Assembly: GCF_022430525.1 (NCBI RefSeq)
Contig: NZ_CP092521.1
Coordinates: 1-64,000, forward strand
DNA: 64,000 nt
Direction: 5' to 3'
Origin: Cetobacterium somerae
GTDB lineage: Bacteria; Fusobacteriota; Fusobacteriia; Fusobacteriales; Fusobacteriaceae
Below the pieces are notes generated by a model. That model ran no database searches. It had not been told where the DNA came from and saw nothing but the letters and a program-made list of their open reading frames with translations. The position numbers and the translations under genes are program-made. Of the stretch, positions 1 through 64,000 are shown in pieces (position 1 is the first letter of the stretch; each line of letters opens with the position of its first letter).

Positions 1-56
1 GCGGCTAAAATACATACTATTATTATTAATTTTATAGGGTTCTTCTTCTGGCTCAT
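1..56 (-). CDS. Partial CDS, start of a membrane-anchored protein
   Basis: Only the first 18 codons are in the window: a short basic start (MSQKKNPIK) followed by a hydrophobic run (LIIIVCILA), which looks like a signal anchor or first membrane segment. The ATG lies one base after the stop of the rhodanese gene, and the GGAGAG inside the end of that gene can act as its ribosome binding site, so the two are probably translationally coupled. The family cannot be told from this fragment. Confidence 0.5.
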   Translation of the reverse strand, partial: MSQKKNPIKLIIIVCILA

Positions 57-57
57 T

Positions 58-969
58 TTACTCTCCTGTTTCTACTTTTACTTTTCCATCTTTTGCTGCA
101 TAAGACCATTCAATCCAAGAACCGTCATAATTTTTAACTACAGGATATCCTAAAAGTTCTTTTAACACAAATGTTGTATGTGCTGATCTAACTGCTGATT
201 GACAATATGGTAAAACCTCTTTGTCTGGAGTTACTCCTTGTTTATTGTAAAGTGCAATTAACTCATCATAAGATTTCATTGTTTTATCATTATTTAAAGT
301 TTCAGTCCATTCTACCCAAACACTTCCTGGAATTCTTCCTTTTACAACTGCGCCTTTTTTAAGATCTTCACCCGTGAATTCTTTCTTACTTCTTGTATCT
401 AATATAATATCTGCTGGATTATTTATTGCTGTTTCTACTGCTTCTAACGTTGCTAAAGTATCTTTATCTGGATTACTCGCAAATTTAAAGTCACCTTGCT
501 TTTCAGCAGCTTCTTTTCCAAACTTAGTTTTAACTCCTGCATCTTTTAAAGCTGAATATCCACCATCAACAACTTTTACATTCTCCATTCCATACATGTC
601 AAGTATCCACCAAAGTCTATACTCATCTAAATTATCTCCAATCAAAACTAAAGTAGAATCTTTAGTCACACCCATTTTATTTAACTCTGCTTCCATCTCT
701 TCTCTAGAAGCTCTCATCCCACCAATTTCACCATATCTTTTATCTTTTGGCTCCATATCTGGTCTCCACATATTGTAAGAACCTTCAACATTTCCAATTA
801 AAAACTTTGCTTCTGGTCTTACATCTATAACTACGACATTTTTATTTGTTTCAATTATTTGCTTTGCAACTTCACCACTAATTAATTTATCACTTTTATA
901 CTGTGTATAATCTTTTCCAAAAGCTACCATTGATAATAATAATGATCCTAAAATTAAACTTTTTTTCAT
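58..969 (-). CDS. Exported rhodanese-type sulfurtransferase, two domains
   Basis: A 303-residue protein of the thiosulfate/3-mercaptopyruvate sulfurtransferase family. Residues 1-18 are a signal peptide (MKKSLILGSLLLSMVAFG), so it probably works in the periplasm. It has two rhodanese domains: an N-terminal one around residues 30-150 (VVVIDVRPEAKF) without a catalytic cysteine, and a C-terminal one around 175-295 (IILDTRSKKEF) with the active-site loop YCQSAVRSA. This inactive/active layout is typical of the family, which moves sulfane sulfur through a cysteine persulfide. It follows the large flavin/Fe-S oxidoreductase by 22 bp and overlaps closely with the next gene, suggesting an operon for sulfur or redox chemistry. 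The donor and acceptor are not visible. Confidence 0.88.
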   Translation of the reverse strand: MKKSLILGSLLLSMVAFGKDYTQYKSDKLISGEVAKQIIETNKNVVVIDVRPEAKFLIGNVEGSYNMWRPDMEPKDKRYGEIGGMRASREEMEAELNKMGVTKDSTLVLIGDNLDEYRLWWILDMYGMENVKVVDGGYSALKDAGVKTKFGKEAAEKQGDFKFASNPDKDTLATLEAVETAINNPADIILDTRSKKEFTGEDLKKGAVVKGRIPGSVWVEWTETLNNDKTMKSYDELIALYNKQGVTPDKEVLPYCQSAVRSAHTTFVLKELLGYPVVKNYDGSWIEWSYAAKDGKVKVETGE

Positions 970-991
970 TTTAATCCTCCAGATTTTATAT

Positions 992-3577
992 TTATTTTCT
1001 TTTGTTAAGTTCCATTTTTGATTTATATCTTGTTAACCATTGTTTTGCTGGTCCCATATTTCTATTACTTGCTTTTGATTTATCATATTTATCTCCAAAT
1101 ATTAAATCAACTATGTGAAGAGCATCAGTATGTCCTTTTTCCATTGATTCTCTACAAGCAGCACAGTAAGTTACCATATGCCCTGTTGTTGTTTCTGCAG
1201 CTCTTCTATCCATAACTTTTTTAGCTATTTCTGGAACAGCTGGAACAATCATTCCACCAAATCCACAACATCTTGTTTTGTCTCTTGAGTTTTCTAACTC
1301 CTCTACATCATATCCTAACTCAGACATAATCCATCTAATTCCATCATGAATTTTTGTTTGCTTTCTAATTGAGCATGAATCATGAATATTAAACTTAACA
1401 TCTGAATCTTTTCCTATCCCAATTTGAGACTCAGGTAATCCAATCTCTGGTAATAACTCCCAAAGTGATACTACATTTTGTTTTGCGTAGGTATTAAAAA
1501 TTCCATAGCAAGATTGACATGCAACAATAACAGTTTCTGCTCCAACTTTATCTAATTCTTTTTGAACAGATTTAAATCTCTCTTTAAATAGATCATCTTG
1601 TCCTAAAGCCTTAGGTGGTTTTCCACAACACTTTAATAGTGAACCAACTTCTCCACCTAATTTATCTTGTAAGTGATCCATAATATTTCCAACAGCAACT
1701 GAATTATATGATGGTAGTGAACACCCTGGGAAAAATACATATTTTGTTTTCTTTCCGTTAGGAGCTGCATTTGTTGTATTAAACATTTTAGAGTATCCTA
1801 AATATTGATGAACCTCTATAGCTTTATGCCCTTTCATTGGAGATTTCCCACCATTATCTTTAATATATTCACTTCTCATAGCACCAAAGTTTGATTTAAT
1901 ATCAAAATCTTTTGGACATTTTAAAGTACATTGGTCACACATATTACAAGAATAAGCTATTTTAGCATCCATCTCTTCGCAACCTTTTTCTATATACTCT
2001 TTAAATAAAGTCTTTGGACAGTCAGTATAGTCATTTAACATTATACACTCTTTCATACAAAGCTTACACTCACATTGTAAACATCTGCTAGCTTCTTTTG
2101 TAGCTTCCTCTTTTGTAAATACTCTTTCAACCTCTGAGAAGTTTTTAATTCTTTCATTTCCATCAGTTGTTCCAGGAACTACTCTTTCAACTTTTTCAGC
2201 AACGTCCCATCCCTCTGGTAAATACTCAGTTGGTAGATATAATTTTGTTTTATATCCGCCCTCAGATTCTACTGATCTTCCCTCTTCTAAGTTCTTTCCA
2301 TTTAAAAATCTATCAATTGATTTAGCAGCTCTTCTTCCCTCTGCCATTGCCTCAATAACAATAAACGCATTTGCACAATCTCCAGCTACGAAAACTTTTT
2401 CATTACTTGCAGATTGCATAGTTAATTTATCAGATTCGAAAGTTCCATTTCTTCTTGTTGCTAATTTTTTATCTGTATCAAATGAGTTATCCACTCCTTG
2501 ACCGATAGCAAATACAAGTGTATCTATCTCTATAATCTCTTTTACATCCTCATCAAATTGAGGATTGAAGTTTCCATTTTCATCAAATAGACTTAAACAT
2601 TTCTTTATCTCTAATCCAGAAATTCTATTATTCTCATCTTTTATTATTCTACTAATTCCATTTCCTAATTTAAATTCAATATTTTCCTCGATAGCTCCAT
2701 GAATCTCATGATTTGAAGATGCCATCTTTTCAAAAGTCGACTCTAAAGGAATTGAATAAACTACTTCAACACCAGGAACTCTCTTTGAAGATCTAGCGCA
2801 GTCCATTGCAACGTCTCCACCACCAATTACTGCAACTTTCTTTCCAGCTCCTTCAAAATTCTTTGTTAAAGAAATCTCTTTTAAATATTCAGCTGCATGG
2901 AATATTCCTTCTGCATCATGATTTTCTAAAGATCTATCTATTCTTCCAGATTGCTTTCCAACAGCAACTAGAATTGCATCATAATTTTTCTCTAACTCTT
3001 CAAAACTTATATCTTTTCCTATCTCTGTAGATAGTTTAACTTCTACTCCTAATTTTTCTAATAAAGAGTATTCTTTATCTATTACCTCTCTTGGAAGTCT
3101 GTATTCAGGAATTCCAACTCTCATCATTCCACCAAATACAGGTAATTTATCAAATATTGTAACGTCATATCCTTCTTTTGCTAAATCTATTGCACCTTGA
3201 GCTCCTGCTGGTCCTGCACCAATAATAGCAATCTTTTTACCATTTTTAGCTTTTATAGATATATCCCAATTTGCTATATCATCAAAATTATCAGCAGCAT
3301 ATCTTTTTAATGAAGCAATTGCTATTGACGAATCTTCCTCTCCTCTTCTGCAATTTTGTTCACAAGGATGAGCACAAATTCTTCCTAATGTTCCAGGTAA
3401 AAAAAGTTTTTCTCTAATAACTTTGATTGCTTCTTGACCATTTTCTTCACCAATTAATCTTACATAACTTTTTACATCAGTATTCATTGGACAATTGCTT
3501 TTACAGGCTGCCTCTGAGTCTCCCATACAATTTTCAACAATATCTTTCATTTTTAAAACGATATTTTCATTTAACAT
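992..3577 (-). CDS. FAD/NAD(P) oxidoreductase fused to Fe-S and CCG (HdrD-like) domains
   Basis: An 861-residue modular redox enzyme. Residues 1-100 carry the cysteine-rich Fer4_20 domain of GltD-type proteins (CKSNCP, CAHPCEQNC). Residues 114-430 are a GltD-like flavoprotein with an FAD motif GAGPAG at 120-125 and a second nucleotide motif, GGGDVAMD, near 250. Around 500-570 are more 4Fe-4S cysteines (CLQCECKLCMKEC, CNMCDQCTLKCP). The C-terminus has two CCG domains of heterodisulfide-reductase type (FFPGCS...KCCGKPP and HDSC...RCCGFGG...CAAC). The family is annotated as pyridine nucleotide-disulfide oxidoreductase/dicluster-binding protein. It likely moves electrons between NAD(P)H and a disulfide or persulfide partner; the neighbouring rhodanese hints at sulfur, but the substrate is unknown. 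Confidence 0.85.
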   Translation of the reverse strand: MLNENIVLKMKDIVENCMGDSEAACKSNCPMNTDVKSYVRLIGEENGQEAIKVIREKLFLPGTLGRICAHPCEQNCRRGEEDSSIAIASLKRYAADNFDDIANWDISIKAKNGKKIAIIGAGPAGAQGAIDLAKEGYDVTIFDKLPVFGGMMRVGIPEYRLPREVIDKEYSLLEKLGVEVKLSTEIGKDISFEELEKNYDAILVAVGKQSGRIDRSLENHDAEGIFHAAEYLKEISLTKNFEGAGKKVAVIGGGDVAMDCARSSKRVPGVEVVYSIPLESTFEKMASSNHEIHGAIEENIEFKLGNGISRIIKDENNRISGLEIKKCLSLFDENGNFNPQFDEDVKEIIEIDTLVFAIGQGVDNSFDTDKKLATRRNGTFESDKLTMQSASNEKVFVAGDCANAFIVIEAMAEGRRAAKSIDRFLNGKNLEEGRSVESEGGYKTKLYLPTEYLPEGWDVAEKVERVVPGTTDGNERIKNFSEVERVFTKEEATKEASRCLQCECKLCMKECIMLNDYTDCPKTLFKEYIEKGCEEMDAKIAYSCNMCDQCTLKCPKDFDIKSNFGAMRSEYIKDNGGKSPMKGHKAIEVHQYLGYSKMFNTTNAAPNGKKTKYVFFPGCSLPSYNSVAVGNIMDHLQDKLGGEVGSLLKCCGKPPKALGQDDLFKERFKSVQKELDKVGAETVIVACQSCYGIFNTYAKQNVVSLWELLPEIGLPESQIGIGKDSDVKFNIHDSCSIRKQTKIHDGIRWIMSELGYDVEELENSRDKTRCCGFGGMIVPAVPEIAKKVMDRRAAETTTGHMVTYCAACRESMEKGHTDALHIVDLIFGDKYDKSKASNRNMGPAKQWLTRYKSKMELNKRK

Positions 3578-3685
3578 CTGATAAAATCCTCCAAAAAATT
3601 TAGTCTACTAGTATTCTAGCTTTAAATATAATTTATGTCAATATTTATATTTTCAATCACTATCATTTGTTAAAAAAATAACTTT

Positions 3686-3708
3686 TTGCGAGCATTTTTT
3701 TATCGCAA
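3686..3708. promoter_or_regulatory. Inverted repeat TTGCGA-N11-TCGCAA upstream of the oxidoreductase
   Basis: A perfect 6-bp inverted repeat with an 11-bp T-rich spacer, about 110 bp before the start of the flavin/Fe-S oxidoreductase and in otherwise featureless AT-rich DNA. The GC-containing arms stand out. It could be an operator for a dimeric regulator; no regulator is identified. Confidence 0.3.
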
Positions 3709-3741
3709 TATTTTGTTCATTAATAATTTTTTTCAGATAAA

Positions 3742-3781
3742 AAAAGTGAAGGATAATTATTTTTAATTATCCTTCACTTTT
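3742..3781 (-). terminator. Intrinsic terminator
   Basis: An 18-bp perfect stem (arms 3742-3759 and 3764-3781) with a 4-base loop, followed on the minus strand by a run of T. It touches the stop codon of the C_GCAxxG_C_C gene and ends that transcription unit. Confidence 0.85.
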
Positions 3782-4287
3782 TATTTTTCTTTATAACCTA
3801 ACTCTCTTGCTAAAATCTTTGCTGTTATCTCTGTTAACTCACCAGTTATCTCAATACAATGATTAATATGCTCTTTTGTTCCTAAATCCATTCCACGAGT
3901 TAAAACTTTACAACAACAAACTTTTCTTTTTTCTGTAAACTTTGTCTGAAGTTCTTTAGTTAACTCCATACTTTTTTTAACCTCTGAGCCTCCTGCTTCT
4001 CCTCTTCCGAAAAACATACCAATAGCCATTACTCCACCATTTACCGCTCCACATGTACATCCATTTCCCATTCCAACAGGAAATCCTGATGCTAATTTTA
4101 TTACCTCATCTCCATAAGGTGCTTCAAAGGAATCCTTTAAAACTTTTAAAACAGCTTCTGAACAATAAAAATCTCTATTTCTATAATATTCTTCAGCTTT
4201 TTTTCTTAAAGCCTGAATGTCTACTTCATTATTTTCAATTTTAACAATCTCATCTTTTCTAAATTTTCTAAAAATTTTATGTAACAT
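3781..4287 (-). CDS. C_GCAxxG_C_C family redox-type protein
   Basis: A small protein of the C_GCAxxG_C_C family: it has the conserved early cysteine (YCSEAVL), the signature GCTCGAVNGG, then CCCKV and a final NHC. Such proteins are cysteine-rich and thought to be redox active or metal binding; no reaction is established. I place the start at the ATG at 4287 (MLHKIFRK), about 14 bases after an AGGAG, rather than the TTG further upstream that overlaps the methyltransferase gene. It lies directly downstream of the methyltransferase on the same strand, so they probably share a transcript ending at the terminator that follows. Confidence 0.78.
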   Translation of the reverse strand: MLHKIFRKFRKDEIVKIENNEVDIQALRKKAEEYYRNRDFYCSEAVLKVLKDSFEAPYGDEVIKLASGFPVGMGNGCTCGAVNGGVMAIGMFFGRGEAGGSEVKKSMELTKELQTKFTEKRKVCCCKVLTRGMDLGTKEHINHCIEITGELTEITAKILARELGYKEK

Positions 4288-4319
4288 AATTTTATAATAT
4301 CTCCTTTTTAAATTATAGT

Positions 4320-4973
4320 TCAACTTAAATTATAACTCTTTTTTAAAAAAATACAATATATATATTTTCTAATATCTCCCCAAGGCATTTTATAATCGTA
4401 CTCTAAGGTCTCTTTTAAAATAAATGAATCCTCAAAAAAATATTCTAATTCTTTAATTCCTTGTTTATTAACTAATAATCCATTACATCTCTCAGCTTCA
4501 TTCTCCTTAGAAAAACACGATAGAATAAGAACTCCCTCATTTACAAGGAATTTTTTTACATTGTCCTTGTAATTTTTTCTCAATGAATCATCAAAAAGAA
4601 AATGAAATACAGCTCTATCATGCCAAATTTTTCCCTTTTTATCAAATTTTAAATTTTCAGTTAGATCAGCTACCTTCAATTTTATTTCTACATCTAATTC
4701 ACTATACTTTAAACTCTTCTTTTGAAAATCTATAGCCTCAGAGCTTAAATCTATTCCCTCTATATCTTTAAATTCGTTCTCAATAAGAGACTGTAACAGT
4801 GTACTTTCTCCACATCCTGCATCTAAAATTTTTTCTTTTTTATTTAAAGTATATTTTTTTATTAGCGATAACGATGGTTCAGGAATAACCTCGTACCACC
4901 CTAGTTCTTCTCTTGAGTTTTCTTTATATACCCCATCCCAAATCTCTTTAATTTCATTTTTTATATTCTTCAC
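4320..4973 (-). CDS. Class I SAM-dependent methyltransferase
   Basis: A class I methyltransferase. The SAM-binding glycine motif is ILDAGCGES, followed by the acidic motif IEGIDLSSEAI and a later RAVFHFL segment of the kind found in small-molecule or thiopurine-like methyltransferases. The substrate is unknown. I choose the GTG at 4973 (VKNIKNEIKEIWD) because GGGAG lies just upstream of it and because a good promoter covers the region that a longer reading frame, starting at 5036, would use. The protein is then 217 residues. The C_GCAxxG_C_C gene follows immediately. Confidence 0.75.
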   Translation of the reverse strand: MKNIKNEIKEIWDGVYKENSREELGWYEVIPEPSLSLIKKYTLNKKEKILDAGCGESTLLQSLIENEFKDIEGIDLSSEAIDFQKKSLKYSELDVEIKLKVADLTENLKFDKKGKIWHDRAVFHFLFDDSLRKNYKDNVKKFLVNEGVLILSCFSKENEAERCNGLLVNKQGIKELEYFFEDSFILKETLEYDYKMPWGDIRKYIYCIFLKKSYNLS

Positions 4974-5007
4974 TTTTCTATTCTCCCATGTTATTTTTTC
5001 TGATATG

Positions 5008-5036
5008 AATATATAATAAGAAATTACTTTTGTCAA
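5008..5036 (-). promoter_or_regulatory. Sigma-70 type promoter of the methyltransferase unit
   Basis: On the minus strand TTGACA (5036-5031) is followed after exactly 17 bases by TATATT (5013-5008). This is close to consensus, sits about 35 bases before the preferred GTG start at 4973, and rules out translation from 5036. Confidence 0.7.
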
Positions 5037-5071
5037 ATTGCAACAATTTTAATTTTATTAAAAAATAAAAA

Positions 5072-5101
5072 ATTGGGTAAACTAAAAAACCATTACCCAA
5101 T
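5072..5101 (-). terminator. Intrinsic terminator after the AhpF-like reductase
   Basis: A 9-bp stem, ATTGGGTAA with TTACCCAAT, 10 bases after the reductase stop codon and followed on the minus strand by a T-rich stretch. Confidence 0.8.
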
Positions 5102-5111
5102 CTCTTTACTT

Positions 5112-6749
5112 TTATTTTGTTATTTTTTCAATAATCTCTTCAATAGATTGCTTTCCAAAAGAGATATCTTTATCATTTATAATTAAAGCTGGAACTCCCA
5201 TTATATTATATTTGCTTTTTAATTCTGGAAATGCAAATATATCTATCATTTCAGCTTGAATATTTGAATTTTCAATAGCTAACCTTTGTGCTCCTGTAAC
5301 TACCTCTGGACAAAGTGAACAAGAAAGTGAAACTGCAATTTTAAGTTTTACTTTTTTATCTATGCTTTGAATTTTTCCTTTTAGTTCCTCATTTAACTCT
5401 TGACCCGGTCCAGCTATATTATATAAAGCTAAAATAAATGAATTAAGCTCGTGACCACTTGGAAGTCCTGAGAACTTAACACCTCTAAAGTTGTCATTAG
5501 AATCTAAAATAGCAATAGTTGGAGAACAATCTAATTCTATTTTTTTCTCTAGTTCAAGATTTTCATCTTTTTTATAAAACTCTAAAGTTATTTTATCTGA
5601 GATATCACAAATTTCAGTTAAAAACTCTTTGATATTTACTGAAAGATCATTATCATTTAATACAGAAACTATTTTTATACTGCTTTGGAATCTTTCAAAG
5701 ATACCTTTTAATTGAGAAACTATTCCTTCATCTAAAAACTTAGATTTAGAATCCTCTTTAGAAACATCTGAAGTTTTTGGATGTTCCTTTTCCTTTTTTT
5801 CAATTCCTAAAGCCTCTCTTTTTTCTTCAACAACTTTTTCTAAAACTGTTGCAGCTAAAGCTCCATCAGCAACTGCTGTAACAACCTGTCTCAATCTTTT
5901 TGGTCTAATATCTCCAACAGCATATACATCTTTAACGTTTGTTTGTAAATCTCCATCAGTTATTATATATCCTTGAGAATCTAAATTTACATGATTTTTA
6001 AATAGATCACTTTGTGGTTTATATCCAATGAAAACAAAAACACCAAAAGATTCATTATCTGGAGCAGTATACTCCCAAGTTGTATTTGTAAGGTTATCTT
6101 TAAAGATAGCTTTTCTAAGTTTAGTATCTCCAGTTACTTCAACAATTTGAGAATTAAATCTTACTTCAATTTTTGGATGTTTTAAAACTTTTTCAGCTAT
6201 AGATTTAGCACATGTAAACTCAGGCTCTCTAGCTATAATTGTAACTTTTCTTGCAAATTTAGTTAAAAATATAGCCTCTTCAGCAGCAGCAAATCCAGCT
6301 CCAATAACGAAGACATCAAGACCAGTGAAAAACTCTCCATCACAAGTTGCACAATATGCAACTCCTCTACCTGTAAACTCAGATTCTCCAGGGAATCCTA
6401 ACTTTCTTGGGTTTGCTCCGGTTGCAATAACAACACTTAAAGCTTTATAAGTTCCAGAAGTTGTTTCAACTTTTTTAATCTCCTCTTTAAAATCCATATT
6501 TGTAACTTCTGATTTTAAAAATTCTACACAAAATCCAAGAGCTTGCTCTCTCATTTGCTCTCCTAAATGATGACCTGATATCTCTTTAATCCCTGGATAG
6601 TTTACAACTTCTGAAGTGGTAGTTATCTGTCCACCAACCTCAGATTTTTCTATAATAAGTACATCCATTTGGGCTCTACCAGCATATATTCCAGCTGATA
6701 ATCCCGCCGGACCTCCACCAATAACAATTAAATCATATATTTTATCCAT
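5112..6749 (-). CDS. Thioredoxin reductase with C-terminal AhpF-type thioredoxin folds
   Basis: A 545-residue flavoprotein disulfide reductase. Residues 1-310 are a TrxB domain: FAD motif GGGPAG (11-16), redox pair CATC (C133/C136), NAD(P) motif GAGFAA, and the closing GDIRP motif. After a charged linker (about 315-345) come two thioredoxin folds that match the N-terminal module of E. coli AhpF in order and motif, including SLSCSLCPEVV with its CxxC at C477/C480 and the MGVPA loop. In AhpF these folds precede the reductase; here they follow it. It should reduce AhpC, whose gene lies immediately upstream. The order of the domains is seen directly; the activity is inferred. Confidence 0.9.
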   Translation of the reverse strand: MDKIYDLIVIGGGPAGLSAGIYAGRAQMDVLIIEKSEVGGQITTTSEVVNYPGIKEISGHHLGEQMREQALGFCVEFLKSEVTNMDFKEEIKKVETTSGTYKALSVVIATGANPRKLGFPGESEFTGRGVAYCATCDGEFFTGLDVFVIGAGFAAAEEAIFLTKFARKVTIIAREPEFTCAKSIAEKVLKHPKIEVRFNSQIVEVTGDTKLRKAIFKDNLTNTTWEYTAPDNESFGVFVFIGYKPQSDLFKNHVNLDSQGYIITDGDLQTNVKDVYAVGDIRPKRLRQVVTAVADGALAATVLEKVVEEKREALGIEKKEKEHPKTSDVSKEDSKSKFLDEGIVSQLKGIFERFQSSIKIVSVLNDNDLSVNIKEFLTEICDISDKITLEFYKKDENLELEKKIELDCSPTIAILDSNDNFRGVKFSGLPSGHELNSFILALYNIAGPGQELNEELKGKIQSIDKKVKLKIAVSLSCSLCPEVVTGAQRLAIENSNIQAEMIDIFAFPELKSKYNIMGVPALIINDKDISFGKQSIEEIIEKITK

Positions 6750-6789
6750 AGTTCACCTCTTAATTTAAGTATATATGTTATTAAAAATT

Positions 6790-6812
6790 GAAAGGCACCC
6801 TATAGTGCCTTT
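6790..6812 (-). terminator. Hairpin between ahpC and its reductase (partial terminator)
   Basis: A 9-bp stem, GAAAGGCAC with GTGCCTTTC, with a 5-base loop, 10 bases after the ahpC stop and before the reductase gene; a short T-rich run follows on the minus strand. It could terminate part of the transcripts, giving more AhpC than reductase. Confidence 0.65.
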
Positions 6813-6821
6813 CAAAAGAGT

Positions 6822-7385
6822 TTAAATTTTTCCAACTAGATCTAAAGATGGTTTTAAAGTTTCTGAACCTGGTTTCCATTTTGCAGGACAAACCTCTCCA
6901 CCGTGCTCAGCTACAAATTGAGCAGCTTGAACTTTTCTTAAAAGCTCTGCAGCATCTCTTCCAATTCCTAAATCATGAATTTCATATGCTACGATTTTTC
7001 CCTCAGGGTTTATAACAAAACTTCCTCTTAATGCTAATCCCTCTTCAGGAATTAAAACACCAAACATCTCTGATATTTTTCTTGTAGGGTCTGCTACCAT
7101 AGGATACTGTATTTTCTTTATAGTATCAGAAGTATCATGCCATGCCTTATGAACAAAGTGAGTATCTGTTGAAACTGAATAAATTTCACAATTAATCTCT
7201 TTAAACTTAGCATAGTTATCAGCTAAATCTCCTAACTCTGTAGGACAAACAAAAGTAAAATCTGCTGGATAAAAGAAGAAAACTGACCATTTCCCTTTTA
7301 TAGACTCGTTAGTAACTTCAACAAAGTTGTTGTTGTGGTAAGCTTGTGCTTTAAATTCTCCGATATTTTTTCCAATTAATGACAT
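6822..7385 (-). CDS. ahpC: Alkyl hydroperoxide reductase AhpC (2-Cys peroxiredoxin)
   Basis: A 187-residue typical 2-Cys peroxiredoxin that reduces H2O2 and organic peroxides in the cytoplasm. The peroxidatic cysteine is C47 in DFTFVCPTE and the resolving cysteine is C166 in GEVCPAKW, both in the usual AhpC context, and the length is normal. The disulfide it forms would be reduced by the permuted AhpF-like enzyme encoded just downstream. A 17-bp palindrome lies 36 bp upstream, also found before the rubrerythrin gene, and suggests peroxide-responsive control. Confidence 0.95.
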   Translation of the reverse strand: MSLIGKNIGEFKAQAYHNNNFVEVTNESIKGKWSVFFFYPADFTFVCPTELGDLADNYAKFKEINCEIYSVSTDTHFVHKAWHDTSDTIKKIQYPMVADPTRKISEMFGVLIPEEGLALRGSFVINPEGKIVAYEIHDLGIGRDAAELLRKVQAAQFVAEHGGEVCPAKWKPGSETLKPSLDLVGKI

Positions 7386-7420
7386 GTAATAACCTCCTAT
7401 ATATTTATAATTATTTTTGT

Positions 7421-7437
7421 TTTGTAATGATTACAAA
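7421..7437. promoter_or_regulatory. Candidate PerR-type operator upstream of ahpC
   Basis: TTTGTAATGATTACAAA, a perfect palindrome (apart from the centre base), 36 bp before the ahpC start. The same palindrome with a different centre base lies before the rubrerythrin gene at 16731. It resembles the TTATAAT-N-ATTATAA box of PerR/Fur proteins in layout. No perR gene is in the window, so the regulator is inferred. Confidence 0.7.
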
Positions 7438-7520
7438 TTAATAATACTACACTTTTTTAGTATTGTCAATATTTTATTTGAAAATATTTTGATAATAAAA
7501 ATATAATCTAAAATATTTAT

Positions 7521-9026
7521 TCAATATAGGCTATTACTTTCCTTTTTATTATTTTGAATTAAGTTTATTTTTTTTACATCTTTATAAAATTTTATGAAAG
7601 TAGAGATAATTATAAGAAACTCTAATCTTCCTAAAAACATCGCAAACGACATAGTCCAAACAGTTATATTTGAAGCTTCAATTGATGTTACTCCATAAGA
7701 TAATCCAACAGTACTTAAACAAGAAGCTATTTCAAACATACTCTCTTTTAAAGTATATCCTTGAGTTAATAATATTGTTACACATATTGTATAAGTTAGT
7801 ATATATCCACTTAAAATAACTATAATTTCATTTAAAAAGTTGTTATCTATATATACTTTTCCTTCAGGTTTGTAAATACTATTCTCTTTTATACTCTTCT
7901 TTGAATAAGTCATTTTTTTTATTTCCCACCATAAATTTTTTAAAAGAATATATACTCTATATTGTTTTATTCCGCCAGCTGTAGATCCTGTTCCTCCTCC
8001 TATAAGCATAGATAATAGAAGAATAAAATATCCTAAACTAGTCCAATTGAAATAAGTTGTTGTTGAAAATCCTGTAGTTGAAATAGCTGATACTACTTCA
8101 AAAATAGCTACTCTAAAACTTTTAGTTAAAGAATTATAAATAGGAAGCACAGCATAGAATGTTACTAGTGGTATAAAAATCAAAAATAGAAAAAACATAA
8201 ATCTTAACTCTCCTATTTTGAAAAAAGTTTTAAATTTACCTTTTAAAATTAAAAGATGAGCTCCAAAGTTTATTGTACCTAATACCATAAGTATAATTGT
8301 TATAAATTCAATTGAGATGCTATTATAGTATCCAATACTTTCAACTTTTGTTGAAAATCCACCAGTTGAAACTGCTGCAATAGAGTGATTTATTGAATCA
8401 AACATTGACATTCCAGCTAAATAATATAAAATAATTCCTCCTAAAATATATCCAGAATAGATTAGCATAATTGTTTTAGCTGAATTTTTTATATTTGGTA
8501 CCAGCATATCAGATCTTGCTTCAGCATTATATAAACCAATTCCTAAAGGACCTATTATTGAAGATAACATTATTACAGCTAGTCCAGCTCCTCCTAAAAA
8601 TTGCATAATACTTCTCCATAATAATATTGCATCTGAAGTTTCTAAGACATTTACCATAGATAATCCCGTTGTTGTAAATCCACTTACAGCTTCAAAAATT
8701 CCTTGAGAAAAAGTTAACTGTCCTTTTATTATAAAAGGCAAAGCTCCTATTAAGATTGCATATATCCAAGATATAAAAACAATAACTCCTCCTTCTTGAA
8801 AATTTAATGTTATATTTTTATCTTTATTAATATTCTTTTTTAATAAACTTCCTAAAATTATTGAAAAAATACCTAGAATACTAAAAATAAATATATCTAT
8901 TAATTCATATTTTAAAAATAAGACAGTAGATAGAGGTATTAATAAGGTTATTCCAATAATTATAAATACAACTCCACAATATCCTAAAATTAAATTATAT
9001 CTATTTCTTAAATATATATTTTTCAT
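7521..9026 (-). CDS. trkH: TrkH/KtrB-type potassium transporter membrane subunit
   Basis: A 501-residue, strongly hydrophobic protein of the TrkH/KtrB/HKT superfamily, the pore-forming part of a K+ uptake system. The four selectivity-filter loops are visible in order: GFTTTGLSM, VSTGGFST, ISTTGFSTT and LSTVGLSYG, each after a membrane segment. The length and loops fit TrkH from Gram-positive and fusobacterial systems. Its start overlaps the stop of the 223-residue TrkA-like gene by four bases, so the membrane and regulatory subunits are co-translated. Confidence 0.92.
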   Translation of the reverse strand: MKNIYLRNRYNLILGYCGVVFIIIGITLLIPLSTVLFLKYELIDIFIFSILGIFSIILGSLLKKNINKDKNITLNFQEGGVIVFISWIYAILIGALPFIIKGQLTFSQGIFEAVSGFTTTGLSMVNVLETSDAILLWRSIMQFLGGAGLAVIMLSSIIGPLGIGLYNAEARSDMLVPNIKNSAKTIMLIYSGYILGGIILYYLAGMSMFDSINHSIAAVSTGGFSTKVESIGYYNSISIEFITIILMVLGTINFGAHLLILKGKFKTFFKIGELRFMFFLFLIFIPLVTFYAVLPIYNSLTKSFRVAIFEVVSAISTTGFSTTTYFNWTSLGYFILLLSMLIGGGTGSTAGGIKQYRVYILLKNLWWEIKKMTYSKKSIKENSIYKPEGKVYIDNNFLNEIIVILSGYILTYTICVTILLTQGYTLKESMFEIASCLSTVGLSYGVTSIEASNITVWTMSFAMFLGRLEFLIIISTFIKFYKDVKKINLIQNNKKESNSLY

Positions 9027-9694
9027 CCATTTCTCCTATCTCTAAGTAAGCTTAAAACCTCATTTTTTACATCATCTAGCATTATAACTACTAGTTTATC
9101 AAAAGTTTCAATCTTAGTATCTCCTCTTGGTATAATAGCTTTTTCTTTTCTAAGTATGCATCCTATTAAAGATCCTTTTGGAAGATTTAAATCAACGACA
9201 CTTAGGCCTACAATACTATTTTTTTCTTTAATTAATATTTCAACTATCGAGGCTTTTTGTTCTTCTATATTTATTATGTTACTTATCTCTTCAATGGATA
9301 TTTTTTTTTCAATTATTGAAAATATTGTGTTAGCCGTACTTACAACAATATCTACTCCTAGTTTTTTAAAAACTTCTATATTTTTTGGATCATTTACTAT
9401 AGTTAATGTTTTTTCAATTGAATATAATTTTTTAGCTATTTGGCAAACTATTAAATTATCAGGGTCATATTCCCCAGAAGCAACTAATAAATCAGCCAAA
9501 AATACCTCCCCCTCTTCTAATATATTTGGATTTGTCGGATCACCATATAAAACATTACAATTCTCATATGTCCTTGAAATTTTTCTACACATCTCTTGAT
9601 CTTTACTTATATAAGTCAATTCATGACCTTTTTCTAAAAATGATTTTATTAAAAAATATATTTCATTACGATTTCCAGTAATAACTATATTCAT
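9023..9694 (-). CDS. trkA: TrkA-like K+ uptake regulatory subunit (RCK_N plus RCK_C)
   Basis: A 223-residue cytoplasmic subunit with a Rossmann-type RCK_N domain (residues 1-130, ending with the DIVVSTANTIFS segment usual in TrkA) and an RCK_C domain (about 145-220, IVEILIKEKNSIVGLSV...FDKLVVIM). The nucleotide loop is degenerate: GNRNEI replaces the GxGxxG seen in its partner, so it may bind NAD(H) or ATP poorly. It lies between the short RCK_N gene and trkH, overlapping trkH by four bases. The two TrkA-like genes together could supply the gating ring that one double-length TrkA provides in E. coli. Confidence 0.85.
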   Translation of the reverse strand: MNIVITGNRNEIYFLIKSFLEKGHELTYISKDQEMCRKISRTYENCNVLYGDPTNPNILEEGEVFLADLLVASGEYDPDNLIVCQIAKKLYSIEKTLTIVNDPKNIEVFKKLGVDIVVSTANTIFSIIEKKISIEEISNIINIEEQKASIVEILIKEKNSIVGLSVVDLNLPKGSLIGCILRKEKAIIPRGDTKIETFDKLVVIMLDDVKNEVLSLLRDRRNG

Positions 9695-9704
9695 ATCTTC
9701 TCCT

Positions 9705-10118
9705 TTATACAGTAATTTTTTTAAATTTTTCAGTAAATAATCTAGTCGGGCTAATAATATCTATTCCTAAATTTTTATATATGCTCTCTCTTTTGGCATC
9801 ATAAACTCTAGCTATTACTTGTGGAATCTTATATATATTTTTTCCCATTTGAGCAATCATTAAATTAGTATTATCATCATCTGTTATGACTAAAAGTATT
9901 TTAGCCTTGCTAATTTCTACTTTTAAAAGTGTGTCAATTTCTGTAGCATCTCCTTCTATTGTAAATCCACTAAAATTATTTGGTAAATTTATAAAATTAT
10001 CTTTATTTTTATCTATAACAATAATATTTTTTCTTTCTTCTGATAGTAATTCTGCAATTGTTGATCCTAAACGCCCACAACCAATAACTACAATACAATC
10101 TTTTTCTTTGCTTAACAT
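9705..10118 (-). CDS. Stand-alone RCK_N (TrkA-N) subunit
   Basis: A 137-residue protein consisting only of an RCK_N nucleotide-binding domain. It has an intact GCGRLGS loop, the acidic end of the second strand (VIDKN), and the GDATEIDTL and VITDDDNTN segments of TrkA/Ktr proteins. No RCK_C domain is present, and the reading frame ends cleanly after the domain. It is first in the leftward trk operon, 10 bp before the second TrkA-like gene. It probably forms a mixed regulatory ring with that subunit; stand-alone function is unproven. Confidence 0.82.
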   Translation of the reverse strand: MLSKEKDCIVVIGCGRLGSTIAELLSEERKNIIVIDKNKDNFINLPNNFSGFTIEGDATEIDTLLKVEISKAKILLVITDDDNTNLMIAQMGKNIYKIPQVIARVYDAKRESIYKNLGIDIISPTRLFTEKFKKITV

Positions 10119-10180
10119 TATAGAGTCTCCTTTTATTTTTGATATAAACTATCTTAAAAAAAAATCACCCAAATTTCAAA

Positions 10181-10210
10181 TTAAGATTTTGTTAAGATTT
10201 AAGTTAAGAT
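10181..10210. promoter_or_regulatory. Three direct TTAAGAT repeats between trk and the two-component genes
   Basis: TTAAGAT occurs at 10181, 10192 and 10204, a spacing of 11 and 12 bases, which is one helical turn and the arrangement used by OmpR/KdpE-type response regulators. An inverted copy, ATCTTAA, lies at 10151. The site is between the divergent trk operon and the kinase gene, so it could control both. One more inverted copy lies near 12378, before the TPR gene. Confidence 0.55.
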
Positions 10211-10273
10211 ATTTTAATTTTAAATAAATAAGAGTATAATCTCTTTAATATCAACAAAAAGGAGCCATTAAAA

Positions 10274-11662
10274 ATGTATAAATATTTAAAAGATTTATTT
10301 ATAATATTTACCACACTTTTTTTCACTGTCATAATCGGATTATATCTATCCTTTTTTAACTTTGGAGAAGAAAATATAATATCTATTTTTATATTAGGAG
10401 TTTTAATTATATCTACTCAGATTAATAAGTATTCTTTAGGAGTTTTTTCATGTATCATAAGTGTTTTAACTTTTAACTTTTTCTTCACTGCTCCAAAGTA
10501 TTCTTTTCAAACGTATGACCCTAAATATATTATTACATTTACTGTTATGTTAATTATCTCTTTAATCATAATAACCCTTATGTCTAAGATTAAAAGTCAT
10601 ATTAAGGTTATTGAGAAAAATTCTAAGCAGATGAAAATTTTATTAGATTTAAACGAGGAACTTCAAAAAAACTATACAAAAGATAGTATCATCAAAAGTT
10701 CTTTAAATAAAATCTCAACTATTTTTAATAAAAATGTTTATTTTGAAAAATATTGTCCTTTTATTGAGGAAAACGAAATTATTTTGAGAAATTTTAATTA
10801 TCATATTTTTTCTGAAAATATCTATATTCCTATTACAGTAAAACATAAGGTTCAAGGCATTTTATATTTGAATATTTCAACATTTGAAGAATCTGATTTT
10901 TATCTTTTAATATCAATTGTTAATCAGATATCTATTATTTTAGAAAAGTTAGAAGCTATAAACGAGTTTCGTAATGCAGAGTTTCAAATTGAGGAGGAGA
11001 AATTTAAAACAAATATTCTTAGATCTATATCCCATGATTTAAGAACACCTTTGACATCTATATCTGGAAGTGCACATTCTTTACTAACTAGAACTTTTTC
11101 AGAGAAAACAACAAAAGATTTAATTTTAAATATATATGAGGAAAGTAATTGGTTGGTTGAACTTGTGGAAAATCTTCTTTCACTTTCAAAGATACAAAAT
11201 ACAAAATTTTTAATAAAACAAACTGAATTAGTTGAAGATATTGTAGAAGAAGCAATCCTTCATACAAATAAAGAGATTAAAAATTATAATTTAAAAATAA
11301 ATATTGAAGAAAATTTAACAGTTAAATGCGATGGAAATCTTTTAATACAGGTGCTAATCAATCTTTTAAATAATGCTATTAAATATACCTTAGAAAATAC
11401 CACTCTTGAAGTTATAGCTTTTAAAAGTAATTCTGATATTATATTCCAAGTTAAAGATAATGGAATTGGTATTTCAGATAGAGATAAAAAAAATATTTTT
11501 GATAGTTTTTATACAAAAAGAAAAACAAGCGGAGATAGCCGACGTGGATTAGGACTTGGTCTTTTTTTATGTAAATCTATTATTCAATCACATAACGGGA
11601 ACATAATAGTAATGGATAATACCCCTAAAGGAACTATTTTTCAATTTACTATACCTAATTAA
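10274..11662 (+). CDS. KdpD-like sensor histidine kinase lacking the N-terminal KdpD domain
   Basis: A 462-residue membrane kinase. Residues 7-105 hold the four membrane helices of a DUF4118 (KdpD) domain, followed by a coiled linker and a GAF-like region (about 135-225). The HisKA box contains H254 (SISHDLRTPLTSI), and the ATPase domain has the N box NLLNNAIKY, DNGIGI and GLGLGLFLC. The large N-terminal KdpD and Usp domains of E. coli KdpD are absent, giving about half the usual length. It is divergent from the trk operon and 11 bp upstream of its response regulator, so K+ or turgor sensing is likely; no kdpABC genes are in the window. Confidence 0.88.
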   Translation: MYKYLKDLFIIFTTLFFTVIIGLYLSFFNFGEENIISIFILGVLIISTQINKYSLGVFSCIISVLTFNFFFTAPKYSFQTYDPKYIITFTVMLIISLIIITLMSKIKSHIKVIEKNSKQMKILLDLNEELQKNYTKDSIIKSSLNKISTIFNKNVYFEKYCPFIEENEIILRNFNYHIFSENIYIPITVKHKVQGILYLNISTFEESDFYLLISIVNQISIILEKLEAINEFRNAEFQIEEEKFKTNILRSISHDLRTPLTSISGSAHSLLTRTFSEKTTKDLILNIYEESNWLVELVENLLSLSKIQNTKFLIKQTELVEDIVEEAILHTNKEIKNYNLKINIEENLTVKCDGNLLIQVLINLLNNAIKYTLENTTLEVIAFKSNSDIIFQVKDNGIGISDRDKKNIFDSFYTKRKTSGDSRRGLGLGLFLCKSIIQSHNGNIIVMDNTPKGTIFQFTIPN

Positions 11663-11673
11663 GGAGGAATGCT

Positions 11674-12363
11674 ATGGAAAAAACAATTTTATTGGTTGAA
11701 GATAATATTAAAATTATAAATTTTATTTGTGCAACTTTAGAAAATAGTGAATATAAATATTTTATTGCAAAAACTGGAAAAGAAGCTATTGAAATAATAC
11801 AAAAAGAAAAACCACAGGTTACAATATTAGATTTAGGACTTCCTGATATAGATGGTATTGACGTTATAAAAGAAGTTAGAAAATATTATTTTAATCCAAT
11901 TATAATTTTAAGTGCTAGAAATGAAGATAATGATAAAGTTACCGCTCTTGATTGTGGTGCTGATGATTATTTAACAAAACCTTTTAGTTTAGATGAACTA
12001 TTAGCTCGAATAAGAGCTTCTTTTAGAAGGCTAACTCACGAACTTAAAGTAGAAAATAGTGATATTTTTATAAATGGAAATCTTAAAATTATTTATTCAT
12101 CAAATGAAGTTTATTTAAAAGATGAAAATATACATTTAACTCCCATTGAATACAATCTTTTAGTTTTACTTTCTAAAAATATAGGAAAAGTTCTAACTCA
12201 TAATTTTATCTTAAAAGAGATATGGGGAGATATATTTGAAAGTGATATGCTTTCTTTAAGGGTTTTTATGGCTGGTTTAAGAAAAAAATTAAGGAATAAA
12301 GATTCTGAAAATCAATATATTCAAACTCATGTTGGTATAGGTTATAAAATGATTCGTTTTTAA
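11674..12363 (+). CDS. OmpR/KdpE-family response regulator
   Basis: A 229-residue two-domain regulator. The receiver domain (1-120) has the acidic pocket at E9-D10, the phosphorylation site D53 in ILDLGLPD, and K102 in LTKPFS. The C-terminal winged helix (130-229) ends with the typical VGIGYKM. The gene follows the KdpD-like kinase by 11 bp with a good AAGGAGG ribosome site. It is the expected DNA-binding partner, and the TTAAGAT repeats in the intergenic region are its likely target. Confidence 0.9.
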   Translation: MEKTILLVEDNIKIINFICATLENSEYKYFIAKTGKEAIEIIQKEKPQVTILDLGLPDIDGIDVIKEVRKYYFNPIIILSARNEDNDKVTALDCGADDYLTKPFSLDELLARIRASFRRLTHELKVENSDIFINGNLKIIYSSNEVYLKDENIHLTPIEYNLLVLLSKNIGKVLTHNFILKEIWGDIFESDMLSLRVFMAGLRKKLRNKDSENQYIQTHVGIGYKMIRF

Positions 12364-12455
12364 AAATCCTAACATAATCTTAATTTGATTTTTTTCATAA
12401 CTAGATTTATTATACCTTTATAATAAATTATATTTTAAATAGAGGTGAAAAAATA

Positions 12456-12740
12456 ATGTATAACTTTGAATATTTCCTAGAAAATGCTAAAAAGAATATT
12501 TTAAATAATAATTTAAACGAAGCCAAAAAAAATTTACAAAAAGCTTATCTAATAAAAGATGATTCTCCTATTATTAATAATCTATTGGGAGTTTTGGAGG
12601 AAGTTCAAAATAATATTTTACAAGCTCAAAAATATTATAGAATAGCTCTTATTTTTGATGCTTCTTATAATCCTGCTAAAAAAAATATAGAGCGAACTTT
12701 AAATTTTGAGTACTCAAAACTTGGAATAGATTTAGGTTAA
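12456..12740 (+). CDS. Small TPR-like protein
   Basis: A 94-residue protein with about two tetratricopeptide-type helical pairs (LNEAKKNLQKAYLI... and NNILQAQKYYRIALIFD). No signal peptide or catalytic motif is visible. It follows the response regulator by about 90 bp, has its own AGAGGTG ribosome site, and ends at a bidirectional terminator. An inverted ATCTTAA in its upstream region may place it under the KdpE-like regulator. Function unknown; TPRs normally serve protein contacts. Confidence 0.65.
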   Translation: MYNFEYFLENAKKNILNNNLNEAKKNLQKAYLIKDDSPIINNLLGVLEEVQNNILQAQKYYRIALIFDASYNPAKKNIERTLNFEYSKLGIDLG

Positions 12741-12750
12741 ATCTTTATTA

Positions 12751-12796
12751 AAAATAGAGCAACAATTCTATAGAAAGAGAATTATTGCTCTATTTT
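12751..12796. terminator. Bidirectional terminator
   Basis: A 17-bp stem with one mismatch (12751-12767 and 12780-12796), A-rich on one side and T-rich on the other. It lies between the converging TPR gene and the hydrogenase-rubrerythrin gene and can serve both. Confidence 0.8.
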
Positions 12797-12808
12797 CTAT
12801 TATAAATT

Positions 12809-14854
12809 TTAGTAATTTTCTGCTCTTACTTCAAAGAAACTTTGCGAATAAGAACATACTTCACAACTCTCAGGAGCTTTTTTACCCATAACTAAATGAC
12901 CACAGTTTATACATTCCCACATAGTTTCATCTGCTTTTTCAAAAACTGCTTTCATCTGTACATTATTTAAAAGCTTACGATATCTTTCTTCATGAGCTTT
13001 CTCTATTTTAGCTACAGCTCTAAACTTTTTAGCAAGATCATAGAACCCTTCAGCTTCAGCTTCTTCAGCAAATTTACTATACATATCTGTCCACTCATAA
13101 TTTTCCCCTTCAGCTGCATGAAGTAAATTTTCACTTGTGTCTCCAAGCATTCCTAACTCTTTAAACCATAACTTAGAGTGCTCTCTCTCGTTATCTGCAG
13201 TTTTTATAAATAGATGATGAATTTGTTCATATCCTTCTGTTTTTGCCACCTCTGAATAGAAAGTATATTTATTTCTAGCTAAAGACTCACCAGCTAACGC
13301 ATCTAATAAATTTTTCTCAGTTTTAGTTCCTGCATACTTATTAGCATTTCCCTCAACTTTCTTCTCCTCTATTTTTTCAAAAACGCTTGCTGGTTGCTTA
13401 CAAAGCGGACAGATAAATCCTTCTGTTAACTCTCCCTCATGTGTATACCCACAAACTGTACATCTATATTTTTCCATTTTCTTTCCTCCTAATTCTTCAC
13501 TTCTATCATAATAATTAGTATGTAACATTTTTTCTGCTAACTCACTTAAAGGTTTCTCATAAAACTCTTTATACAACTCAATAATCTCTGGATTTTCATG
13601 ACTAAGTCTAAGTTTTAATTCAGAATCTCTTTTATATAAACCTTCAATACGTTTTTCTCTTAACTTATCACCTTTTAACATTGTACCTTTTGGTTGTCCT
13701 CCACCACCGATGCAGCCACCAGGGCAGGTCATAACTTCAATAAAGTGATATTCCTTATCTAAATTTTTAATATTTTCTATAAATTTTGTTGCGTTGTCTG
13801 TTCCAAAAATTACAGCAACATTTATATTTAATCCCTCAATATTTAAAGAAGCCTCTTTCACTCCTTCCATTCCACGTATCTCTTTAAGATTATAAAGCTC
13901 CAACGGCGGTTGTTTTTTAGTTAGATATGCATATGCTGTTCTTAAAGCTGCTTCCATAACTCCACCTGTATTTGCAAATATAACTCCTGCTCCTGAAGCC
14001 TCTCCCATAAATTTATCATAATCAGCATCAGGTAAAATTTTAAAATCTATTTCTTCCTCTTTTGCCCAAAGAGCTAACTCTCTTGTTGTTATAACAAAAT
14101 CCATATCTCTTAAATTTTCTATCTCATTATAATGAGATGAGGCGTTCATTTCATCTCTTTTGATTTCAAATTTTTTAGCTGTACATGGTGTCACAGCAAC
14201 ATTTATTATTTTTGCAGGATTAATATCCATTTTTTTAGCAAAATATGTTTTTATAGTAGGTCCCTGCATTCCAATTGGACTTTTTGCTGTAGATATATGT
14301 GGTAAAATTTCAGGATGAAAAATCTCAGCATATTTTACCCAAGCTGGACAACAACTTGTAAATTGTGGTAACGGTTTATCATTTTTAGTTATTCTACTTA
14401 AAAGTTCACTGGCTTCTTCTACAATTGTCAAATCCGCTGCAAAATTTGTATCAAGAACATAACTTGCACCTAATTTTTTTAACAATGCTACCATCTTCCC
14501 TTGAACAAAACTTCCGTCATCCATTTGAAACTCCTCACCTAGAGCAACTCTAACTCCAGGAGAAGTTGAAAATATAACTATATTTTCTTTATTTTTAATT
14601 AATGATTTTAATTTTTTATAATCATAAATCTCTGTAATACTAGATGTTGGACAAACATTCGCACACTGTCCACACTCTATACAAATAGCTACATCATTGG
14701 TTTTATCCAAAGAATAATTATTATTTACACCCACATAATTATTGCAAACCTCTTTGCATTGTCCACACTTTATACAAAGTTTTTCATCTCTAGTTATAGA
14801 GTAACTATCCTCATTGATAGCTACTCTTATATTTTGTGATAGATGCTTACTCAT
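12809..14854 (-). CDS. [FeFe]-hydrogenase-like protein fused to rubredoxin-rubrerythrin-rubredoxin
   Basis: A 681-residue fusion. Residues 20-75 are a two-cluster ferredoxin ([23 protein letters not shown]). Residues 90-400 are the H-cluster domain: TSCCPAW (166-172), TPCTAKKFE (C224) and [14 protein letters not shown] (C377, C381), closest to the group B type with TPC instead of MPC. A rubredoxin follows (C465, C468, C482, C485), then a rubrerythrin di-iron domain ([23 protein letters not shown]), and a second rubredoxin at the end (CINC...CEVC). It probably couples hydrogen or ferredoxin electrons to peroxide reduction. An AGGAGG seven bases before the ATG for M460 (13477) may also start a separate 222-residue rubrerythrin. 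The stop of the broken rubrerythrin gene is 12 bp upstream. Confidence 0.88.
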
Positions 14855-15039
14855 AACTGCCTCCCCTTAGAAATTTTTAGGTTGTAACATAAAGTAAGCT
14901 TTTGGATGCTTACAAACTGGACATAACTCTGGAGCTGACTCTCCTTATAATGGGTTAACGATTTAAGACAGCTTCCCTCTTACCTTAAGCAAAATTTTGA
15001 GGTATAATATATCATAAAATAAACTAGGAGGATGAGGTT

Positions 15040-15324
15040 GTGGCTAGAAAATCATATTCACCAGAATTTAAATTTGCAGTTGTTTTGGAAGCACTTAAAG
15101 AAAGAAAAACTCTTCAAGAAATCGCTTCAGAACATCATATTGCACCTTCTCAAATATCTCGTTGGGTAGATGAGTTTAAATCGGCGGGTATCTCTGTTTT
15201 TTCTAAAGATATGTCTAGCTCTAAAAAGATTGAACTTCTTGAAGAGCAACAACATGAGCTTTATGCTAAAATTGGTAAACTTAGCTCTGAGAACGATTGG
15301 TTAAAAAAAAAGCTCGAGAGATAG
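15040..15324 (+). CDS. IS3-family transposase OrfA
   Basis: A 94-residue protein with a helix-turn-helix of the IS3 OrfA type (MARKSYSPEFKFAVVLEAL...LQEIASEHHIAPSQISRWV) followed by a leucine-zipper-like helix (IELLEEQQHELYAKIGKLSSEN). It uses a GTG start after a good GGAGG site. Its 3' end contains a run of nine A then G at 15303-15312, the kind of slippery sequence used for -1 frameshifting to make the OrfAB transposase. Confidence 0.92.
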   Translation: MARKSYSPEFKFAVVLEALKERKTLQEIASEHHIAPSQISRWVDEFKSAGISVFSKDMSSSKKIELLEEQQHELYAKIGKLSSENDWLKKKLER

Positions 15325-16181
15325 CTGATTTATTAGGTAATCCAGTTTCTTTAATCGAAGAAAACCTTTATTTTAGCATCTCAGAACAATGTAGAATATT
15401 TGGCGCTAGTCGAAGCTCATACTATTACGCTCCTAGGCCTAAAGTTGATATTCAGGTTCAATTAAAAGAAAAAATAAAGGAACAATACAGTCTAGATCCT
15501 TCAGCGGGTTCTAGACGTATTACTGCAGCTTTGAATAGAGCTGGAATACCTGTAAAAAGATCAGTCATTAGAAGACTCATGAGGCAGCTAAACCTTAAAG
15601 GAATTGCACCTAAAAGAAATTTAAGTAAACCTAAAGCTGGAGCGCAGAAATTCCCTTACCTTTTGAGAAATCTAAAGATTGAAAAGCCTAATGCAGTATG
15701 GTCAACTGATATTACGTATTTAAAAACACCAACAGGTTTTATGTATTTAACTGCAATAATTGATGTTTATAGTCGTAAAATACTAACTTGGGAATTGTCA
15801 AACAGTATGTCTAAAGATTTCTGCATTAATTGTTACAAAGAAGCAGTAAAAACTTATGGTTCACCAGAAATATTAAATACGGATCAAGGTAGTCAATATA
15901 CAAGTAATGAGTTTATCGAAACAGTGCTTTCATCAGGCGCTTTATTAAGTATGGATGGAAAAGGCCGTTGTTTAGACAATGTCTGGATAGAAAGATTTTG
16001 GAGAACAATTAAATATGATTATTTATATCTTTACGAGCATAAAACAACACTGGAATTATACAAAGGAATCCAATCATATTTAAATTTTTACAACTCAGAA
16101 AGAGGACATAGTTCTTTAGGATATTCTACTCCAAATGAAGCTTTTGAATTATCAACTTTTGAGTACAAAAAAATTGCTTAG
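15297..16181 (+). CDS. IS3-family transposase OrfB (DDE integrase domain)
   Basis: The catalytic half of the transposase, in the -1 frame relative to OrfA and overlapping it. It has the HTH_21 segment (RRITAALNRAGIPVKRSVIRRLM) and an rve integrase core with the DDE residues in WSTDITYL, NTDQGSQYTS and DNVWIERFWRTIK. The frame is complete, so the element could still be active. It is normally made as an OrfAB fusion by slippage at the A-run near 15303; the coordinate given is the open frame, not a true independent start. Confidence 0.92.
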   Translation: MVKKKAREIADLLGNPVSLIEENLYFSISEQCRIFGASRSSYYYAPRPKVDIQVQLKEKIKEQYSLDPSAGSRRITAALNRAGIPVKRSVIRRLMRQLNLKGIAPKRNLSKPKAGAQKFPYLLRNLKIEKPNAVWSTDITYLKTPTGFMYLTAIIDVYSRKILTWELSNSMSKDFCINCYKEAVKTYGSPEILNTDQGSQYTSNEFIETVLSSGALLSMDGKGRCLDNVWIERFWRTIKYDYLYLYEHKTTLELYKGIQSYLNFYNSERGHSSLGYSTPNEAFELSTFEYKKIA

Positions 16182-16730
16182 GTTTTAAGAGAAACTGTTT
16201 GACAAAAGAGCCCACCATACCTGTATGTATGTGCCCACAGTTCATACATTCCCACTCTTTTACTGACTCTCTTTTAAATACATTTCCTGACTCTATATTT
16301 TCTAAAAGCTGTTTGTATCTAGCTTCATGTTGTTTTTCTATTTTTCCAACCTCTTCAAAAAGAATAGCAATATCTTCTAATCCCTCTTCTCTAGCTTCTT
16401 TGGCAAAAGTTGCATACATATCTGTCCACTCATAATTTTCACCTTCAGCTGCATCTTTTAAATTTTCAATGGTAGAAGCTACTGTTCCTCCATGAAGAAG
16501 TTTAAACCAAATTTTAGCATGTTCCTGCTCATTATGAGCTGTCTCTTCAAATAATTTAGATACTTGAACATACCCATCTTTTTTAGCTTTACTTGCATAG
16601 TAAGAATATTTGTTTCTTGCCATAGATTCCCCTGCAAAAGCCTCTAATAAATTCTTTTCTGTTTTTGTTCCCTTAATATTGTTCATTGTGCCCTCCTGTT
16701 CTTAAAGCTATATTTTTATAACTTTATAAA

Positions 16731-16747
16731 TTTGTAATTATTACAAA
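16731..16747. promoter_or_regulatory. Candidate PerR-type operator upstream of rubrerythrin
   Basis: TTTGTAATTATTACAAA, 45 bp before the rubrerythrin start. It differs from the ahpC operator candidate at 7421 only in the centre base. The shared site ties two peroxide-reducing systems to one regulator. Confidence 0.7.
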
Positions 16748-16902
16748 CTTGATATGAGTATACACCTTTAATTTTAAATTTGCAAGCTATTTTTTCAAAA
16801 AATAAAAGAGAAAAATAGCTCTCTACTCACACTATCTTTCTCTTTTCATTTATATTATCTTTCTTTTTTATTAAATTATTATATTATTTTGTTTAAAAAA
16901 TT

Positions 16903-17802
16903 TTATTTTTGGTTAAAAGTCCAAGCTAAAACTCTACTAATTTTTTGTCCTTGGCTCATCTCTAAAACTTGGCACTTAGCTCCTAATTTTTCAAGAACTT
17001 TTATTGTTGGTTTTACATTTTCTTTATTTGAAATTAAAGATGTAAAATAATATACTTGCGAAGCAAAAATAGCACTCTCTTTAGCCATTTTTTTTAGGAA
17101 TAAACGCTCTCCACCTGGACACCATAGCTCAGCTTTTTGTCCACCAAAGTTCAATCCTTTCTGAATATTTTTATTTCCCTTATTTAAATTATCAACTTTT
17201 CTCTGGTTAGCTTTTAAAGCATCCTCTAAAGATGAATGAAAAGGCGGGTTACACATAGTTAAATCAAACCTATCATTTTTTTCAATAACTCCTAAAAATA
17301 TATGGTTTCTATCTTTTTGAAGTTTAAGTTTTACTTTATTTTTTAAATTTTCATTTGAATCTATTATCTTTTGAGCGTTCTCAATAGACTTAGGATCTAT
17401 ATCGGAAGCCGTATAGTTCCAACTAAAAGTTTGGCTACCTATAATTGGATAGATACAATTTGCTCCAGTCCCTATATCTAATACATTTATATTTTTCTTT
17501 TTAGTTAATAAATCTGCTATATAATGGATATAATCTGCTCTTCCTGGTATAGGTGGACATAAAAAACCTGCTGGAATATCCCAGTTATCGATATTATAAT
17601 ATGTTTTTATTAACGCTTTATTTAAACAGATAACAGCTTGATTATCACTAAAATCTATTGTATCTTCACCTATTGGATTTTTTATAATAAATGATTTTAA
17701 TTCAGGTAACTTTTCAATTAAAATCTTAAAATCATATCTTCCTTTATGAGGATTATTTGGGTGCAGCTCCCCTTTTTTTATTTCTTTTTTCAATAGAAAC
17801 AC
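16903..17802 (-). CDS. rlmF: 23S rRNA (adenine(1618)-N6)-methyltransferase RlmF
   Basis: A 299-residue DNA/RNA N6-adenine methyltransferase. Typical RlmF features are the N-terminal HPNNPHKGRYDF, the segment IPGRADYIHYIADLL, the SAM motif LDIGTGANCIYP, the catalytic NPPF (MCNPPFHSS) and the FGGQKAELWCPGGE block. The family methylates A1618 of 23S rRNA in the cytoplasm. It is a single gene with its own upstream region, divergent from the amino-acid symporter. Confidence 0.93.
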   Translation of the reverse strand: MFLLKKEIKKGELHPNNPHKGRYDFKILIEKLPELKSFIIKNPIGEDTIDFSDNQAVICLNKALIKTYYNIDNWDIPAGFLCPPIPGRADYIHYIADLLTKKKNINVLDIGTGANCIYPIIGSQTFSWNYTASDIDPKSIENAQKIIDSNENLKNKVKLKLQKDRNHIFLGVIEKNDRFDLTMCNPPFHSSLEDALKANQRKVDNLNKGNKNIQKGLNFGGQKAELWCPGGERLFLKKMAKESAIFASQVYYFTSLISNKENVKPTIKVLEKLGAKCQVLEMSQGQKISRVLAWTFNQK

Positions 17803-17828
17803 TCCTTGTATCTTAATATTTATTTTTT

Positions 17829-17941
17829 AATTTTATTCGTATATTTTAACATTAAATCTCAAGTTTGTTAATACTTTGAGATTTAATGTGAAGAAAAAAT
17901 TCATTTTTTTAATATTTATAAAAGTTAATACGAACAAAATT
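17829..17941. repeat. Nested inverted-repeat element in the rlmF-symporter gap
   Basis: The 290-bp gap between rlmF and the symporter contains two nested inverted repeats. The inner one has perfect 14-bp arms (17849-17862 and 17876-17889, ACATTAAATCTCAA and its complement) around a 13-base loop. The outer one has 14-bp arms with one mismatch (17829-17842 and 17928-17941, containing TTCGTAT/ATACGAA). It may be a small non-autonomous element or a regulatory structure. No gene is seen in the gap. Confidence 0.55.
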
Positions 17942-18092
17942 TTAATGAAAAATATATTATAGATACTTAAAATATAAGTAATTTTATAATAAATATCGAA
18001 CAAAAAAATTAAAATATTGTTATCTACAAAGGGTTTTGTAATAATGATAAACTGTATGAAATAAAGAAAAAAGTAACAAGGGAGAATTTTTT

Positions 18093-19457
18093 ATGAATTT
18101 TATAACAAAATTAATTGATTTTATTAATGGGATAATCTGGAGCAACAATATACTGGTGGCTCTTTTAATCGGAACAGCTATTTACTTTACTCTAAAAACA
18201 AACTTTATGCAATTTAGACTTTTCAAGCATATGTTAAAATCTGTTTGGAATAAAGAGGATGAGGGAAAAGGAGTAAGCTCTTTTGAAAGTTTTTGCTTAG
18301 GAACTGCATGTAGAATTGGTGCAGGAAATATAGCTGGTGTTGTAGCTGCTATCTCTGTTGGTGGACCTGGTTCTATATTCTGGATGTGGCTTGTTGCACT
18401 TTTAGGATGCTCAACATCGTTTATCGAATCTACACTTTCTGTAATTTATAGAAAAAAAGATCCAAATGGAGAGTTTGAAGGTGGAACTCCTTGGATATTA
18501 GAGAAAAAACTTAACAAAAGATGGATTGGCGTATTTTATGCAATAGCTTCAATAATTTGCTATATCGGAGCAATACAGGTTATGTCTAACTCAGTGACAG
18601 AATCTTTTGAAAGTGCTTTTCATATCAACAAATTTGCTCTTGCAGGATTCCTTGCTGTAGCAGTTGCTTTAACTATATTTGGAAAACGTAATAAAATAAT
18701 AAATGTTTTAAACAAGATAGTTCCTTTTATGGCTTTACTGTATATAGGAGTTGTACTTATAGTTATATTAAAAAATGCAACTTTAGTACCTCTTGTAATA
18801 AAAAATATTTTCTATCAAGCTTTTGGTGGAGAGCAAATTATAGGTGGAGCTCTTGGTGGAATAATTATGCAGGGAGTTAAAAGAGGTTTATTCTCTAATG
18901 AGGCTGGAACTGGAAATTCAAACTATGCTGCTGCAATAGCTGATGTTAAACATCCTGCAAAGCAAGGTTTAGTTCAAGCATTTGGAGTTTTCGTAGATAC
19001 AATTGTAATTTGTACTGCAACAGCATTAGTTGTACTTTTAGCTGGAGACCAAGGAGATTTAACTGGGATGGTATTATTCCAAGAATCACTAAAAAGTCAT
19101 ATAGGTTGGATTGGAATTCCATTTACATCGATAACAATATTCCTTTTCTCTTTTAGTACAATACTTGGAGTGACATTTTTCGGAAGAAACGCTTTAAGTT
19201 TTATCAGTAAAAACTCTATTTTAAATATCGGTTATAAAATCCTTATAATTCTTATGGTATTTCAAGGAGGAATTCAGGAAAATCAAACAGTTTGGGCACT
19301 AGCTGATTTGGGATTAGGGCTAATGGCAATCATTAACATTGGATGTATTCTTCCAATTTCAAAAGATGCTATCGATTCTTTAAGAGATTATGAAGAGAAT
19401 TTTTTAAATCAAGGAAAGCAAAAAAATATTTCAGAAAATTTAGCTGAGGAAAAATAA
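18093..19457 (+). CDS. Sodium:alanine/glycine symporter, AGCS family
   Basis: A 454-residue membrane protein with about eleven hydrophobic segments. AGCS signatures are TLKTNFMQFRLFKHML near the N-terminus, the GAGNIAGVVAAI motif, and EAGTGNSNYAAAIA. These transporters bring in alanine or glycine with sodium. The start has a good AAGGGAG site. The gene is alone, preceded by the nested inverted repeat and followed by a terminator. Which amino acid it carries cannot be read from the sequence. Confidence 0.92.
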   Translation: MNFITKLIDFINGIIWSNNILVALLIGTAIYFTLKTNFMQFRLFKHMLKSVWNKEDEGKGVSSFESFCLGTACRIGAGNIAGVVAAISVGGPGSIFWMWLVALLGCSTSFIESTLSVIYRKKDPNGEFEGGTPWILEKKLNKRWIGVFYAIASIICYIGAIQVMSNSVTESFESAFHINKFALAGFLAVAVALTIFGKRNKIINVLNKIVPFMALLYIGVVLIVILKNATLVPLVIKNIFYQAFGGEQIIGGALGGIIMQGVKRGLFSNEAGTGNSNYAAAIADVKHPAKQGLVQAFGVFVDTIVICTATALVVLLAGDQGDLTGMVLFQESLKSHIGWIGIPFTSITIFLFSFSTILGVTFFGRNALSFISKNSILNIGYKILIILMVFQGGIQENQTVWALADLGLGLMAIINIGCILPISKDAIDSLRDYEENFLNQGKQKNISENLAEEK

Positions 19458-19473
19458 AAAATTAATATTTCAA

Positions 19474-19501
19474 AAAAGAGACTGAATCAACAGTCTCTTT
19501 T
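19474..19501. terminator. Bidirectional terminator
   Basis: An 11-bp stem, AAAAGAGACTG with CAGTCTCTTTT, with a 6-base loop, between the symporter and the converging M81 peptidase gene. Confidence 0.8.
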
Positions 19502-19521
19502 GTTTTTATTTTCATTTATTC

Positions 19522-21000
19522 TTAATTTTTTACAGATACTTTATATTCAAAATTTTTATCAAGAGGAAATATTGGTCTTTTAACTTTTTCATATTTTATG
19601 TTTAAAATATCCTCATTAGTACTTCCTGTTGTTAAAGCCATGATAGTTCTTTTAGAAAGAAGTTTATGGTGCTCAGTTAAATATCCCAATTTACAAACAA
19701 TAATATTACGATTTTTAGGATCTAATCCTAAATCTTCATACATTTCAGGAGTCACATACCCTACATGTTTCTCTGCTAAAATTACATCTACATTATTTAC
19801 TCTTAAGACTGCTAAATCACTTTCATATGTTCCCCATTTTTCTAAATAATTAATAACCTCTCCTTTTAAAGTTAAAGGTTTTGTAGTTTTAGTATCAAAC
19901 TTTGCTCCTGCAACAACCTCTATAGTTTGTCCAATTTTTCCTTTACAAAATAGCGTTGCTTCAGGATCATAAATTCCTCCGTAAATAACTGGAGTAGATA
20001 CATCTTTCGTTTTAGAATTTTCTAAAATTATTTTTAAAAATCCTGTACAATCTGATGATGAACCTGCAGTAGGATTGTCTCCAGAGTCTGATAAATATAT
20101 TGGAAATTTATTTTCCTCTAAAGCTTTTAAGGCAACCTCATAAGCTTTTTCAGGCTGATAAGTTTCTGTATGAAAAGAAAACTCGTCTCTTCTATCAAAA
20201 AACTCTTGTCCTATCTCTTTTGAAATTGTATTTGCTAAATTTTCATCATCTGCTACAACATAGATTCCAACAGCAGCATCTTCACTATCTGCCCAAGGAT
20301 ATCCCATAAGAATAGAAACTCCTAAAACTCCCTGCTTTTTTTCATATTCTCTACATCTATTTATAAAATAAACCATAGGTTCAGTTGAAGTTTCTGACTG
20401 TTCTCCAGCTATTAGCATTGGAACGCTTGCCCAAGATTTTTTAGGAATTTTATTCTCTTTAAAAATATACATTAATATCTCTGCTGCATGCTCTCCAGTT
20501 TCAAAACAATCAGTGTGTGGAGCACATTTATATCCAACATATGCATCAGCGTATTTGTGCATTTTATCAGTCATAGTTGTATGCATATCAAGGGCAACTA
20601 CAATTGGGATATCTTTAAAATGCTTTCTAAGTTCCTCTAAAAGATCACCTTCTGCCTCTCCCAATCCAACTACTCTCATAGAACCGTGAAGAGCTAAGTT
20701 GATTCCATCTAGTTTTTTTATTTTGTCTGCTTCTAAAGCTCTCTCAATAAATTCTTTTTTTAATCTACTATAAAGTTCGTAGCTTACCTCCCCATTTGGA
20801 ACTGCTCTTGCACTAAGCGTTGGAACAACATCATATCCATTTTCTTTTAAAGTATCAACTATACCTCTTAATGCATTATTTTTTGTTTCAAAAACTAATG
20901 AATCCTCTCCATATCTTATAGAGAAATCCTTTTCATCTGTGATAATCGGATTAAAAGAATTTGATTCATGATGCATAGATCCTACTAAAACTCTTTTCAT
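19522..21000 (-). CDS. M81-family (MlrC-type) metallopeptidase
   Basis: A 492-residue protein of the microcystinase-C/M81 family. It has the N-terminal GSMHHESNSFNP, the metal-ligand region VALDMHTTMTDKM and YKCAPHTDCFETGEHAAE, and the C-terminal SDSGDNPTAGSSSD. Family members hydrolyse small or linear peptides in the cytoplasm. The ATG at 21000 (MKRVLVGS) has a GGAGAG site and fits the family; the longer frame to 21039 overlaps the ABC gene and is unlikely. It is last in the peptide-transporter operon and may digest the imported peptide. Confidence 0.88.
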   Translation of the reverse strand: MKRVLVGSMHHESNSFNPIITDEKDFSIRYGEDSLVFETKNNALRGIVDTLKENGYDVVPTLSARAVPNGEVSYELYSRLKKEFIERALEADKIKKLDGINLALHGSMRVVGLGEAEGDLLEELRKHFKDIPIVVALDMHTTMTDKMHKYADAYVGYKCAPHTDCFETGEHAAEILMYIFKENKIPKKSWASVPMLIAGEQSETSTEPMVYFINRCREYEKKQGVLGVSILMGYPWADSEDAAVGIYVVADDENLANTISKEIGQEFFDRRDEFSFHTETYQPEKAYEVALKALEENKFPIYLSDSGDNPTAGSSSDCTGFLKIILENSKTKDVSTPVIYGGIYDPEATLFCKGKIGQTIEVVAGAKFDTKTTKPLTLKGEVINYLEKWGTYESDLAVLRVNNVDVILAEKHVGYVTPEMYEDLGLDPKNRNIIVCKLGYLTEHHKLLSKRTIMALTTGSTNEDILNIKYEKVKRPIFPLDKNFEYKVSVKN

Positions 21001-21020
21001 TGTACTCTCCTTTCGTATGT

Positions 21021-21998
21021 TTATTTTATCAAATGACATGCTACTTTATGTTCACTTTTTCCATCTGAACAATCTTTTAAAATTGGCATTTTCTCTTTAC
21101 ATAAATCAAAAACTTTTGGACATCTTGTAGAAAATGGACATCCAGCTGGTCTATCAATTGGACTAGGTATATCTCCTTTTAAAATAATTCTCTCTCTTTT
21201 TTTATTTGCTTCAGCTACAGGTATTGCTGATAACAAAGCTTCTGTATATGGATGTTTAGGGTTATTGTAAATATTCTTCTTATCCCCTATCTCAACTAAA
21301 TTTCCTAAATACATAACTCCCACTCTATCAGATATAAGTTCCACTACACTTAAATCATGAGATATAAAAAAATATGTCAGATTAAATCTTTCTTGCAAAT
21401 CTTTAAAAATATTTATAACTTGAGCTTGAATACTAACATCTAAAGCTGATATAGGTTCATCTGCTATAATTAAACTTGGATTTACAGAGATTGCTCTAGC
21501 TATTCCAACACGTTGCCTTTGTCCTCCACTAAACTCATGAGGAAACCTTTCTCCATGACTACTACTAAGCCCTACCATATCTAGAAGTTCCAAAGCTTTC
21601 TTTTCTCTCTCTTTCACAGAAAGTTCAGAATGAACAAGAAGAGGCTCAGAAACTAAATTTTTTATTTTCATTCTTGGATTTAAAGAACCATAAGGATCTT
21701 GAAATATAACTTGCATATCTTTTCTAAAAGGAAGCATCTCCCTTGGGTTATGTTTAGTTATATCTATTCCTTTAAATTTAATTATTCCCTCTTCAACATC
21801 TAATATTTTATTTATAACTCTTCCTAAAGTTGATTTTCCACAGCCACTTTCACCAACTATCGATAAAGTTTCTCCTTTAAAAATTTCTAAAGAGACATTG
21901 TTAACTGCGTGTACATATTTTTTCTCTTTTTTAAATCCTTTTTGAGGAACTAGGAATTTTTTACTTACTCCATTTAGTTGAACTAAAATCTCTCTCAT
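21021..21998 (-). CDS. dppF: Peptide ABC transporter ATP-binding protein (DppF/OppF type)
   Basis: A 325-residue ATPase subunit. Walker A GESGCGKST, the signature LSGGQRQRVGIARA (here EFSGGQRQRVG), Walker B LIIADEPISALD, the switch histidine ISHDL, and the C-terminal oligopeptide-transporter zinc/cysteine tail (CPFSTRCPKVFDLC...HKVACH). The start is the ATG at 21998, which overlaps the stop of the preceding ATPase gene as ATGA. It pairs with the other ATPase to drive import through the two permeases. Confidence 0.93.
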   Translation of the reverse strand: MREILVQLNGVSKKFLVPQKGFKKEKKYVHAVNNVSLEIFKGETLSIVGESGCGKSTLGRVINKILDVEEGIIKFKGIDITKHNPREMLPFRKDMQVIFQDPYGSLNPRMKIKNLVSEPLLVHSELSVKEREKKALELLDMVGLSSSHGERFPHEFSGGQRQRVGIARAISVNPSLIIADEPISALDVSIQAQVINIFKDLQERFNLTYFFISHDLSVVELISDRVGVMYLGNLVEIGDKKNIYNNPKHPYTEALLSAIPVAEANKKRERIILKGDIPSPIDRPAGCPFSTRCPKVFDLCKEKMPILKDCSDGKSEHKVACHLIK

Positions 21999-22975
21999 GA
22001 AATTCCCTCCTCTTCTAAAATCAGATGACATCTACACTTTCGACCATTTGATAGCTCTTTAAGTTTTGGTTCTACCACTGAGCATTTTTCAATTGCTACC
22101 TTACATCTTGGAGAAAATTTACAACCTTTTGGCATACTTGCTAAATCTGGAACTTTTCCCTCTATATACGGTAATGCTGTTGCTCCACTCCCAAGTTTTG
22201 GAACAGAGGCTATAAGTCCTTTTGTGTAGGGGTGCATTGGGCTATCAAATAACTCTTGCACACTAGCTTTTTCCATTATTCGTCCAGCATACATAACAAT
22301 AACATTATCACAAGTTTCTGCAATAACTCCCAGATCATGAGTTATCAAAAGTATTCCCATTTGATGTTTTTCTTTTAACTCTAATAATAATTCCATAATT
22401 TGTGCTTGAATTGTAACATCTAAAGCAGTTGTCGGTTCGTCTGCTATTAAAAGTTGAGGATTACAAGACATAGCCATTGCTATCATAACTCTTTGACACA
22501 TTCCTCCACTAAGTTGATGAGGATATCTATTTAAAACATTTTCCGGACTAGGAATTCCAACTAGTTGTAGCATTTTTAAAGCATGGTTTTCAGCCTCTTT
22601 TTTACTATACCCTAAATGAATCTTTGTACACTCCATAAGTTGGTCTTTTATTTTTAAAATTGGATTTAAAGATGACATTGGATCTTGAAATATTGTAGCT
22701 ATTTTTCCACCACGAATTTTTTTCATATCTCTATTAGAAAGATTTAAAATATCTTCACCTTGAAAAAAAATCTCTCCATTTATTAGAGCATTCTCTTCAT
22801 GAAGTCTCATAATAGACATAGAAGTTACTGATTTTCCACTCCCACTTTCTCCAACAAGACCTAGTGTTTCACCCTTCTCTATTTTAAAAGATACATCTTC
22901 AATAGCTGTTAAAATTTTTTTATCTTTTTTAAACTGTGTTTTCAAATTTTTAACTTCTAATAAGTAGTTTGTCAT
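21995..22975 (-). CDS. dppD: Peptide ABC transporter ATP-binding protein (DppD/OppD type)
   Basis: A 326-residue ATPase subunit with Walker A GESGSGKSV, signature LSGGMCQRVMIAMA, Walker B LLIADEPTTALD, switch ITHDL and the typical cysteine-containing C-terminal tail (CKFSPRCKVAIEKC). It lies 8 bp after the second permease gene and overlaps the partner ATPase gene by four bases. The two ATPases form the usual heterodimer of the peptide family. Confidence 0.93.
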   Translation of the reverse strand: MTNYLLEVKNLKTQFKKDKKILTAIEDVSFKIEKGETLGLVGESGSGKSVTSMSIMRLHEENALINGEIFFQGEDILNLSNRDMKKIRGGKIATIFQDPMSSLNPILKIKDQLMECTKIHLGYSKKEAENHALKMLQLVGIPSPENVLNRYPHQLSGGMCQRVMIAMAMSCNPQLLIADEPTTALDVTIQAQIMELLLELKEKHQMGILLITHDLGVIAETCDNVIVMYAGRIMEKASVQELFDSPMHPYTKGLIASVPKLGSGATALPYIEGKVPDLASMPKGCKFSPRCKVAIEKCSVVEPKLKELSNGRKCRCHLILEEEGIS

Positions 22976-22983
22976 AGTCTCTC

Positions 22984-23835
22984 CTAATTAAGTTTTGGGT
23001 CTAAAGTATCCCTTAAACCATCGCCAAGTAAGTTAAAAGATAATACTGTTAAGAAAATCATAAGTCCAGGATAAAAAAGCATATGAGGTGCTAGTCCAAT
23101 ATAATCTCTTCCTGTTGAAAGCATTGCTCCCCAATCTGGATTTGTAGGACTTGCTCCAAATCCTAGAAAACTTAAAGATGCAGCTGAAATTATTGCTGTA
23201 CCAATTCTCATTGTTAAAGTTACAATTAGTGCTGGAAGAGTTCCTGGTAAAATATGAACTAAAAGTATTCTAAAATCGCTAACTCCAATAGATTTACAAG
23301 CTTCTATATAAAGTTGTTTTTTCAAAGAGATAGTAGCACTTCGAACTATTCTTGTAAAAGATGGAATTCCATAGATTGCAATAGATATAATAACATTTAT
23401 AAGTCCAGGTCCTATGATAGCAACTATTCCAATAGCAAGAAGTAGTCCAGGAAAAGAGAACATTACATCACAACATCTCATAATGATACTTTCTATTTTT
23501 CCACCATAATACCCTGCTACAAGGCCTAAAATACATCCAATAAATGCTCCAATTGAAACAGCTGTTAAAGAAACTAAAAGAGATAATCTAGTTCCTGCAA
23601 CAACTCTACTGAAAAGATCTCTACCGTATTCATCGGTTCCAAACCAATGTTTTGAACTAGGCTCAGCTAATAGATTTTCATAGTCAGCGTAGTTTAAATC
23701 ATATGGAACTGGTTGAAAAATAGCTATGATAACTAAAAAAATTATAAATAAAAGTGAAATAACTGCAACTTTTCTTTTAAAAAAATTCTCTAAAAATTCC
23801 CTAAAAGGATTTTTGAAAACATCTTTCTCATCCAT
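22984..23835 (-). CDS. dppC: Peptide ABC transporter permease (DppC/OppC type)
   Basis: A 283-residue permease. It has the N-terminal OppC_N segment with the first helix (VAVISLLFIIFLVIIAIF), the YDLNYADYENLLAEPSSKHWFGTDEYGRDLFSR motif region, and the coupling motif EACKSIGVSDFRILLVHILPG that docks onto the ATPase. About six membrane segments are visible. It is 14 bp after the first permease gene. Confidence 0.93.
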   Translation of the reverse strand: MDEKDVFKNPFREFLENFFKRKVAVISLLFIIFLVIIAIFQPVPYDLNYADYENLLAEPSSKHWFGTDEYGRDLFSRVVAGTRLSLLVSLTAVSIGAFIGCILGLVAGYYGGKIESIIMRCCDVMFSFPGLLLAIGIVAIIGPGLINVIISIAIYGIPSFTRIVRSATISLKKQLYIEACKSIGVSDFRILLVHILPGTLPALIVTLTMRIGTAIISAASLSFLGFGASPTNPDWGAMLSTGRDYIGLAPHMLFYPGLMIFLTVLSFNLLGDGLRDTLDPKLN

Positions 23836-23849
23836 AATATCTCTCCTTT

Positions 23850-24770
23850 TTAATCGTATCTAATTTTTGGATTTAAAACTCCATATAAAACATCCACTAC
23901 AAGATTAACTACAATAAACTGTAAAGTAAAAATTAATAAAATTACTTGAATAACTGTATAATCTCTAAAAAGGATAGAATCAATAAGCAACCTTCCTAAG
24001 CCTGGAATTGTAAAAACTGTTTCTACCAAAACTGATCCTGCTAGTAAAAATCCAAATTGTAATCCAACTATAGTAACCACATCTATCAGAGAGTTTCTAA
24101 GAGTGTGCTTCATAATAACCCAAAATTCACTAATTCCTTTAGCTCTTGAAGTTCTGATATAAGGTTCTTTTAAAATTTCACACATAGATGATCTTGTGTA
24201 TCTTGCTATCATTGATGTTATTCCAGCTCCTAAAGTTATAGCAGGAAGAATATAACTTTTAAATGAATCCGTTCCTCCTGTAGGAAACCAACCAAGATTA
24301 ACAGAAAATACTTGAATTAACATCAATCCTAACCAAAAAAGTGGTAAAGATATTCCAGATATAGCTCCTATCATTACAACATAATCTAAAACTTTACCTC
24401 TGTTAATAGCTGAAATTATTCCGGCAACTACTCCAAATATTGTTGCCCAAATAATTGATAAAATAGCTAACATAAAAGTTGGTTTAAATCTTGGAGCTAT
24501 CATATCCTTTATAGGAAGCCCTGTCTTAATTGAGTTTCCAAGTTCTCCACTAAAAAAAGTTTTTACAAAGTTAAAATATTGTATATGAAGAGGCTTTGTA
24601 AGCCCTAAATGTTCTCTCATCAATTGAATCTCGTCAATTGTGGCATTTTGACCAGCAAGTAATCTAGCTGGATCTCCTGGAATTAAATGAATAAACATAA
24701 AAATCAAAATTGAAACTGTAAACAGTATGGGAATTGTGTTGACTAATCTTCGAAAAAAGTAACCCCTCAT
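23850..24770 (-). CDS. dppB: Peptide ABC transporter permease (DppB/OppB type)
   Basis: A 306-residue permease beginning with the typical single helix (RRLVNTIPILFTVSILIFMFIH) and the LIPGDPAR motif of DppB/OppB, then the coupling helix TSRAKGISEFWVIMKHTLRNS. It is read after the binding-protein gene, separated from it by a terminator-like hairpin that would lower its level relative to the binding protein. Confidence 0.93.
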   Translation of the reverse strand: MRGYFFRRLVNTIPILFTVSILIFMFIHLIPGDPARLLAGQNATIDEIQLMREHLGLTKPLHIQYFNFVKTFFSGELGNSIKTGLPIKDMIAPRFKPTFMLAILSIIWATIFGVVAGIISAINRGKVLDYVVMIGAISGISLPLFWLGLMLIQVFSVNLGWFPTGGTDSFKSYILPAITLGAGITSMIARYTRSSMCEILKEPYIRTSRAKGISEFWVIMKHTLRNSLIDVVTIVGLQFGFLLAGSVLVETVFTIPGLGRLLIDSILFRDYTVIQVILLIFTLQFIVVNLVVDVLYGVLNPKIRYD

Positions 24771-24801
24771 AGCACTCTCCTTTTAAAAATTTATAATAAA
24801 A

Positions 24802-24825
24802 AGGTAGTTGCAAAAACAACTACCT
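24802..24825 (-). terminator. Attenuating hairpin between the binding protein and permease genes
   Basis: A 9-bp perfect stem, AGGTAGTTG with CAACTACCT, followed by TTTTTATT on the minus strand. It sits 16 bp after the binding-protein stop. Partial termination here would give excess binding protein over the membrane complex. Confidence 0.75.
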
Positions 24826-24841
24826 ACATAATTTTATAGTT

Positions 24842-26359
24842 TTATTTAGTAGTGTCAGCTTTAGCAAAATTTATAGTTCCATCAGGCATCACGTAAACAC
24901 CTTGAGTTGTTTTTCTTTTAGCAGAAAGTAGTTGATCAGAACCTAAGAATATCCAAGGTGCATCTTCCCAAATAGTCTCTTGTAATTGTGCATAAACTTC
25001 CCCTCTTTTTTGAGGATTTACTTCTGTTGCTCCCTTTTCAAGAAGTTCATCAACTTTTGGATTGTTGTAATATGCAGTATTTGCAGAAACAGGTGGTGCA
25101 AACTTACTGTGGAATAAGTTTTTAGTAGCTCCATCTATATCAAATGATGACCAGTTTACATACCACATATTTATAGTAGCATCCTCTGGAGTTTGTACAC
25201 TATAGATTGAGTTTGAAAGAGTTCCCTCTTCCATTGGCATAACTTCAACATCTATTCCAATCTGAGCAAGTTGTTGATGAATAAACTGCATACCTTTCAT
25301 ATCTTCAGTATTATTCGATCCCCAAATAGTAGCTTTAAATCCATTTGGATACCCAGCTTCTTTCATTAACTCTTTAGCTTTATTTACATCATAGTTGTAA
25401 GGTGTTAATTTTACATGATACTCTAATGCTTCTGGAACTGGAGATGTCAAAGGAACTAAATATCCTGACTTTACAACAGCTGAGTAAGCATTTTTATTAA
25501 TTGCATGATTTATCGCTTGTCTAACTTTTTTATTTGAAAATATATCTTTATTTGTATTTAGTGTTACGTATCTTGTTATAGTTGAAAATCCTTTCATAAT
25601 CTCTACATCATCAGATTTTTCAAGTTTTTTAACCTGCTCAGTTGGCATTGGATAAATAAAATCAGCTTCTCCCGTTTGAAGCATTGCAATTCTAGATCCA
25701 TTTTCCATAACAGGTCTAAATGTAATTGTATCTACATTTGGTTTTTCTCCCCAATACTCATCGTTTCTTTTAACAACTAATTTATCTCCTTGAGTCCAAT
25801 TTACATAAGTATAAGCTCCTGTTCCTACAGGATTTGTAATAATACCTTGAGCTCCATGTTTTTCTAGAGCTGCTGGACTCACTATTTTTAATGAAGCTAT
25901 TCTATTTAGCATCGGTGCAAATGGTTGTTTAAGAATCAATTTAATTTCATACTCACCAGATATTTCAACTTTATCCACTGCAACAAAGTTTCTACGTCTT
26001 CTCAGATTATTTTTTTCATCCATAACTCTATCAAAATTATATTTTACTGCTGCTGCATTAAGTGGTGTTCCATCCTGAAAATTAATTCCTTGTCTAATTT
26101 GAATTGTATAAACTAAACCATCTTCAGATATTGTATATCCTGTTGCTAGTGTCGGTCTTAAAGTCATATCATCATTATATGTAAAAAGACCTTCATACAT
26201 TGTTGATACTGCTGTCCCAGAAAGTGTATCTGAAAGATTATGAGGATCTAAAGAGATAAAGTTAGCATTAACTGCTACAACTATATCTTTTCCTTCAGCA
26301 AAACTAAGTGATGATGCTATAAGCATTAAAATTCCAATCCGCCCTAAAGTTTTTTTCAT
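24842..26359 (-). CDS. dppA: Peptide ABC transporter substrate-binding protein (family 5)
   Basis: A 505-residue solute-binding protein of family 5 (DppA/OppA/GsiB type). Residues 1-21 are a signal peptide without a lipobox cysteine (SSLSFAEGK), so it is probably a free periplasmic protein. Family motifs are DPHNLSD near the start, the INFQDGTPLNAAAVKYNFDRV signature and the VRQAINHAINK segment. It is first in the operon and would be made in excess. The peptide or glutathione-like substrate is not known. Confidence 0.92.
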   Translation of the reverse strand: MKKTLGRIGILMLIASSLSFAEGKDIVVAVNANFISLDPHNLSDTLSGTAVSTMYEGLFTYNDDMTLRPTLATGYTISEDGLVYTIQIRQGINFQDGTPLNAAAVKYNFDRVMDEKNNLRRRRNFVAVDKVEISGEYEIKLILKQPFAPMLNRIASLKIVSPAALEKHGAQGIITNPVGTGAYTYVNWTQGDKLVVKRNDEYWGEKPNVDTITFRPVMENGSRIAMLQTGEADFIYPMPTEQVKKLEKSDDVEIMKGFSTITRYVTLNTNKDIFSNKKVRQAINHAINKNAYSAVVKSGYLVPLTSPVPEALEYHVKLTPYNYDVNKAKELMKEAGYPNGFKATIWGSNNTEDMKGMQFIHQQLAQIGIDVEVMPMEEGTLSNSIYSVQTPEDATINMWYVNWSSFDIDGATKNLFHSKFAPPVSANTAYYNNPKVDELLEKGATEVNPQKRGEVYAQLQETIWEDAPWIFLGSDQLLSAKRKTTQGVYVMPDGTINFAKADTTK

Positions 26360-26543
26360 TAATTCCCTCCCGTAAATTCAAATAATGCAATATTCTAATC
26401 AATATTAGTATGAGTATATACTTTATTTTAACCCTAAAGTCAAGAGTGAATTGAAAAATAAAATTTAAATAGTTAAAGCATTTAAAGGAAAGTACAAAAC
26501 CATTTTGAAAAATTCGTTAAATATTTATATAAAGGAGGTTTTT

Positions 26544-27143
26544 ATGAAATTGTTAAATCGTTTTTTAATTTTAGGTTCTTTAATTTTGACTTTGGCCTCT
26601 TGTTCTAATACTAATTTGAAAAGTATTCCAAAAGCTATTGAGATAAATAAAAATCAAAACTACAGTTCATCTATGGCTATTAAAAATTCTGAAACTATAA
26701 GAGATATTGGTGTTGAAAATGCAATTTTAGAAGCTTATAACTTGCAAAGAGGAATTGATCCTGTTTACTACTCCTATGTAAAAATAGATTTAAATAGTGA
26801 TTCTGTTCCTGAATATTTTGTCTACGCCTATGGTCCAATGCTAAGTGGATCTGGGGGTGGATCAGCCCTAATCCTAAATAGTAATTATAAAGAAATCTCT
26901 AGATTTACGCTAGTTCAGACTCCAATTATAATAAATAATCACAGAACAAAAAATTGGAAAGATATTATAATGAATGTATCTGGGGGTGGTGCAATACCAA
27001 ATGCTGCTATTATGAAATTTGATGGAAAAACTTATCCCTCTAATCCTTCTTTACAACCTACTTTAGGGACTCATGACTATATAGATGGAATAAAAATATT
27101 TACTGAAAATATATCTAAAAATCAAGGATTTAAAATTGAGTAA
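26544..27143 (+). CDS. Hypothetical lipoprotein
   Basis: A 199-residue protein with a lipoprotein signal peptide (MKLLNRFLILGSLILTLASC), cysteine at residue 20. The mature part has an acidic segment resembling a calcium-type loop (VKIDLNSDSVPEYFVYAYG) followed by glycine-rich turns (SGSGGGSA, VSGGGAIPN), as in FG-GAP-like or DUF4450-type surface proteins. No enzyme motif is recognised. I use the ATG at 26544 after AAAGGAGG, not the upstream in-frame ATG. It is a single-gene unit ending at a terminator. Confidence 0.7.
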   Translation: MKLLNRFLILGSLILTLASCSNTNLKSIPKAIEINKNQNYSSSMAIKNSETIRDIGVENAILEAYNLQRGIDPVYYSYVKIDLNSDSVPEYFVYAYGPMLSGSGGGSALILNSNYKEISRFTLVQTPIIINNHRTKNWKDIIMNVSGGGAIPNAAIMKFDGKTYPSNPSLQPTLGTHDYIDGIKIFTENISKNQGFKIE

Positions 27144-27254
27144 TTAATTTATAAAAATAAATTGATGTAAAAAATAAAAATTTGACACTGTTAAAATAAT
27201 ATGATGTTCTGCTCTCTTAACAAAATTTTTTATTAAAGATTAGATTTTAAAATT

Positions 27255-27287
27255 AAGAAAGAGACTGCTGTAGTAGTCTCTTTTCTT
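27255..27287. terminator. Bidirectional terminator
   Basis: A 12-bp stem, AAGAAAGAGACT with AGTCTCTTTTCTT (one bulged T), between the lipoprotein gene and the converging methyltransferase gene. Confidence 0.75.
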
Positions 27288-27297
27288 ATCTATGTCA

Positions 27298-28032
27298 TTA
27301 CTTTTCAACTGAAACTATTAGCATCATTGGACGTCTTAGTTCTTCCTTCATACCCAAAACTTCATTTAATAATTTTTCTGATGGCATTGGTTCTACCACA
27401 TTTTTTATCTTAAATCCATTAGAAATAAGAGTTGATAAATAAGTTGTAAGTGTTCTATGATATTTAGTAACATTTTCGCCTAAAAAGTTAGTTTCTCTTT
27501 TTCCTTCATAATAATAGTTATCCACAGGAAAATATTCTATCTCTCCCTGCTCATTGTATATCCAATTTTGTGATCCATGAGCCGTAAATATTGGATGCTC
27601 TACTGAAAAAATAAAATTTCCACCTTTTTTTAATAACTTATAAATTTTATTTACCAGAAAATCAAAGTCTTTAATATAATGAATCGCTAAAGAACTAAAA
27701 ATAATATCAAAACTTTCATCTTTAAAATCTATATCTTCCATAGCTATGCAACTATACGATATATTTGAAGCCTTATTTTTTAAATTTGCTAACTCTAACA
27801 TTTTTGTAGAAATATCTATTCCAATCACTTTTGATGCACCTTTATCTGCAAAATATTTACAGTGCCAACCATATCCACATCCTAAATCCAAGAACTCTTT
27901 ATCCTTTATTTTAGGTAAAATCCTTTCTAATGCTTCCCATTCTCCAGCAGCACTAAGTCCATACTTTGATCTTGGCATCTCACTATATTTTTCAAAAAAT
28001 ACACTATTGTCATATTTATTTTCTTTCATCAT
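27298..28032 (-). CDS. Class I SAM-dependent methyltransferase (Methyltransf_11 type)
   Basis: A 244-residue methyltransferase. The SAM motif is FLDLGCGYGWHCKYF, motif II is VIGIDISTKMLELA, and the later FDIIFSSLAIHYI and GGNFIFSVEHPIF segments are those of UbiE/COQ5-like small-molecule methyltransferases. The C-terminal segment (YHRTLTTYLSTLISNGFKIKNVVEP) is typical of the subgroup. The substrate is unknown. It is a single-gene unit. Confidence 0.83.
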   Translation of the reverse strand: MMKENKYDNSVFFEKYSEMPRSKYGLSAAGEWEALERILPKIKDKEFLDLGCGYGWHCKYFADKGASKVIGIDISTKMLELANLKNKASNISYSCIAMEDIDFKDESFDIIFSSLAIHYIKDFDFLVNKIYKLLKKGGNFIFSVEHPIFTAHGSQNWIYNEQGEIEYFPVDNYYYEGKRETNFLGENVTKYHRTLTTYLSTLISNGFKIKNVVEPMPSEKLLNEVLGMKEELRRPMMLIVSVEK

Positions 28033-28066
28033 TTTCTCCCATATAAATTTTATTTTTAATAAGTAA

Positions 28067-28094
28067 AACTTTTTTCATACTAAAAAACGTCTAA
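28067..28094 (+). promoter_or_regulatory. Sigma-E (ECF) type promoter
   Basis: AACTT (28067-28071), 17 bases, then GTCTAA (28089-28094), with T-rich sequence after the -35. The same pair of boxes with 16-base spacing precedes the two C-rich small RNAs at 35.5 and 39.1 kb. It faces the small transcript that ends at 28379 and there is no other gene on this strand here. Confidence 0.6.
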
Positions 28095-28099
28095 AAAGT

Positions 28100-28380
28100 A
28101 TAATAATAGTTAGAATAGTAGAAAAGGATTTAATAGTAAAGTAGTAAAAAATAGCCATCACACAGTTTCAAAAATGTTTTAATATTAAAGTTTTAACAAA
28201 TTGTGAAGTTGTTTTTTCTAACTATTATATTGAGGTAATAGATTTAAAGTCAGTAAAGTGTTTTATTTTTAAGATGTTTTTAAAAGAAAAAGGTTTTACA
28301 AGTTTTAAAGTTATTCAAACGTGAAAAAGATTTAAAGAGCGGAAGTAGAGGGATTTGTGATGGTTGCCCTCTACTTTTTA
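28100..28380 (+). ncRNA. Putative sigma-E-dependent small transcript (structured RNA or sORF)
   Basis: The 355-bp gap between two leftward genes holds an independent rightward unit: a sigma-E-like promoter, about 280 transcribed bases, and a strong terminator (AAGTAGAGGG at 28343-28352 with CCCTCTACTT at 28367-28376, then T). The 5' end (TAATAGTTAGAA, 28104-28115) is perfectly complementary to 28216-28227, so the RNA can fold on itself. One frame is open from 28151 to 28324 (57 codons, ending GFTSFKVIQT) but has no ATG, GTG or TTG at a sensible place. It could be a regulatory RNA, a small protein with an unusual start, or a gene remnant. Confidence 0.5.
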
Positions 28381-28387
28381 ATTTCTT

Positions 28388-28813
28388 TTATTTCTTTTCC
28401 CATCTCATGAAAAACTCTTTCTCACCTGTGTTCTCATCAAGATTTTCAGATATTACTTTAAAATTTTCTCTCTTATAAAAATTTATTGCACGTGAGTTTT
28501 TTGCATATACACTTAGAGAAAGGTTTTCTTTCTTTTCTTTTGCATAGTAAAGTAACTCCTTTCCCATTCCTTTAGACTGACACTCGGTTGATATAAAAAT
28601 ACCAGCAATATAGTTATCCATAAGACCTATAAATCCTTTAATTTCACTATCAGCCTCATAAATATATACCTCTGCTTGAAGTAAAATAGATTTCACTTCA
28701 TCAAATTTTTCTAACCAATAACTCTCAGGAATAAAATCATGAGCTTTTTTATTCGCCTCAAACCATATTTGAATTACCACATCAATATCTTTTGTTTCTA
28801 GTTTTCTAATCAT
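28388..28813 (-). CDS. GNAT-family N-acetyltransferase
   Basis: A 141-residue acetyltransferase. Motif A is CQSKGMGKELLYYA in the acetyl-CoA-binding region, preceded by IAGIFISTE and followed by the SLSVYAKNSRAINFYKRENF segment (motif B). It starts MIRKLETKDIDVVIQIW, as in the YjaB/PhnO-like group. The acceptor substrate is unknown. It is read alone, with the small rightward transcript ending just beyond its stop. Confidence 0.85.
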   Translation of the reverse strand: MIRKLETKDIDVVIQIWFEANKKAHDFIPESYWLEKFDEVKSILLQAEVYIYEADSEIKGFIGLMDNYIAGIFISTECQSKGMGKELLYYAKEKKENLSLSVYAKNSRAINFYKRENFKVISENLDENTGEKEFFMRWEKK

Positions 28814-28949
28814 TATAATTCTCCTATAAATTTTTCTTTTTTTTATTATAGGTTATTATAATTTTTTATTCAATTAAATTATAACAACTTGAAAACTTTC
28901 ATGTAATCTGTTACTATAACAAAACAAATCTTTTATTAGGAGGAAAAAT

Positions 28950-29705
28950 ATGTCACTTAAAACAGAGTATGAAAATCAACAAAAATATAGAAAATGGAGT
29001 TTAATTGTTGATAAACTACCAATTAAAAGTGATCATGTCGTCGCAGAGCTTGGTTGTGGAACAGGGAATTTTGCAGAAGTTCTTTCTAAAAAGATAAAAG
29101 AGGTTATTGCGATAGATTTGAATCAAAATCTACTTGAAATTTTACAAAATAAAAAAATTCTAAATATCACAATTTTACAAAAAGATATATCTAATTTAAA
29201 CTACATCCCTAAGCAAGTTGATGGAATATTTTCTAGCTTTGCTATTGCTTATTTTCCAAATAAAATGGAACAAATATTAAAAAACTGGTTTGATAAATTA
29301 AAAAATGGCGGATGGGTTGCAATTATTGAAATTGATGATCTTTTACGAGGTCATACTCCACTTTCTAAAGAAACTCTAAATAAATTAGAAATATTTGAAG
29401 ATAAAACTAGAAATAATGGAATTTATGACTTTAGAGCTGGTCGAAAAATCTCTCTAATTTTAAAAGATTTAGGAATGGAGATTTTACTTGACGAAGATTT
29501 AGAGGATTCTGAATTAACTGATTCTGGTATACTCTCTGATGAGATTTACACAATGTGGGAAAATCGTCTAAATCGATTATCATTTGATAAATTTTTTCAA
29601 AAGAACGAAATTGAATCAATAAAAGCAGATTTTTTATCTCTTCTTAAAAGTGCTAAGCACATTAACCAAACTAAAGTTAAGTTCATTATAGCTAAAAAAT
29701 CTTAA
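28950..29705 (+). CDS. Class I SAM-dependent methyltransferase
   Basis: A 251-residue methyltransferase with SAM motif VAELGCGTGNFAEVL, acidic motif IAIDLNQNLLEIL, motif IV region VDGIFSSFAIAYFPN and the GGWVAIIEIDDL strand. The C-terminal half contains helices (LSKETLNKLEIFEDKTRNNG, GRKISLILKDLGME) usual for small-molecule methyltransferases. It has a strong AGGAGG ribosome site and ends at its own terminator. Substrate unknown. Confidence 0.82.
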   Translation: MSLKTEYENQQKYRKWSLIVDKLPIKSDHVVAELGCGTGNFAEVLSKKIKEVIAIDLNQNLLEILQNKKILNITILQKDISNLNYIPKQVDGIFSSFAIAYFPNKMEQILKNWFDKLKNGGWVAIIEIDDLLRGHTPLSKETLNKLEIFEDKTRNNGIYDFRAGRKISLILKDLGMEILLDEDLEDSELTDSGILSDEIYTMWENRLNRLSFDKFFQKNEIESIKADFLSLLKSAKHINQTKVKFIIAKKS

Positions 29706-29724
29706 CTTTCATTTTATAATTGAA

Positions 29725-29759
29725 TTTAGTAGTGAGGCTATCAACACTTCACTACTAAA
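29725..29759 (+). terminator. Intrinsic terminator
   Basis: An 11-bp stem, TTTAGTAGTGA with TCACTACTAAA, 20 bp after the methyltransferase stop and followed by AATAATTTTT. It leaves almost no room for a promoter and start of the Crp-like frame that follows. Confidence 0.8.
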
Positions 29760-29773
29760 TAATTTTTAAATAA

Positions 29774-30277
29774 CAATTTTTATATTTTTTTGTGGAAGGA
29801 AAAATTAAAATTTATTCAGCCTTTTATGGTGATAAAGAGGTTATCATTGAGTTCTGCAAACCTCTACAAATTTTAGGTGAAGTAGAATATATTCAAAATA
29901 AAGATATAAATGTAAATGTCGAAGCTTTAACACCTTGTATAGTTATTGGTATTTTAAGGGAAGATTTCAAAAAAATGATTTCTGGAAATGATAAACTTTA
30001 TGAACTGCTTCTAAGAACTGTAACAAGTAAATTGACATCTACTATGACACATATTTTAAGTTATCATCAAAAACCTTTAGAGGAACGAATTTTAAATTAT
30101 TTAAAAGAGCTTTCACAAAATAATAAAGTTGAAAAAATTAAATATATAGAAATGGCTGGTTTTTTAAAAATCTCCGATAGACACTTACGAAAAGTTTTAA
30201 AAAAACTTGATGATACTGGAGTAATATCTAAGTCTGGAAAAACTATCTATATTTTAAAATGGCCAGATAATATTTAA
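29774..30277 (+). pseudogene. 5'-truncated Crp/Fnr-family regulator
   Basis: The frame encodes the last two thirds of a Crp/Fnr regulator: the end of the cyclic-nucleotide-type barrel (LGEVEYIQ), the dimer helix, and the winged helix (AGFLKISDRHLRKVLKKLDDTGVI). The first roughly 50 residues are missing. Reading upstream of the GTG at 29792 continues in the same frame as QFLYFFVEGKIKIY, which matches the middle of the barrel, and then hits TAA at 29771. This points to a deletion of the 5' end. A 161-residue protein from the GTG, with no ribosome site of note, is possible but would lack the sensor domain. Confidence 0.72.
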
Positions 30278-30418
30278 AAAAATTTAATCTAATAGTTTTA
30301 ATTTCTTCGTATTATGCAGTCTCTTACCTTTTTTACTTGTAATAGATTTCAAATAGTTATTTTTTTTTATTTGTAATATAATTTATTTACAAAAGTTTTT
30401 AGGGAGGATTCAAAAATT

Positions 30419-31150
30419 ATGAAAAAATTATTTTTATTATCACTTATCGCTTTAGGAACAACAGCTTATGCTAAAGAAGTTGCTCAACCAATTGAAGTTG
30501 TAGAAGAAATCATTATTACAGAAGAGGTTATAATAGCTCCAGTTGAAGAGGTTGTTGTAGCAACTACTAAAAATAATTTATATATAAGAACAGGTTTAGA
30601 TGTATGGTCACAATATGATTCACATTCAATCTATCATGAAAAAAATGGAATAAAAGTATCTAATGGAGATACTAAAAAAATGGGTTATGAATTTGCTATA
30701 GAAAATACAAGAAATATAACTGATAACTTTGAATTAGGATTAGGAGTAGCTTATCAAAATCATGCTGGATTAAAATCAGAAAATAGAAATGGTATAAACT
30801 ATGAAATTGGAAAATATGATTCTGCACCTTTATATGTAGTTGGAAAGTATAATTTTACTACTTTTGAAAATGGAATTACTCCATACGTAAAAGCTAACGT
30901 AGGATACTCATTTAATTTTAATTCAAAAGATGGAGAGATTGCAGGTGTTAACTATTCAACTAAAATAGATGATGGTTTCTACTATGGTGTTGGAACAGGA
31001 ATGGAATATAATAACTTTACTGTAGATATTATGTACCAAGCTAACCAAGCTAAAGTTAAAGGAACTGTAGATGGAGCAACTGACTCTCATAAAAAATCAC
31101 TTGACTATTCAAGAATTACTTTAGGATTTGGATATAAATTCTCATACTAA
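30419..31150 (+). CDS. Outer-membrane beta-barrel protein
   Basis: A 243-residue protein with a signal peptide (MKKLFLLSLIALGTTAYA), a short acidic, valine-rich linker (VEVVEEIIITEEVIIAPVEEVVV), and about eight predicted amphipathic beta strands ending in an aromatic residue (ITLGFGYKFSY), the usual barrel-insertion signal. It resembles OmpW/opacity-type porins and the fusobacterial outer-membrane proteins. It has an AGGGAGG site. The acidic linker may interact with cell wall or a partner, as in some fusobacterial OMPs. Ligand unknown. Confidence 0.82.
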   Translation: MKKLFLLSLIALGTTAYAKEVAQPIEVVEEIIITEEVIIAPVEEVVVATTKNNLYIRTGLDVWSQYDSHSIYHEKNGIKVSNGDTKKMGYEFAIENTRNITDNFELGLGVAYQNHAGLKSENRNGINYEIGKYDSAPLYVVGKYNFTTFENGITPYVKANVGYSFNFNSKDGEIAGVNYSTKIDDGFYYGVGTGMEYNNFTVDIMYQANQAKVKGTVDGATDSHKKSLDYSRITLGFGYKFSY

Positions 31151-31186
31151 ATTTAATTGATTAAAAAATTTAATTTTTATTCATAC

Positions 31187-31241
31187 ACTTCCTTTATAAG
31201 GGTAGGTCCCTCTAGGGTAAAACTACCACTATAAAGGAAGT
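31187..31241. terminator. Bidirectional terminator
   Basis: A long stem, ACTTCCTTTATA (31187-31198) with its complement at 31230-31241, plus an inner GGTAG/CTACC. It lies between the outer-membrane protein gene and the converging pheA gene. Confidence 0.85.
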
Positions 31242-31247
31242 TTTTTA

Positions 31248-32081
31248 TTATCTAATTTCACATTTTTTATATGTCCCATATATTTTTAATTTTTCAACTC
31301 CAAGCCTTATCTGACTAAGAGCCTCTTTTAAATTACTATCAGATAAATTTCCCTCTAAATCAATATAAAAGTTATAGGAAAATGTCCCATCTCCTACAGG
31401 CCTTGATTCAATTTTTGTTAAATTTATCCCTCGCTTATAGAATTCCCCTAATATTTTATACAAACTTCCAACTTCATGTTTTAATTTTACTCCAACTGTG
31501 ATTTTATTATTTTCTAAACTATTTTTTATACAAGACTCCACAATAATAAATCTGGTTTTATTATCTAAGTTATCGTTAATATTCTCTTTTAGAATTTTTA
31601 AATTATTAATTTCACAGGCTCTTTTGCTGCCAATAGCTCCTTTTTCTAAAGAGTTTGAATCTTTCACATATTTTACACTTAAAGCAGTATTATGATAATT
31701 TATATGCTTAATTTCTCCTAAAGAATCTATAAATTTTTTACTTTGTTCAAACCCTTGGGGATGTGAGTATATCTCTTTAATATCCTCTAACCGAGCATCT
31801 TTATTTCCTATCAGATTTTGAATTATCCTTATACAAACCTCTCCCACTATAAAAAGGTTATATTTTTCTAAAAGGTCATAAACTAAATTTATTGATCCTG
31901 TTGTAGAGTTTTCAATTGGTAAAACTCCACATTCAATCTCTCCATTCTTTACAGCAATAAAAACATCTTCAAATGTTTTATAATTTTGTGCTCCAATTCC
32001 TTCTCCAAAATAGTGAATCATAGCCTCTTGACTAAATGCTCCTTCTACCCCTTGATAACCAACTTTAATCTTTTCTATCAT
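31248..32081 (-). CDS. pheA: Prephenate dehydratase
   Basis: A 277-residue enzyme that converts prephenate to phenylpyruvate, the committed step of phenylalanine synthesis. The N-terminal PDT domain shows GYQGVEGAFSQEA, LPIENSTTGSI and the SHPQGFEQ and NKTRFIIV segments (the catalytic threonine is in the latter). The C-terminal ACT domain has the phenylalanine-binding motifs GSLYKIL and ESRPVGDGTFSYNFYIDLEG. No chorismate mutase domain is fused. Its start codon touches the stop of the upstream solute-binding protein gene, so they are co-transcribed. Confidence 0.93.
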   Translation of the reverse strand: MIEKIKVGYQGVEGAFSQEAMIHYFGEGIGAQNYKTFEDVFIAVKNGEIECGVLPIENSTTGSINLVYDLLEKYNLFIVGEVCIRIIQNLIGNKDARLEDIKEIYSHPQGFEQSKKFIDSLGEIKHINYHNTALSVKYVKDSNSLEKGAIGSKRACEINNLKILKENINDNLDNKTRFIIVESCIKNSLENNKITVGVKLKHEVGSLYKILGEFYKRGINLTKIESRPVGDGTFSYNFYIDLEGNLSDSNLKEALSQIRLGVEKLKIYGTYKKCEIR

Positions 32082-33595
32082 TACTTTACCTCTTTATCCA
32101 CTTTATAAAATCTATGCATTCCACTTGGATGTGGTTCAAAATTTGATATGTTTTTATTAACTCCAGCAATAACTTTTCTTGTAAATGAGATTGCCATAAC
32201 TCCATCCTCTTGAATTATTTGGCAAACCTCTTGATAATACACTTCTCTTTTTTTATCATCAGTCTCCTCTTTAGCTAAAGTTAAAAGTTCATTAACTTTC
32301 GGATTTGAATAGAAAAATCTATTTCCAGCAGCTCCTATAAATTTTTCATTGAAAACAGTTAACGCTTCCTCTCCATCACCAGTTGGTGATGTTTTCCCCA
32401 AATGAAAAAGCTGATGCTTTCCATTAGATGTTTCACTTATAAAAGTTCCCCACTCTAAAGGATTTATAGTTAAATTTATCCCAATATCCTTTAATTGTGC
32501 TTGAATTATTTGAGATATCTGCATACTATCACTATTGCTATGAATTGTTATAGATAGATTTAAATCCTCCTTTTTTTCAACTTTATCCAAATATTCCTTA
32601 GCTTTATCTATATCTTGACTATAATTTACTCTATTCTCTGTATAACCAAACATATTCTTAGCTAAAGGGGAGTTTATACTTTCAGCATATGTTCCTAAAA
32701 CTGTTCCCAATATCTCATCTGAATTTAAAGCATAAATTATTGCTTTTCTTAAATTTTCATCTTTTAACTTTGAATCCTTCATATTAAATCCAATAAACTC
32801 AATTGCTAATGGGTCTATTGCCATTAACTCCAATTTAGGATTTTTTATAACTTGCTCTGCATCAATAGGGGAAACAGCGTAAGCTACATCAATCTCTCCT
32901 GTTTCTAATCCAATAACTCTATTTGTAGCTTCTGGGATACTCCTAAAAACTAACTTATCAATATTTGGCTTTTTAAAAGTATGTTCTTTATTACTTTTTA
33001 AAACAATCTTATCCCCTGTTACCCATTCTTCTAAAATAAAAGATCCCGTTCCAACTGGATTTTGACCAAAACTATTTCCAGATTCATTAATAGCCTTTTC
33101 ACTCACAATTGAAGCTCCAGGATCAGCTAAAAATTTTAAAAGTGTCTTCGTTGGATATTTTGTATTTATATCAAAAGTCTTATCATCTACCTTTTCAACA
33201 CTTTCAATACTTTCACCAATTGCTCCAACTATTTTAGAGTTCTTAACTCTATTTAAAGAAAATATAACATCTTCAACTTTTAAAGGTTCTTCATTATGAA
33301 ATTTAATTCCATCTTTTAATTTAAACCTAATTTTTGTAGGAGTGATATACTCCCAATTTTCAGCTAAACCATCTTTTAACTCCATATTTTTATCCACTTC
33401 TACCAAGGTATCATATACTTGGACTATAACTTCAAGTGACCGCTTATCATTAGTTCCTTGAGGATCCAAACTTTTAGCTGCACCTACTTGAGCTGCTATA
33501 ATCTCTTTTTTAGATTCAATTTTTTCTTTTTTATTACAAGATGCAACTAAAATCATTACTATAATTAAATATAATAAACTCAATTTTCTTTTCAT
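32081..33595 (-). CDS. Family 5 solute-binding lipoprotein
   Basis: A 504-residue extracytoplasmic binding protein with a lipoprotein signal (LIVMILVASCNKK, lipid-modified Cys about residue 20). Family 5 motifs are DPQGTNDKRS, IKFHNEEPLKVEDVIFSLNRV and NLRKAIIYALNSDEI. It is related to the DppA-like protein at 24.8 kb but has no permease or ATPase genes beside it, so it may use a transporter encoded elsewhere. It overlaps pheA by one base. Confidence 0.9.
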   Translation of the reverse strand: MKRKLSLLYLIIVMILVASCNKKEKIESKKEIIAAQVGAAKSLDPQGTNDKRSLEVIVQVYDTLVEVDKNMELKDGLAENWEYITPTKIRFKLKDGIKFHNEEPLKVEDVIFSLNRVKNSKIVGAIGESIESVEKVDDKTFDINTKYPTKTLLKFLADPGASIVSEKAINESGNSFGQNPVGTGSFILEEWVTGDKIVLKSNKEHTFKKPNIDKLVFRSIPEATNRVIGLETGEIDVAYAVSPIDAEQVIKNPKLELMAIDPLAIEFIGFNMKDSKLKDENLRKAIIYALNSDEILGTVLGTYAESINSPLAKNMFGYTENRVNYSQDIDKAKEYLDKVEKKEDLNLSITIHSNSDSMQISQIIQAQLKDIGINLTINPLEWGTFISETSNGKHQLFHLGKTSPTGDGEEALTVFNEKFIGAAGNRFFYSNPKVNELLTLAKEETDDKKREVYYQEVCQIIQEDGVMAISFTRKVIAGVNKNISNFEPHPSGMHRFYKVDKEVK

Positions 33596-33808
33596 ATTTT
33601 TTCTCTCCTTTTTAATGCCTAAAAAGACACTAACTCTTTATCTATTCCCAATATGGTATCATTTTTTCAAAAGTGTTTCTAGATAACTTTTTTTAAAAAT
33701 TTTTGTTCGTAATACTATTTTTCTTTATATAGAAATTAAGAGTTAGGAAGATTTTTTTTAAAAAAATTGTTCGCTACTATTTTAAAATAACGATTTTTTT
33801 ATTTTTTA

Positions 33809-34045
33809 CTAACTATTTAAAGCCTTGTCATACTCCTCCTTTGAAACTTCTTTATAAATATATTCTCGTCCAAATTTATATTTTAAAATTAAATCTTCAA
33901 ATTTTTCACAGTCTTTTAGCGTTTCGAAATCACGGGTGAAATAATTTCTATTCCATAATAAACTTGTAGCTAACTCAAAAGTTCCCTCAAATACCTTTTC
34001 TTTTACACCATTTTTTAAAATTCTAATAACATAATATGTTTTCAC
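33809..34045 (-). CDS. Hypothetical protein, 78 residues
   Basis: A small soluble protein (MKTYYVIRILKNGVKEKVFEGTFELA...) with no recognised motif. It has a clear AGGTGG-like site upstream, a normal ATG and the aromatic and charged composition of a folded protein. It is divergent from the XRE-cupin regulator gene. Function not inferred. Confidence 0.6.
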   Translation of the reverse strand: MKTYYVIRILKNGVKEKVFEGTFELATSLLWNRNYFTRDFETLKDCEKFEDLILKYKFGREYIYKEVSKEEYDKALNS

Positions 34046-34170
34046 TCTATAACCACCTCTTTTTTCATTATAACATATTTTATTTCAATAAAACGAATAT
34101 TTTTTATGTTGTATTTTTTTTTCTAAACTGTTATTCTTTAGAGTGAATAATAAATAAGGTGTGTGATTAT

Positions 34171-34719
34171 ATGGAAAATCTAAATATTTTAATTGGTCAA
34201 CGTTTAAATAGATTAAGAAAAGATAAAAACTTAAGTTTGGAGGAGCTCTCTTTACAAACTGGAGTCAGCAAAGCTATGCTTTCTCAAATTGAAAATGGAA
34301 AATCTAATCCAACAGTTTCTACACTTTGGAAAATATCTACAGCTTTAAAAGTTTCTTTCTCTTTTTTTATTGAAGGAGAAGAAGAGGAGCTTACTGTAGT
34401 TGATGAAAAGAATATATCTCCTATTCTAGAAAGTAACAATCTTATGAAGCTGTACCCTATATTTCCATTTGATAGTAATAAGAATTTTGAGATTTTAACA
34501 ATTGAATTAAAAAAAGATTGCGAGCACATATCTCAACCTCATACTTCTGGTGTAGAAGAATATATAATTATGAGTGAAGGAACTTTAGAGCTTCATGTTG
34601 AAAAACAAGTTTTTCTATTATCAAAAGGACAATCTATAAAATTCTTAGCTGATAAAGAGCATGTTTATAAAAATACTCAAGATGAGCTTGTTAGATTTTA
34701 TAATTTAATTTTTTATTAA
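34171..34719 (+). CDS. XRE-family regulator with cupin domain
   Basis: A 182-residue regulator. The N-terminal helix-turn-helix (residues 5-60, LNRLRKDKNLSLEELSLQTGVSKAMLSQIENGKSNP) is joined to a C-terminal cupin_2 barrel (about 105-180, HISQPHTSGVEEYIIMSEGTLELHVE). This architecture is common in regulators of amino-acid or polyamine metabolism. I use the ATG at 34171 after AAGGTG instead of the GTG at 34159. It faces a LysE-type exporter gene and may control it. Confidence 0.88.
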   Translation: MENLNILIGQRLNRLRKDKNLSLEELSLQTGVSKAMLSQIENGKSNPTVSTLWKISTALKVSFSFFIEGEEEELTVVDEKNISPILESNNLMKLYPIFPFDSNKNFEILTIELKKDCEHISQPHTSGVEEYIIMSEGTLELHVEKQVFLLSKGQSIKFLADKEHVYKNTQDELVRFYNLIFY

Positions 34720-34720
34720 A

Positions 34721-34751
34721 AAATAGAGGGAGCTAAATTTTCCCTCTATTT
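34721..34751. terminator. Bidirectional terminator
   Basis: An 11-bp stem, AAATAGAGGGA with TCCCTCTATTT, with a 9-base loop, between the XRE-cupin regulator and the converging LysE-type gene. Confidence 0.8.
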
Positions 34752-34760
34752 CCTTTATAA

Positions 34761-35378
34761 CTATTTTATTTTTATAGATTTTAAGCCTTTTTTCACTCCA
34801 AAATATATTAAAATAAGTCCCACTCCTGAATTTAATAAACTCAATATTCGTTGAGATAAAAAATTATTTGTTATAGATCCTAGAAAAACTATCAAAGTTA
34901 AAAAAAATAATGTAGCTAAAAGAGCTCCAAGTGCAAAAAGAAGTATAGATTTTTTAGTAAAATTTTCTTCATTAGTTCTTGTGGTAAAAACTCCTATCCA
35001 AAATAGAATTGTCATAGGATTTGCTCCTGTTAAAAGAAATGCTTTAATAAAAGGTGAACTTGAGCTAGAATCTCCAAATATATTCATTTTTGGAAGAATT
35101 GATATCCCAAAATATCCTAAGAAAAGTTCCATTCCAAAAATAATAATAATTAAAGTTCCTAAAATATTGAACCCATATTGAATTTTTTCTTTTTTTACGA
35201 AAGACGAAATGCCTAAAATTGCAAGTGCTATGTAGAAAGCATCTGCTAAAACAACTCCTAAAACACCTAATTCTGCTCGCCAAAAGCTTTGACCAATTCC
35301 TAAAGAAAAAATGTACATACATACTGGTCCTATGGCAATTTGCAACAACATTCCAAATTTAAATCCCTCAAATATCAA
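34761..35378 (-). CDS. LysE-family amino-acid exporter
   Basis: A 205-residue membrane protein with about six hydrophobic segments. The N-terminal MLLQIAIGPVCMYIFSLGIGQS carries the G-P motif of LysE/RhtB transporters, followed by the LADAFYIALAILGIS helix and the TGANPMTILFWIGVF segment. These export lysine, threonine, homoserine or other amino acids. It converges with the XRE-cupin regulator. The substrate is not known. Confidence 0.85.
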   Translation of the reverse strand: MIFEGFKFGMLLQIAIGPVCMYIFSLGIGQSFWRAELGVLGVVLADAFYIALAILGISSFVKKEKIQYGFNILGTLIIIIFGMELFLGYFGISILPKMNIFGDSSSSSPFIKAFLLTGANPMTILFWIGVFTTRTNEENFTKKSILLFALGALLATLFFLTLIVFLGSITNNFLSQRILSLLNSGVGLILIYFGVKKGLKSIKIK

Positions 35379-35464
35379 CGATGCCTCCCTGCTTAATTTA
35401 TTATTTATTTTATAATATCATAAAAAAATTTTATAAACTATTTTAATTTTTATAAATATTTTAA

Positions 35465-35491
35465 AACTTTTTTGTAAAACCTATTGTCTAA
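35465..35491 (+). promoter_or_regulatory. Sigma-E (ECF) type promoter of small RNA copy 1
   Basis: AACTT (35465-35469), 16 bases, GTCTAA (35486-35491). The block from TTTAAAACTTTTTT to TATTATAA is nearly the same before the second copy at 39.1 kb. The box pair matches the GGAACTT-N16-GTCTAA consensus known for sigma-E in enterobacteria. Confidence 0.6.
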
Positions 35492-35497
35492 ATATTA

Positions 35498-35578
35498 TAA
35501 AAAGTGTTAAAAGTAATAATATAATTTTAATCCCCCCAGAGAGCCTCTATCCCCCCCAGAGGCTCTCCTCCTTTTTTG
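35498..35578 (+). ncRNA. C-rich small RNA candidate, copy 1
   Basis: An independent unit of about 80 bases in the gap between the divergent LysE gene and the lipoprotein gene; nothing else is transcribed rightward here. After a short A/T-rich leader comes TCCCCCC, then a perfect 10-bp terminator stem (35539-35548 and 35558-35567) whose loop is ATCCCCCCC, then CTCC and six T. The exposed C-runs are complementary to Shine-Dalgarno sequences (GGGGG, GGAGG), as in sigma-E-controlled and other C-rich regulatory RNAs. A second copy lies at 39.1 kb. Confidence 0.62.
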
Positions 35579-35632
35579 GAGAATTTCTAATTTTATATGA
35601 TATAATACTTCTATAAAAAAGGAGGTTAGAAA

Positions 35633-36001
35633 ATGAAAAAAATATGGTTAGGATTAGTTTTAATAATGTTCAGTTTATTAGGTTGTAAGAGTCTTGAAGA
35701 AAAAAAAGAAAACTCAATTAAAATAAACCTTATTGGAAATATTGTACCTAAAGATAATTTAACTGTTTTACTTTTTGCGTATGATGATAGAATAGCTGAT
35801 AAAAAAGCCGATTTAGTTGGAAAAAAAAATATTATACTAAAAGAACATGAAAATATTGTTGAGTTTACAACTCCAAAAGATAATAGAACTTACTACATCT
35901 CTTTAGAAAATAATGATGACTATTCTTTGGATTATAGCAGTGGTAGTATTCAAAAGCTTAAGTTTACGAAAGGGAATGAAGTTAAAATAAATAAAAAATA
36001 A
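35633..36001 (+). CDS. Small lipoprotein
   Basis: A 122-residue lipoprotein (lipobox LLGC, Cys18). The mature part is a beta-rich domain, KINLIGNIVPKDNLTVLLFAYDDRIADKKADLV..., that resembles YbaY/YscW-type lipoprotein domains; this match is tentative. It has a strong AAAGGAGG site and a TATAAT box upstream, and its own terminator. It lies just after the small RNA copy 1. Confidence 0.65.
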   Translation: MKKIWLGLVLIMFSLLGCKSLEEKKENSIKINLIGNIVPKDNLTVLLFAYDDRIADKKADLVGKKNIILKEHENIVEFTTPKDNRTYYISLENNDDYSLDYSSGSIQKLKFTKGNEVKINKK

Positions 36002-36007
36002 CTCTAT

Positions 36008-36034
36008 AAGGAACTTTTACAAGTTCCTTTTTTA
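36008..36034 (+). terminator. Intrinsic terminator
   Basis: A 9-bp stem, AAGGAACTT with AAGTTCCTT, a 4-base loop and then TTTT, directly after the lipoprotein stop. Confidence 0.85.
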
Positions 36035-36200
36035 TTTGCTATAGAATAAAATTAAATAAAAATTTCTAAAAAATATTTTTTATAGCTAATTATTTAAAAC
36101 TAATGTATAATATCACAAATTTATAGCTAAACTCTTTTAATTAGAGAGACATAAACTGATCAATATAAAAAAATATATAAAATATCTAAAGGAGAGTTTT

Positions 36201-37010
36201 ATGAAAAAATATATTTATCTTATAGGAGGAATTTTAATGCTGTTATTAAGTCCACTCTATGGAGCTGAATTTAAAGAAAATGATAGCATTTCAAATTTTT
36301 TTAAACAAAAAAATATCAATGGAACCTTTGTACTTTACGATGTCCAGACTAAAAGTTTAACGGGTTATAATGAAACCCGTGCATTTACTCAATATCAACC
36401 TGCTTCTACTTTTAAAATTCCAAACACTTTAATAGGCCTCTCTCTAGGGATAGTTAAAAATGTAGATACCGTTGCTTATAAGCACGATGGAAAAAAATTA
36501 TGGAATAAATCTTGGGAAAAAGATGTAAATCTTAGGGAAGCTATAAAATTATCTCACTTACCTGCATATCAGCAGTTAGCTCAGAAAATCGGAACAGTTA
36601 AAATGCAAGAGAATCTTTCAAAAATAGATTATGGTAATAAAAATATTGGAAAGAATCTTACAACTTTCTGGTTAAGAGGTCCGTTAAAAATAAGTGCTAT
36701 TGAACAGGTATATTTTTTAGAAAAACTTGCCAAACGTGAACTTGATTACTCTAAAGATATCCAGGAATCTGTTATAGAAATTATTAAATTAGATAATGGT
36801 GATATGTGGACACTGTACGGTAAAACGGGTTGGGCAACAAGAGATTTAAACAAAAACCTTAACCCTACTTTAGGATGGTTCGTAGGTTGGGTGGAACAAA
36901 ATAAGAAACTTTACATCTTTGCTTTAAATATGGATATAAAAGATTCTTCACAACTTCCTCTACGACAAGAAATAGCTCTTGAAATTTTAAAAAATGAATT
37001 AAATATTTAG
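36201..37010 (+). CDS. Class D (OXA-type) beta-lactamase
   Basis: A 269-residue serine beta-lactamase. It has a signal peptide (residues 1-22, ending LYGAEF). The catalytic motif is S69-T-F-K72 in PASTFKIPN, with the SxV-like S118-H-L, Y144-G-N, W157 (the family tryptophan that stabilises the carboxylated lysine), and K208-T-G in LYGKTGW. The order and spacing are those of active class D enzymes; only SxV is changed, to SHL. It hydrolyses beta-lactams in the periplasm. It leads an apparent two-gene unit with a DMT transporter. Its composition matches its neighbours, and no mobile element is adjacent. Confidence 0.92.
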   Translation: MKKYIYLIGGILMLLLSPLYGAEFKENDSISNFFKQKNINGTFVLYDVQTKSLTGYNETRAFTQYQPASTFKIPNTLIGLSLGIVKNVDTVAYKHDGKKLWNKSWEKDVNLREAIKLSHLPAYQQLAQKIGTVKMQENLSKIDYGNKNIGKNLTTFWLRGPLKISAIEQVYFLEKLAKRELDYSKDIQESVIEIIKLDNGDMWTLYGKTGWATRDLNKNLNPTLGWFVGWVEQNKKLYIFALNMDIKDSSQLPLRQEIALEILKNELNI

Positions 37011-37034
37011 AAAATGAAAAATGGGGGGTAAACA

Positions 37035-37910
37035 GTGAATGCTAAATTAAAAATAATTATTACAATGGTAACCTTTGGAACTTTAGGTCCTTTTATTAAA
37101 AATATAGGTCTTGTTTCCAGTGAAATAGCTTTATATAGAGCAATTATAGCTCTGATAATTCTTACGATTTTTATATTGTTCAACAAAAAATTTTCTCAAG
37201 TCTCTACGGTTAAAAATAATCTTTGGAAACTATTTTTTTCTGGAGGAGCTATGGGATTTAACTGGATCTTACTCTTTGAAGCTTACAATTATACCAGTAT
37301 CGCCTTAGCGACTCTTTGTTACTATTTTGCTCCTGTTGTCGTTGTTATAATGAGTACTCTCTTTTTTAGAGAAAAACTTACACTTAAACAAATAATATGT
37401 TTTATAGGTTCTACAATAGGTTTGATACTTATAATAGGAGTCAGCAGTGGAGGAAAAAGTGATATGACTGGTATTTTATTTGGCCTTGGAGCAGCTGTTC
37501 TTTATGCCACAGTAATTTTATTAAATAAATCTATGACTGGTATCGACGGAATAACAAGAACTATATTTCAACTTGCTGCGGCAGTTATGGTTATATTTCC
37601 TTATGTTTTTGGAACTGAAGGTTTTCATATATTACAACTTGATAATATTGGATTAATTAATCTTATTATTGTAGGAATAGTACATACTGGAATAGTTTAT
37701 GTTTTATATTTTTCGTCACTCTCGGAATTAAGTGGACAGGAAGTATCAGTACTTAGCTATTTAGATCCTCTTTTTGCAATTTTAATATCTATTTTATGGA
37801 TGGGAGAATCTATAACTCAACTTCAATTATTAGGTGGTGGAATGATTCTTCTATTTACTCTTACCAACGAAATGAAAATTTATAAAAAATCTATTTTAAA
37901 AGCAAAATAG
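37035..37910 (+). CDS. EamA/DMT-family transporter
   Basis: A 291-residue membrane protein with about ten hydrophobic segments in two EamA repeats. It has the typical MVTFGTLGPFIKNIGLVSSE start and the FAPVVVVIMSTLFFREKLT and YLDPLFAILISILWMGE motifs that end each repeat. It starts with GTG after a GGGGG site, 24 bp after the beta-lactamase stop, so the two are probably co-transcribed. DMT proteins export metabolites or drugs; the substrate is not known. Confidence 0.85.
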   Translation: MNAKLKIIITMVTFGTLGPFIKNIGLVSSEIALYRAIIALIILTIFILFNKKFSQVSTVKNNLWKLFFSGGAMGFNWILLFEAYNYTSIALATLCYYFAPVVVVIMSTLFFREKLTLKQIICFIGSTIGLILIIGVSSGGKSDMTGILFGLGAAVLYATVILLNKSMTGIDGITRTIFQLAAAVMVIFPYVFGTEGFHILQLDNIGLINLIIVGIVHTGIVYVLYFSSLSELSGQEVSVLSYLDPLFAILISILWMGESITQLQLLGGGMILLFTLTNEMKIYKKSILKAK

Positions 37911-37927
37911 TCATTATCTTTACAATC

Positions 37928-37957
37928 AAAAAAGTTCAGTAAATACTGGACTTTTTT
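37928..37957 (+). terminator. Intrinsic terminator
   Basis: A stem of about 13 bp with one G-T pair (AAAAAGTTCAGTA with TACTGGACTTTTTT) followed by T, after the DMT gene. Confidence 0.8.
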
Positions 37958-38118
37958 TAGTCTTATAATTTTGTTTAATTTCATTTTAAAATAAAATATT
38001 TATGGACTAACTGTGATAATTAGAATAAAATATTTGTATCTATTTAACAGAACAAATTTTAAATATAATTATTAAGGATTTAAAGAAGATAAAAATAAAT
38101 TTTGAAGGAACGTGAAAT

Positions 38119-39054
38119 ATGAACCAAGTTTTAAAGTATATGTATATAGTTAATTATCCAACATTTGAAGAAGATCTCTGTCTATTAGAAATGAGAGCTA
38201 TTTTTGGGAAAATACCCGATGAAAAAACTTTATTTTCAAATATAGGATTTAATTCATCTAATAGTCCTTTTATAAAGACTCGTCTGGATATTATCTATGA
38301 GAAAGATACTATAGAAGAACTTTTAGTTGAAATAAATAAGGACACAACAGTCTATAATAACTTTAAATTAGAATATGTGAGATTAAACAATAATAATAAC
38401 ATCCCTTATGAGGAAAGATTAGATTTGATAAAAAAACTTTCTATGAATATTATAGGTACTCACAATTTTAAAAATCCTGAATTTAATTTTGGTGTAACTA
38501 AAGTCGATGGCAAGTGGCTATTTGGTATTGATAATAAAAATGATTACAAATGGCATACTCATGACAATAAGCCGTGCTCTTATTCTAATTCATTAGGTGT
38601 TAAAGTTGCTAAAGCTATTGTTAATATTGCTAACAATGGTTTAAAAGAAAAAACTATTATAGACCCTTGTTGTGGAGTTGGAACTACAATAGTTGAAGCA
38701 CTAGATGCTGGTTATCAGATAGAAGGATATGAAATAAATAAACACATCGCAAAAAATGCAAATATTAATTTAGAGTTTTATGGATTTAATCCTATAGTTA
38801 TAAATGACGATATGCATAATATAAAGAAGAAATATGATAGTTCTATAATTGATATTCCTTATGGTCTTTTTAGTCATACTTCTGAAGATGAACAACAAGA
38901 TATAATTAATACTGCTCGAAGAATTTCAAATAAAATAGTTTTAATCTCTTTTGAAGAACATGATTCCATGATAGCTAAAGCTGGATTTAAAATAATTGAT
39001 AGATGTGTTGTTACAAAGGGAAAGTTTAAAAGATTCATAGTAGTTGCAGAATAA
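38119..39054 (+). CDS. TRM11/UPF0020-like RNA methyltransferase
   Basis: A 311-residue methyltransferase. The C-terminal half has a SAM motif of the RNA N-methyltransferase type, IIDPCCGVGTTIVEAL, a strand ending IEGYEINKHIAKNA, and a catalytic DIPYG (like the N/D-PPY of TrmN/RsmD relatives). The N-terminal region (YMYIVNYPTFEEDLCLLEMRAIFG) matches the THUMP-like part of TRM11-type proteins. It probably methylates a tRNA or rRNA guanine at N2; the target is not known. It is a single gene, and the second small RNA copy follows on the same strand. Confidence 0.82.
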   Translation: MNQVLKYMYIVNYPTFEEDLCLLEMRAIFGKIPDEKTLFSNIGFNSSNSPFIKTRLDIIYEKDTIEELLVEINKDTTVYNNFKLEYVRLNNNNNIPYEERLDLIKKLSMNIIGTHNFKNPEFNFGVTKVDGKWLFGIDNKNDYKWHTHDNKPCSYSNSLGVKVAKAIVNIANNGLKEKTIIDPCCGVGTTIVEALDAGYQIEGYEINKHIAKNANINLEFYGFNPIVINDDMHNIKKKYDSSIIDIPYGLFSHTSEDEQQDIINTARRISNKIVLISFEEHDSMIAKAGFKIIDRCVVTKGKFKRFIVVAE

Positions 39055-39101
39055 TTTTTTATTTATAATTAAAATATTCAAAAAAAATAAATTAAATTTA
39101 A

Positions 39102-39128
39102 AACTTTTTTTAGAAACCTGTGGTCTAA
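39102..39128 (+). promoter_or_regulatory. Sigma-E (ECF) type promoter of small RNA copy 2
   Basis: AACTT (39102-39106), 16 bases, GTCTAA (39123-39128), in the same sequence context as copy 1 at 35.5 kb. Confidence 0.6.
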
Positions 39129-39134
39129 ATATTA

Positions 39135-39213
39135 TAAGTGTTAAAAGTAAAAATATAATTTAATCCCCCTAAAAAGAGCCTCTATCCCCCCAGAGGCTCT
39201 TTCCCTTTTTTGA
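39135..39213 (+). ncRNA. C-rich small RNA candidate, copy 2
   Basis: A near duplicate of the RNA at 35.5 kb: shared leader (AGTGTTAAAAGTAA), a C-run (TCCCCC), and a perfect 11-bp terminator stem (39173-39183 and 39192-39202) with loop ATCCCCCC, then CCC and T6. It differs by a few substitutions and a 3-base gap. Unlike copy 1 it lies 80 bp after a same-strand gene, so it could also act as that gene's terminator, but its promoter is conserved. The gap has no coding frame. Confidence 0.6.
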
Positions 39214-39223
39214 AACTTCTTTT

Positions 39224-39694
39224 TTACTTATTTAATTTCATATGTAAGATTGGATAAGGATTACCGTGGTCATCAAATTCAGATCTTTTGAATACGCTAA
39301 AACCTATATGCTCATAAAAAGCAGTTCCTTTTGGATTTTGTTCATTAACATCTACATATTTTACATTAAGATTAGAAATTACAAAATTAATAAGTTGCTT
39401 ACCAATCCCTTTTCCACGAAAATCATCACTTACAAAAAGCATTTCTATTTTATCCTCATGAATCCCTATAAAAGCTATTATTTCCTCATTATTTCTTATA
39501 CAAAAGAATTCATCTACATAAAGAGCCCCCTGCTCAACAAGCGGCTTTAAATCCATTATGTCACTTTCTTTTAAAAAGAAATGTGTTGCTCGAACTGAAG
39601 ACTCCCAAACATTTAATATATCACTGATTTCTTTTTTTATTAACTCTTTATTTAGTTTTTCTATTTTATAACTCACTATAATTTTCAACTCCAT
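39224..39694 (-). CDS. GNAT-family N-acetyltransferase
   Basis: A 156-residue acetyltransferase with motif A RGKGIGKQLINFVISN and the downstream VDVNEQNPKGTAFYEHIGF. The order (SDDFRGKGIGKQL, then NEQNP and FYEHIGF) is typical of YjgM/PhnO-like GNATs. It ends with YPILHMKLNK. Substrate unknown. It is read leftward, with another GNAT and a small gene upstream. Confidence 0.85.
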   Translation of the reverse strand: MELKIIVSYKIEKLNKELIKKEISDILNVWESSVRATHFFLKESDIMDLKPLVEQGALYVDEFFCIRNNEEIIAFIGIHEDKIEMLFVSDDFRGKGIGKQLINFVISNLNVKYVDVNEQNPKGTAFYEHIGFSVFKRSEFDDHGNPYPILHMKLNK

Positions 39695-39770
39695 TTACAT
39701 TATTTATTTATAAAACTACACTACACTCAGTGTTTTAATATTATTTTGAAAGACCCTTTCGTCAATTGCT

Positions 39771-39884
39771 TCATCCTTTGAAACTACATTTTTTCATTTC
39801 ATTTAAAAAAGTCTCTAACTCGTTCTTTTCTTCAAGAGTCAACGTTTCTTTATTCAAAAGTTCTTGAAATCTTTTCTCATCCAT
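39771..39884 (-). CDS. Small protein, 37 residues
   Basis: A short frame, MDEKRFQELLNKETLTLEE..., is preceded by a very good GAAAGGAG site 7-8 bases before the ATG at 39884. The peptide is charged and helical, with one cysteine near its end (KKCSFKG). It lies in the gap between two leftward GNAT genes and is probably expressed. No homologue is recognised. Confidence 0.55.
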   Translation of the reverse strand: MDEKRFQELLNKETLTLEEKNELETFLNEMKKCSFKG

Positions 39885-39919
39885 ATAGCTTCTCCTTTCT
39901 AAATAGAATCTATTAGGCT

Positions 39920-40423
39920 TTAAATTTTTTTATAATTTTCAGACAATTTTTTTAAATTTTTCCCAGTTACTCTGAATGTTGTCCATTCATCCATCGGCTC
40001 TGCACCTAACTTCTTATAAAACTCAATAGATGACTTATTCCAATCAAGACACCACCATTCTAACCTTCCACAATCTCTTTCCTCACATAAAGTAGCTAAA
40101 TATCCTAACATTTGTTTCCCAAAGTCTCTCCCTCTAAAAGCTGGCTTTACATATAAATCTTCTAGATATATCCCCGGTTTCCCTAAAAATGTAGAAAAGT
40201 TATGAAAAAATAAAGCAAAACCTATAGGCTTTCCATTTAATTCTCCTATTATAACTTCCGCCATATTTCTTTTAAAAAGAGACTCTCTCAAAATCTCTTC
40301 TGTTGCTACTACTTCAGAAAGTAATTTTTCATAATCAGCTAACTCTTTTATAAATTTTAAAATTAAACTTGTATCTTCTTCCTTTGCAATTCTAATTTTA
40401 AACTCCTGTTTTTGATCTAACAT
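39920..40423 (-). CDS. GNAT-family N-acetyltransferase, diamine/SSAT-like
   Basis: A 167-residue acetyltransferase with motif A PAFRGRDFGKQMLGYLA and the SSAT-like segments IKELADYEKL, PIGFALFFHNFSTFLGKPGIYLEDLYV and CGRLEWWCLDWNKSSIEFYKKLGA. These match the spermidine/spermine or diamine N-acetyltransferase group, including the bacterial BltD/SpeG-like relatives. It probably acetylates a small amine; this is inferred. It may share a unit with the 37-residue gene downstream. Confidence 0.88.
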   Translation of the reverse strand: MLDQKQEFKIRIAKEEDTSLILKFIKELADYEKLLSEVVATEEILRESLFKRNMAEVIIGELNGKPIGFALFFHNFSTFLGKPGIYLEDLYVKPAFRGRDFGKQMLGYLATLCEERDCGRLEWWCLDWNKSSIEFYKKLGAEPMDEWTTFRVTGKNLKKLSENYKKI

Positions 40424-40534
40424 CTATCCCTCCGATTAAAATTTTCTAATTTTTATCTCAACTTTAATATACCCTATCTTCCTTATCTTTGCAAATATTT
40501 AAACTAAACCTTATTTTATGGTGGAAATTAAAAA

Positions 40535-40570
40535 AAATGGTTATCAAACATTATTGTTTGATAACCATTT
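40535..40570 (-). terminator. Intrinsic terminator
   Basis: A perfect stem of about 14 bp (ATGGTTATCAAACA with its complement) with a 6-base loop and a T-run on the minus strand, about 65 bp after the AEC transporter gene. Confidence 0.75.
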
Positions 40571-40634
40571 CTCTACAATCTAAAACCACTAGAATTAACT
40601 AGTAGTTTTTGCGTATAAAAATTAATTTTTAGAC

Positions 40635-41561
40635 TTAAAGTATAAATGAGATTAAGAAACTAAGTGTCACTATTGAAAAAATTGTTCCTAATATTGTTGA
40701 ACTAGAACTTTCAACCTCTGAAACTCCATATTTTAATCCAAACATTGTAGAAATTGTCGCTGTTGGCATAGCACAAAGTAGTAAAATCTCTTTTGCCATT
40801 ATTCCTTTTAAATGGAATAAAACAATTAATCCACTCATAATGATTGGCTGTAAAATATTTTTCATAAAGATATTAAAATAAACTTGTCCTGATAAAACAA
40901 CTCTATAACTAGCCATAATTAGTCCAAGAGAGAATAGTGAAACTCCCGATGTACTCTTTCCAATAAGTTCAAAAGAGTGGAAAACAACTTTCGGTATCTC
41001 AATATGGAAAACTGAGCATAGTAGTCCCAGTATAGGAGCTATTATCAATGGCTTTTTAATACAGTTGATTAAGCTTGATTTTATTATTTTCATTGGACTT
41101 GCTGTAGCATCTTTTGACTCTAAGATAATTGTTGTTATAGGAATCATAAATATACTTGTTATAACATTTCCAATTGCAACAGAGATTAGGGCTTCTGGCC
41201 CTATTAAAGATGTTAAAACTGGAATACCCATAAATGCCATATTTGGAAAAGCACAAACAATTGAACCTTGAGCTGCTTTTCTTGAATCGTATTTGAATAT
41301 ATGTTTTTGTATAATAAAAGAGATCACGTATAATCCCATTAAAGCTAGAGCAAAAGATGATATTATTCTAACATCTAAAAGAGTTTTAGGGTTGGCTTTA
41401 GCACTTCCAATAAATAAGTGTAATGGAAAACTGAACATCATTACATAGTCTGCAAAAGCCTTTTTATGCTCTATTGACACAATTTTCTTTTTTCCTGAAA
41501 ACCACCCTAAAGCAATTACAAAAAACACTGGCACAATAGAATCTAATATTGTATCTAACAC
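40635..41561 (-). CDS. AEC-family transporter (malate permease type)
   Basis: A 308-residue membrane protein of the auxin-efflux-carrier family, with about ten hydrophobic segments in two halves. Visible signatures are FFVIALGWFSGKKKI at the start, SFPLHLF, and the conserved NMAFMGIPVL and CAMPTATISTMFGLKYG segments. It lies 33 bp after the malic enzyme gene on the same strand, so malate or another organic acid is the likely substrate. Confidence 0.87.
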   Translation of the reverse strand: MLDTILDSIVPVFFVIALGWFSGKKKIVSIEHKKAFADYVMMFSFPLHLFIGSAKANPKTLLDVRIISSFALALMGLYVISFIIQKHIFKYDSRKAAQGSIVCAFPNMAFMGIPVLTSLIGPEALISVAIGNVITSIFMIPITTIILESKDATASPMKIIKSSLINCIKKPLIIAPILGLLCSVFHIEIPKVVFHSFELIGKSTSGVSLFSLGLIMASYRVVLSGQVYFNIFMKNILQPIIMSGLIVLFHLKGIMAKEILLLCAMPTATISTMFGLKYGVSEVESSSSTILGTIFSIVTLSFLISFIL

Positions 41562-41594
41562 ATTAAAACCTCACTTGTATTTTATTTTTAAATT

Positions 41595-42764
41595 TTATTT
41601 TTTTACTAAATCTGAAATGGCTTTAGCTACTGTTTCTGCAACTCTTGGATCAAATGGACTTGGAATTACATATTCAGTTGATAGCTCGTCATCAGTTATT
41701 AGATTAGCTATAGCTTGAGAAGTTGCAAACTTCATCTCTTCAGTTATTTTTTTAGCTCCACTCTCTAAGGCTCCTTTAAATAAACCTGGGAATGCTAATA
41801 CATTGTTAATTTGATTTGGATAATCAGATCTTCCTGTTCCAACGATTTTAGCTCCTGCTGCTAAAGCTTCTTCTGGCATAATCTCTGGTGTTGGATTGGC
41901 CATTGCAAAAATCACAGAATCTTTATTCATCTCTTTTACCATTTCAGGTTTCAAAAGTCCTGGTGCTGATACTCCAATAAATATATCTGCTCCTTTTATA
42001 GCTTCTTTTAATCCACCTTTTAAATTCTCTTTATTTGTAATTTCAGATAACTCTGTAGTTAAGAAATTATATTCTCTATTTTCATCATCTCTAGCAATGA
42101 TTCCATCAATATCAATAGCTAAAATATCAGCTACATCTAATTTTTTAATCATCTTAATTATTGATGATCCAGCTGCTCCAGCTCCACATACAACAACTTT
42201 TGCTTTAGTTATATCTTTCTTTAAAAGTTTATATGAATTTAAAATTCCAGCTGTTACAACAATTGCAGTTCCATGTTGGTCATCGTGGAACACTGGTATA
42301 TCTAACTCCTCTTTTAATCTAGTTTCAATCTCAATACATCTAGGTGCTGAGATATCCTCTAAATTTATTCCACCAAAGCTTGGAGCTAAAATTTTACAAG
42401 TTCTTATAATTTCTTCAGTATCTTGAGTATCTAAACATATTGGAAATGCATTAACTCCTGCGAACTCTTTAAATAAAATAGCCTTTCCTTCCATAACTGG
42501 TAATGCAGCTTCTGCTCCTATATTTCCTAATCCTAACACAGCTGACCCATCACTTATAACAGCTACCATATTTCCTTTTGAAGTGTATTTATATACATCA
42601 GCTTTATTCTCTGCTATTCTTCTACAAGGCTCTGCAACACCTGGTGAATAAGCTAAACTTAGTTCCTCTTTTGAAGTTACAGCAACTTTACTAATAACCT
42701 CTATCTTTCCCTTATTTTTTTCGTGAAGTTCTAATGATTTTTCATAAACAGTTTCTTTTTTCAT
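41595..42764 (-). CDS. Malic enzyme, NAD(P)-dependent (MaeB-like, short form)
   Basis: A 389-residue malic enzyme, oxidatively decarboxylating malate to pyruvate. It has the N-terminal LSLAYSPGVAEPCR, the YTSKGNMVAVISDGSAVLGLGNIG motif with the metal and NAD sites, the catalytic FHDDQHGTAIVV, and the second nucleotide motif VVCGAGAAGSS. It is the short form without the phosphotransacetylase domain. With the AEC permease it makes a two-gene malate-use unit. Confidence 0.95.
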   Translation of the reverse strand: MKKETVYEKSLELHEKNKGKIEVISKVAVTSKEELSLAYSPGVAEPCRRIAENKADVYKYTSKGNMVAVISDGSAVLGLGNIGAEAALPVMEGKAILFKEFAGVNAFPICLDTQDTEEIIRTCKILAPSFGGINLEDISAPRCIEIETRLKEELDIPVFHDDQHGTAIVVTAGILNSYKLLKKDITKAKVVVCGAGAAGSSIIKMIKKLDVADILAIDIDGIIARDDENREYNFLTTELSEITNKENLKGGLKEAIKGADIFIGVSAPGLLKPEMVKEMNKDSVIFAMANPTPEIMPEEALAAGAKIVGTGRSDYPNQINNVLAFPGLFKGALESGAKKITEEMKFATSQAIANLITDDELSTEYVIPSPFDPRVAETVAKAISDLVKK

Positions 42765-42991
42765 GATACATCTCCTCTAAAAAATTTTTAAGTTTATTCA
42801 AGAGCAATGATAACATAAAAAGTAAAATAAAAAAATTTAACAAAGATTTTAAACAATTAATTAACTTAATTAAGTTTTTAATGAAATATATAAAAAATAT
42901 CAATAACATAACTTATTAAAGGTTTTTATTAATATTTATGGTAAATAATATACAAGAAAAAATTTTAGTAGAAATTTAAGAAAGGAACTTT

Positions 42992-43495
42992 ATGAACGTA
43001 AAAATTTTAATAGGAGTTGGAATTATGATTGGAACTTTAGCTTTTGGAAATTGGCAAAATTTTAAAAAACCTACAGATAATGAACTAAAATCAAAACTCA
43101 CACCTATTCAATATGCAGTCACTCAAAAAAATGCTACAGAACCGGCTTTTAATAATGAGTATGAGAACAATAAAAAAGCTGGAATCTATGTAGATATTGT
43201 CTCTGGTGAACCTCTTTTTTCATCTAAGGATAAGTTTGATTCAGGAACTGGTTGGCCAAGCTTTACAAAACCTTTAGTACCCGAAAATATAGTTTTAAAA
43301 AAAGATTTTAAACTTATTTGGCCAAGAACTGAAGTAAGAAGTAGATATGGTGATTCACATCTAGGTCACGTCTTTAACGATGGGCCAGCACCCACAGGAA
43401 AAAGATATTGTATGAACTCTGCTTCTCTAAAATTTATTCCTACTGAAGACTTAGAAAAAGAAGGGTACGGTGAATTTTTAAAAAACTTTCAATAA
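42992..43495 (+). CDS. msrB: Exported peptide-methionine (R)-S-oxide reductase MsrB
   Basis: A 167-residue MsrB domain behind a signal peptide ([19 protein letters not shown]). It has [22 protein letters not shown], the [11 protein letters not shown] motif, and the catalytic C140 in [11 protein letters not shown]. The zinc-binding CxxC pairs of some MsrB proteins are absent. It repairs methionine R-sulfoxide, here in the periplasm or cell envelope. The exported MsrA follows 37 bp downstream. Confidence 0.93.
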
Positions 43496-43532
43496 TCGCT
43501 AATAAAAATTAAATTTTTGAGGAGAAATCATT

Positions 43533-44114
43533 ATGAATAGAATAAAATTTTTATTAATATCAATGATAACTTTAAGTACTATTTCTATGGCTGAAATAAA
43601 AGTAGCTTATTTAGCTGGAGGATGTTTTTGGTGTACAGAAGCTGATATGGAAAAAGTTCCTGGAGTTGTAGATGTAATCTCTGGATACTCTGGTGGACAT
43701 GTGGAAAACCCTACATATGACCAAGTATCTAGTGGAACCACTGGACATTTTGAGTCTATCGAGGTAAAATATGATAGTGACAAAATTAGCTATTCTCAAT
43801 TATTACATAGCTTTTTAAAGGTAATTAATCCTACTGATGACAATGGACAATTTGTAGATAGAGGATATCAGTACTCACCAGCTATTTTCTATCAAAATAC
43901 CAATGAAGAGAATCTTGCAAAAAAAGCTTTAAAGCAAATACAAAAAGAAGGACATTTTGCTGAAATAAATGTTAAACTTCTTCCGTTTAATAAATTCTAT
44001 GCTGCCGAGAAGTATCATCAAGATTATTATAAAAAAAATCCTATACGATATAAATACTACAGATATCGTTCTGGTAGAGATCAATTCTTAGAAAAAGTTT
44101 GGGGAAATAATTAA
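43533..44114 (+). CDS. msrA: Exported peptide-methionine (S)-S-oxide reductase MsrA
   Basis: A 193-residue MsrA with a signal peptide (MNRIKFLLISMITLSTISMAE) and the catalytic motif AGGCFWCTE (C31, C34 counted in the precursor), followed by YSGGHVENPTYDQVSSGTTGHFE and EKYHQDYY. It reduces methionine S-sulfoxide. It needs an electron source in the envelope that is not encoded nearby. Confidence 0.93.
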   Translation: MNRIKFLLISMITLSTISMAEIKVAYLAGGCFWCTEADMEKVPGVVDVISGYSGGHVENPTYDQVSSGTTGHFESIEVKYDSDKISYSQLLHSFLKVINPTDDNGQFVDRGYQYSPAIFYQNTNEENLAKKALKQIQKEGHFAEINVKLLPFNKFYAAEKYHQDYYKKNPIRYKYYRYRSGRDQFLEKVWGNN

Positions 44115-44122
44115 ATAAAAAT

Positions 44123-44150
44123 AAAAGGAAGCCTTTAAAAGCTTCCTTTT
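44123..44150. terminator. Bidirectional terminator
   Basis: A 10-bp stem, AAAAGGAAGC with GCTTCCTTTT, after msrA and facing the converging rarD gene. Confidence 0.8.
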
Positions 44151-44187
44151 TTATATATAAATTTTTTATGATAAATTATATAATACC

Positions 44188-45051
44188 CTATCTCTTTACT
44201 CTAAAAAGAGATGCAGTATATATAATAAGGCCACTCCAAATTAAAGAGAATGTTATAGTATGTACACTTGAAAAGTTTTCTCCAAATACGAACACTCCAA
44301 GTAGTAAAACCAATGTAGGCGTAAGATATTGAAAAAATCCAATAGATGATAATTTTGATAACTTCGTTCCTAAAGAGAAAAGAAAAAGTGGTATTACCGT
44401 TACAACTCCTGCTCCCATCAATAAAATTTTATCAAAATTTGCTGCTTCTACCCCTTTTCCACCTTTAATCATTAGTAAGTATAAGATTGCAACTGGAAAA
44501 TATACCAATGTTTCAATTGTTAATGCTAAAATTGGATCAATTTTGATTTTCTTTTTTGCTATACTGTACCCTGTAAAAGTTCCAGCTACTAAAAGAGAGT
44601 ATAGTGGTAACTTTTGATAAATAATAGACATATAGCATACTCCTAATGTAGCTAAAATAATTGCAATTTTTTGATGTTTACTTAAAGTTTCTTTAAAAAT
44701 AAATCTTCCAGCAAGAATTAAAAGCAGCGGATTTATAAAGTATCCTAAGCTAGCTTCTAAAACACGGTTACTATTAACTAAAAAGATATACGACATCCAG
44801 TTTGCACAATTAAATGTAGCAGCTAAAATAATATAGTATATTGTTTTTTTATTTTTAAAAATCTCAACTAACTCATTTTTTTGTTTTTTTAAAATCACAA
44901 AAATAATTAGAAAGAAAAAAGACCAAATTATTCTGTGTGAAACAATCTCTAAAGCTGGAATACTTTTTAGATTTGTCCAGTATAAAGGGAAAAGTCCCCA
45001 TAATACAAAGGCAGTTAAGGAATACAACATCCCTTTTTGATTATTTTCCAT
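44188..45051 (-). CDS. rarD: RarD family EamA transporter
   Basis: A 287-residue membrane protein of the RarD branch of the EamA superfamily. It starts GMLYSLTAFVLWGLFPLYWTNLKSIPALEIVSHRIIWSFF, the segment by which RarD proteins are recognised, and has SLGYFINPLLLILAGRFIFKETLS and LIPLFLFSLGTKLSKLSSIGFFQYLTPTL. Substrate unknown. It is last in a leftward unit with the HAD phosphatase and a membrane protein. Confidence 0.88.
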   Translation of the reverse strand: MENNQKGMLYSLTAFVLWGLFPLYWTNLKSIPALEIVSHRIIWSFFFLIIFVILKKQKNELVEIFKNKKTIYYIILAATFNCANWMSYIFLVNSNRVLEASLGYFINPLLLILAGRFIFKETLSKHQKIAIILATLGVCYMSIIYQKLPLYSLLVAGTFTGYSIAKKKIKIDPILALTIETLVYFPVAILYLLMIKGGKGVEAANFDKILLMGAGVVTVIPLFLFSLGTKLSKLSSIGFFQYLTPTLVLLLGVFVFGENFSSVHTITFSLIWSGLIIYTASLFRVKR

Positions 45052-45072
45052 TTAAATCTCCTCGATAATTTT

Positions 45073-45762
45073 TTATTTTAATAATAGATCCAAAAGCCCT
45101 TTTAAATTTGAAATTTCATAGGTCGGTTTAATCTCACCATCTATTGTGATACCCTTTGGATTATATAGACAGGTATCGATTCCAAAGTTTATTCCCCCTC
45201 TTATATCTGAGGTTAAACTATCTCCAATCATTAGAATGTTTGAGATATTTTCTATCTGGTTGTTTTCTAAAGCTATTTTAAATATTTCAGGATTTGGTTT
45301 TGAAACTCCAACCTCTTCAGAAACTATAATATCATTGAAATATGGAGCTATTAAAGAGTTTCTAATTCTTCCATTTTGAACCTTTGTAAGTCCATTGGTT
45401 ATAATGAATAGTTTATATTTTCCATATAACTCCTTTATTAAATCTAAACTATCATGAAAAAGAATTGAAGATTTAGAAAGATTGTCCATATATCTATCTG
45501 CAAAATCATATGGATCAAAAATATAGTTAAGACGATTGCAATATCTTCTAAATCTCTCTATTTTTAACTCACCTTGAGTTATTTTTCCCTCCTCTAACTC
45601 TTTCCATATTTTACTATTTATCTCTTTGTATATTGGCAAATGGTATTCCTTATCATAGTCAATCTCATAACCAATTAAAGTTTTTTCTAAAGCTTCCATT
45701 TCCGATGCTTTAAAATCAAATAAAGTATCGTCTGCATCAAAAATTAATGTATTGTATTTCAT
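45073..45762 (-). CDS. yjjG: HAD-family nucleotidase, YjjG type
   Basis: A 229-residue HAD phosphatase. Motif I is FDADDTLFDF, motif II is IITNGLT, motif III is GVSKPNPEIF and motif IV is MIGDSLTSDIRGG. The YjjG group removes phosphate from noncanonical pyrimidine nucleotides. The ATG overlaps the stop of the upstream membrane protein gene by four bases. Confidence 0.88.
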   Translation of the reverse strand: MKYNTLIFDADDTLFDFKASEMEALEKTLIGYEIDYDKEYHLPIYKEINSKIWKELEEGKITQGELKIERFRRYCNRLNYIFDPYDFADRYMDNLSKSSILFHDSLDLIKELYGKYKLFIITNGLTKVQNGRIRNSLIAPYFNDIIVSEEVGVSKPNPEIFKIALENNQIENISNILMIGDSLTSDIRGGINFGIDTCLYNPKGITIDGEIKPTYEISNLKGLLDLLLK

Positions 45763-46391
45763 GATTTCACCCCGTTATTTTTTTCAGCATAATCCTTTGC
45801 AAGATTTATACTTAAAGATAAAAGAAACATACTTATTATTGTCCCTTCTCTAACATAGATTGGAAGATCTCCAACCATTGATATTCCCACTGAAATGATA
45901 AGAGAAAAAACATCTACTAAATATCTTAATTTCATAAATGAAATTTTAGTCATTTGAGATATTTTTATACACACATTTTCAAGAGGAAAAGTTATTATAT
46001 TATAATATATAATAATACCTATAGACAACCCACTTATTACTGTTCCACCACTAAAAATTAAAAGCCGTTGAATATATCCAAGAGAGGATAGGCCACTAAA
46101 AATATTATATGTAAAATAATTAATAAAACTTCCAAACATAAAAACAGAAACTCCCTGTACCAAATATTTATATTTCTCATTAAATTTAGTTAATATCATA
46201 TAGATTAGTAAAAATATTATGTTGAAAAATGTCGTTATAGTTCCAACTTTTATGTCACTCATAGTTGCAACAGCTAAGTTCATGGAGTTGTAGCTGCTTA
46301 CACCTATATTTGCAACAATTCCTAAACTCACTCCAAGAGCTGAAATTATATAAAAAATATAAGATTTTGTAATGTTTAAAATTAACTTCAT
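45759..46391 (-). CDS. YczE/YitT-like membrane protein
   Basis: A 210-residue integral membrane protein with about five hydrophobic segments (SALGVSLGIVANIGVSSYNSM, TFFNIIFLLIYMIL, and others), matching the YczE/YyaS/YitT group of unknown function. It leads the leftward unit and is divergent from the Crp/YeiL-like regulator, an arrangement found in other bacteria where the regulator may control this gene. Confidence 0.72.
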   Translation of the reverse strand: MKLILNITKSYIFYIISALGVSLGIVANIGVSSYNSMNLAVATMSDIKVGTITTFFNIIFLLIYMILTKFNEKYKYLVQGVSVFMFGSFINYFTYNIFSGLSSLGYIQRLLIFSGGTVISGLSIGIIIYYNIITFPLENVCIKISQMTKISFMKLRYLVDVFSLIISVGISMVGDLPIYVREGTIISMFLLSLSINLAKDYAEKNNGVKS

Positions 46392-46524
46392 AGAATACTC
46401 TCCTTTTAATTTATGTCTAATTTGTATAAAGTATAATTTATATAGATTCTAGAATAATTACACTATTATTTTAATTGAAATAGCTTTATAATAATATGAA
46501 ATATTGCACATTATGGAGGAAATT

Positions 46525-47196
46525 ATGAAGAAAATTTCAATGGAAAATATAAATAAAAGTTTAAAATTAAATATTGATAAATATGGGAATATTTTTGGTT
46601 CCCTTACCTCTAATATGGAAGTTGAAATTTTTAATCCTGGGGAAAAGATTATTTTTTATAATGCCCCTCTTGAAAAATTGAGATTTATGATTCAAGGGAG
46701 AGCCAAGATACTCTTTGTCCATGAGGATGGGAAGCAATCCATAATTCATTTTGTTAAAAAAGGGGAGTATTTAGGAGAACTGAGTTTTTTAGAGATTGAA
46801 AAGGACCCTAAGGAGGTTATTTCAATTACAGAATCGATTTTTGTTTCAATTGATATGTCTCTAGCTAAAAAAGAGTTAGTTAAAGACACTCAATTTCTAT
46901 TTGATTTATCTAAGTTTATTGGAAATAAGATGTTAGAACGAACTTACTTCCACTCTAAAAATCAAAATTATGGACTAAAAAATAGACTAGCTGGATATAT
47001 TTTAATGTCTCAAAGCAATGAGATATATTTAGAAAAACACACTGAAACAGCGGAATATCTAGGAGTAAGTTATAGACAGCTTCTATATATTTTTAAAGAG
47101 TTTTTAGACCAAGGGGTGCTTATAAAACTTAAAAAAGGTTACAAAGTCAATATAAAAAATTTAGAATTATTAGCCAAGGATACAGTTATAGCTTAG
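46525..47196 (+). CDS. Crp/Fnr-family regulator, YeiL-like
   Basis: A 223-residue regulator with a cyclic-nucleotide-type barrel (about 25-135, FMIQGRAKILFVHEDGKQSIIHFVKKGEYLGELSFLE) and a winged helix (about 165-220, TAEYLGVSYRQLLYIFKEFLDQGVLIKL). It lacks the cysteine cluster of FNR. I place the start at the ATG at 46525, seven bases after GGAGG. It is divergent from the YczE-like gene. Confidence 0.85.
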   Translation: MKKISMENINKSLKLNIDKYGNIFGSLTSNMEVEIFNPGEKIIFYNAPLEKLRFMIQGRAKILFVHEDGKQSIIHFVKKGEYLGELSFLEIEKDPKEVISITESIFVSIDMSLAKKELVKDTQFLFDLSKFIGNKMLERTYFHSKNQNYGLKNRLAGYILMSQSNEIYLEKHTETAEYLGVSYRQLLYIFKEFLDQGVLIKLKKGYKVNIKNLELLAKDTVIA

Positions 47197-47271
47197 GTTG
47201 ATCTAAATTTTTAAAAGAGATAGAAAAGGCGTCAAAGTTTTCCTTTGACACCAGATTAAATCTATTTTATT

Positions 47272-48636
47272 TTAAAAATCACTTAAAATAATTGAAGAAT
47301 CCTTTTGACTAGCCTCTATAAGCTCCTCACTAAATCCAGACTTTGAAAATAGCATATAGTACTCTTTACGAGAGCCGTTTTTCCATTTGACAGATTTAGC
47401 TTTCTCTTTAAGTTTATAAAGAACACTCAGTCCCACATGTTTATTTGACCACTTACACTCACCAAATAAAATCTCGTTCTCTCCTAGAGCAACAACATCT
47501 ATCTCCTCATTTTTATCCCACCATCTCCCAAGATTTTTTATAGGAAATGGAACTTTACTATCCCACATTAAAGTCTCCCTTGAAAGATCCTCATAAACTT
47601 TTGAGACCCAAAGGTCGAAAGTAGTTTTAATCTTTTCTAAAGGGTAGGTTAAGTTTTCAATCTCTAAATAACTTTGATACGGATAAACATAGTTAAACCA
47701 AAAGTTCAAATAGTTATCCTTTATCTTATAAAGTGCCTTTTTACTATTTTTTATATCCTCAGTTACAGGTATCTCTTTTTCAAGAATATCCAACTCTATA
47801 AGTTTAGAGATATATGGAGTTAATCCATTGGATGGAATCTCAAGCTGTGATGAGATAGAGGACATCTTCGTATTTCCAACAGCTATAGATTGTAAAATAG
47901 AGAAGTATCTAGATAGATCATTTATCTCCTCTTGAAGTAAAAACTTAGGTTCTGAGTACAAATAGTTATCTCTATCAAAAATATTATGCTCTATGTTCCA
48001 AAGAGGAGTTCTCTCTCTATTAAAACTTAAAATATATTTTGGAATCCCCCCAGTGATTGAGTACATCTCAATTAATGAATGATGTGATCTCTCACTAAAA
48101 AATTCTGGATAATATTTAAAATCTATTGGTTTTAGTTTTATCTGAGCTGTTCTTCTTCCAAATAGCGGACTATCATAAGCTAAAACCTCAGAGTACATCA
48201 TAGATATTAGGGACCCGCAAAGAATTATCATAATATTTTTATCCTTTAACTTCTCATCAAAAATTCTTTGGAATATAGATGAAAAACTTTTATTTACCAT
48301 ACAAAGATATTGAAACTCATCAATTACCAAAACAAACTTCTCATCTCCAAGTTTACTTATAAAATAATCAAATAGCGTGTCCCAGTCTTTTATCTCAATT
48401 TTTTTTACAAAATCATCATTGAAGTGCTCTCCCAATTGATTTTTAAATCTATTTATTTGAACAGTTTCATTCTGCTTATCTGCAAAAAAATAAAAAGCTT
48501 TTTTATCTTTTATAAACTCTTTGATAAGAGTTGTCTTTCCAACTCTTCTTCTTCCGTAGATAACAGTGAAGCTTGAATTTTTTTCAAACTCTCTATTTAA
48601 AGTTTTCATCTCTTTTTGTCTATTTACAAAATTCAT
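47272..48636 (-). CDS. AAA ATPase with C-terminal DUF234 nuclease-like domain
   Basis: A 454-residue ATPase of the archaeal-type AAA/DUF234 group. The P-loop is YGRRRVGKTTLI (28-39), Walker B is FVLVIDEFQYL, and sensor-like segments follow (ILCGSLISMMYS, GGIPKYI). The middle is a winged-helix-like region (SSISSQLEIPSNGLTPYISKLIELDIL). The C-terminal DUF234 domain has the D...GECKW core (DVVALGENEILFGECKWSNK), the layout of PD-(D/E)XK nucleases. The function of the family is not known; it may act on DNA. It stands alone. Confidence 0.83.
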   Translation of the reverse strand: MNFVNRQKEMKTLNREFEKNSSFTVIYGRRRVGKTTLIKEFIKDKKAFYFFADKQNETVQINRFKNQLGEHFNDDFVKKIEIKDWDTLFDYFISKLGDEKFVLVIDEFQYLCMVNKSFSSIFQRIFDEKLKDKNIMIILCGSLISMMYSEVLAYDSPLFGRRTAQIKLKPIDFKYYPEFFSERSHHSLIEMYSITGGIPKYILSFNRERTPLWNIEHNIFDRDNYLYSEPKFLLQEEINDLSRYFSILQSIAVGNTKMSSISSQLEIPSNGLTPYISKLIELDILEKEIPVTEDIKNSKKALYKIKDNYLNFWFNYVYPYQSYLEIENLTYPLEKIKTTFDLWVSKVYEDLSRETLMWDSKVPFPIKNLGRWWDKNEEIDVVALGENEILFGECKWSNKHVGLSVLYKLKEKAKSVKWKNGSRKEYYMLFSKSGFSEELIEASQKDSSIILSDF

Positions 48637-48796
48637 AATATCACCTCATCTATATTATATAATTTTAATTATAATAATTCAAATTATAATAATCTAAATT
48701 ATTATACAAGATAATTTTATATTTTCCTAAAAAAATTTATAAAAAATTTAAACTTTTGATATAATAAAAAGGCTCTAAAAATTAAGGAGGTATTAA

Positions 48797-49189
48797 ATGA
48801 AAGTACATCATGTTTGCATTGAAACATCTAAGTATGATGAATCAATATTTTTTTACACTAAAGTTTTAAATTTTTCATTAAAAAAAGAAACGTCTAATTT
48901 CCATGGAAGAGACTATAACTCTTGGTTAGAATTAGATGGATTTTATATCGAATTACAAACATCTAAAAACAAAGAACGAAAAGAATCTATTCCAAATGAC
49001 AAAGGACTTGTGCATATCTGTTTTTTTGTAGAAGACATCTTCAAAGAGTTAGAAAGAATAAAATTAATTTATAATAATTTTAAACTAAAAAATAATGAGA
49101 TTTTGTATAATGTAGAAGGTGGAAATCTTTTTAAATTAATTGCTCCAGAAGGTACAATTATAGAAATTAGAGGTAATCCACTCTTCTAA
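48797..49189 (+). CDS. VOC-family (glyoxalase-like) protein
   Basis: A 130-residue vicinal-oxygen-chelate protein. Likely metal ligands are the first histidine (MKVHHVCIET) and later H/E residues (GLVHICFFV, GTIIEIRG). Family members include glyoxalases, dioxygenases and resistance proteins; nothing here singles out one. It has an AAGGAGG site and is read alone. Confidence 0.8.
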   Translation: MKVHHVCIETSKYDESIFFYTKVLNFSLKKETSNFHGRDYNSWLELDGFYIELQTSKNKERKESIPNDKGLVHICFFVEDIFKELERIKLIYNNFKLKNNEILYNVEGGNLFKLIAPEGTIIEIRGNPLF

Positions 49190-49328
49190 TTTTTCTATTT
49201 AAAATTTCAATTAATATCCTTCTCAAATACAAAAATTGTAATCAAAACTAGACATCTAAATTATTATATGAAATATTTATCTAAAAAACGCAAACGTTTG
49301 CATAAAGTTGGTTAAAAGGAGAAAATTT

Positions 49329-49928
49329 ATGAAAAATAGTATTAAATTAACTGATTTAAAATTAGAATGGATTAACAAACCTAAACATTCAAAAATTGAA
49401 AGTAGTAAAGTCTCTATAATAACAGACCCACAAACAGATTTTTGGCAACGAACTTATTATGGATTTCAAAATAATAATGCTCCAGCTTTATTATCAAAAA
49501 TTGCAGATAAATATTTTTCATTTGTGGTAAAAACAGAATTTAATTCAAAACAACGGTATGACCAATGCGGAGTTATTATTTATCAAGATTCTGATAACTG
49601 GTTTAAGGCTTCAATTGAGTATGAAAATGAAGAGTTTCAAAGACTTGGAAGTGTTGTTACAAATAATGGTTATTCTGATTGGGCAACAACAGATATTCCT
49701 GCCATACATAAGTTCATGTATTATCGTCTTAGTCGTCGTGAAAATGATTTTTGTATAGAATCATCTTATGATGGTATTAATTATAAACAAATGAGAATTT
49801 TTCATCTATTTTCTGCTAACGAAATAATTAATATAGGTATTTATGCTTGTAGTCCTGAAAATTCAAGCTTTTACGCAGAATTTTCAGGACTTGAATTTGT
49901 GGATTGTAAATGGGAGGAACATAAATAA
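49329..49928 (+). CDS. DUF1349 domain protein
   Basis: A 199-residue protein of the DUF1349 group (concanavalin-like fold, sometimes annotated as regulation of enolase protein 1). Typical segments are the WQRTYYGFQNNNAP region, YDQCGVIIYQDSDNWFKASIEYE, and FCIESSYDGINYKQMRIFHL. The start is the ATG at 49329 after AAAAGGAG. Function unknown; its carbohydrate-binding-like fold suggests a small-molecule or sugar ligand. Confidence 0.78.
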   Translation: MKNSIKLTDLKLEWINKPKHSKIESSKVSIITDPQTDFWQRTYYGFQNNNAPALLSKIADKYFSFVVKTEFNSKQRYDQCGVIIYQDSDNWFKASIEYENEEFQRLGSVVTNNGYSDWATTDIPAIHKFMYYRLSRRENDFCIESSYDGINYKQMRIFHLFSANEIINIGIYACSPENSSFYAEFSGLEFVDCKWEEHK

Positions 49929-50084
49929 TAAATATAGCCAAGTCTTTAAAACTAGACTTTAAAGCTATCTTTAGAGTTTTAATAAAGTAAAATGTAAATT
50001 AAATTATTAAAAGCAAAGGTACTTATATAGGAAATCTCCATTTTTTATTGTATCTTCTATATATAAAACTTTAGGAGGTTCTTT

Positions 50085-50522
50085 ATGGAAAATATTGATT
50101 TCAATAATATTGAATTTATCATTATTATTCAATGTTCAATTGCAAAAAGAAGATGCAGTGGATTTTACTGCGTTCAATCATTTTATGATAAAAAAGGTAC
50201 ATTTCTAAATTATCCAAAAGATAAAAACATAATGTACCTTTCAATGGAGTGTGGAGGATGCTGCGGAAAAGGTGTTTCTAGTTTAATAGGGCACTTTAAT
50301 AAAAAAATGGTTGATTTTTATAAAATTCCAAAAGATAAAACTGTAATTCACTTAGCTTCTTGCATGACAAATGATCAACATCATTATGATAGATGTCCTC
50401 ATATTGAATATATTAAAAACATCATTGTCAAAAAGCATGGTTTTAAAAATGTTGTAGAAGGAACTTATATATCCGTTAAATCAACAAATTTAAGGGATAA
50501 AGAAATATATAATAAGTATTAG
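50085..50522 (+). CDS. CGGC domain protein
   Basis: A 145-residue protein of the CGGC domain family. It has paired cysteines in KRRCSGFYC, the signature MECGGCCGKGV and a later SCMTND...RCPH, which suggests metal or cluster binding. Function is not known. It converges with the HxlR-type regulator gene, with only two bases between their ends. Confidence 0.85.
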   Translation: MENIDFNNIEFIIIIQCSIAKRRCSGFYCVQSFYDKKGTFLNYPKDKNIMYLSMECGGCCGKGVSSLIGHFNKKMVDFYKIPKDKTVIHLASCMTNDQHHYDRCPHIEYIKNIIVKKHGFKNVVEGTYISVKSTNLRDKEIYNKY

Positions 50523-50524
50523 AC

Positions 50525-50866
50525 TCATTTAGAAATACTCTTTAATTCATCTAAATATATTTCACCTAATTTTTGGTATATTTTTAAAGCTTCAATAACT
50601 TTCATTCCTTTATCGTCAGTTATATAATATTGAACGTTTAGTGGATAACCTAGGAATTTTTCTTTAGATACAAGCTTATATTCCAACAGTTCATTCAATT
50701 GTTCTAAAAGTATCTTTTGACTAATTCCTTTAATGTCTTTTTGTAATTGTGAAAGTGAAGGATTTTTTCGATAATAAATCTGCCACATAATAACAGTTTT
50801 CCATTTGCCTCTTAGAATATCATGAATAAATTCTAAAGGGCATGTATATTCTTTTCTTAGTTTCAT
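50525..50866 (-). CDS. HxlR-family transcriptional regulator
   Basis: A 113-residue winged-helix regulator. It has the HxlR signature CPLEFIHDILRGKWKTVIMWQI, the recognition region LSQLQKDIKGISQKILLEQLNEL, and the YPLNVQYYITDDKG wing. The single N-terminal cysteine (C9) is the position used for redox or aldehyde sensing in some HxlR proteins. It is divergent from the isochorismatase-like gene and probably controls it. Confidence 0.9.
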   Translation of the reverse strand: MKLRKEYTCPLEFIHDILRGKWKTVIMWQIYYRKNPSLSQLQKDIKGISQKILLEQLNELLEYKLVSKEKFLGYPLNVQYYITDDKGMKVIEALKIYQKLGEIYLDELKSISK

Positions 50867-51006
50867 GAATATTCTCCTTTTAGTTTATTTATTATTTTAC
50901 TACATGCAAAAAAAAATTTAAAGTACCCACAAAAAAGTAAGTACTATTCAATTTCTAAAAAGCAAATTATAATAAAATATTATTTTAGTTATAGGAGGTT
51001 ATTTTT

Positions 51007-51525
51007 ATGAAAAAAGCTTTATTGATTATTGATTTACAAAATGATTATTTTCCACAAGGTAAATTTCCCCTTTGGAATACAGAAGTTACTTTAAACAATA
51101 TTCTAGAAACTATCAAAATATGTAAAGATAAAAATTATCCGATAGTTCATATTCAACATATTGCTGATCCTAATTTAGGTTTAGCACCATTTTTCATTAA
51201 AGATTCAGAGGGAGTTCAAATAGTTCCTGAAATATTAGAGGCTGCACCTAATGCTCCTATAGTTATAAAAACATATGCTGACGGATTTGTAAAAACTAAT
51301 TTAAATGAAGTTCTAGAAAAGTTAGATGTAGATGAGCTTTTAGTTTGTGGAATGATGACACAAAATTGTGTTACTCATACATCTATTTCAAACAAAAAAA
51401 CTAAAAATTATAAAACATCTATTTTAATGGATGCATGCACATCTGTATCAGAGCCAATTCATTTAATTGGTTTAGCTGCTACTTTAACTTGGGATGTTTC
51501 TTTAATTTCATACAAAGATATTTAA
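51007..51525 (+). CDS. Isochorismatase-family cysteine hydrolase
   Basis: A 172-residue hydrolase of the isochorismatase/nicotinamidase superfamily. The catalytic triad is visible: D in LLIIDLQNDYF, K in KTYADGF, and C in CGMMTQNCVTHTS (with the usual cis-peptide GMMT). It has a good AGGAGG site. The specific substrate is unknown. It is divergent from the HxlR regulator and ends at a folded terminator-like element. Confidence 0.88.
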   Translation: MKKALLIIDLQNDYFPQGKFPLWNTEVTLNNILETIKICKDKNYPIVHIQHIADPNLGLAPFFIKDSEGVQIVPEILEAAPNAPIVIKTYADGFVKTNLNEVLEKLDVDELLVCGMMTQNCVTHTSISNKKTKNYKTSILMDACTSVSEPIHLIGLAATLTWDVSLISYKDI

Positions 51526-51562
51526 TCTATGACTGAAAAAATTTAAGAGTTTTAATAAAATC

Positions 51563-51685
51563 AAGAGGCTGACCAATAAAGTTAGCCTATTTACTTTTAA
51601 TCACAATATATAGTGGTTTTACTTCCAACAAAATACAATATGTTGTGGTTAATTTATTTGTTTTTTGCTTTTTGGCCAGCCTCTT
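51563..51685. repeat. Double-stem inverted-repeat element (terminator or small mobile element)
   Basis: Between the isochorismatase gene and hsdR. Outer arms AAGAGGCTGACCA (51563-51575) and TGGCCAGCCTCTT (51673-51685), with one G-T pair; inner arms about TTAATCACAA and TTGTGGTTAA. As a whole it is a 123-bp folded unit with T-rich ends on both strands, so it probably works as a bidirectional terminator. The size and nested repeats also fit a small non-autonomous mobile element. Confidence 0.6.
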
Positions 51686-51688
51686 TAA

Positions 51689-51808
51689 TTAAAGTTTTTT
51701 TGTATTTTTCAAATTATATAGCATTAGTTCTCTAAATTTTTCTTCTAAAATTTTTTTCAAAATCTCTCTTTCTTTAGAAAAAGTTGTAATATCATTTGTT
51801 TTAATCAT
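51689..51808 (-). CDS. Possible small protein, 39 residues
   Basis: A short frame, MIKTNDITTFSKEREILKK..., lies 47 bp after hsdR on the same strand and ends at the edge of the folded element. The peptide looks like a coiled helix, but there is no good ribosome site, and the frame continues upstream as KYKLIYTLE before a stop. It may be a remnant of a larger protein. Confidence 0.28.
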   Translation of the reverse strand: MIKTNDITTFSKEREILKKILEEKFRELMLYNLKNTKKL

Positions 51809-51855
51809 TTCTAAAGTATAAATCAACTTATACTTCTATTAACTTTCTGAATTAT

Positions 51856-54800
51856 TTATATGCTTCCACCAATACCTTTAAACTTCTCCACAAAGGTAGA
51901 TATTTTCTTGAATACAGTACTTTTTTTAGTTAAGTAGTTAGGATTAAGAGGACTCATCTTAGGTATAATTTCGTTTAATTCAGTTCCATTATCACTAGCC
52001 TGTTCTTTTTTTAGTGATGTTAGTATGTATCTTTTAGCTGCATCAGTATTGAGTTTTTCTTCTTTAATTAACTCTTCAACCTCTTTCACTTGTTCCATTT
52101 GAGCAAATGAGAAAAATGCCTCTATGATACTAGCTTTATTGTCAAATTTATCTAAATCAGTACTATTGATAAAATCCACTATTAAACTTTCTTTTGCACG
52201 ATTTCCTGTGCTTGATCTAATTAAACGACGCACATCTCCAATCAATGCATCCTTACTTTTTACTTTTTTATGTTTATCAAAAATCAACTCAAGAATATAG
52301 TCTAAATTTATCTCTTGTGACTTTAAAAGATCCACTTCAAAAACGATATCATCCCATTGTAGTGTAGAATCGTCTCCAACTGCCCCCTTCTTCTCTCGAC
52401 GAAGCCACTCTCGAATATCATTATATGTAGAACGATAATCTTGAATCACTCTTTCTTTAGGCATCTCAATATTTTTCATACTCTCTATATCTTCATCACT
52501 TACATAATACATAGCTTTGAACTCTTCAACCATTTTAGAATCATCCATATCAAGAGCTTGTAAAGCTTTCAACCTTGTAAATTCATCATAATTTTGTAAT
52601 ATGTTCTCAACTCTTAAATACTCACCAAATAGTTTAGCAAAATCCTTTTTATCTCTCTCAGTAGCGATATCATCAACATTAGGGAAACGAGAATTCAATT
52701 CTCTAACTATCTCTATATATCCACGACGAGCTGCACCTGTACTAATATCAGCGAACCCTTCCATGTACTCTTTATAACTTTTTTCTAGAACCACATTCTT
52801 TGTATTCTTATCGCCAAATAAAGTTATAGCATCTATTGTTGCCTGTTCTAAATCTCTAAATGTAACTATATTTCCAAAATTCTTTGTAGAATCGTAGATA
52901 CGGTTTGTTCTTGAGAATGCTTGTATTAATCCATGATAACGTAAGTTCTTATCAACAAACAAGGTATTTAATGTTGGAGCATCAAATCCTGTTAAAAACA
53001 TTCCAACTACAATCAATAAATCAATTTCTTGCTTTCTCACTCTATTAGCAAGATCACGATAATAGTTTTGAAATTCTTTACTATCAATTCCAAAGTTTGT
53101 TTTAAACATGGTATTATAGTCATTAATTGCAGAGTTTAGAAACTCCTTTGCACTTTGATTCATTGCTGAAGGTTCAAAAGTTTCATCAAGAATTTCCCCG
53201 ATAGAGTTTTGTTCTTCATTAGCTGCAAAAGAGAAGATAGTTGCAATTTTTAAAGGTTTCTCACTATTCTTTTGTAAATTTGTTAATGTTTCATAATAAA
53301 GTTTTGCTGCATCAACGCTACTTACAGTAAACATTGCATTAAATCCTTTTTCACCATTATATGTTCGATGAGTTTTTACTTTGAAGTTATTCAAAATATA
53401 TTGAGATATCTCTTTGATTCTTTCTGGATGTAAAAAGGCTATCTTTGCTTCTGCTGAAGTTAGTTTATCCTCATCTTGTTCCATCTCAAGAGATTTAAAC
53501 TTAGGACGTACATCATTATAATCAACTTTAAATTTAAGAACTTTCTCATCTCTAATTGCATCAGTTATAACATACGAGTGTAACTCTGTACCAAATACAC
53601 TTGCAGTAGTTTCAGAACCTAAAGCATTTTCTGTAAATATTGGTGTTCCAGTAAATCCAAATTGATAATATTTCTTAAATTTCTTAGCAATATTTTTTTG
53701 AGCTTCACCAAATTGTGAACGATGAGCTTCGTCAAAAATAAAGACAACTTGTTTATTATATATTGGTAAATCTGCTTCAGTTTTGATTAGGTTATTTAAC
53801 TTTTGAATAGTAGTTACAATGATTTTATTGTCATCTTTCTCAACGTTTTTTTTAAGTCCAGCAGTATTTTCAGATCCATTAACACTATCTGGAGAAAAAC
53901 GTTGATACTCTTTCATTGTTTGATAATCTAAATCTTTTCTATCTACAACAAAGAATACCTTATCTATAAAATCTAACTCTGTAGCTAAACGTGCAGCTTT
54001 AAAACTTGTTAAAGTTTTTCCTGATCCTGTGGTATGCCAGATATACCCCCCACTTTCAAGAGTCTTCCACTTTTTAGCTAAATACGAACTTTTTATCTTC
54101 CACAAGATTCTTTCTGTTGCAGCTATTTGGTAAGGTCTCATAATTAGTAGTATGTTATTTGAATCAAAAACAGAGTAGTGTAGTAGTATATCTAATAGCG
54201 TATTCTTTTGAAAAAACGTTGCAGTAAAATCTTTTAAATCTCTAATCAGAGTGTTATCAGATTTTGCCCAGTTCATAGTAAAGTCAAAACTATTTTTATC
54301 TCTCTTTGTAGTATTAGCAAAGTATCTTGTATCTGTACCATTTGAAATTACACAAATCTGAAGATATTTAAATAAAGAGTTATCAGCATTAAAGCTCTCT
54401 TTAGTATATCTATTAACCTGATTAAATGCTTCACGAATAGCAATTCCACGTTTCTTTAGTTCCACTTGAATTAAAGGTAATCCATTAACTAAAATTGTTA
54501 CATCATAACGATTACTTTGAGTTCCTTTTTGTTCAAACTGTGAAATAACCTGCAATTTATTTCTACTCATATTTTTCTTATCAACAAGGTAAATATTTTT
54601 AATTCGACCATCATCAAAGGTAAAATCATAAATATAATCATCATGAATTTTACGAGTTTTATCTATATAGTTATCACTCGGTTTATCTAAATACTCCTCA
54701 CAAAATCTTCTCCATTCAGAGTCTAGAAATTTGATTTCATTAAGAGTTTCTAGTTGTATTCTAATATTTTTTAACATCTCTTTTGTATTAATAAGCTTAG

Positions 54801-54954
54801 GTAAGTATTCATAACCTTGATTTTGTAAATCTTTTATAAGTTCAGCTTCTAATTGAGCTTCAGTTTGATAACTTACACCTTGTTGAGCTATTTTGTCATA
54901 TTTATCTAAAACTATAAAATTATTAGTTTCTGTAATTGGTTTATAGTCAGCCAT
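51856..54954 (-). CDS. hsdR: Type I restriction enzyme subunit R
   Basis: A 1032-residue HsdR that translocates and cleaves DNA. The N-terminal nuclease shows D151 and E165-x-K167 ([21 protein letters not shown]). The motor domain has Walker A TGSGKT (309-314), Walker [10 protein letters not shown], and later helicase motifs ([38 protein letters not shown]). The C-terminal part (about 800-1032) fits the HsdM/HsdS-binding region. The gene is complete. Its 5' end is duplicated upstream of the AAA gene. Confidence 0.94.
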
Positions 54955-54976
54955 AAATTCCCCTTTGTTTTAGTTG
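54899..54976. repeat. Direct repeat A (hsdR start region), next to the intact gene
   Basis: The roughly 75 bases from the end of the AAA-ATPase gene across the hsdR start (first 18 codons) match 56641-56714 at about 85 to 90 percent. The match stops sharply on both sides. It is one of two copies flanking the AAA-ATPase gene. Confidence 0.75.
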
Positions 54977-56622
54977 ATTTCGCTTTCAATAGCAACATCT
55001 TTTCCACTAAAAGCCATTCCTATTTTTATTACCTTTGATACCCCATTATTTTTCATAGATATATCGTATTTTTTCTCATCTATTTGAGCTAAAGCCTCTT
55101 TTGCTTTTTCTCCAATACTATTTTTATCCCCTATTTTAAACTCAAAAATTAGTCCAAAGTTCTTCTTATCTTTAGGCTCTAAAGCGATATCATATCTTCC
55201 ATAACCACTCTCTCTATTAGAAGTTATTATATATTTATCACCTAGCGTTAAAAGAAGTCCAAGCATAAAATGATGATAATACTTCTCGCTATCTCCAGCA
55301 TCGTGATAACTCACTGCTGATAGATACATTCTCTTAAATTTATTTACAAATGAATTTAATTCACCTAAAAATAAATCCTCTATCATAGTTCCATAAAAAT
55401 GAACGTCCCCTTTTGTATAACTCTCTATAAAACTTTGTCTAAAGAAGCTTTTAATCTCTACATTAGGTATTTTTAAAGAGTATGATTTAAGCTCGGTTAT
55501 CGGAGATATTCTCATTTTTTCATATGTTAAATATCCTGAGAATAACATTAAAGACCAAATAGTGTTTGTATTATTTAAATCATCAAAGATTATATTTTCT
55601 GAGATAGTTTCCCAAATTACCTCTCCTTTAAATATCATCTCCAACTCTTCAAATACTTTTTTATCATTTTTATCTAATAACTGTTTAATCAAAGCGTTAT
55701 CACTTGTATTTATCCAGTAAGCCCCTAGTACATTTTTATTTATAAAATTAATCAATGACCAAGGGTTATATACAAGTTTACCTCCAAATGTATATCCGTT
55801 ATACCATCTTTTAACACCTTCTAATTCATAATCCAATCCATAGTATTTTAAAGCTTCCTCTACTTCCTCTGTTGTTAAACCGAAATAGTTAAAATCACTA
55901 TCTAAGATTGTAGATACACTAAGATTATTAAGTTCTGAAAATATACTTTCTTTTGCTACTCTTAATATACAAGTAAGAACTGAAAACTCTAAATATGGAT
56001 TGCCTTTTAGAGCTGCACTTAGAAAATTACGAAAGAAGAATATAGCGTCATCATAATAGCCTTGAGAGTGAGCAGTTACTAAAGGGGTATCATATTCATC
56101 TATTAAAATGATTACCTTTTTTCCATAAAATTTAAAAAGGTATTTAGATAGATTTTTTAATGCTCCCACAAAATCTCCCGTTTCATTTAAAAACTCTATC
56201 CTATCAAAATCTATTTTTTCACTCTCATCTAATTTTTCTCTGATGTATCTTTTTGTATTAAATATATCTTTTAGCAATTTTTTTATCTCTTCAAAACACT
56301 CTACCCAATTACTAACTTTTATATCTTTTAAGCTGACATATATAACTGGGTATTCGCCTTGATACATCATTTTGTCTGTATTTGAAATATCTAGCCCATT
56401 AAATAAATTTCTATTAGCTTCTTTGTCTTCTATATTAAAGAAATAGTTAAGCATCGACATATTTAAAGTTTTTCCAAATCTTCTTGGCCTAGGTAGTAGT
56501 GTAACTTTAGATTTTTTGTTAAGTAACTCATCTATCATCATTGACTTATCCACAAAATAATAGTTATTTTCTATTATCTCTTTGAAATTATCTATACCAA
56601 CTGGTAACTTTTTCTTAACCAT
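54970..56622 (-). CDS. AAA-ATPase-like protein with C-terminal PD-(D/E)XK nuclease domain
   Basis: A 550-residue protein common in multi-copy families of Fusobacteria and Bacteroidetes. The AAA-ATPase-like domain has RPRRFGKTLNMSMLNYF (P-loop region around 45-60), and ILIDEYDTPL as Walker B. The C-terminal PDDEXK_9 domain has GYGRYDIALEPKD...GLIFEFKIG (about 485-515). It is read between the broken yhcG gene and hsdR with a GAGGTG site. The flanking repeats show that it is not an original hsd gene. Biological role unknown; often assumed to act in defence or as a selfish element. Confidence 0.85.
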   Translation of the reverse strand: MVKKKLPVGIDNFKEIIENNYYFVDKSMMIDELLNKKSKVTLLPRPRRFGKTLNMSMLNYFFNIEDKEANRNLFNGLDISNTDKMMYQGEYPVIYVSLKDIKVSNWVECFEEIKKLLKDIFNTKRYIREKLDESEKIDFDRIEFLNETGDFVGALKNLSKYLFKFYGKKVIILIDEYDTPLVTAHSQGYYDDAIFFFRNFLSAALKGNPYLEFSVLTCILRVAKESIFSELNNLSVSTILDSDFNYFGLTTEEVEEALKYYGLDYELEGVKRWYNGYTFGGKLVYNPWSLINFINKNVLGAYWINTSDNALIKQLLDKNDKKVFEELEMIFKGEVIWETISENIIFDDLNNTNTIWSLMLFSGYLTYEKMRISPITELKSYSLKIPNVEIKSFFRQSFIESYTKGDVHFYGTMIEDLFLGELNSFVNKFKRMYLSAVSYHDAGDSEKYYHHFMLGLLLTLGDKYIITSNRESGYGRYDIALEPKDKKNFGLIFEFKIGDKNSIGEKAKEALAQIDEKKYDISMKNNGVSKVIKIGMAFSGKDVAIESEIN

Positions 56623-56638
56623 CTTTTTTCACCTCACT

Positions 56639-56695
56639 TTATTTATTAAAAACTATAAAATTATTCGTTTCTGTAATTGGTCTATAGTCAGCCAT
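56639..56695 (-). pseudogene. Remnant of the hsdR start, 18 codons
   Basis: An 18-codon frame reads [18 protein letters not shown] and stops, matching [18 protein letters not shown] at the start of hsdR except at three residues. It has the same upstream sequence (AACTAAAACAAAGG). It appears to be the original hsdR start left behind when the AAA gene entered. Confidence 0.8.
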
Positions 56696-56714
56696 AAATT
56701 TCCTTTGTTTTAGT
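56641..56714. repeat. Direct repeat B (hsdR start region), remnant copy
   Basis: The second copy of the hsdR start region, about 1.74 kb upstream of copy A. It covers the last codons of yhcG, the AACAAAGG ribosome site and the first 18 hsdR codons. Substitutions between the copies (R/K, F/L, N/D) show the event is not recent. Confidence 0.75.
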
Positions 56715-57742
56715 CGTTATATTCTAATTCTAAACTTAACTTTTCTCTTTCTAGCTCTTCTATCAATTCCTCTTCTGTTGGGAAGTAAAATTGATATTTA
56801 GATGCAAAGATATTTTTACTATCATCTAGTAATGTGTACTTAACCATTGAATCATTTTTATCTGAACAAAGAAGCAATCCTATAATTGGATTATCACCTT
56901 CTAAACGTATCTCTTTTTCATAATAACGTACGTAAAAATCCATTTGTCCTATATCTCTATGAGTTAATTTTCCCATTTTTAAATCAATCAAAACAAAACA
57001 TTTTAAGATATAGTTATAGAAAACTAAGTCAATATAATAGTTATCGCCATCTATATTAATTCTTTTTTATCTCCCAACAAAAGAAAACCCCTTTCCTAAC
57101 TCAAAAAGAAAAAGCTGTAGTTTATCCATAAGGGCAGATTCTAAATCACTTTCTACAGATATTGTGTAATCTCCTTTTCCTAAAAACTCAAAACCCATAG
57201 GACTTTTTATAATATCGTGAGCTGTTTCTACTTTTTGTCCAACTACTGAAAGTTCTTTTACTGCAACAGGATCTTTACTCATCTTAATTCTTTCGTATAG
57301 CAGAGAGCTTATCTGTCTATCTAATTCTCTTGATGACCAGTTATTTTCCATTGTTTCAATCATATAGAAATTACGAATATCATCATTTTTTAATTTCATC
57401 AGAAGTCTATAGTGTGTCCAACTCAATTCTCCACGCACTGAGTGGAGAATTGGAAATGTTAAATAAAATTGTTTCATATACCAAAGATTTTGTTTTGAAT
57501 AGCCTTTTCCAAACTCTTCTGTTAGTTTTTCAGAGATAGATTGGATTACATATTTTCCATATTCAGCTCGATTTTCCCCTCTTTGCTCTTCTTCAACAAT
57601 CTCTTTACCAATTCCAATAACTTTCTATCATAACAGTATTTACAACTTTAAATGCTTTAGCACGACCGTTTTCTAAAATATTTTTTACTCTAACATATAG
57701 ATTTTCTACTAATTCTAATTTATCTATTTTTTCATTTCCCAT
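56710..57742 (-). pseudogene. YhcG/DUF1016 family nuclease, broken by a frameshift and a nonsense change
   Basis: Three fragments add up to a roughly 344-residue DUF1016 protein. The start at 57742 (MGNEKIDKLEL...) is one base after hsdS. The first frame runs to IESYWNW and stops at 57605; a 2-base deletion near 57610 (YWNIGKE in the family) shifts it into the frame that continues as EEEQRGENRAEYGKYV and then FPILHSVRGELSWTHYRLL. That frame stops at 57067-57069, where CAA has become TAA, and reads on in the same frame to 56710 with the nuclease core FVLIDLKMGKLTHRDIGQMDFYVRYYE. The family is a PD-(D/E)XK nuclease often found beside type I R-M genes. Confidence 0.87.
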
Positions 57743-57743
57743 A

Positions 57744-58973
57744 CTATTTCTCCAACTTTTTAAATGTAAGTAGTTTATCTCTATAGTATTCATACTGCTG
57801 TTTTCTTGCTTCTATCTCTGCTGGTAACCCCTCTTTAATATCATTCACAAGAGTGTCAAATCTATCCAGAATATCAACGATACGTTGTTGCTCTTCAAGA
57901 GAAGGGATAGGGACTAAAATTTTAGATAGTTTTGGTCCTGTTGTTGTTGCTCTTGTAGTAAATGAAGCATATCTAATGATTGTCTTTCTAGCTTCATTTG
58001 TTGAAAAATAATATGCTGAAAATTTAGGTAATAGCAAATCAGTAATAGGTCTTGCTCTCAGTACAAAGCCACTAAATACACAATTTGGAATATCTTCTAT
58101 TAAAGTACACGACATTCCTATATCTTCTTTTGTTTCTGATGTTCTAGTAAAAAAAACATCTCCTTTTTTTGCACTATATCTTTCAATTTCATCAGAATTT
58201 ACATCTACTAACCCTGAAAATTTCTCGTTTGTTAACCATCGATTTTTATAAACATCAGTAAAATTTATAATAGGTTGTCCATGACCAAAAGCATCTTTTT
58301 CTTTATTTAATCCATTTTTTATTTCAAATAGTTCACCAACTGATAAATATTTAATGGATTTATCTTTAAAATCAAAAAGTGAATTATGATAATATTCATA
58401 CTGCTGTTTTCTCATTGTAAGCTCTGTTGTAAGCTCTGTTGTAAGCTCTGTAAATGTATCTAAAATACGCACAATTTCCTCTTGTACTGGTAATGGTGGT
58501 ATAGGAATAACTATTTCTTTAACAATTTGTGCATTTATATTTGTTTGACTTCCTTGTCCCAGAGATTTTATGTATTCATATTTGCTCCATAAAAAATAAA
58601 ATACATACCTATATAATGCTTGATTAGTGTCTACATCTATATTACAACACGCTTGATTTGTAGTCATTGGAATTTTATTTATTCCAACTTTCCCAACTGT
58701 AGCACCATACATTGCAATAATAACACAATTCTTGGGAATCCATTTAGCTGACGAATTATCTAAGCCTTGTTGTGTTATTTTGATCCCAGTATCTGGTATA
58801 TCACCAAAATCGATCTCTTGAGTTCTTAACCATGGAATATCTCCACCATAATAACTATTAATATCTGTTTTTGGAGTTCCACCTGAAGTTATTTTTTTAC
58901 TTATATCTTTTATTTTTTTATACTCCACCCCGTCAGGACATAATTCATCTATTAGTTGCTCTAACTTATTCAT
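57744..58973 (-). CDS. hsdS: Type I restriction enzyme specificity subunit S
   Basis: A 409-residue HsdS that sets DNA recognition. It has two target-recognition domains, each ending in a conserved helical spacer (PPLPVQEEIVRILDTFTEL... and PSLEEQQRIVDILDRFDTL...) followed by the RKQQYEYYHNSLFDF and RKQQYEYYRDKLLTF repeats. The central spacer holds three tandem TELT units. The start at 58973 is one base after the fic stop, and the ATG is MNKLEQLIDELCPDGVEYKK, the usual HsdS start. Confidence 0.93.
   Translation of the reverse strand: MNKLEQLIDELCPDGVEYKKIKDISKKITSGGTPKTDINSYYGGDIPWLRTQEIDFGDIPDTGIKITQQGLDNSSAKWIPKNCVIIAMYGATVGKVGINKIPMTTNQACCNIDVDTNQALYRYVFYFLWSKYEYIKSLGQGSQTNINAQIVKEIVIPIPPLPVQEEIVRILDTFTELTTELTTELTMRKQQYEYYHNSLFDFKDKSIKYLSVGELFEIKNGLNKEKDAFGHGQPIINFTDVYKNRWLTNEKFSGLVDVNSDEIERYSAKKGDVFFTRTSETKEDIGMSCTLIEDIPNCVFSGFVLRARPITDLLLPKFSAYYFSTNEARKTIIRYASFTTRATTTGPKLSKILVPIPSLEEQQRIVDILDRFDTLVNDIKEGLPAEIEARKQQYEYYRDKLLTFKKLEK
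58415..58450. repeat. Three tandem 12-bp repeats in the hsdS central spacer
   Basis: TTGTAAGCTCTG occurs three times in a row with no change (58415-58426, 58427-58438, 58439-58450), coding on the minus strand the four residues TELT three times, in the helix between the two recognition domains. Repeats of this kind gain or lose units by slippage. Confidence 0.9.
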
Positions 58974-58974
58974 C

Positions 58975-59580
58975 TTAGACCTCCTCTGTAGTATATTCGC
59001 TGTAGCCTTCATAGTAGTAACTAACGTCAATACCTTTCATAAATAGAGTACGGTCATCTATTTCAGTTGTAAGAGCCTGCTTTAAAAGATATTTAATCTC
59101 AATATCTTTAATAACACTTCTCTCCATAGCTGATAGATATTCATCTTTATCTACTAAATTCCAATCAATTACTTGTTTAATATTTTCTTTTAATATTAAA
59201 TCAAGCCATATACGAGTTGCTCTTCCATTCCCTTCACGGAAAGGATGAGCAATATTCATCTCTACATATTTCTCAATAATCTCTTCAAATGTTGTTTGTG
59301 GCATAGTATCTATATATTTTAACGAGTGCTCAAGATACATTAGTGGTGCAAAACGAAAGTTATTTTTAGCTATATTAACCGTTCTAATTTTCCCAGCAAA
59401 ATCATAGATATCTTGGAATAGATATTTGTGGATATATTGAAGCCCTTCAAAAGTTCCTATCTGAACCGCTTTAATATCTCCAGAGTCAAAAAGTTGCTTA
59501 GCTTTTTGTTTGCTGATTTTCTCTTCCACTTTTGAAAGCTCTATCTGGCTAGTAATATGCAGTTTATTTTCTAAAATCAT
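58975..59580 (-). CDS. fic: Fic/DOC-family protein within the type I R-M operon
   Basis: A 201-residue Fic protein. The core motif is HPFREGNGRATR (112-123 from the chosen ATG), matching HPFx(D/E)GNGR, so it should transfer AMP or another nucleotide group to a protein. The chosen ATG at 59580 (MILENKLHITSQIEL) starts one base after the hsdM stop, and the stop is one base before hsdS. Fic genes inside type I R-M operons are known; their role there is unproven and may be toxic or regulatory. No antitoxin gene is adjacent, and no clear inhibitory S/TxxxE(G/N) helix is visible. Confidence 0.9.
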   Translation of the reverse strand: MILENKLHITSQIELSKVEEKISKQKAKQLFDSGDIKAVQIGTFEGLQYIHKYLFQDIYDFAGKIRTVNIAKNNFRFAPLMYLEHSLKYIDTMPQTTFEEIIEKYVEMNIAHPFREGNGRATRIWLDLILKENIKQVIDWNLVDKDEYLSAMERSVIKDIEIKYLLKQALTTEIDDRTLFMKGIDVSYYYEGYSEYTTEEV

Positions 59581-59581
59581 A

Positions 59582-61132
59582 TTACTCCACCTCAATCTCT
59601 GCAACTATCTTATCTATTTCAATACGAAGCCTGTCTATATTGCTTACCGTCTTTTCAATTTTAGCATTTAGTTCTGTTATATCTATAACCTCTCTTGTAT
59701 CTTTTGCTTCTACATAAGTGTTTACAGAAAGATTGTAATCCTCTTCAGCTATTTTAGAGTTATCAACAGATTTTGAAACATGGTCAATATCCTCTTTAGT
59801 ATCAAATATTCTCAGAATCTCTTCAATATGCTCATCTGTTAAGATGTTATTATTTGTTTCTTTCTTGAAGAAATCCTCTCCACTAGCATCTATAAATTGA
59901 GTTTTAGAATCTTTTTTACTCTTAGAAAGAATTAAAATATTAACAGCTATTGAAGTTCCAAAGAAAAGATTAGGTGCTAACGATATAACTGTCTCAACAA
60001 AGTTATTTTCAATTAGATACTTTCTAATTTTCTGCTCTGCTCCACCACGATAGAATATTCCAGGGAAACAAACTATAGCAGCACGACCTTTACTAGAAAG
60101 ATAATTTAAACAGTGAAGAACAAAAGCAAAGTCTGCTTTAGATTTAGGTGCTAATACTCCAGCAGGGGCAAAACGCTCATCATTGATAAGAGTTGGGTCA
60201 TCACTACCAATCCAATTAACTGAATATGGAGGATTTGATACAATAGCATCAAATGGTTTTTCATCTCCAAAATGTGGATCTAAAAGAGTATTTCCTAATG
60301 CTATATCAAACTTATCGTAGTTTACATTGTGTAAAAACATATTCATACGAGCAAGGTTATACGTTGTGTGATTAATCTCTTGTCCATAGAAACCATCTTC
60401 AATAATATGGTCATCAAATTGCTTCTTAGCTTGTAGCAATAGTGAACCTGATCCAGCAGCAGGGTCATAAATTTTATTTATTGTGCTTTGGTTATGTGTT
60501 GCTAATTTTGCAATAAGCTTAGATACACTTTGAGGTGTAAAGAACTCTCCACCAGATTTACCTGCATTGGCTGCATAGTTAGATATTAAAAACTCATATG
60601 CATCACCAAATAGATCTATATGATTGTCTTCAAACTCTCCAAAGTTAAGACCTTCAACACCTTTAATAACAGCAGCTAAACGACTATTTTTATCTTTAAC
60701 TGTATTTCCTAATCTATTACTTGTAGTATCAAAATCAGCAAACAATCCTTTTATATCAGATTCAGAAGGATAACCATTAGCAGAACTTTCAATAGCTGAA
60801 AATATTGCTGCTAAATCTGTATTTAAACTTTCATTACTGTTTGCATTTTTAGCAATGTTAATGAACAGTTGGCTTGGATAGATAAAATATCCCTTTGTTT
60901 TTATTGCGTCCTCTTTAATATCCTCTGTTATAACATCATCACTTAAATCTGCATATTTAAAGCTATCATCTCCAGCTTCAATATAATTAGAAAAGTTCTC
61001 ACTAATAAATCTATAAAATAACGTTCCTAAAACGTATTGCTTAAAATCCCATCCATCTATTGAACCACGGACATCATTAGCTATTTTCCAAATCTGTGAT
61101 TGCAATTCAGCTCTTTGTGCTATACTCGACAT
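59582..61132 (-). CDS. hsdM: Type I restriction enzyme subunit M (N6-adenine methyltransferase)
   Basis: A 516-residue HsdM. The N-terminal four-helix region ([33 protein letters not shown]) is followed by the SAM motif [12 protein letters not shown] (223-234) and the catalytic NPPY (300-303) of gamma-type N6-adenine methylases, with FFTPQSV (198-204). It forms the modification enzyme with HsdS and, with HsdR, the restriction complex. It is first in the operon, behind a 12-bp inverted repeat. Confidence 0.95.
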
Positions 61133-61155
61133 TTTTCTTCCTCCAATTTATATAC

Positions 61156-61191
61156 AGTAATTTTATAATCTAATAATAATATAAAATTACT
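61156..61191. promoter_or_regulatory. 12-bp inverted repeat upstream of hsdM
   Basis: Perfect arms AGTAATTTTATA (61156-61167) and TATAAAATTACT (61180-61191) with a 12-base spacer, in the leader of hsdM 24 bp before its start codon. It is probably an operator or an mRNA hairpin that limits R-M expression. No control gene is identified. Confidence 0.5.
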
Positions 61192-61273
61192 TCCTTTTAT
61201 TATAATTTATTATATCATATGCAACTTAAAAATCACATACTGAAGACCTCTTCTAATAAAATTTGTATTAAAA

Positions 61274-61295
61274 AAGCTGTCAATAATGACAGCTT
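61274..61295 (-). terminator. Intrinsic terminator
   Basis: A 9-bp stem, AAGCTGTCA with TGACAGCTT, and a T-run on the minus strand, 15 bp after the 60-residue gene. It separates that gene from the hsd operon. Confidence 0.8.
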
Positions 61296-61309
61296 AAAAT
61301 AGAATTAAT

Positions 61310-61492
61310 TTATTCTAATTTCCATTCACCAAATTTTTCCCATTTTTCATTTCTATTTTCATGAACTACAATTTTTCTATTTTCTCCTAATTGTTTTATT
61401 AATTCATTAATGTAAACAAAGGTATTTTCATAGTCTTCTATCTCTTTAAATAATAAAACTTCCTCTTTTTCTAATAAACATACTCTATACAT
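61310..61492 (-). CDS. Hypothetical protein, 60 residues
   Basis: A small acidic protein, MYRVCLLEKEEVLLFKEIEDYENTFVYINELIKQLGENRKIVVHENRNEKWEKFGEWKLE-like, mixed alpha and beta with no recognised motif (the last part is unusually rich in tryptophan and glutamate). It has a tidy start and its own terminator. It could be an accessory gene of the island; function not inferred. Confidence 0.5.
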   Translation of the reverse strand: MYRVCLLEKEEVLLFKEIEDYENTFVYINELIKQLGENRKIVVHENRNEKWEKFGEWKLE

Positions 61493-61732
61493 TATCTACC
61501 TGCCTTTTTTATTTTATATTCCCTATATAACACATTTAAAGAATTTTTTTTAATTTGTCTATTATTTTTATTATACCATATACTTTTTGACTATTACTGC
61601 ATCTAGTATTATAGCTTACTAAGACTAAACTTAAATTAGTAGTATTTAACTTTAAATACTTTAAAAAATATATAACTCCTGCTTTAACATTTACTAAAAT
61701 CTTAAATAGATTTACTTAATATTTTATCTTTT

Positions 61733-61921
61733 TTATACATAAGCTACACTGTAACAGTTCTTCCATTCTATTGATGCTACGTTATGATTAAAACCCTTTT
61801 CAACTTTCACAGTAGAAATTACCAGCAATATACTAATCTCATATTCACTTAAAAATATCACAATATCTTCGTAGATAAACTGAGCATTTTCTGAATTAAA
61901 AATATTTTCAAAAATAAACTT
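61733..61921 (-). pseudogene. Possible remnant of an IS3-type transposase (integrase core)
   Basis: A 62-codon frame with no start reads FIFENIFNSENAQFIYEDIVIF and on to SEYEISI, which resembles the second part of an rve core (IFHSDNGSQYTS-EEF, then EYxISxS). It ends early with a degraded GNxxNA-like segment. The match is by eye and weak. Confidence 0.32.
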
Positions 61922-62166
61922 TTAAAAAAATACTCCTTTGGAAAAATATATATAAATTGCAAGTACAATAGTTAAATAATAGTACTTCTCCATTAGATTA
62001 AATCTTTCTTTGAAAAGTTAAGTAATTTTATGCTATTTATTTAAAGTATTAAAATCTTCATTTTTTGAAAAAATAGGAAGAATAAACAATTCAGAAAAAT
62101 ACAAAGAAATTGATCATTAACCTTGTATAAATACTCAACAAAAGTCACCAGAGTGCACGCTTAATA

Positions 62167-62203
62167 GTTTCTAGTTTTTGCCAAGGCAAATTTCTAGAAA
62201 CTG
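62167..62203. other. Candidate origin of transfer (oriT)
   Basis: A double stem: arms AGTTTCTAG (62167-62175) and CTAGAAACT (62195-62203), enclosing TTTGCC/GGCAAA with an AA loop. It is followed by GCGTGTCTTA and preceded by GTGCACGCTTA. This is 60 bp before the relaxase start. The layout, an inverted repeat ending in GAAACT and then a G/C-rich nick region, resembles the RSF1010/MOB-Q oriT. Confidence 0.6.
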
Positions 62204-62263
62204 CGTGTCTTAATGATAGGTTTGACCTTTCAGGTGTCTTCGACTTTTTTAGGAGGTGAAATC

Positions 62264-64000
62264 ATGGCAAATTATCATTTGAATATATCTTATGGTACAA
62301 TTGGAAAAGGTGGACCACATATTGACTATATTTTAGGACAAAATAAATATGCTAATAAACAAAATGAAATTAAATATACTAATCACAATTTGCCTAATTG
62401 GTGCAAATCTCCTAAAGAATTTTGGGTAGCTGGTGATGATAAAGAAAGAATAAATGGTACAGTGTATAAAGAGATTAGAATATCTCTTCCTAATGAACTA
62501 TCTCACGAGAAGAATATTGAGCTTTTAAATGAGTTTATAGATACTATTCTAGAGGGAAAATATCACTATTCTGTATCTATTCATAGTAAAGAAAGTTCAT
62601 ACAAAAAAGAGATTTTAAATACTCATGCTCATATAATGTTTTCTCCAAGAGAACTTGATGGAATTGAGCGAAATAAAGATATTTTTTTTAAAAGAGCTAA
62701 TGCTAAATCTCCAGAACATGGAGGTTGTAAGAAAAATACAAGTTGGAATAATATAGAAAAGTTATTAGAGATAAGAAAACTTTGGGAAGATATACAAAAT
62801 AAATATTTAGAAAATGAAAAAAGTAATGAGAGAGTTTCATGTGAAACTTTAGAGAAACAAAGAGAGATTGCTTTAGAAAAAGGAGATATTTTTTTAGCTA
62901 AATCTTTAGATAGAGACCCCGTTCAAATAGATGGTTATCTATTAAAAAAATCTAAAGATAAATTAAATAAAATGGATAAAGATAAAATAGAATATTTTAA
63001 AATAATTAGAGAAATAAAAGAATTAAAAGATGAAATTCTAAAATTAGAAAGATTAGAAGCTGAAAAATCTTTGAAAAAAGACACAATAAAAGAGATTGAT
63101 TTAGAGTTAAATACTTTTAACGATAGTAAATACCAAGATATTTTAGACACTCATGAGAAGTTAGAAGGAATTAATATGCAGATCTTAAAAGTTGAACATG
63201 AGCTTTTAAGTAGTTTTAATATGGAGAAAAATAGATTAGATTCTTTAAATCTATTATTGAAAAATTTAAACAATGATAAACTTAATTTAGAAAAGTATTT
63301 GGATCAATTTGAAGAAACAATACAAGAGAATGAGTTTAAAGTTTATGCAGAAGAAAAATTAAAAAATAGTTTCAATACTATGTTTAATATATTTAATCAA
63401 AGTAACTATGAAATAAAAAAAGCTGAGAAGATCTTAAAAAATATTCCAAGACAGTTGGAAAACTTAGAAACTACAAGTTTAAATATTCTGACTAAAGGTG
63501 AGTACTCTAAGTTAAAGAGAGAATTAGATTCTAATGAATTAAACTTAATGATATATAAATCTGGTTATAAGTATAAAGATGGTAGCGAGAAGAAGTTAAA
63601 TTTCTTTAAAAAAGAGATTGAGAGATTAAGCGAATCGAATAAAATTATTCTATCTCAAATTAAGAAGATAAAAAGCGATTATTCCACTCCTGAAATGAAA
63701 AATAAAAAGATTAGAATTGAAAAAAGTATAGAGTCAAAATTGCTAAAAGAAAAAGAGTTGCAAGAATCTATCCTGTTGGATAGACAAATAACAGCTCTTA
63801 TCCTTCGTAAAAAGCTCGTTAAGGTGGATAATAACGTTTTCGAGCACTATTTATCTAAAGTCGAGTCAGAACGCTTTAAATCGCATTTAAAAGCCTCGAA
63901 GTCATCTGAGATTTATAATTATTTTAAAAATATGAAATTTGAAGATATAGAACGACTAGCTTTAAATAGTTTAAGTAAGGGAAGATACTTTAAAGCTATG
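62264..64000 (+). CDS. MobA/MobL-type relaxase, partial (runs off the window)
   Basis: An open frame from the ATG at 62264 (after AGGAGG) to the end of the window, 579 codons without a stop. The N-terminus (MANYHLNISYGTIGKGGPHIDYILG) is followed by the relaxase three-histidine-type motif in ILNTHAHIMFSPRE (H121, H123), with the earlier YHYSVSIHSKE. The rest is long coiled coil (from about 150). Relaxases of this group nick oriT and lead conjugative mobilization. It marks the start of a mobilizable element or integrated plasmid; its far end is not visible. Confidence 0.88.
   Translation, partial: MANYHLNISYGTIGKGGPHIDYILGQNKYANKQNEIKYTNHNLPNWCKSPKEFWVAGDDKERINGTVYKEIRISLPNELSHEKNIELLNEFIDTILEGKYHYSVSIHSKESSYKKEILNTHAHIMFSPRELDGIERNKDIFFKRANAKSPEHGGCKKNTSWNNIEKLLEIRKLWEDIQNKYLENEKSNERVSCETLEKQREIALEKGDIFLAKSLDRDPVQIDGYLLKKSKDKLNKMDKDKIEYFKIIREIKELKDEILKLERLEAEKSLKKDTIKEIDLELNTFNDSKYQDILDTHEKLEGINMQILKVEHELLSSFNMEKNRLDSLNLLLKNLNNDKLNLEKYLDQFEETIQENEFKVYAEEKLKNSFNTMFNIFNQSNYEIKKAEKILKNIPRQLENLETTSLNILTKGEYSKLKRELDSNELNLMIYKSGYKYKDGSEKKLNFFKKEIERLSESNKIILSQIKKIKSDYSTPEMKNKKIRIEKSIESKLLKEKELQESILLDRQITALILRKKLVKVDNNVFEHYLSKVESERFKSHLKASKSSEIYNYFKNMKFEDIERLALNSLSKGRYFKAM

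What the first reader, a model, noticed from the sequence alone, without database searches (positions are those of the whole stretch)
35465..39213. Two duplicate C-rich small RNAs under sigma-E type promoters
The units at 35.47-35.58 and 39.10-39.21 kb share their promoter (AACTT-N16-GTCTAA), leader and a C-loop terminator. Copy 1 cannot be an upstream gene's terminator because the flanking gene is divergent, so it is a separate transcript. The C-runs (UCCCCC and the C-loop) can cover Shine-Dalgarno sites. Sigma-E-controlled small RNAs that lower envelope proteins are known in enterobacteria and reported in Fusobacterium nucleatum (FoxI/FoxJ); homology to those is my guess.
Basis: partly seen in the sequence, partly recalled or inferred. 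Interest (0 to 1): 0.75.

Follow-up and report, generated by a model that had tools for sequence, protein, structure and literature searches.

The report
Multicopy C-rich stress small RNA family
The two repeats are members of a family of about ten (up to about fifteen in sister species) short predicted RNA genes in a fish-gut Cetobacterium, each with its own envelope-stress (sigma-E type) promoter and two runs of C that can block the ribosome-binding sites of mRNAs such as that of the main porin; this resembles a known Fusobacterium system but is far more multiplied.

Summary
Both units have AACTT-N16-GTCTAA, an AU-rich leader, a single-stranded C-run and a U-tailed hairpin with a C-loop. They are not just two: the own genome (Cetobacterium-like, 2.97 Mb) has 10 promoter-bearing units, 8 of them with both C-runs. 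Sister species have up to about 15. Paralogous units resemble each other only from the -35 box to the terminator. All 11 terminator-stem pairs show two-sided changes (146 cells against 26 in shuffles). Most copies lie in settings that fit neither the leader nor the trailer of one neighbour. The same promoter stands directly before the genome's ECF sigma gene, which supports sigma-E control. Single or tandem C-run units occur across Fusobacteriaceae, often upstream of FomA-like porin genes. The Cetobacterium FomA-like porin's Shine-Dalgarno GGGGAUU is complementary to the seed AAUCCCC; one sister-species porin matches 15 nt perfectly. There is no general bias towards secreted proteins. Best reading: a multiplied, FoxI-like, sigma-E-dependent family of C-rich antisense sRNAs, working like Listeria LhrC.

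The parts
35465..35491 (+). Copy 1, sigma-E type promoter AACTT-N16-GTCTAA (-35 35465-35469, -10 35486-35491)
   Evidence: the same motif stands before the ECF sigma gene
35498..35577 (+). Copy 1, predicted sRNA of about 80 nt (start inferred from -10 spacing, end = T-run 35572-35577)
   Evidence: CM hit 35460-35584 at 122 bits
35532..35537 (+). Copy 1, single-stranded C6 seed (UAAUCCCCCC)
   Evidence: conserved across copies
35539..35567 (+). Copy 1, intrinsic terminator hairpin with C7 in the loop (35551-35557)
   Evidence: stem covariation over 76 hits
39102..39128 (+). Copy 2, sigma-E type promoter AACTT-N16-GTCTAA
39135..39211 (+). Copy 2, predicted sRNA of about 77 nt
   Evidence: CM hit 39097-39218 at 147.9 bits, though this copy is one of the three the model was built from
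39165..39169 (+). Copy 2, single-stranded C5 seed
39173..39202 (+). Copy 2, terminator hairpin with C6 in the loop (39186-39191)
34761..35378 (-). LysE-type translocator gene, divergent from copy 1
   Evidence: PF01810
35633..36001 (+). Small lipoprotein-like gene downstream of copy 1, with its own TATAAT-like box and SD (read by eye)
38119..39054 (+). RMKL-like methyltransferase gene upstream of copy 2 (same strand)
39224..39694 (-). GNAT acetyltransferase gene, convergent with copy 2
30419..31150 (+).
   Evidence: (PF03922, below cutoff)

Best explanation
Copies 1 and 2 belong to a multicopy family of roughly 80-nt trans-acting small RNAs, each transcribed from its own sigma-E (ECF) dependent promoter and ended by its own intrinsic terminator. 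On envelope or oxygen stress the ECF sigma factor, which also drives its own operon, would switch on all copies at once. The exposed C-runs (one linear, AAUCCCCCC, and one in the terminator loop) would pair with G-rich Shine-Dalgarno regions, stop ribosomes binding, and so lower selected proteins, the FomA-like major porin above all. Shown here by sequence: the units, their copy number, the autonomous promoter/terminator anatomy, stem covariation, C-run conservation, the shared promoter at the ECF sigma gene, and complementarity to the porin RBS. Inferred: transcription, sigma-E dependence, stress induction and repression of targets.
For: 10 promoter-bearing units in the own genome and up to about 15 in sister species. 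Spacer of 16 in 61 of 70 promoters; these were selected for the boxes, but 71 of 76 CM hits carry them when GTCCAA is allowed. Within-genome similarity stops at the -35 box and the terminator (214 pairs; median extension +8 and -5 nt). Stem covariation 11 of 11 pairs, 146 double changes, 0 of 500 shuffles. Mixed gene contexts, 9 of 65 with a divergent upstream and a convergent downstream gene. The same promoter directly before the ECF sigma gene (Sigma70_r2 E 2e-15, r4_2 E 1e-10). FomA-like porin RBS GGAGGGGATTTTATG in four Cetobacterium genomes and a 15-nt perfect complement at one sister-species porin. GGGGATT just before ATGA: 23 places against 4 for the reversed control. FoxI and FoxJ of F. 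nucleatum are sigma-E dependent, oxygen induced, use a C-stretch and repress fomA (PMC11005410).
Against: No expression data were available. Duplex energies show no general bias towards secreted proteins (p = 0.98), so the C-run may simply be a broad anti-SD. GGGGG-type Shine-Dalgarno sites are common in this genome (113 against 27 reversed), so complementarity alone is weak evidence. The seed-RBS match in the own porin is only 7 nt. One CM hit lacks the promoter and one copy is degenerate.
Confidence: 0.8

Rival explanations
1. The units are cis-acting leaders (attenuators) or shared terminators of neighbouring genes rather than free sRNAs.
For: Some copies lie between two co-oriented genes with short gaps (15 of 65). 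Two single-copy loci (before yihY-like and MFS genes) have downstream RBS sequences complementary to the C-run.
Against: At least 37 of 65 promoter-bearing copies face a convergent gene downstream and 22 have a divergent gene upstream, 9 both. Every unit pairs a promoter with a U-tailed terminator. Copy 1's downstream gene has its own -10-like box.
Confidence: 0.1
2. The units are a mobile or repeat element (MITE/REP-like) that merely carries a promoter and a terminator.
For: High copy number, scattered sites, and similarity bounded exactly to the unit.
Against: No terminal inverted repeats were seen at the unit ends. C-runs, promoter boxes and stem pairing are kept while sequence diverges. 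Class B keeps its place between rlmA-like and MFS genes in most of the genus. Simpler FoxI-like units occur across the family.
Confidence: 0.06
3. The RNAs are sponges or decoys (for an RNA-binding protein or other RNAs) rather than direct anti-SD repressors.
For: Many copies and a doubled C-motif would suit titration; no general enrichment of secreted targets.
Against: Porin RBS complementarity, and the known action of FoxI/FoxJ on fomA with a C-stretch.
Confidence: 0.1

Closest known systems
FoxI and FoxJ, sigma-E-dependent sRNAs of Fusobacterium nucleatum (PMC11005410)
   Same: sigma-E type promoter shared with rpoE, C-stretch as seed (linear in FoxI, in a hairpin loop in FoxJ), porin FomA as target, same bacterial family.
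   Different: FoxI and FoxJ are two dissimilar RNAs (FoxJ about 156 nt beside der/ylmH); here about 8-15 homologous RNAs of about 80 nt carry both a linear and a loop C-run. No unit lies directly after der in the Cetobacterium genomes examined.
LhrC family of Listeria monocytogenes (LhrC1-5, Rli22, Rli33-1; PMC4132741, PMC8079631)
   Same: Multicopy sibling sRNAs, repeated C-motifs in single-stranded parts and in the terminator loop, envelope stress control, pairing to Shine-Dalgarno sites of surface-protein mRNAs.
   Different: 105-121 nt, LisRK two-component control instead of an ECF sigma factor, unrelated phylum, seven members (called the highest number of siblings in the 2021 review). No Rfam match to an LhrC family at E up to 5.
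Enterobacterial sigma-E sRNAs MicA, RybB, MicL (from general knowledge and PMC11005410)
   Same: sigma-E driven noncoding arm lowering outer-membrane proteins.
   Different: Single-copy, Hfq-dependent, no C-run seed (general knowledge); no Rfam hit.

Membership tests
sigma-E-dependent sRNA (functional class) | Promoter recognised by the ECF sigma factor | tested here: inconclusive
   The same AACTT..GTCTAA box stands directly before the own ECF sigma gene; dependence itself is not testable by sequence.
sigma-E-dependent sRNA (functional class) | Discrete short noncoding transcript with its own terminator | tested here: inconclusive
   Terminator hairpin, covariation and autonomous contexts support it; no RNA data.
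sigma-E-dependent sRNA (functional class) | Represses envelope protein mRNAs | not testable with these tools
   Only complementarity to porin RBS shown.
FoxI | Linear C-stretch seed after a leader, with a sigma-E type promoter | tested here: met
   compared with the description in PMC11005410.
FoxI | Sequence or synteny homology to the F. nucleatum foxI gene | not testable with these tools
FoxJ | Gene between der and ylmH | tested here: not met
   In G000, G005 and G008 der is directly followed by a response-regulator gene.
LhrC | Multicopy sRNA with repeated UCCC motifs, one in the terminator loop | tested here: met
   (works like).
LhrC | Sequence/structure homology to the LhrC family | tested here: not met
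   No Rfam match at gathering or at E up to 5.

The most novel reading that the evidence does not exclude
Cetobacterium carries one of the largest families of homologous trans-acting sRNAs described, up to about 15 promoter-bearing siblings per genome, all driven by one ECF sigma factor. It arose by repeated duplication of a minimal promoter-to-terminator cassette with a doubled C-seed, so that sRNA dose and redundancy, rather than RNA diversity, form the noncoding arm of its envelope stress response.
Probability: 0.55. Interest if true: 0.72.

Novelty: new variant of a known kind. Interest (0 to 1): 0.62.

Why it matters
It extends the sigma-E noncoding arm from two dissimilar RNAs in Fusobacterium to a highly multiplied family in Cetobacterium, a common fish-gut genus. 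It gives a natural system in which sRNA dosage, sibling redundancy and duplication of a minimal sRNA gene can be studied across species with about 2 to 15 copies. It also makes it directly testable whether C-rich sRNAs act as broad Shine-Dalgarno blockers in AT-rich bacteria (F. nucleatum is reported to lack Hfq and ProQ; PMC11005410).

Tried and rejected
A first alignment with two copies on the wrong strand was discarded and redone. Rfam gave nothing, at gathering threshold and at E up to 5. The two original FoxI papers are not held, so FoxI itself could not be aligned; a unit between recQ and a selenouridine-synthase-like gene (L082, L131, L132) looked like FoxI, but the two genomes of that genus examined lack a FoxJ-like unit after der, so it is not claimed as F. 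nucleatum. A test for bias of seed complementarity towards secreted proteins was negative (p = 0.98). A 14-nt complement search in the genus gave only two exact non-sRNA hits, one the porin RBS and one inside a reading frame, so it was not taken as broad target evidence. The promoter pattern alone (AACTTN15-17GTCTAA) barely exceeds its reversed control in the own genome (19 against 14); only with the T-run or the C-run does it become specific.

Full report
Observation. The two units are present as described. Each has AACTT-N16-GTCTAA, a leader containing AGTGTTAAAAGTA, a linear C-run (C6 and C5), and a strong terminator hairpin with C7 or C6 in the loop followed by T6. Both RNAs fold far below shuffled controls (z -4.0 and -4.7) with the C-runs unpaired. 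The flanking genes are a divergent LysE-type gene and a lipoprotein-like gene around copy 1, and a co-oriented methyltransferase and a convergent GNAT gene around copy 2.

Extent. The window lies in a 2.97-Mb genome; its methyltransferase finds Cetobacterium metagenome-assembled genomes as nearest relatives. BLAST of copy 1 finds seven close copies in the own genome. A covariance model built from three copies finds 11 hits in the own genome, 17 each in G003 and G005, and hits in 22 of 61 genomes of the family. The pattern promoter + 20-50 nt + CCCC gives 12 matches in the own genome and 35 in G005 (overlapping matches inside one C-run are counted separately), against 0 for the reversed control in both. 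In the own genome I count ten promoter-bearing units. Eight have both C-runs: seven close copies, and a longer single-copy form (class B) at C1:1571766 whose promoter AACTT..CGTCAAA lies further upstream. One at C1:1399862 (class A) has only the linear C-run, and one at C1:856182 is degenerate (AAUCCC, loop AAUUCAU). An eleventh hit (C2:20203) shares only the hairpin. G005 has 15 promoter-bearing units, 14 of them with two C-runs.

The unit is a free-standing gene. Between paralogues of one genome, similarity stops at the promoter and the terminator (214 pairs, median extension 8 nt upstream and -5 nt downstream); a few pairs are larger segmental duplications. Over 76 aligned hits all 11 stem pairs show two-sided changes, 146 cells against a shuffled mean of 26, and 97% of cells are paired; the alignment was fitted to the structure, so the sliding control (at most 23 cells) is worth noting beside the shuffles. 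Of 65 promoter-bearing copies 37 have a convergent gene downstream, 22 a divergent gene upstream and 9 both (automatic ORF calls).

Promoter. Among 70 promoters chosen by the box pattern, the spacer is 16 nt in 61 and a T-run follows AACTT in nearly all. In the own genome 12 exact matches have AACTTTT: seven are these sRNA units, three are a second repeated element, one stands directly before a gene for an ECF sigma factor (Sigma70_r2 E 2e-15, Sigma70_r4_2 E 1e-10) and one is inside a gene. In F. nucleatum foxI, foxJ and rpoE share -10 and -35 sigma-E motifs (PMC11005410), so the own ECF gene under the same box is the expected autoregulation. Sigma-E dependence is thus well supported but not shown.

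Relatives. Simpler units (promoter, AU-rich leader, UCUCCCC or similar) occur in other Fusobacteriaceae. In several genera they lie, sometimes two or three in tandem, upstream of FomA-like porin genes, and in G015 one lies directly after der, the FoxJ position. Class B is present in most of the genus and keeps its place after an rlmA-like methyltransferase gene also in the sister genus g2 (L021), again with a linear and a loop C-run. Genomes G011-G013 have only 0-2 hits, so the large copy number appears to be a later expansion within the genus.

Targets. The FomA-like porin has the RBS GGAGGGGATTTTATG in G000, G005, G003 and G008, of which GGGGAUU is complementary to AAUCCCC. A second G003 porin has GGGGGATTAAATTATG, a 15-nt perfect complement of AUAAUUUAAUCCCCC. 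By duplex energy the former ranks in the top 3.4% and the latter above all of 297 background genes. GGGGATT shortly before ATGA occurs 23 times in the own genome against 4 in the reversed control, at the porin, other secreted proteins, GlgB, ScpB and others; five cases are conserved between G000 and G005. Secreted-like genes as a class show no stronger pairing (p = 0.98). So the porin is a good candidate, and a general envelope-directed targetome is not shown.

Mechanism and comparison. The best reading is a set of sibling antisense RNAs, switched on together by the ECF sigma factor, that cover Shine-Dalgarno sites with C-runs. It works like FoxI/FoxJ in its control and likely target (PMC11005410) and like LhrC in being multicopy with repeated C-motifs, one in the terminator loop (PMC4132741, PMC8079631). 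It is not LhrC by homology and not FoxJ by position. Homology to FoxI could not be tested. The 2021 Listeria review calls seven siblings the highest number reported; 14-15 per genome here would exceed that, but other C-rich families, such as alphaproteobacterial cuckoo RNAs, were not counted here, so no record is claimed.

Limits.

Noticed in passing
window 28060-28385 (+): A second repeated noncoding element of about 300 nt with the same sigma-E type promoter and a terminator (GTAGAGGG..CCCTCTAC). 3 copies in the own genome, up to 7 matches in sister species, 10 of 12 genus genomes. An invariant CCAUCACA in the leader is complementary to UGUGAUGG in the terminator loop (possible pseudoknot). 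In several genomes it lies within 1 kb of the C-rich sRNA units.
   Followed up: partly
L126-L130, L120, L122, L135: In other Fusobacteriaceae, single or tandem (2-3) sigma-E-promoter C-run units lie upstream of FomA-like porin genes, hinting that porin and repressor RNA may be co-located ancestrally.
   Followed up: partly
L121:1501: A C-run unit directly after der in G015, the position of FoxJ in F. nucleatum.
   Followed up: no
L059:268-1469 (G000:C1, about 1643.7-1644.9 kb): Apparent operon of an ECF sigma factor, a small probable membrane (anti-sigma-like) protein and a small exported protein, the last two without Pfam match, under the same promoter.
   Followed up: partly
L104:4109-4234, L156:2438-2556, L158:2476-2590: Copies in sister species with decayed promoters (for example lacking the -35 box), i.e. 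probable pseudogenes of the family.
   Followed up: no
window 36201-37010 (+): Transpeptidase-domain protein with an STFK motif and signal peptide, looks like a class D (OXA-type) beta-lactamase (motif read by eye).
   Followed up: no
window 42992-44114 (+): Adjacent exported MsrB-like and MsrA-like methionine sulfoxide reductase genes (read from the translations).
   Followed up: no
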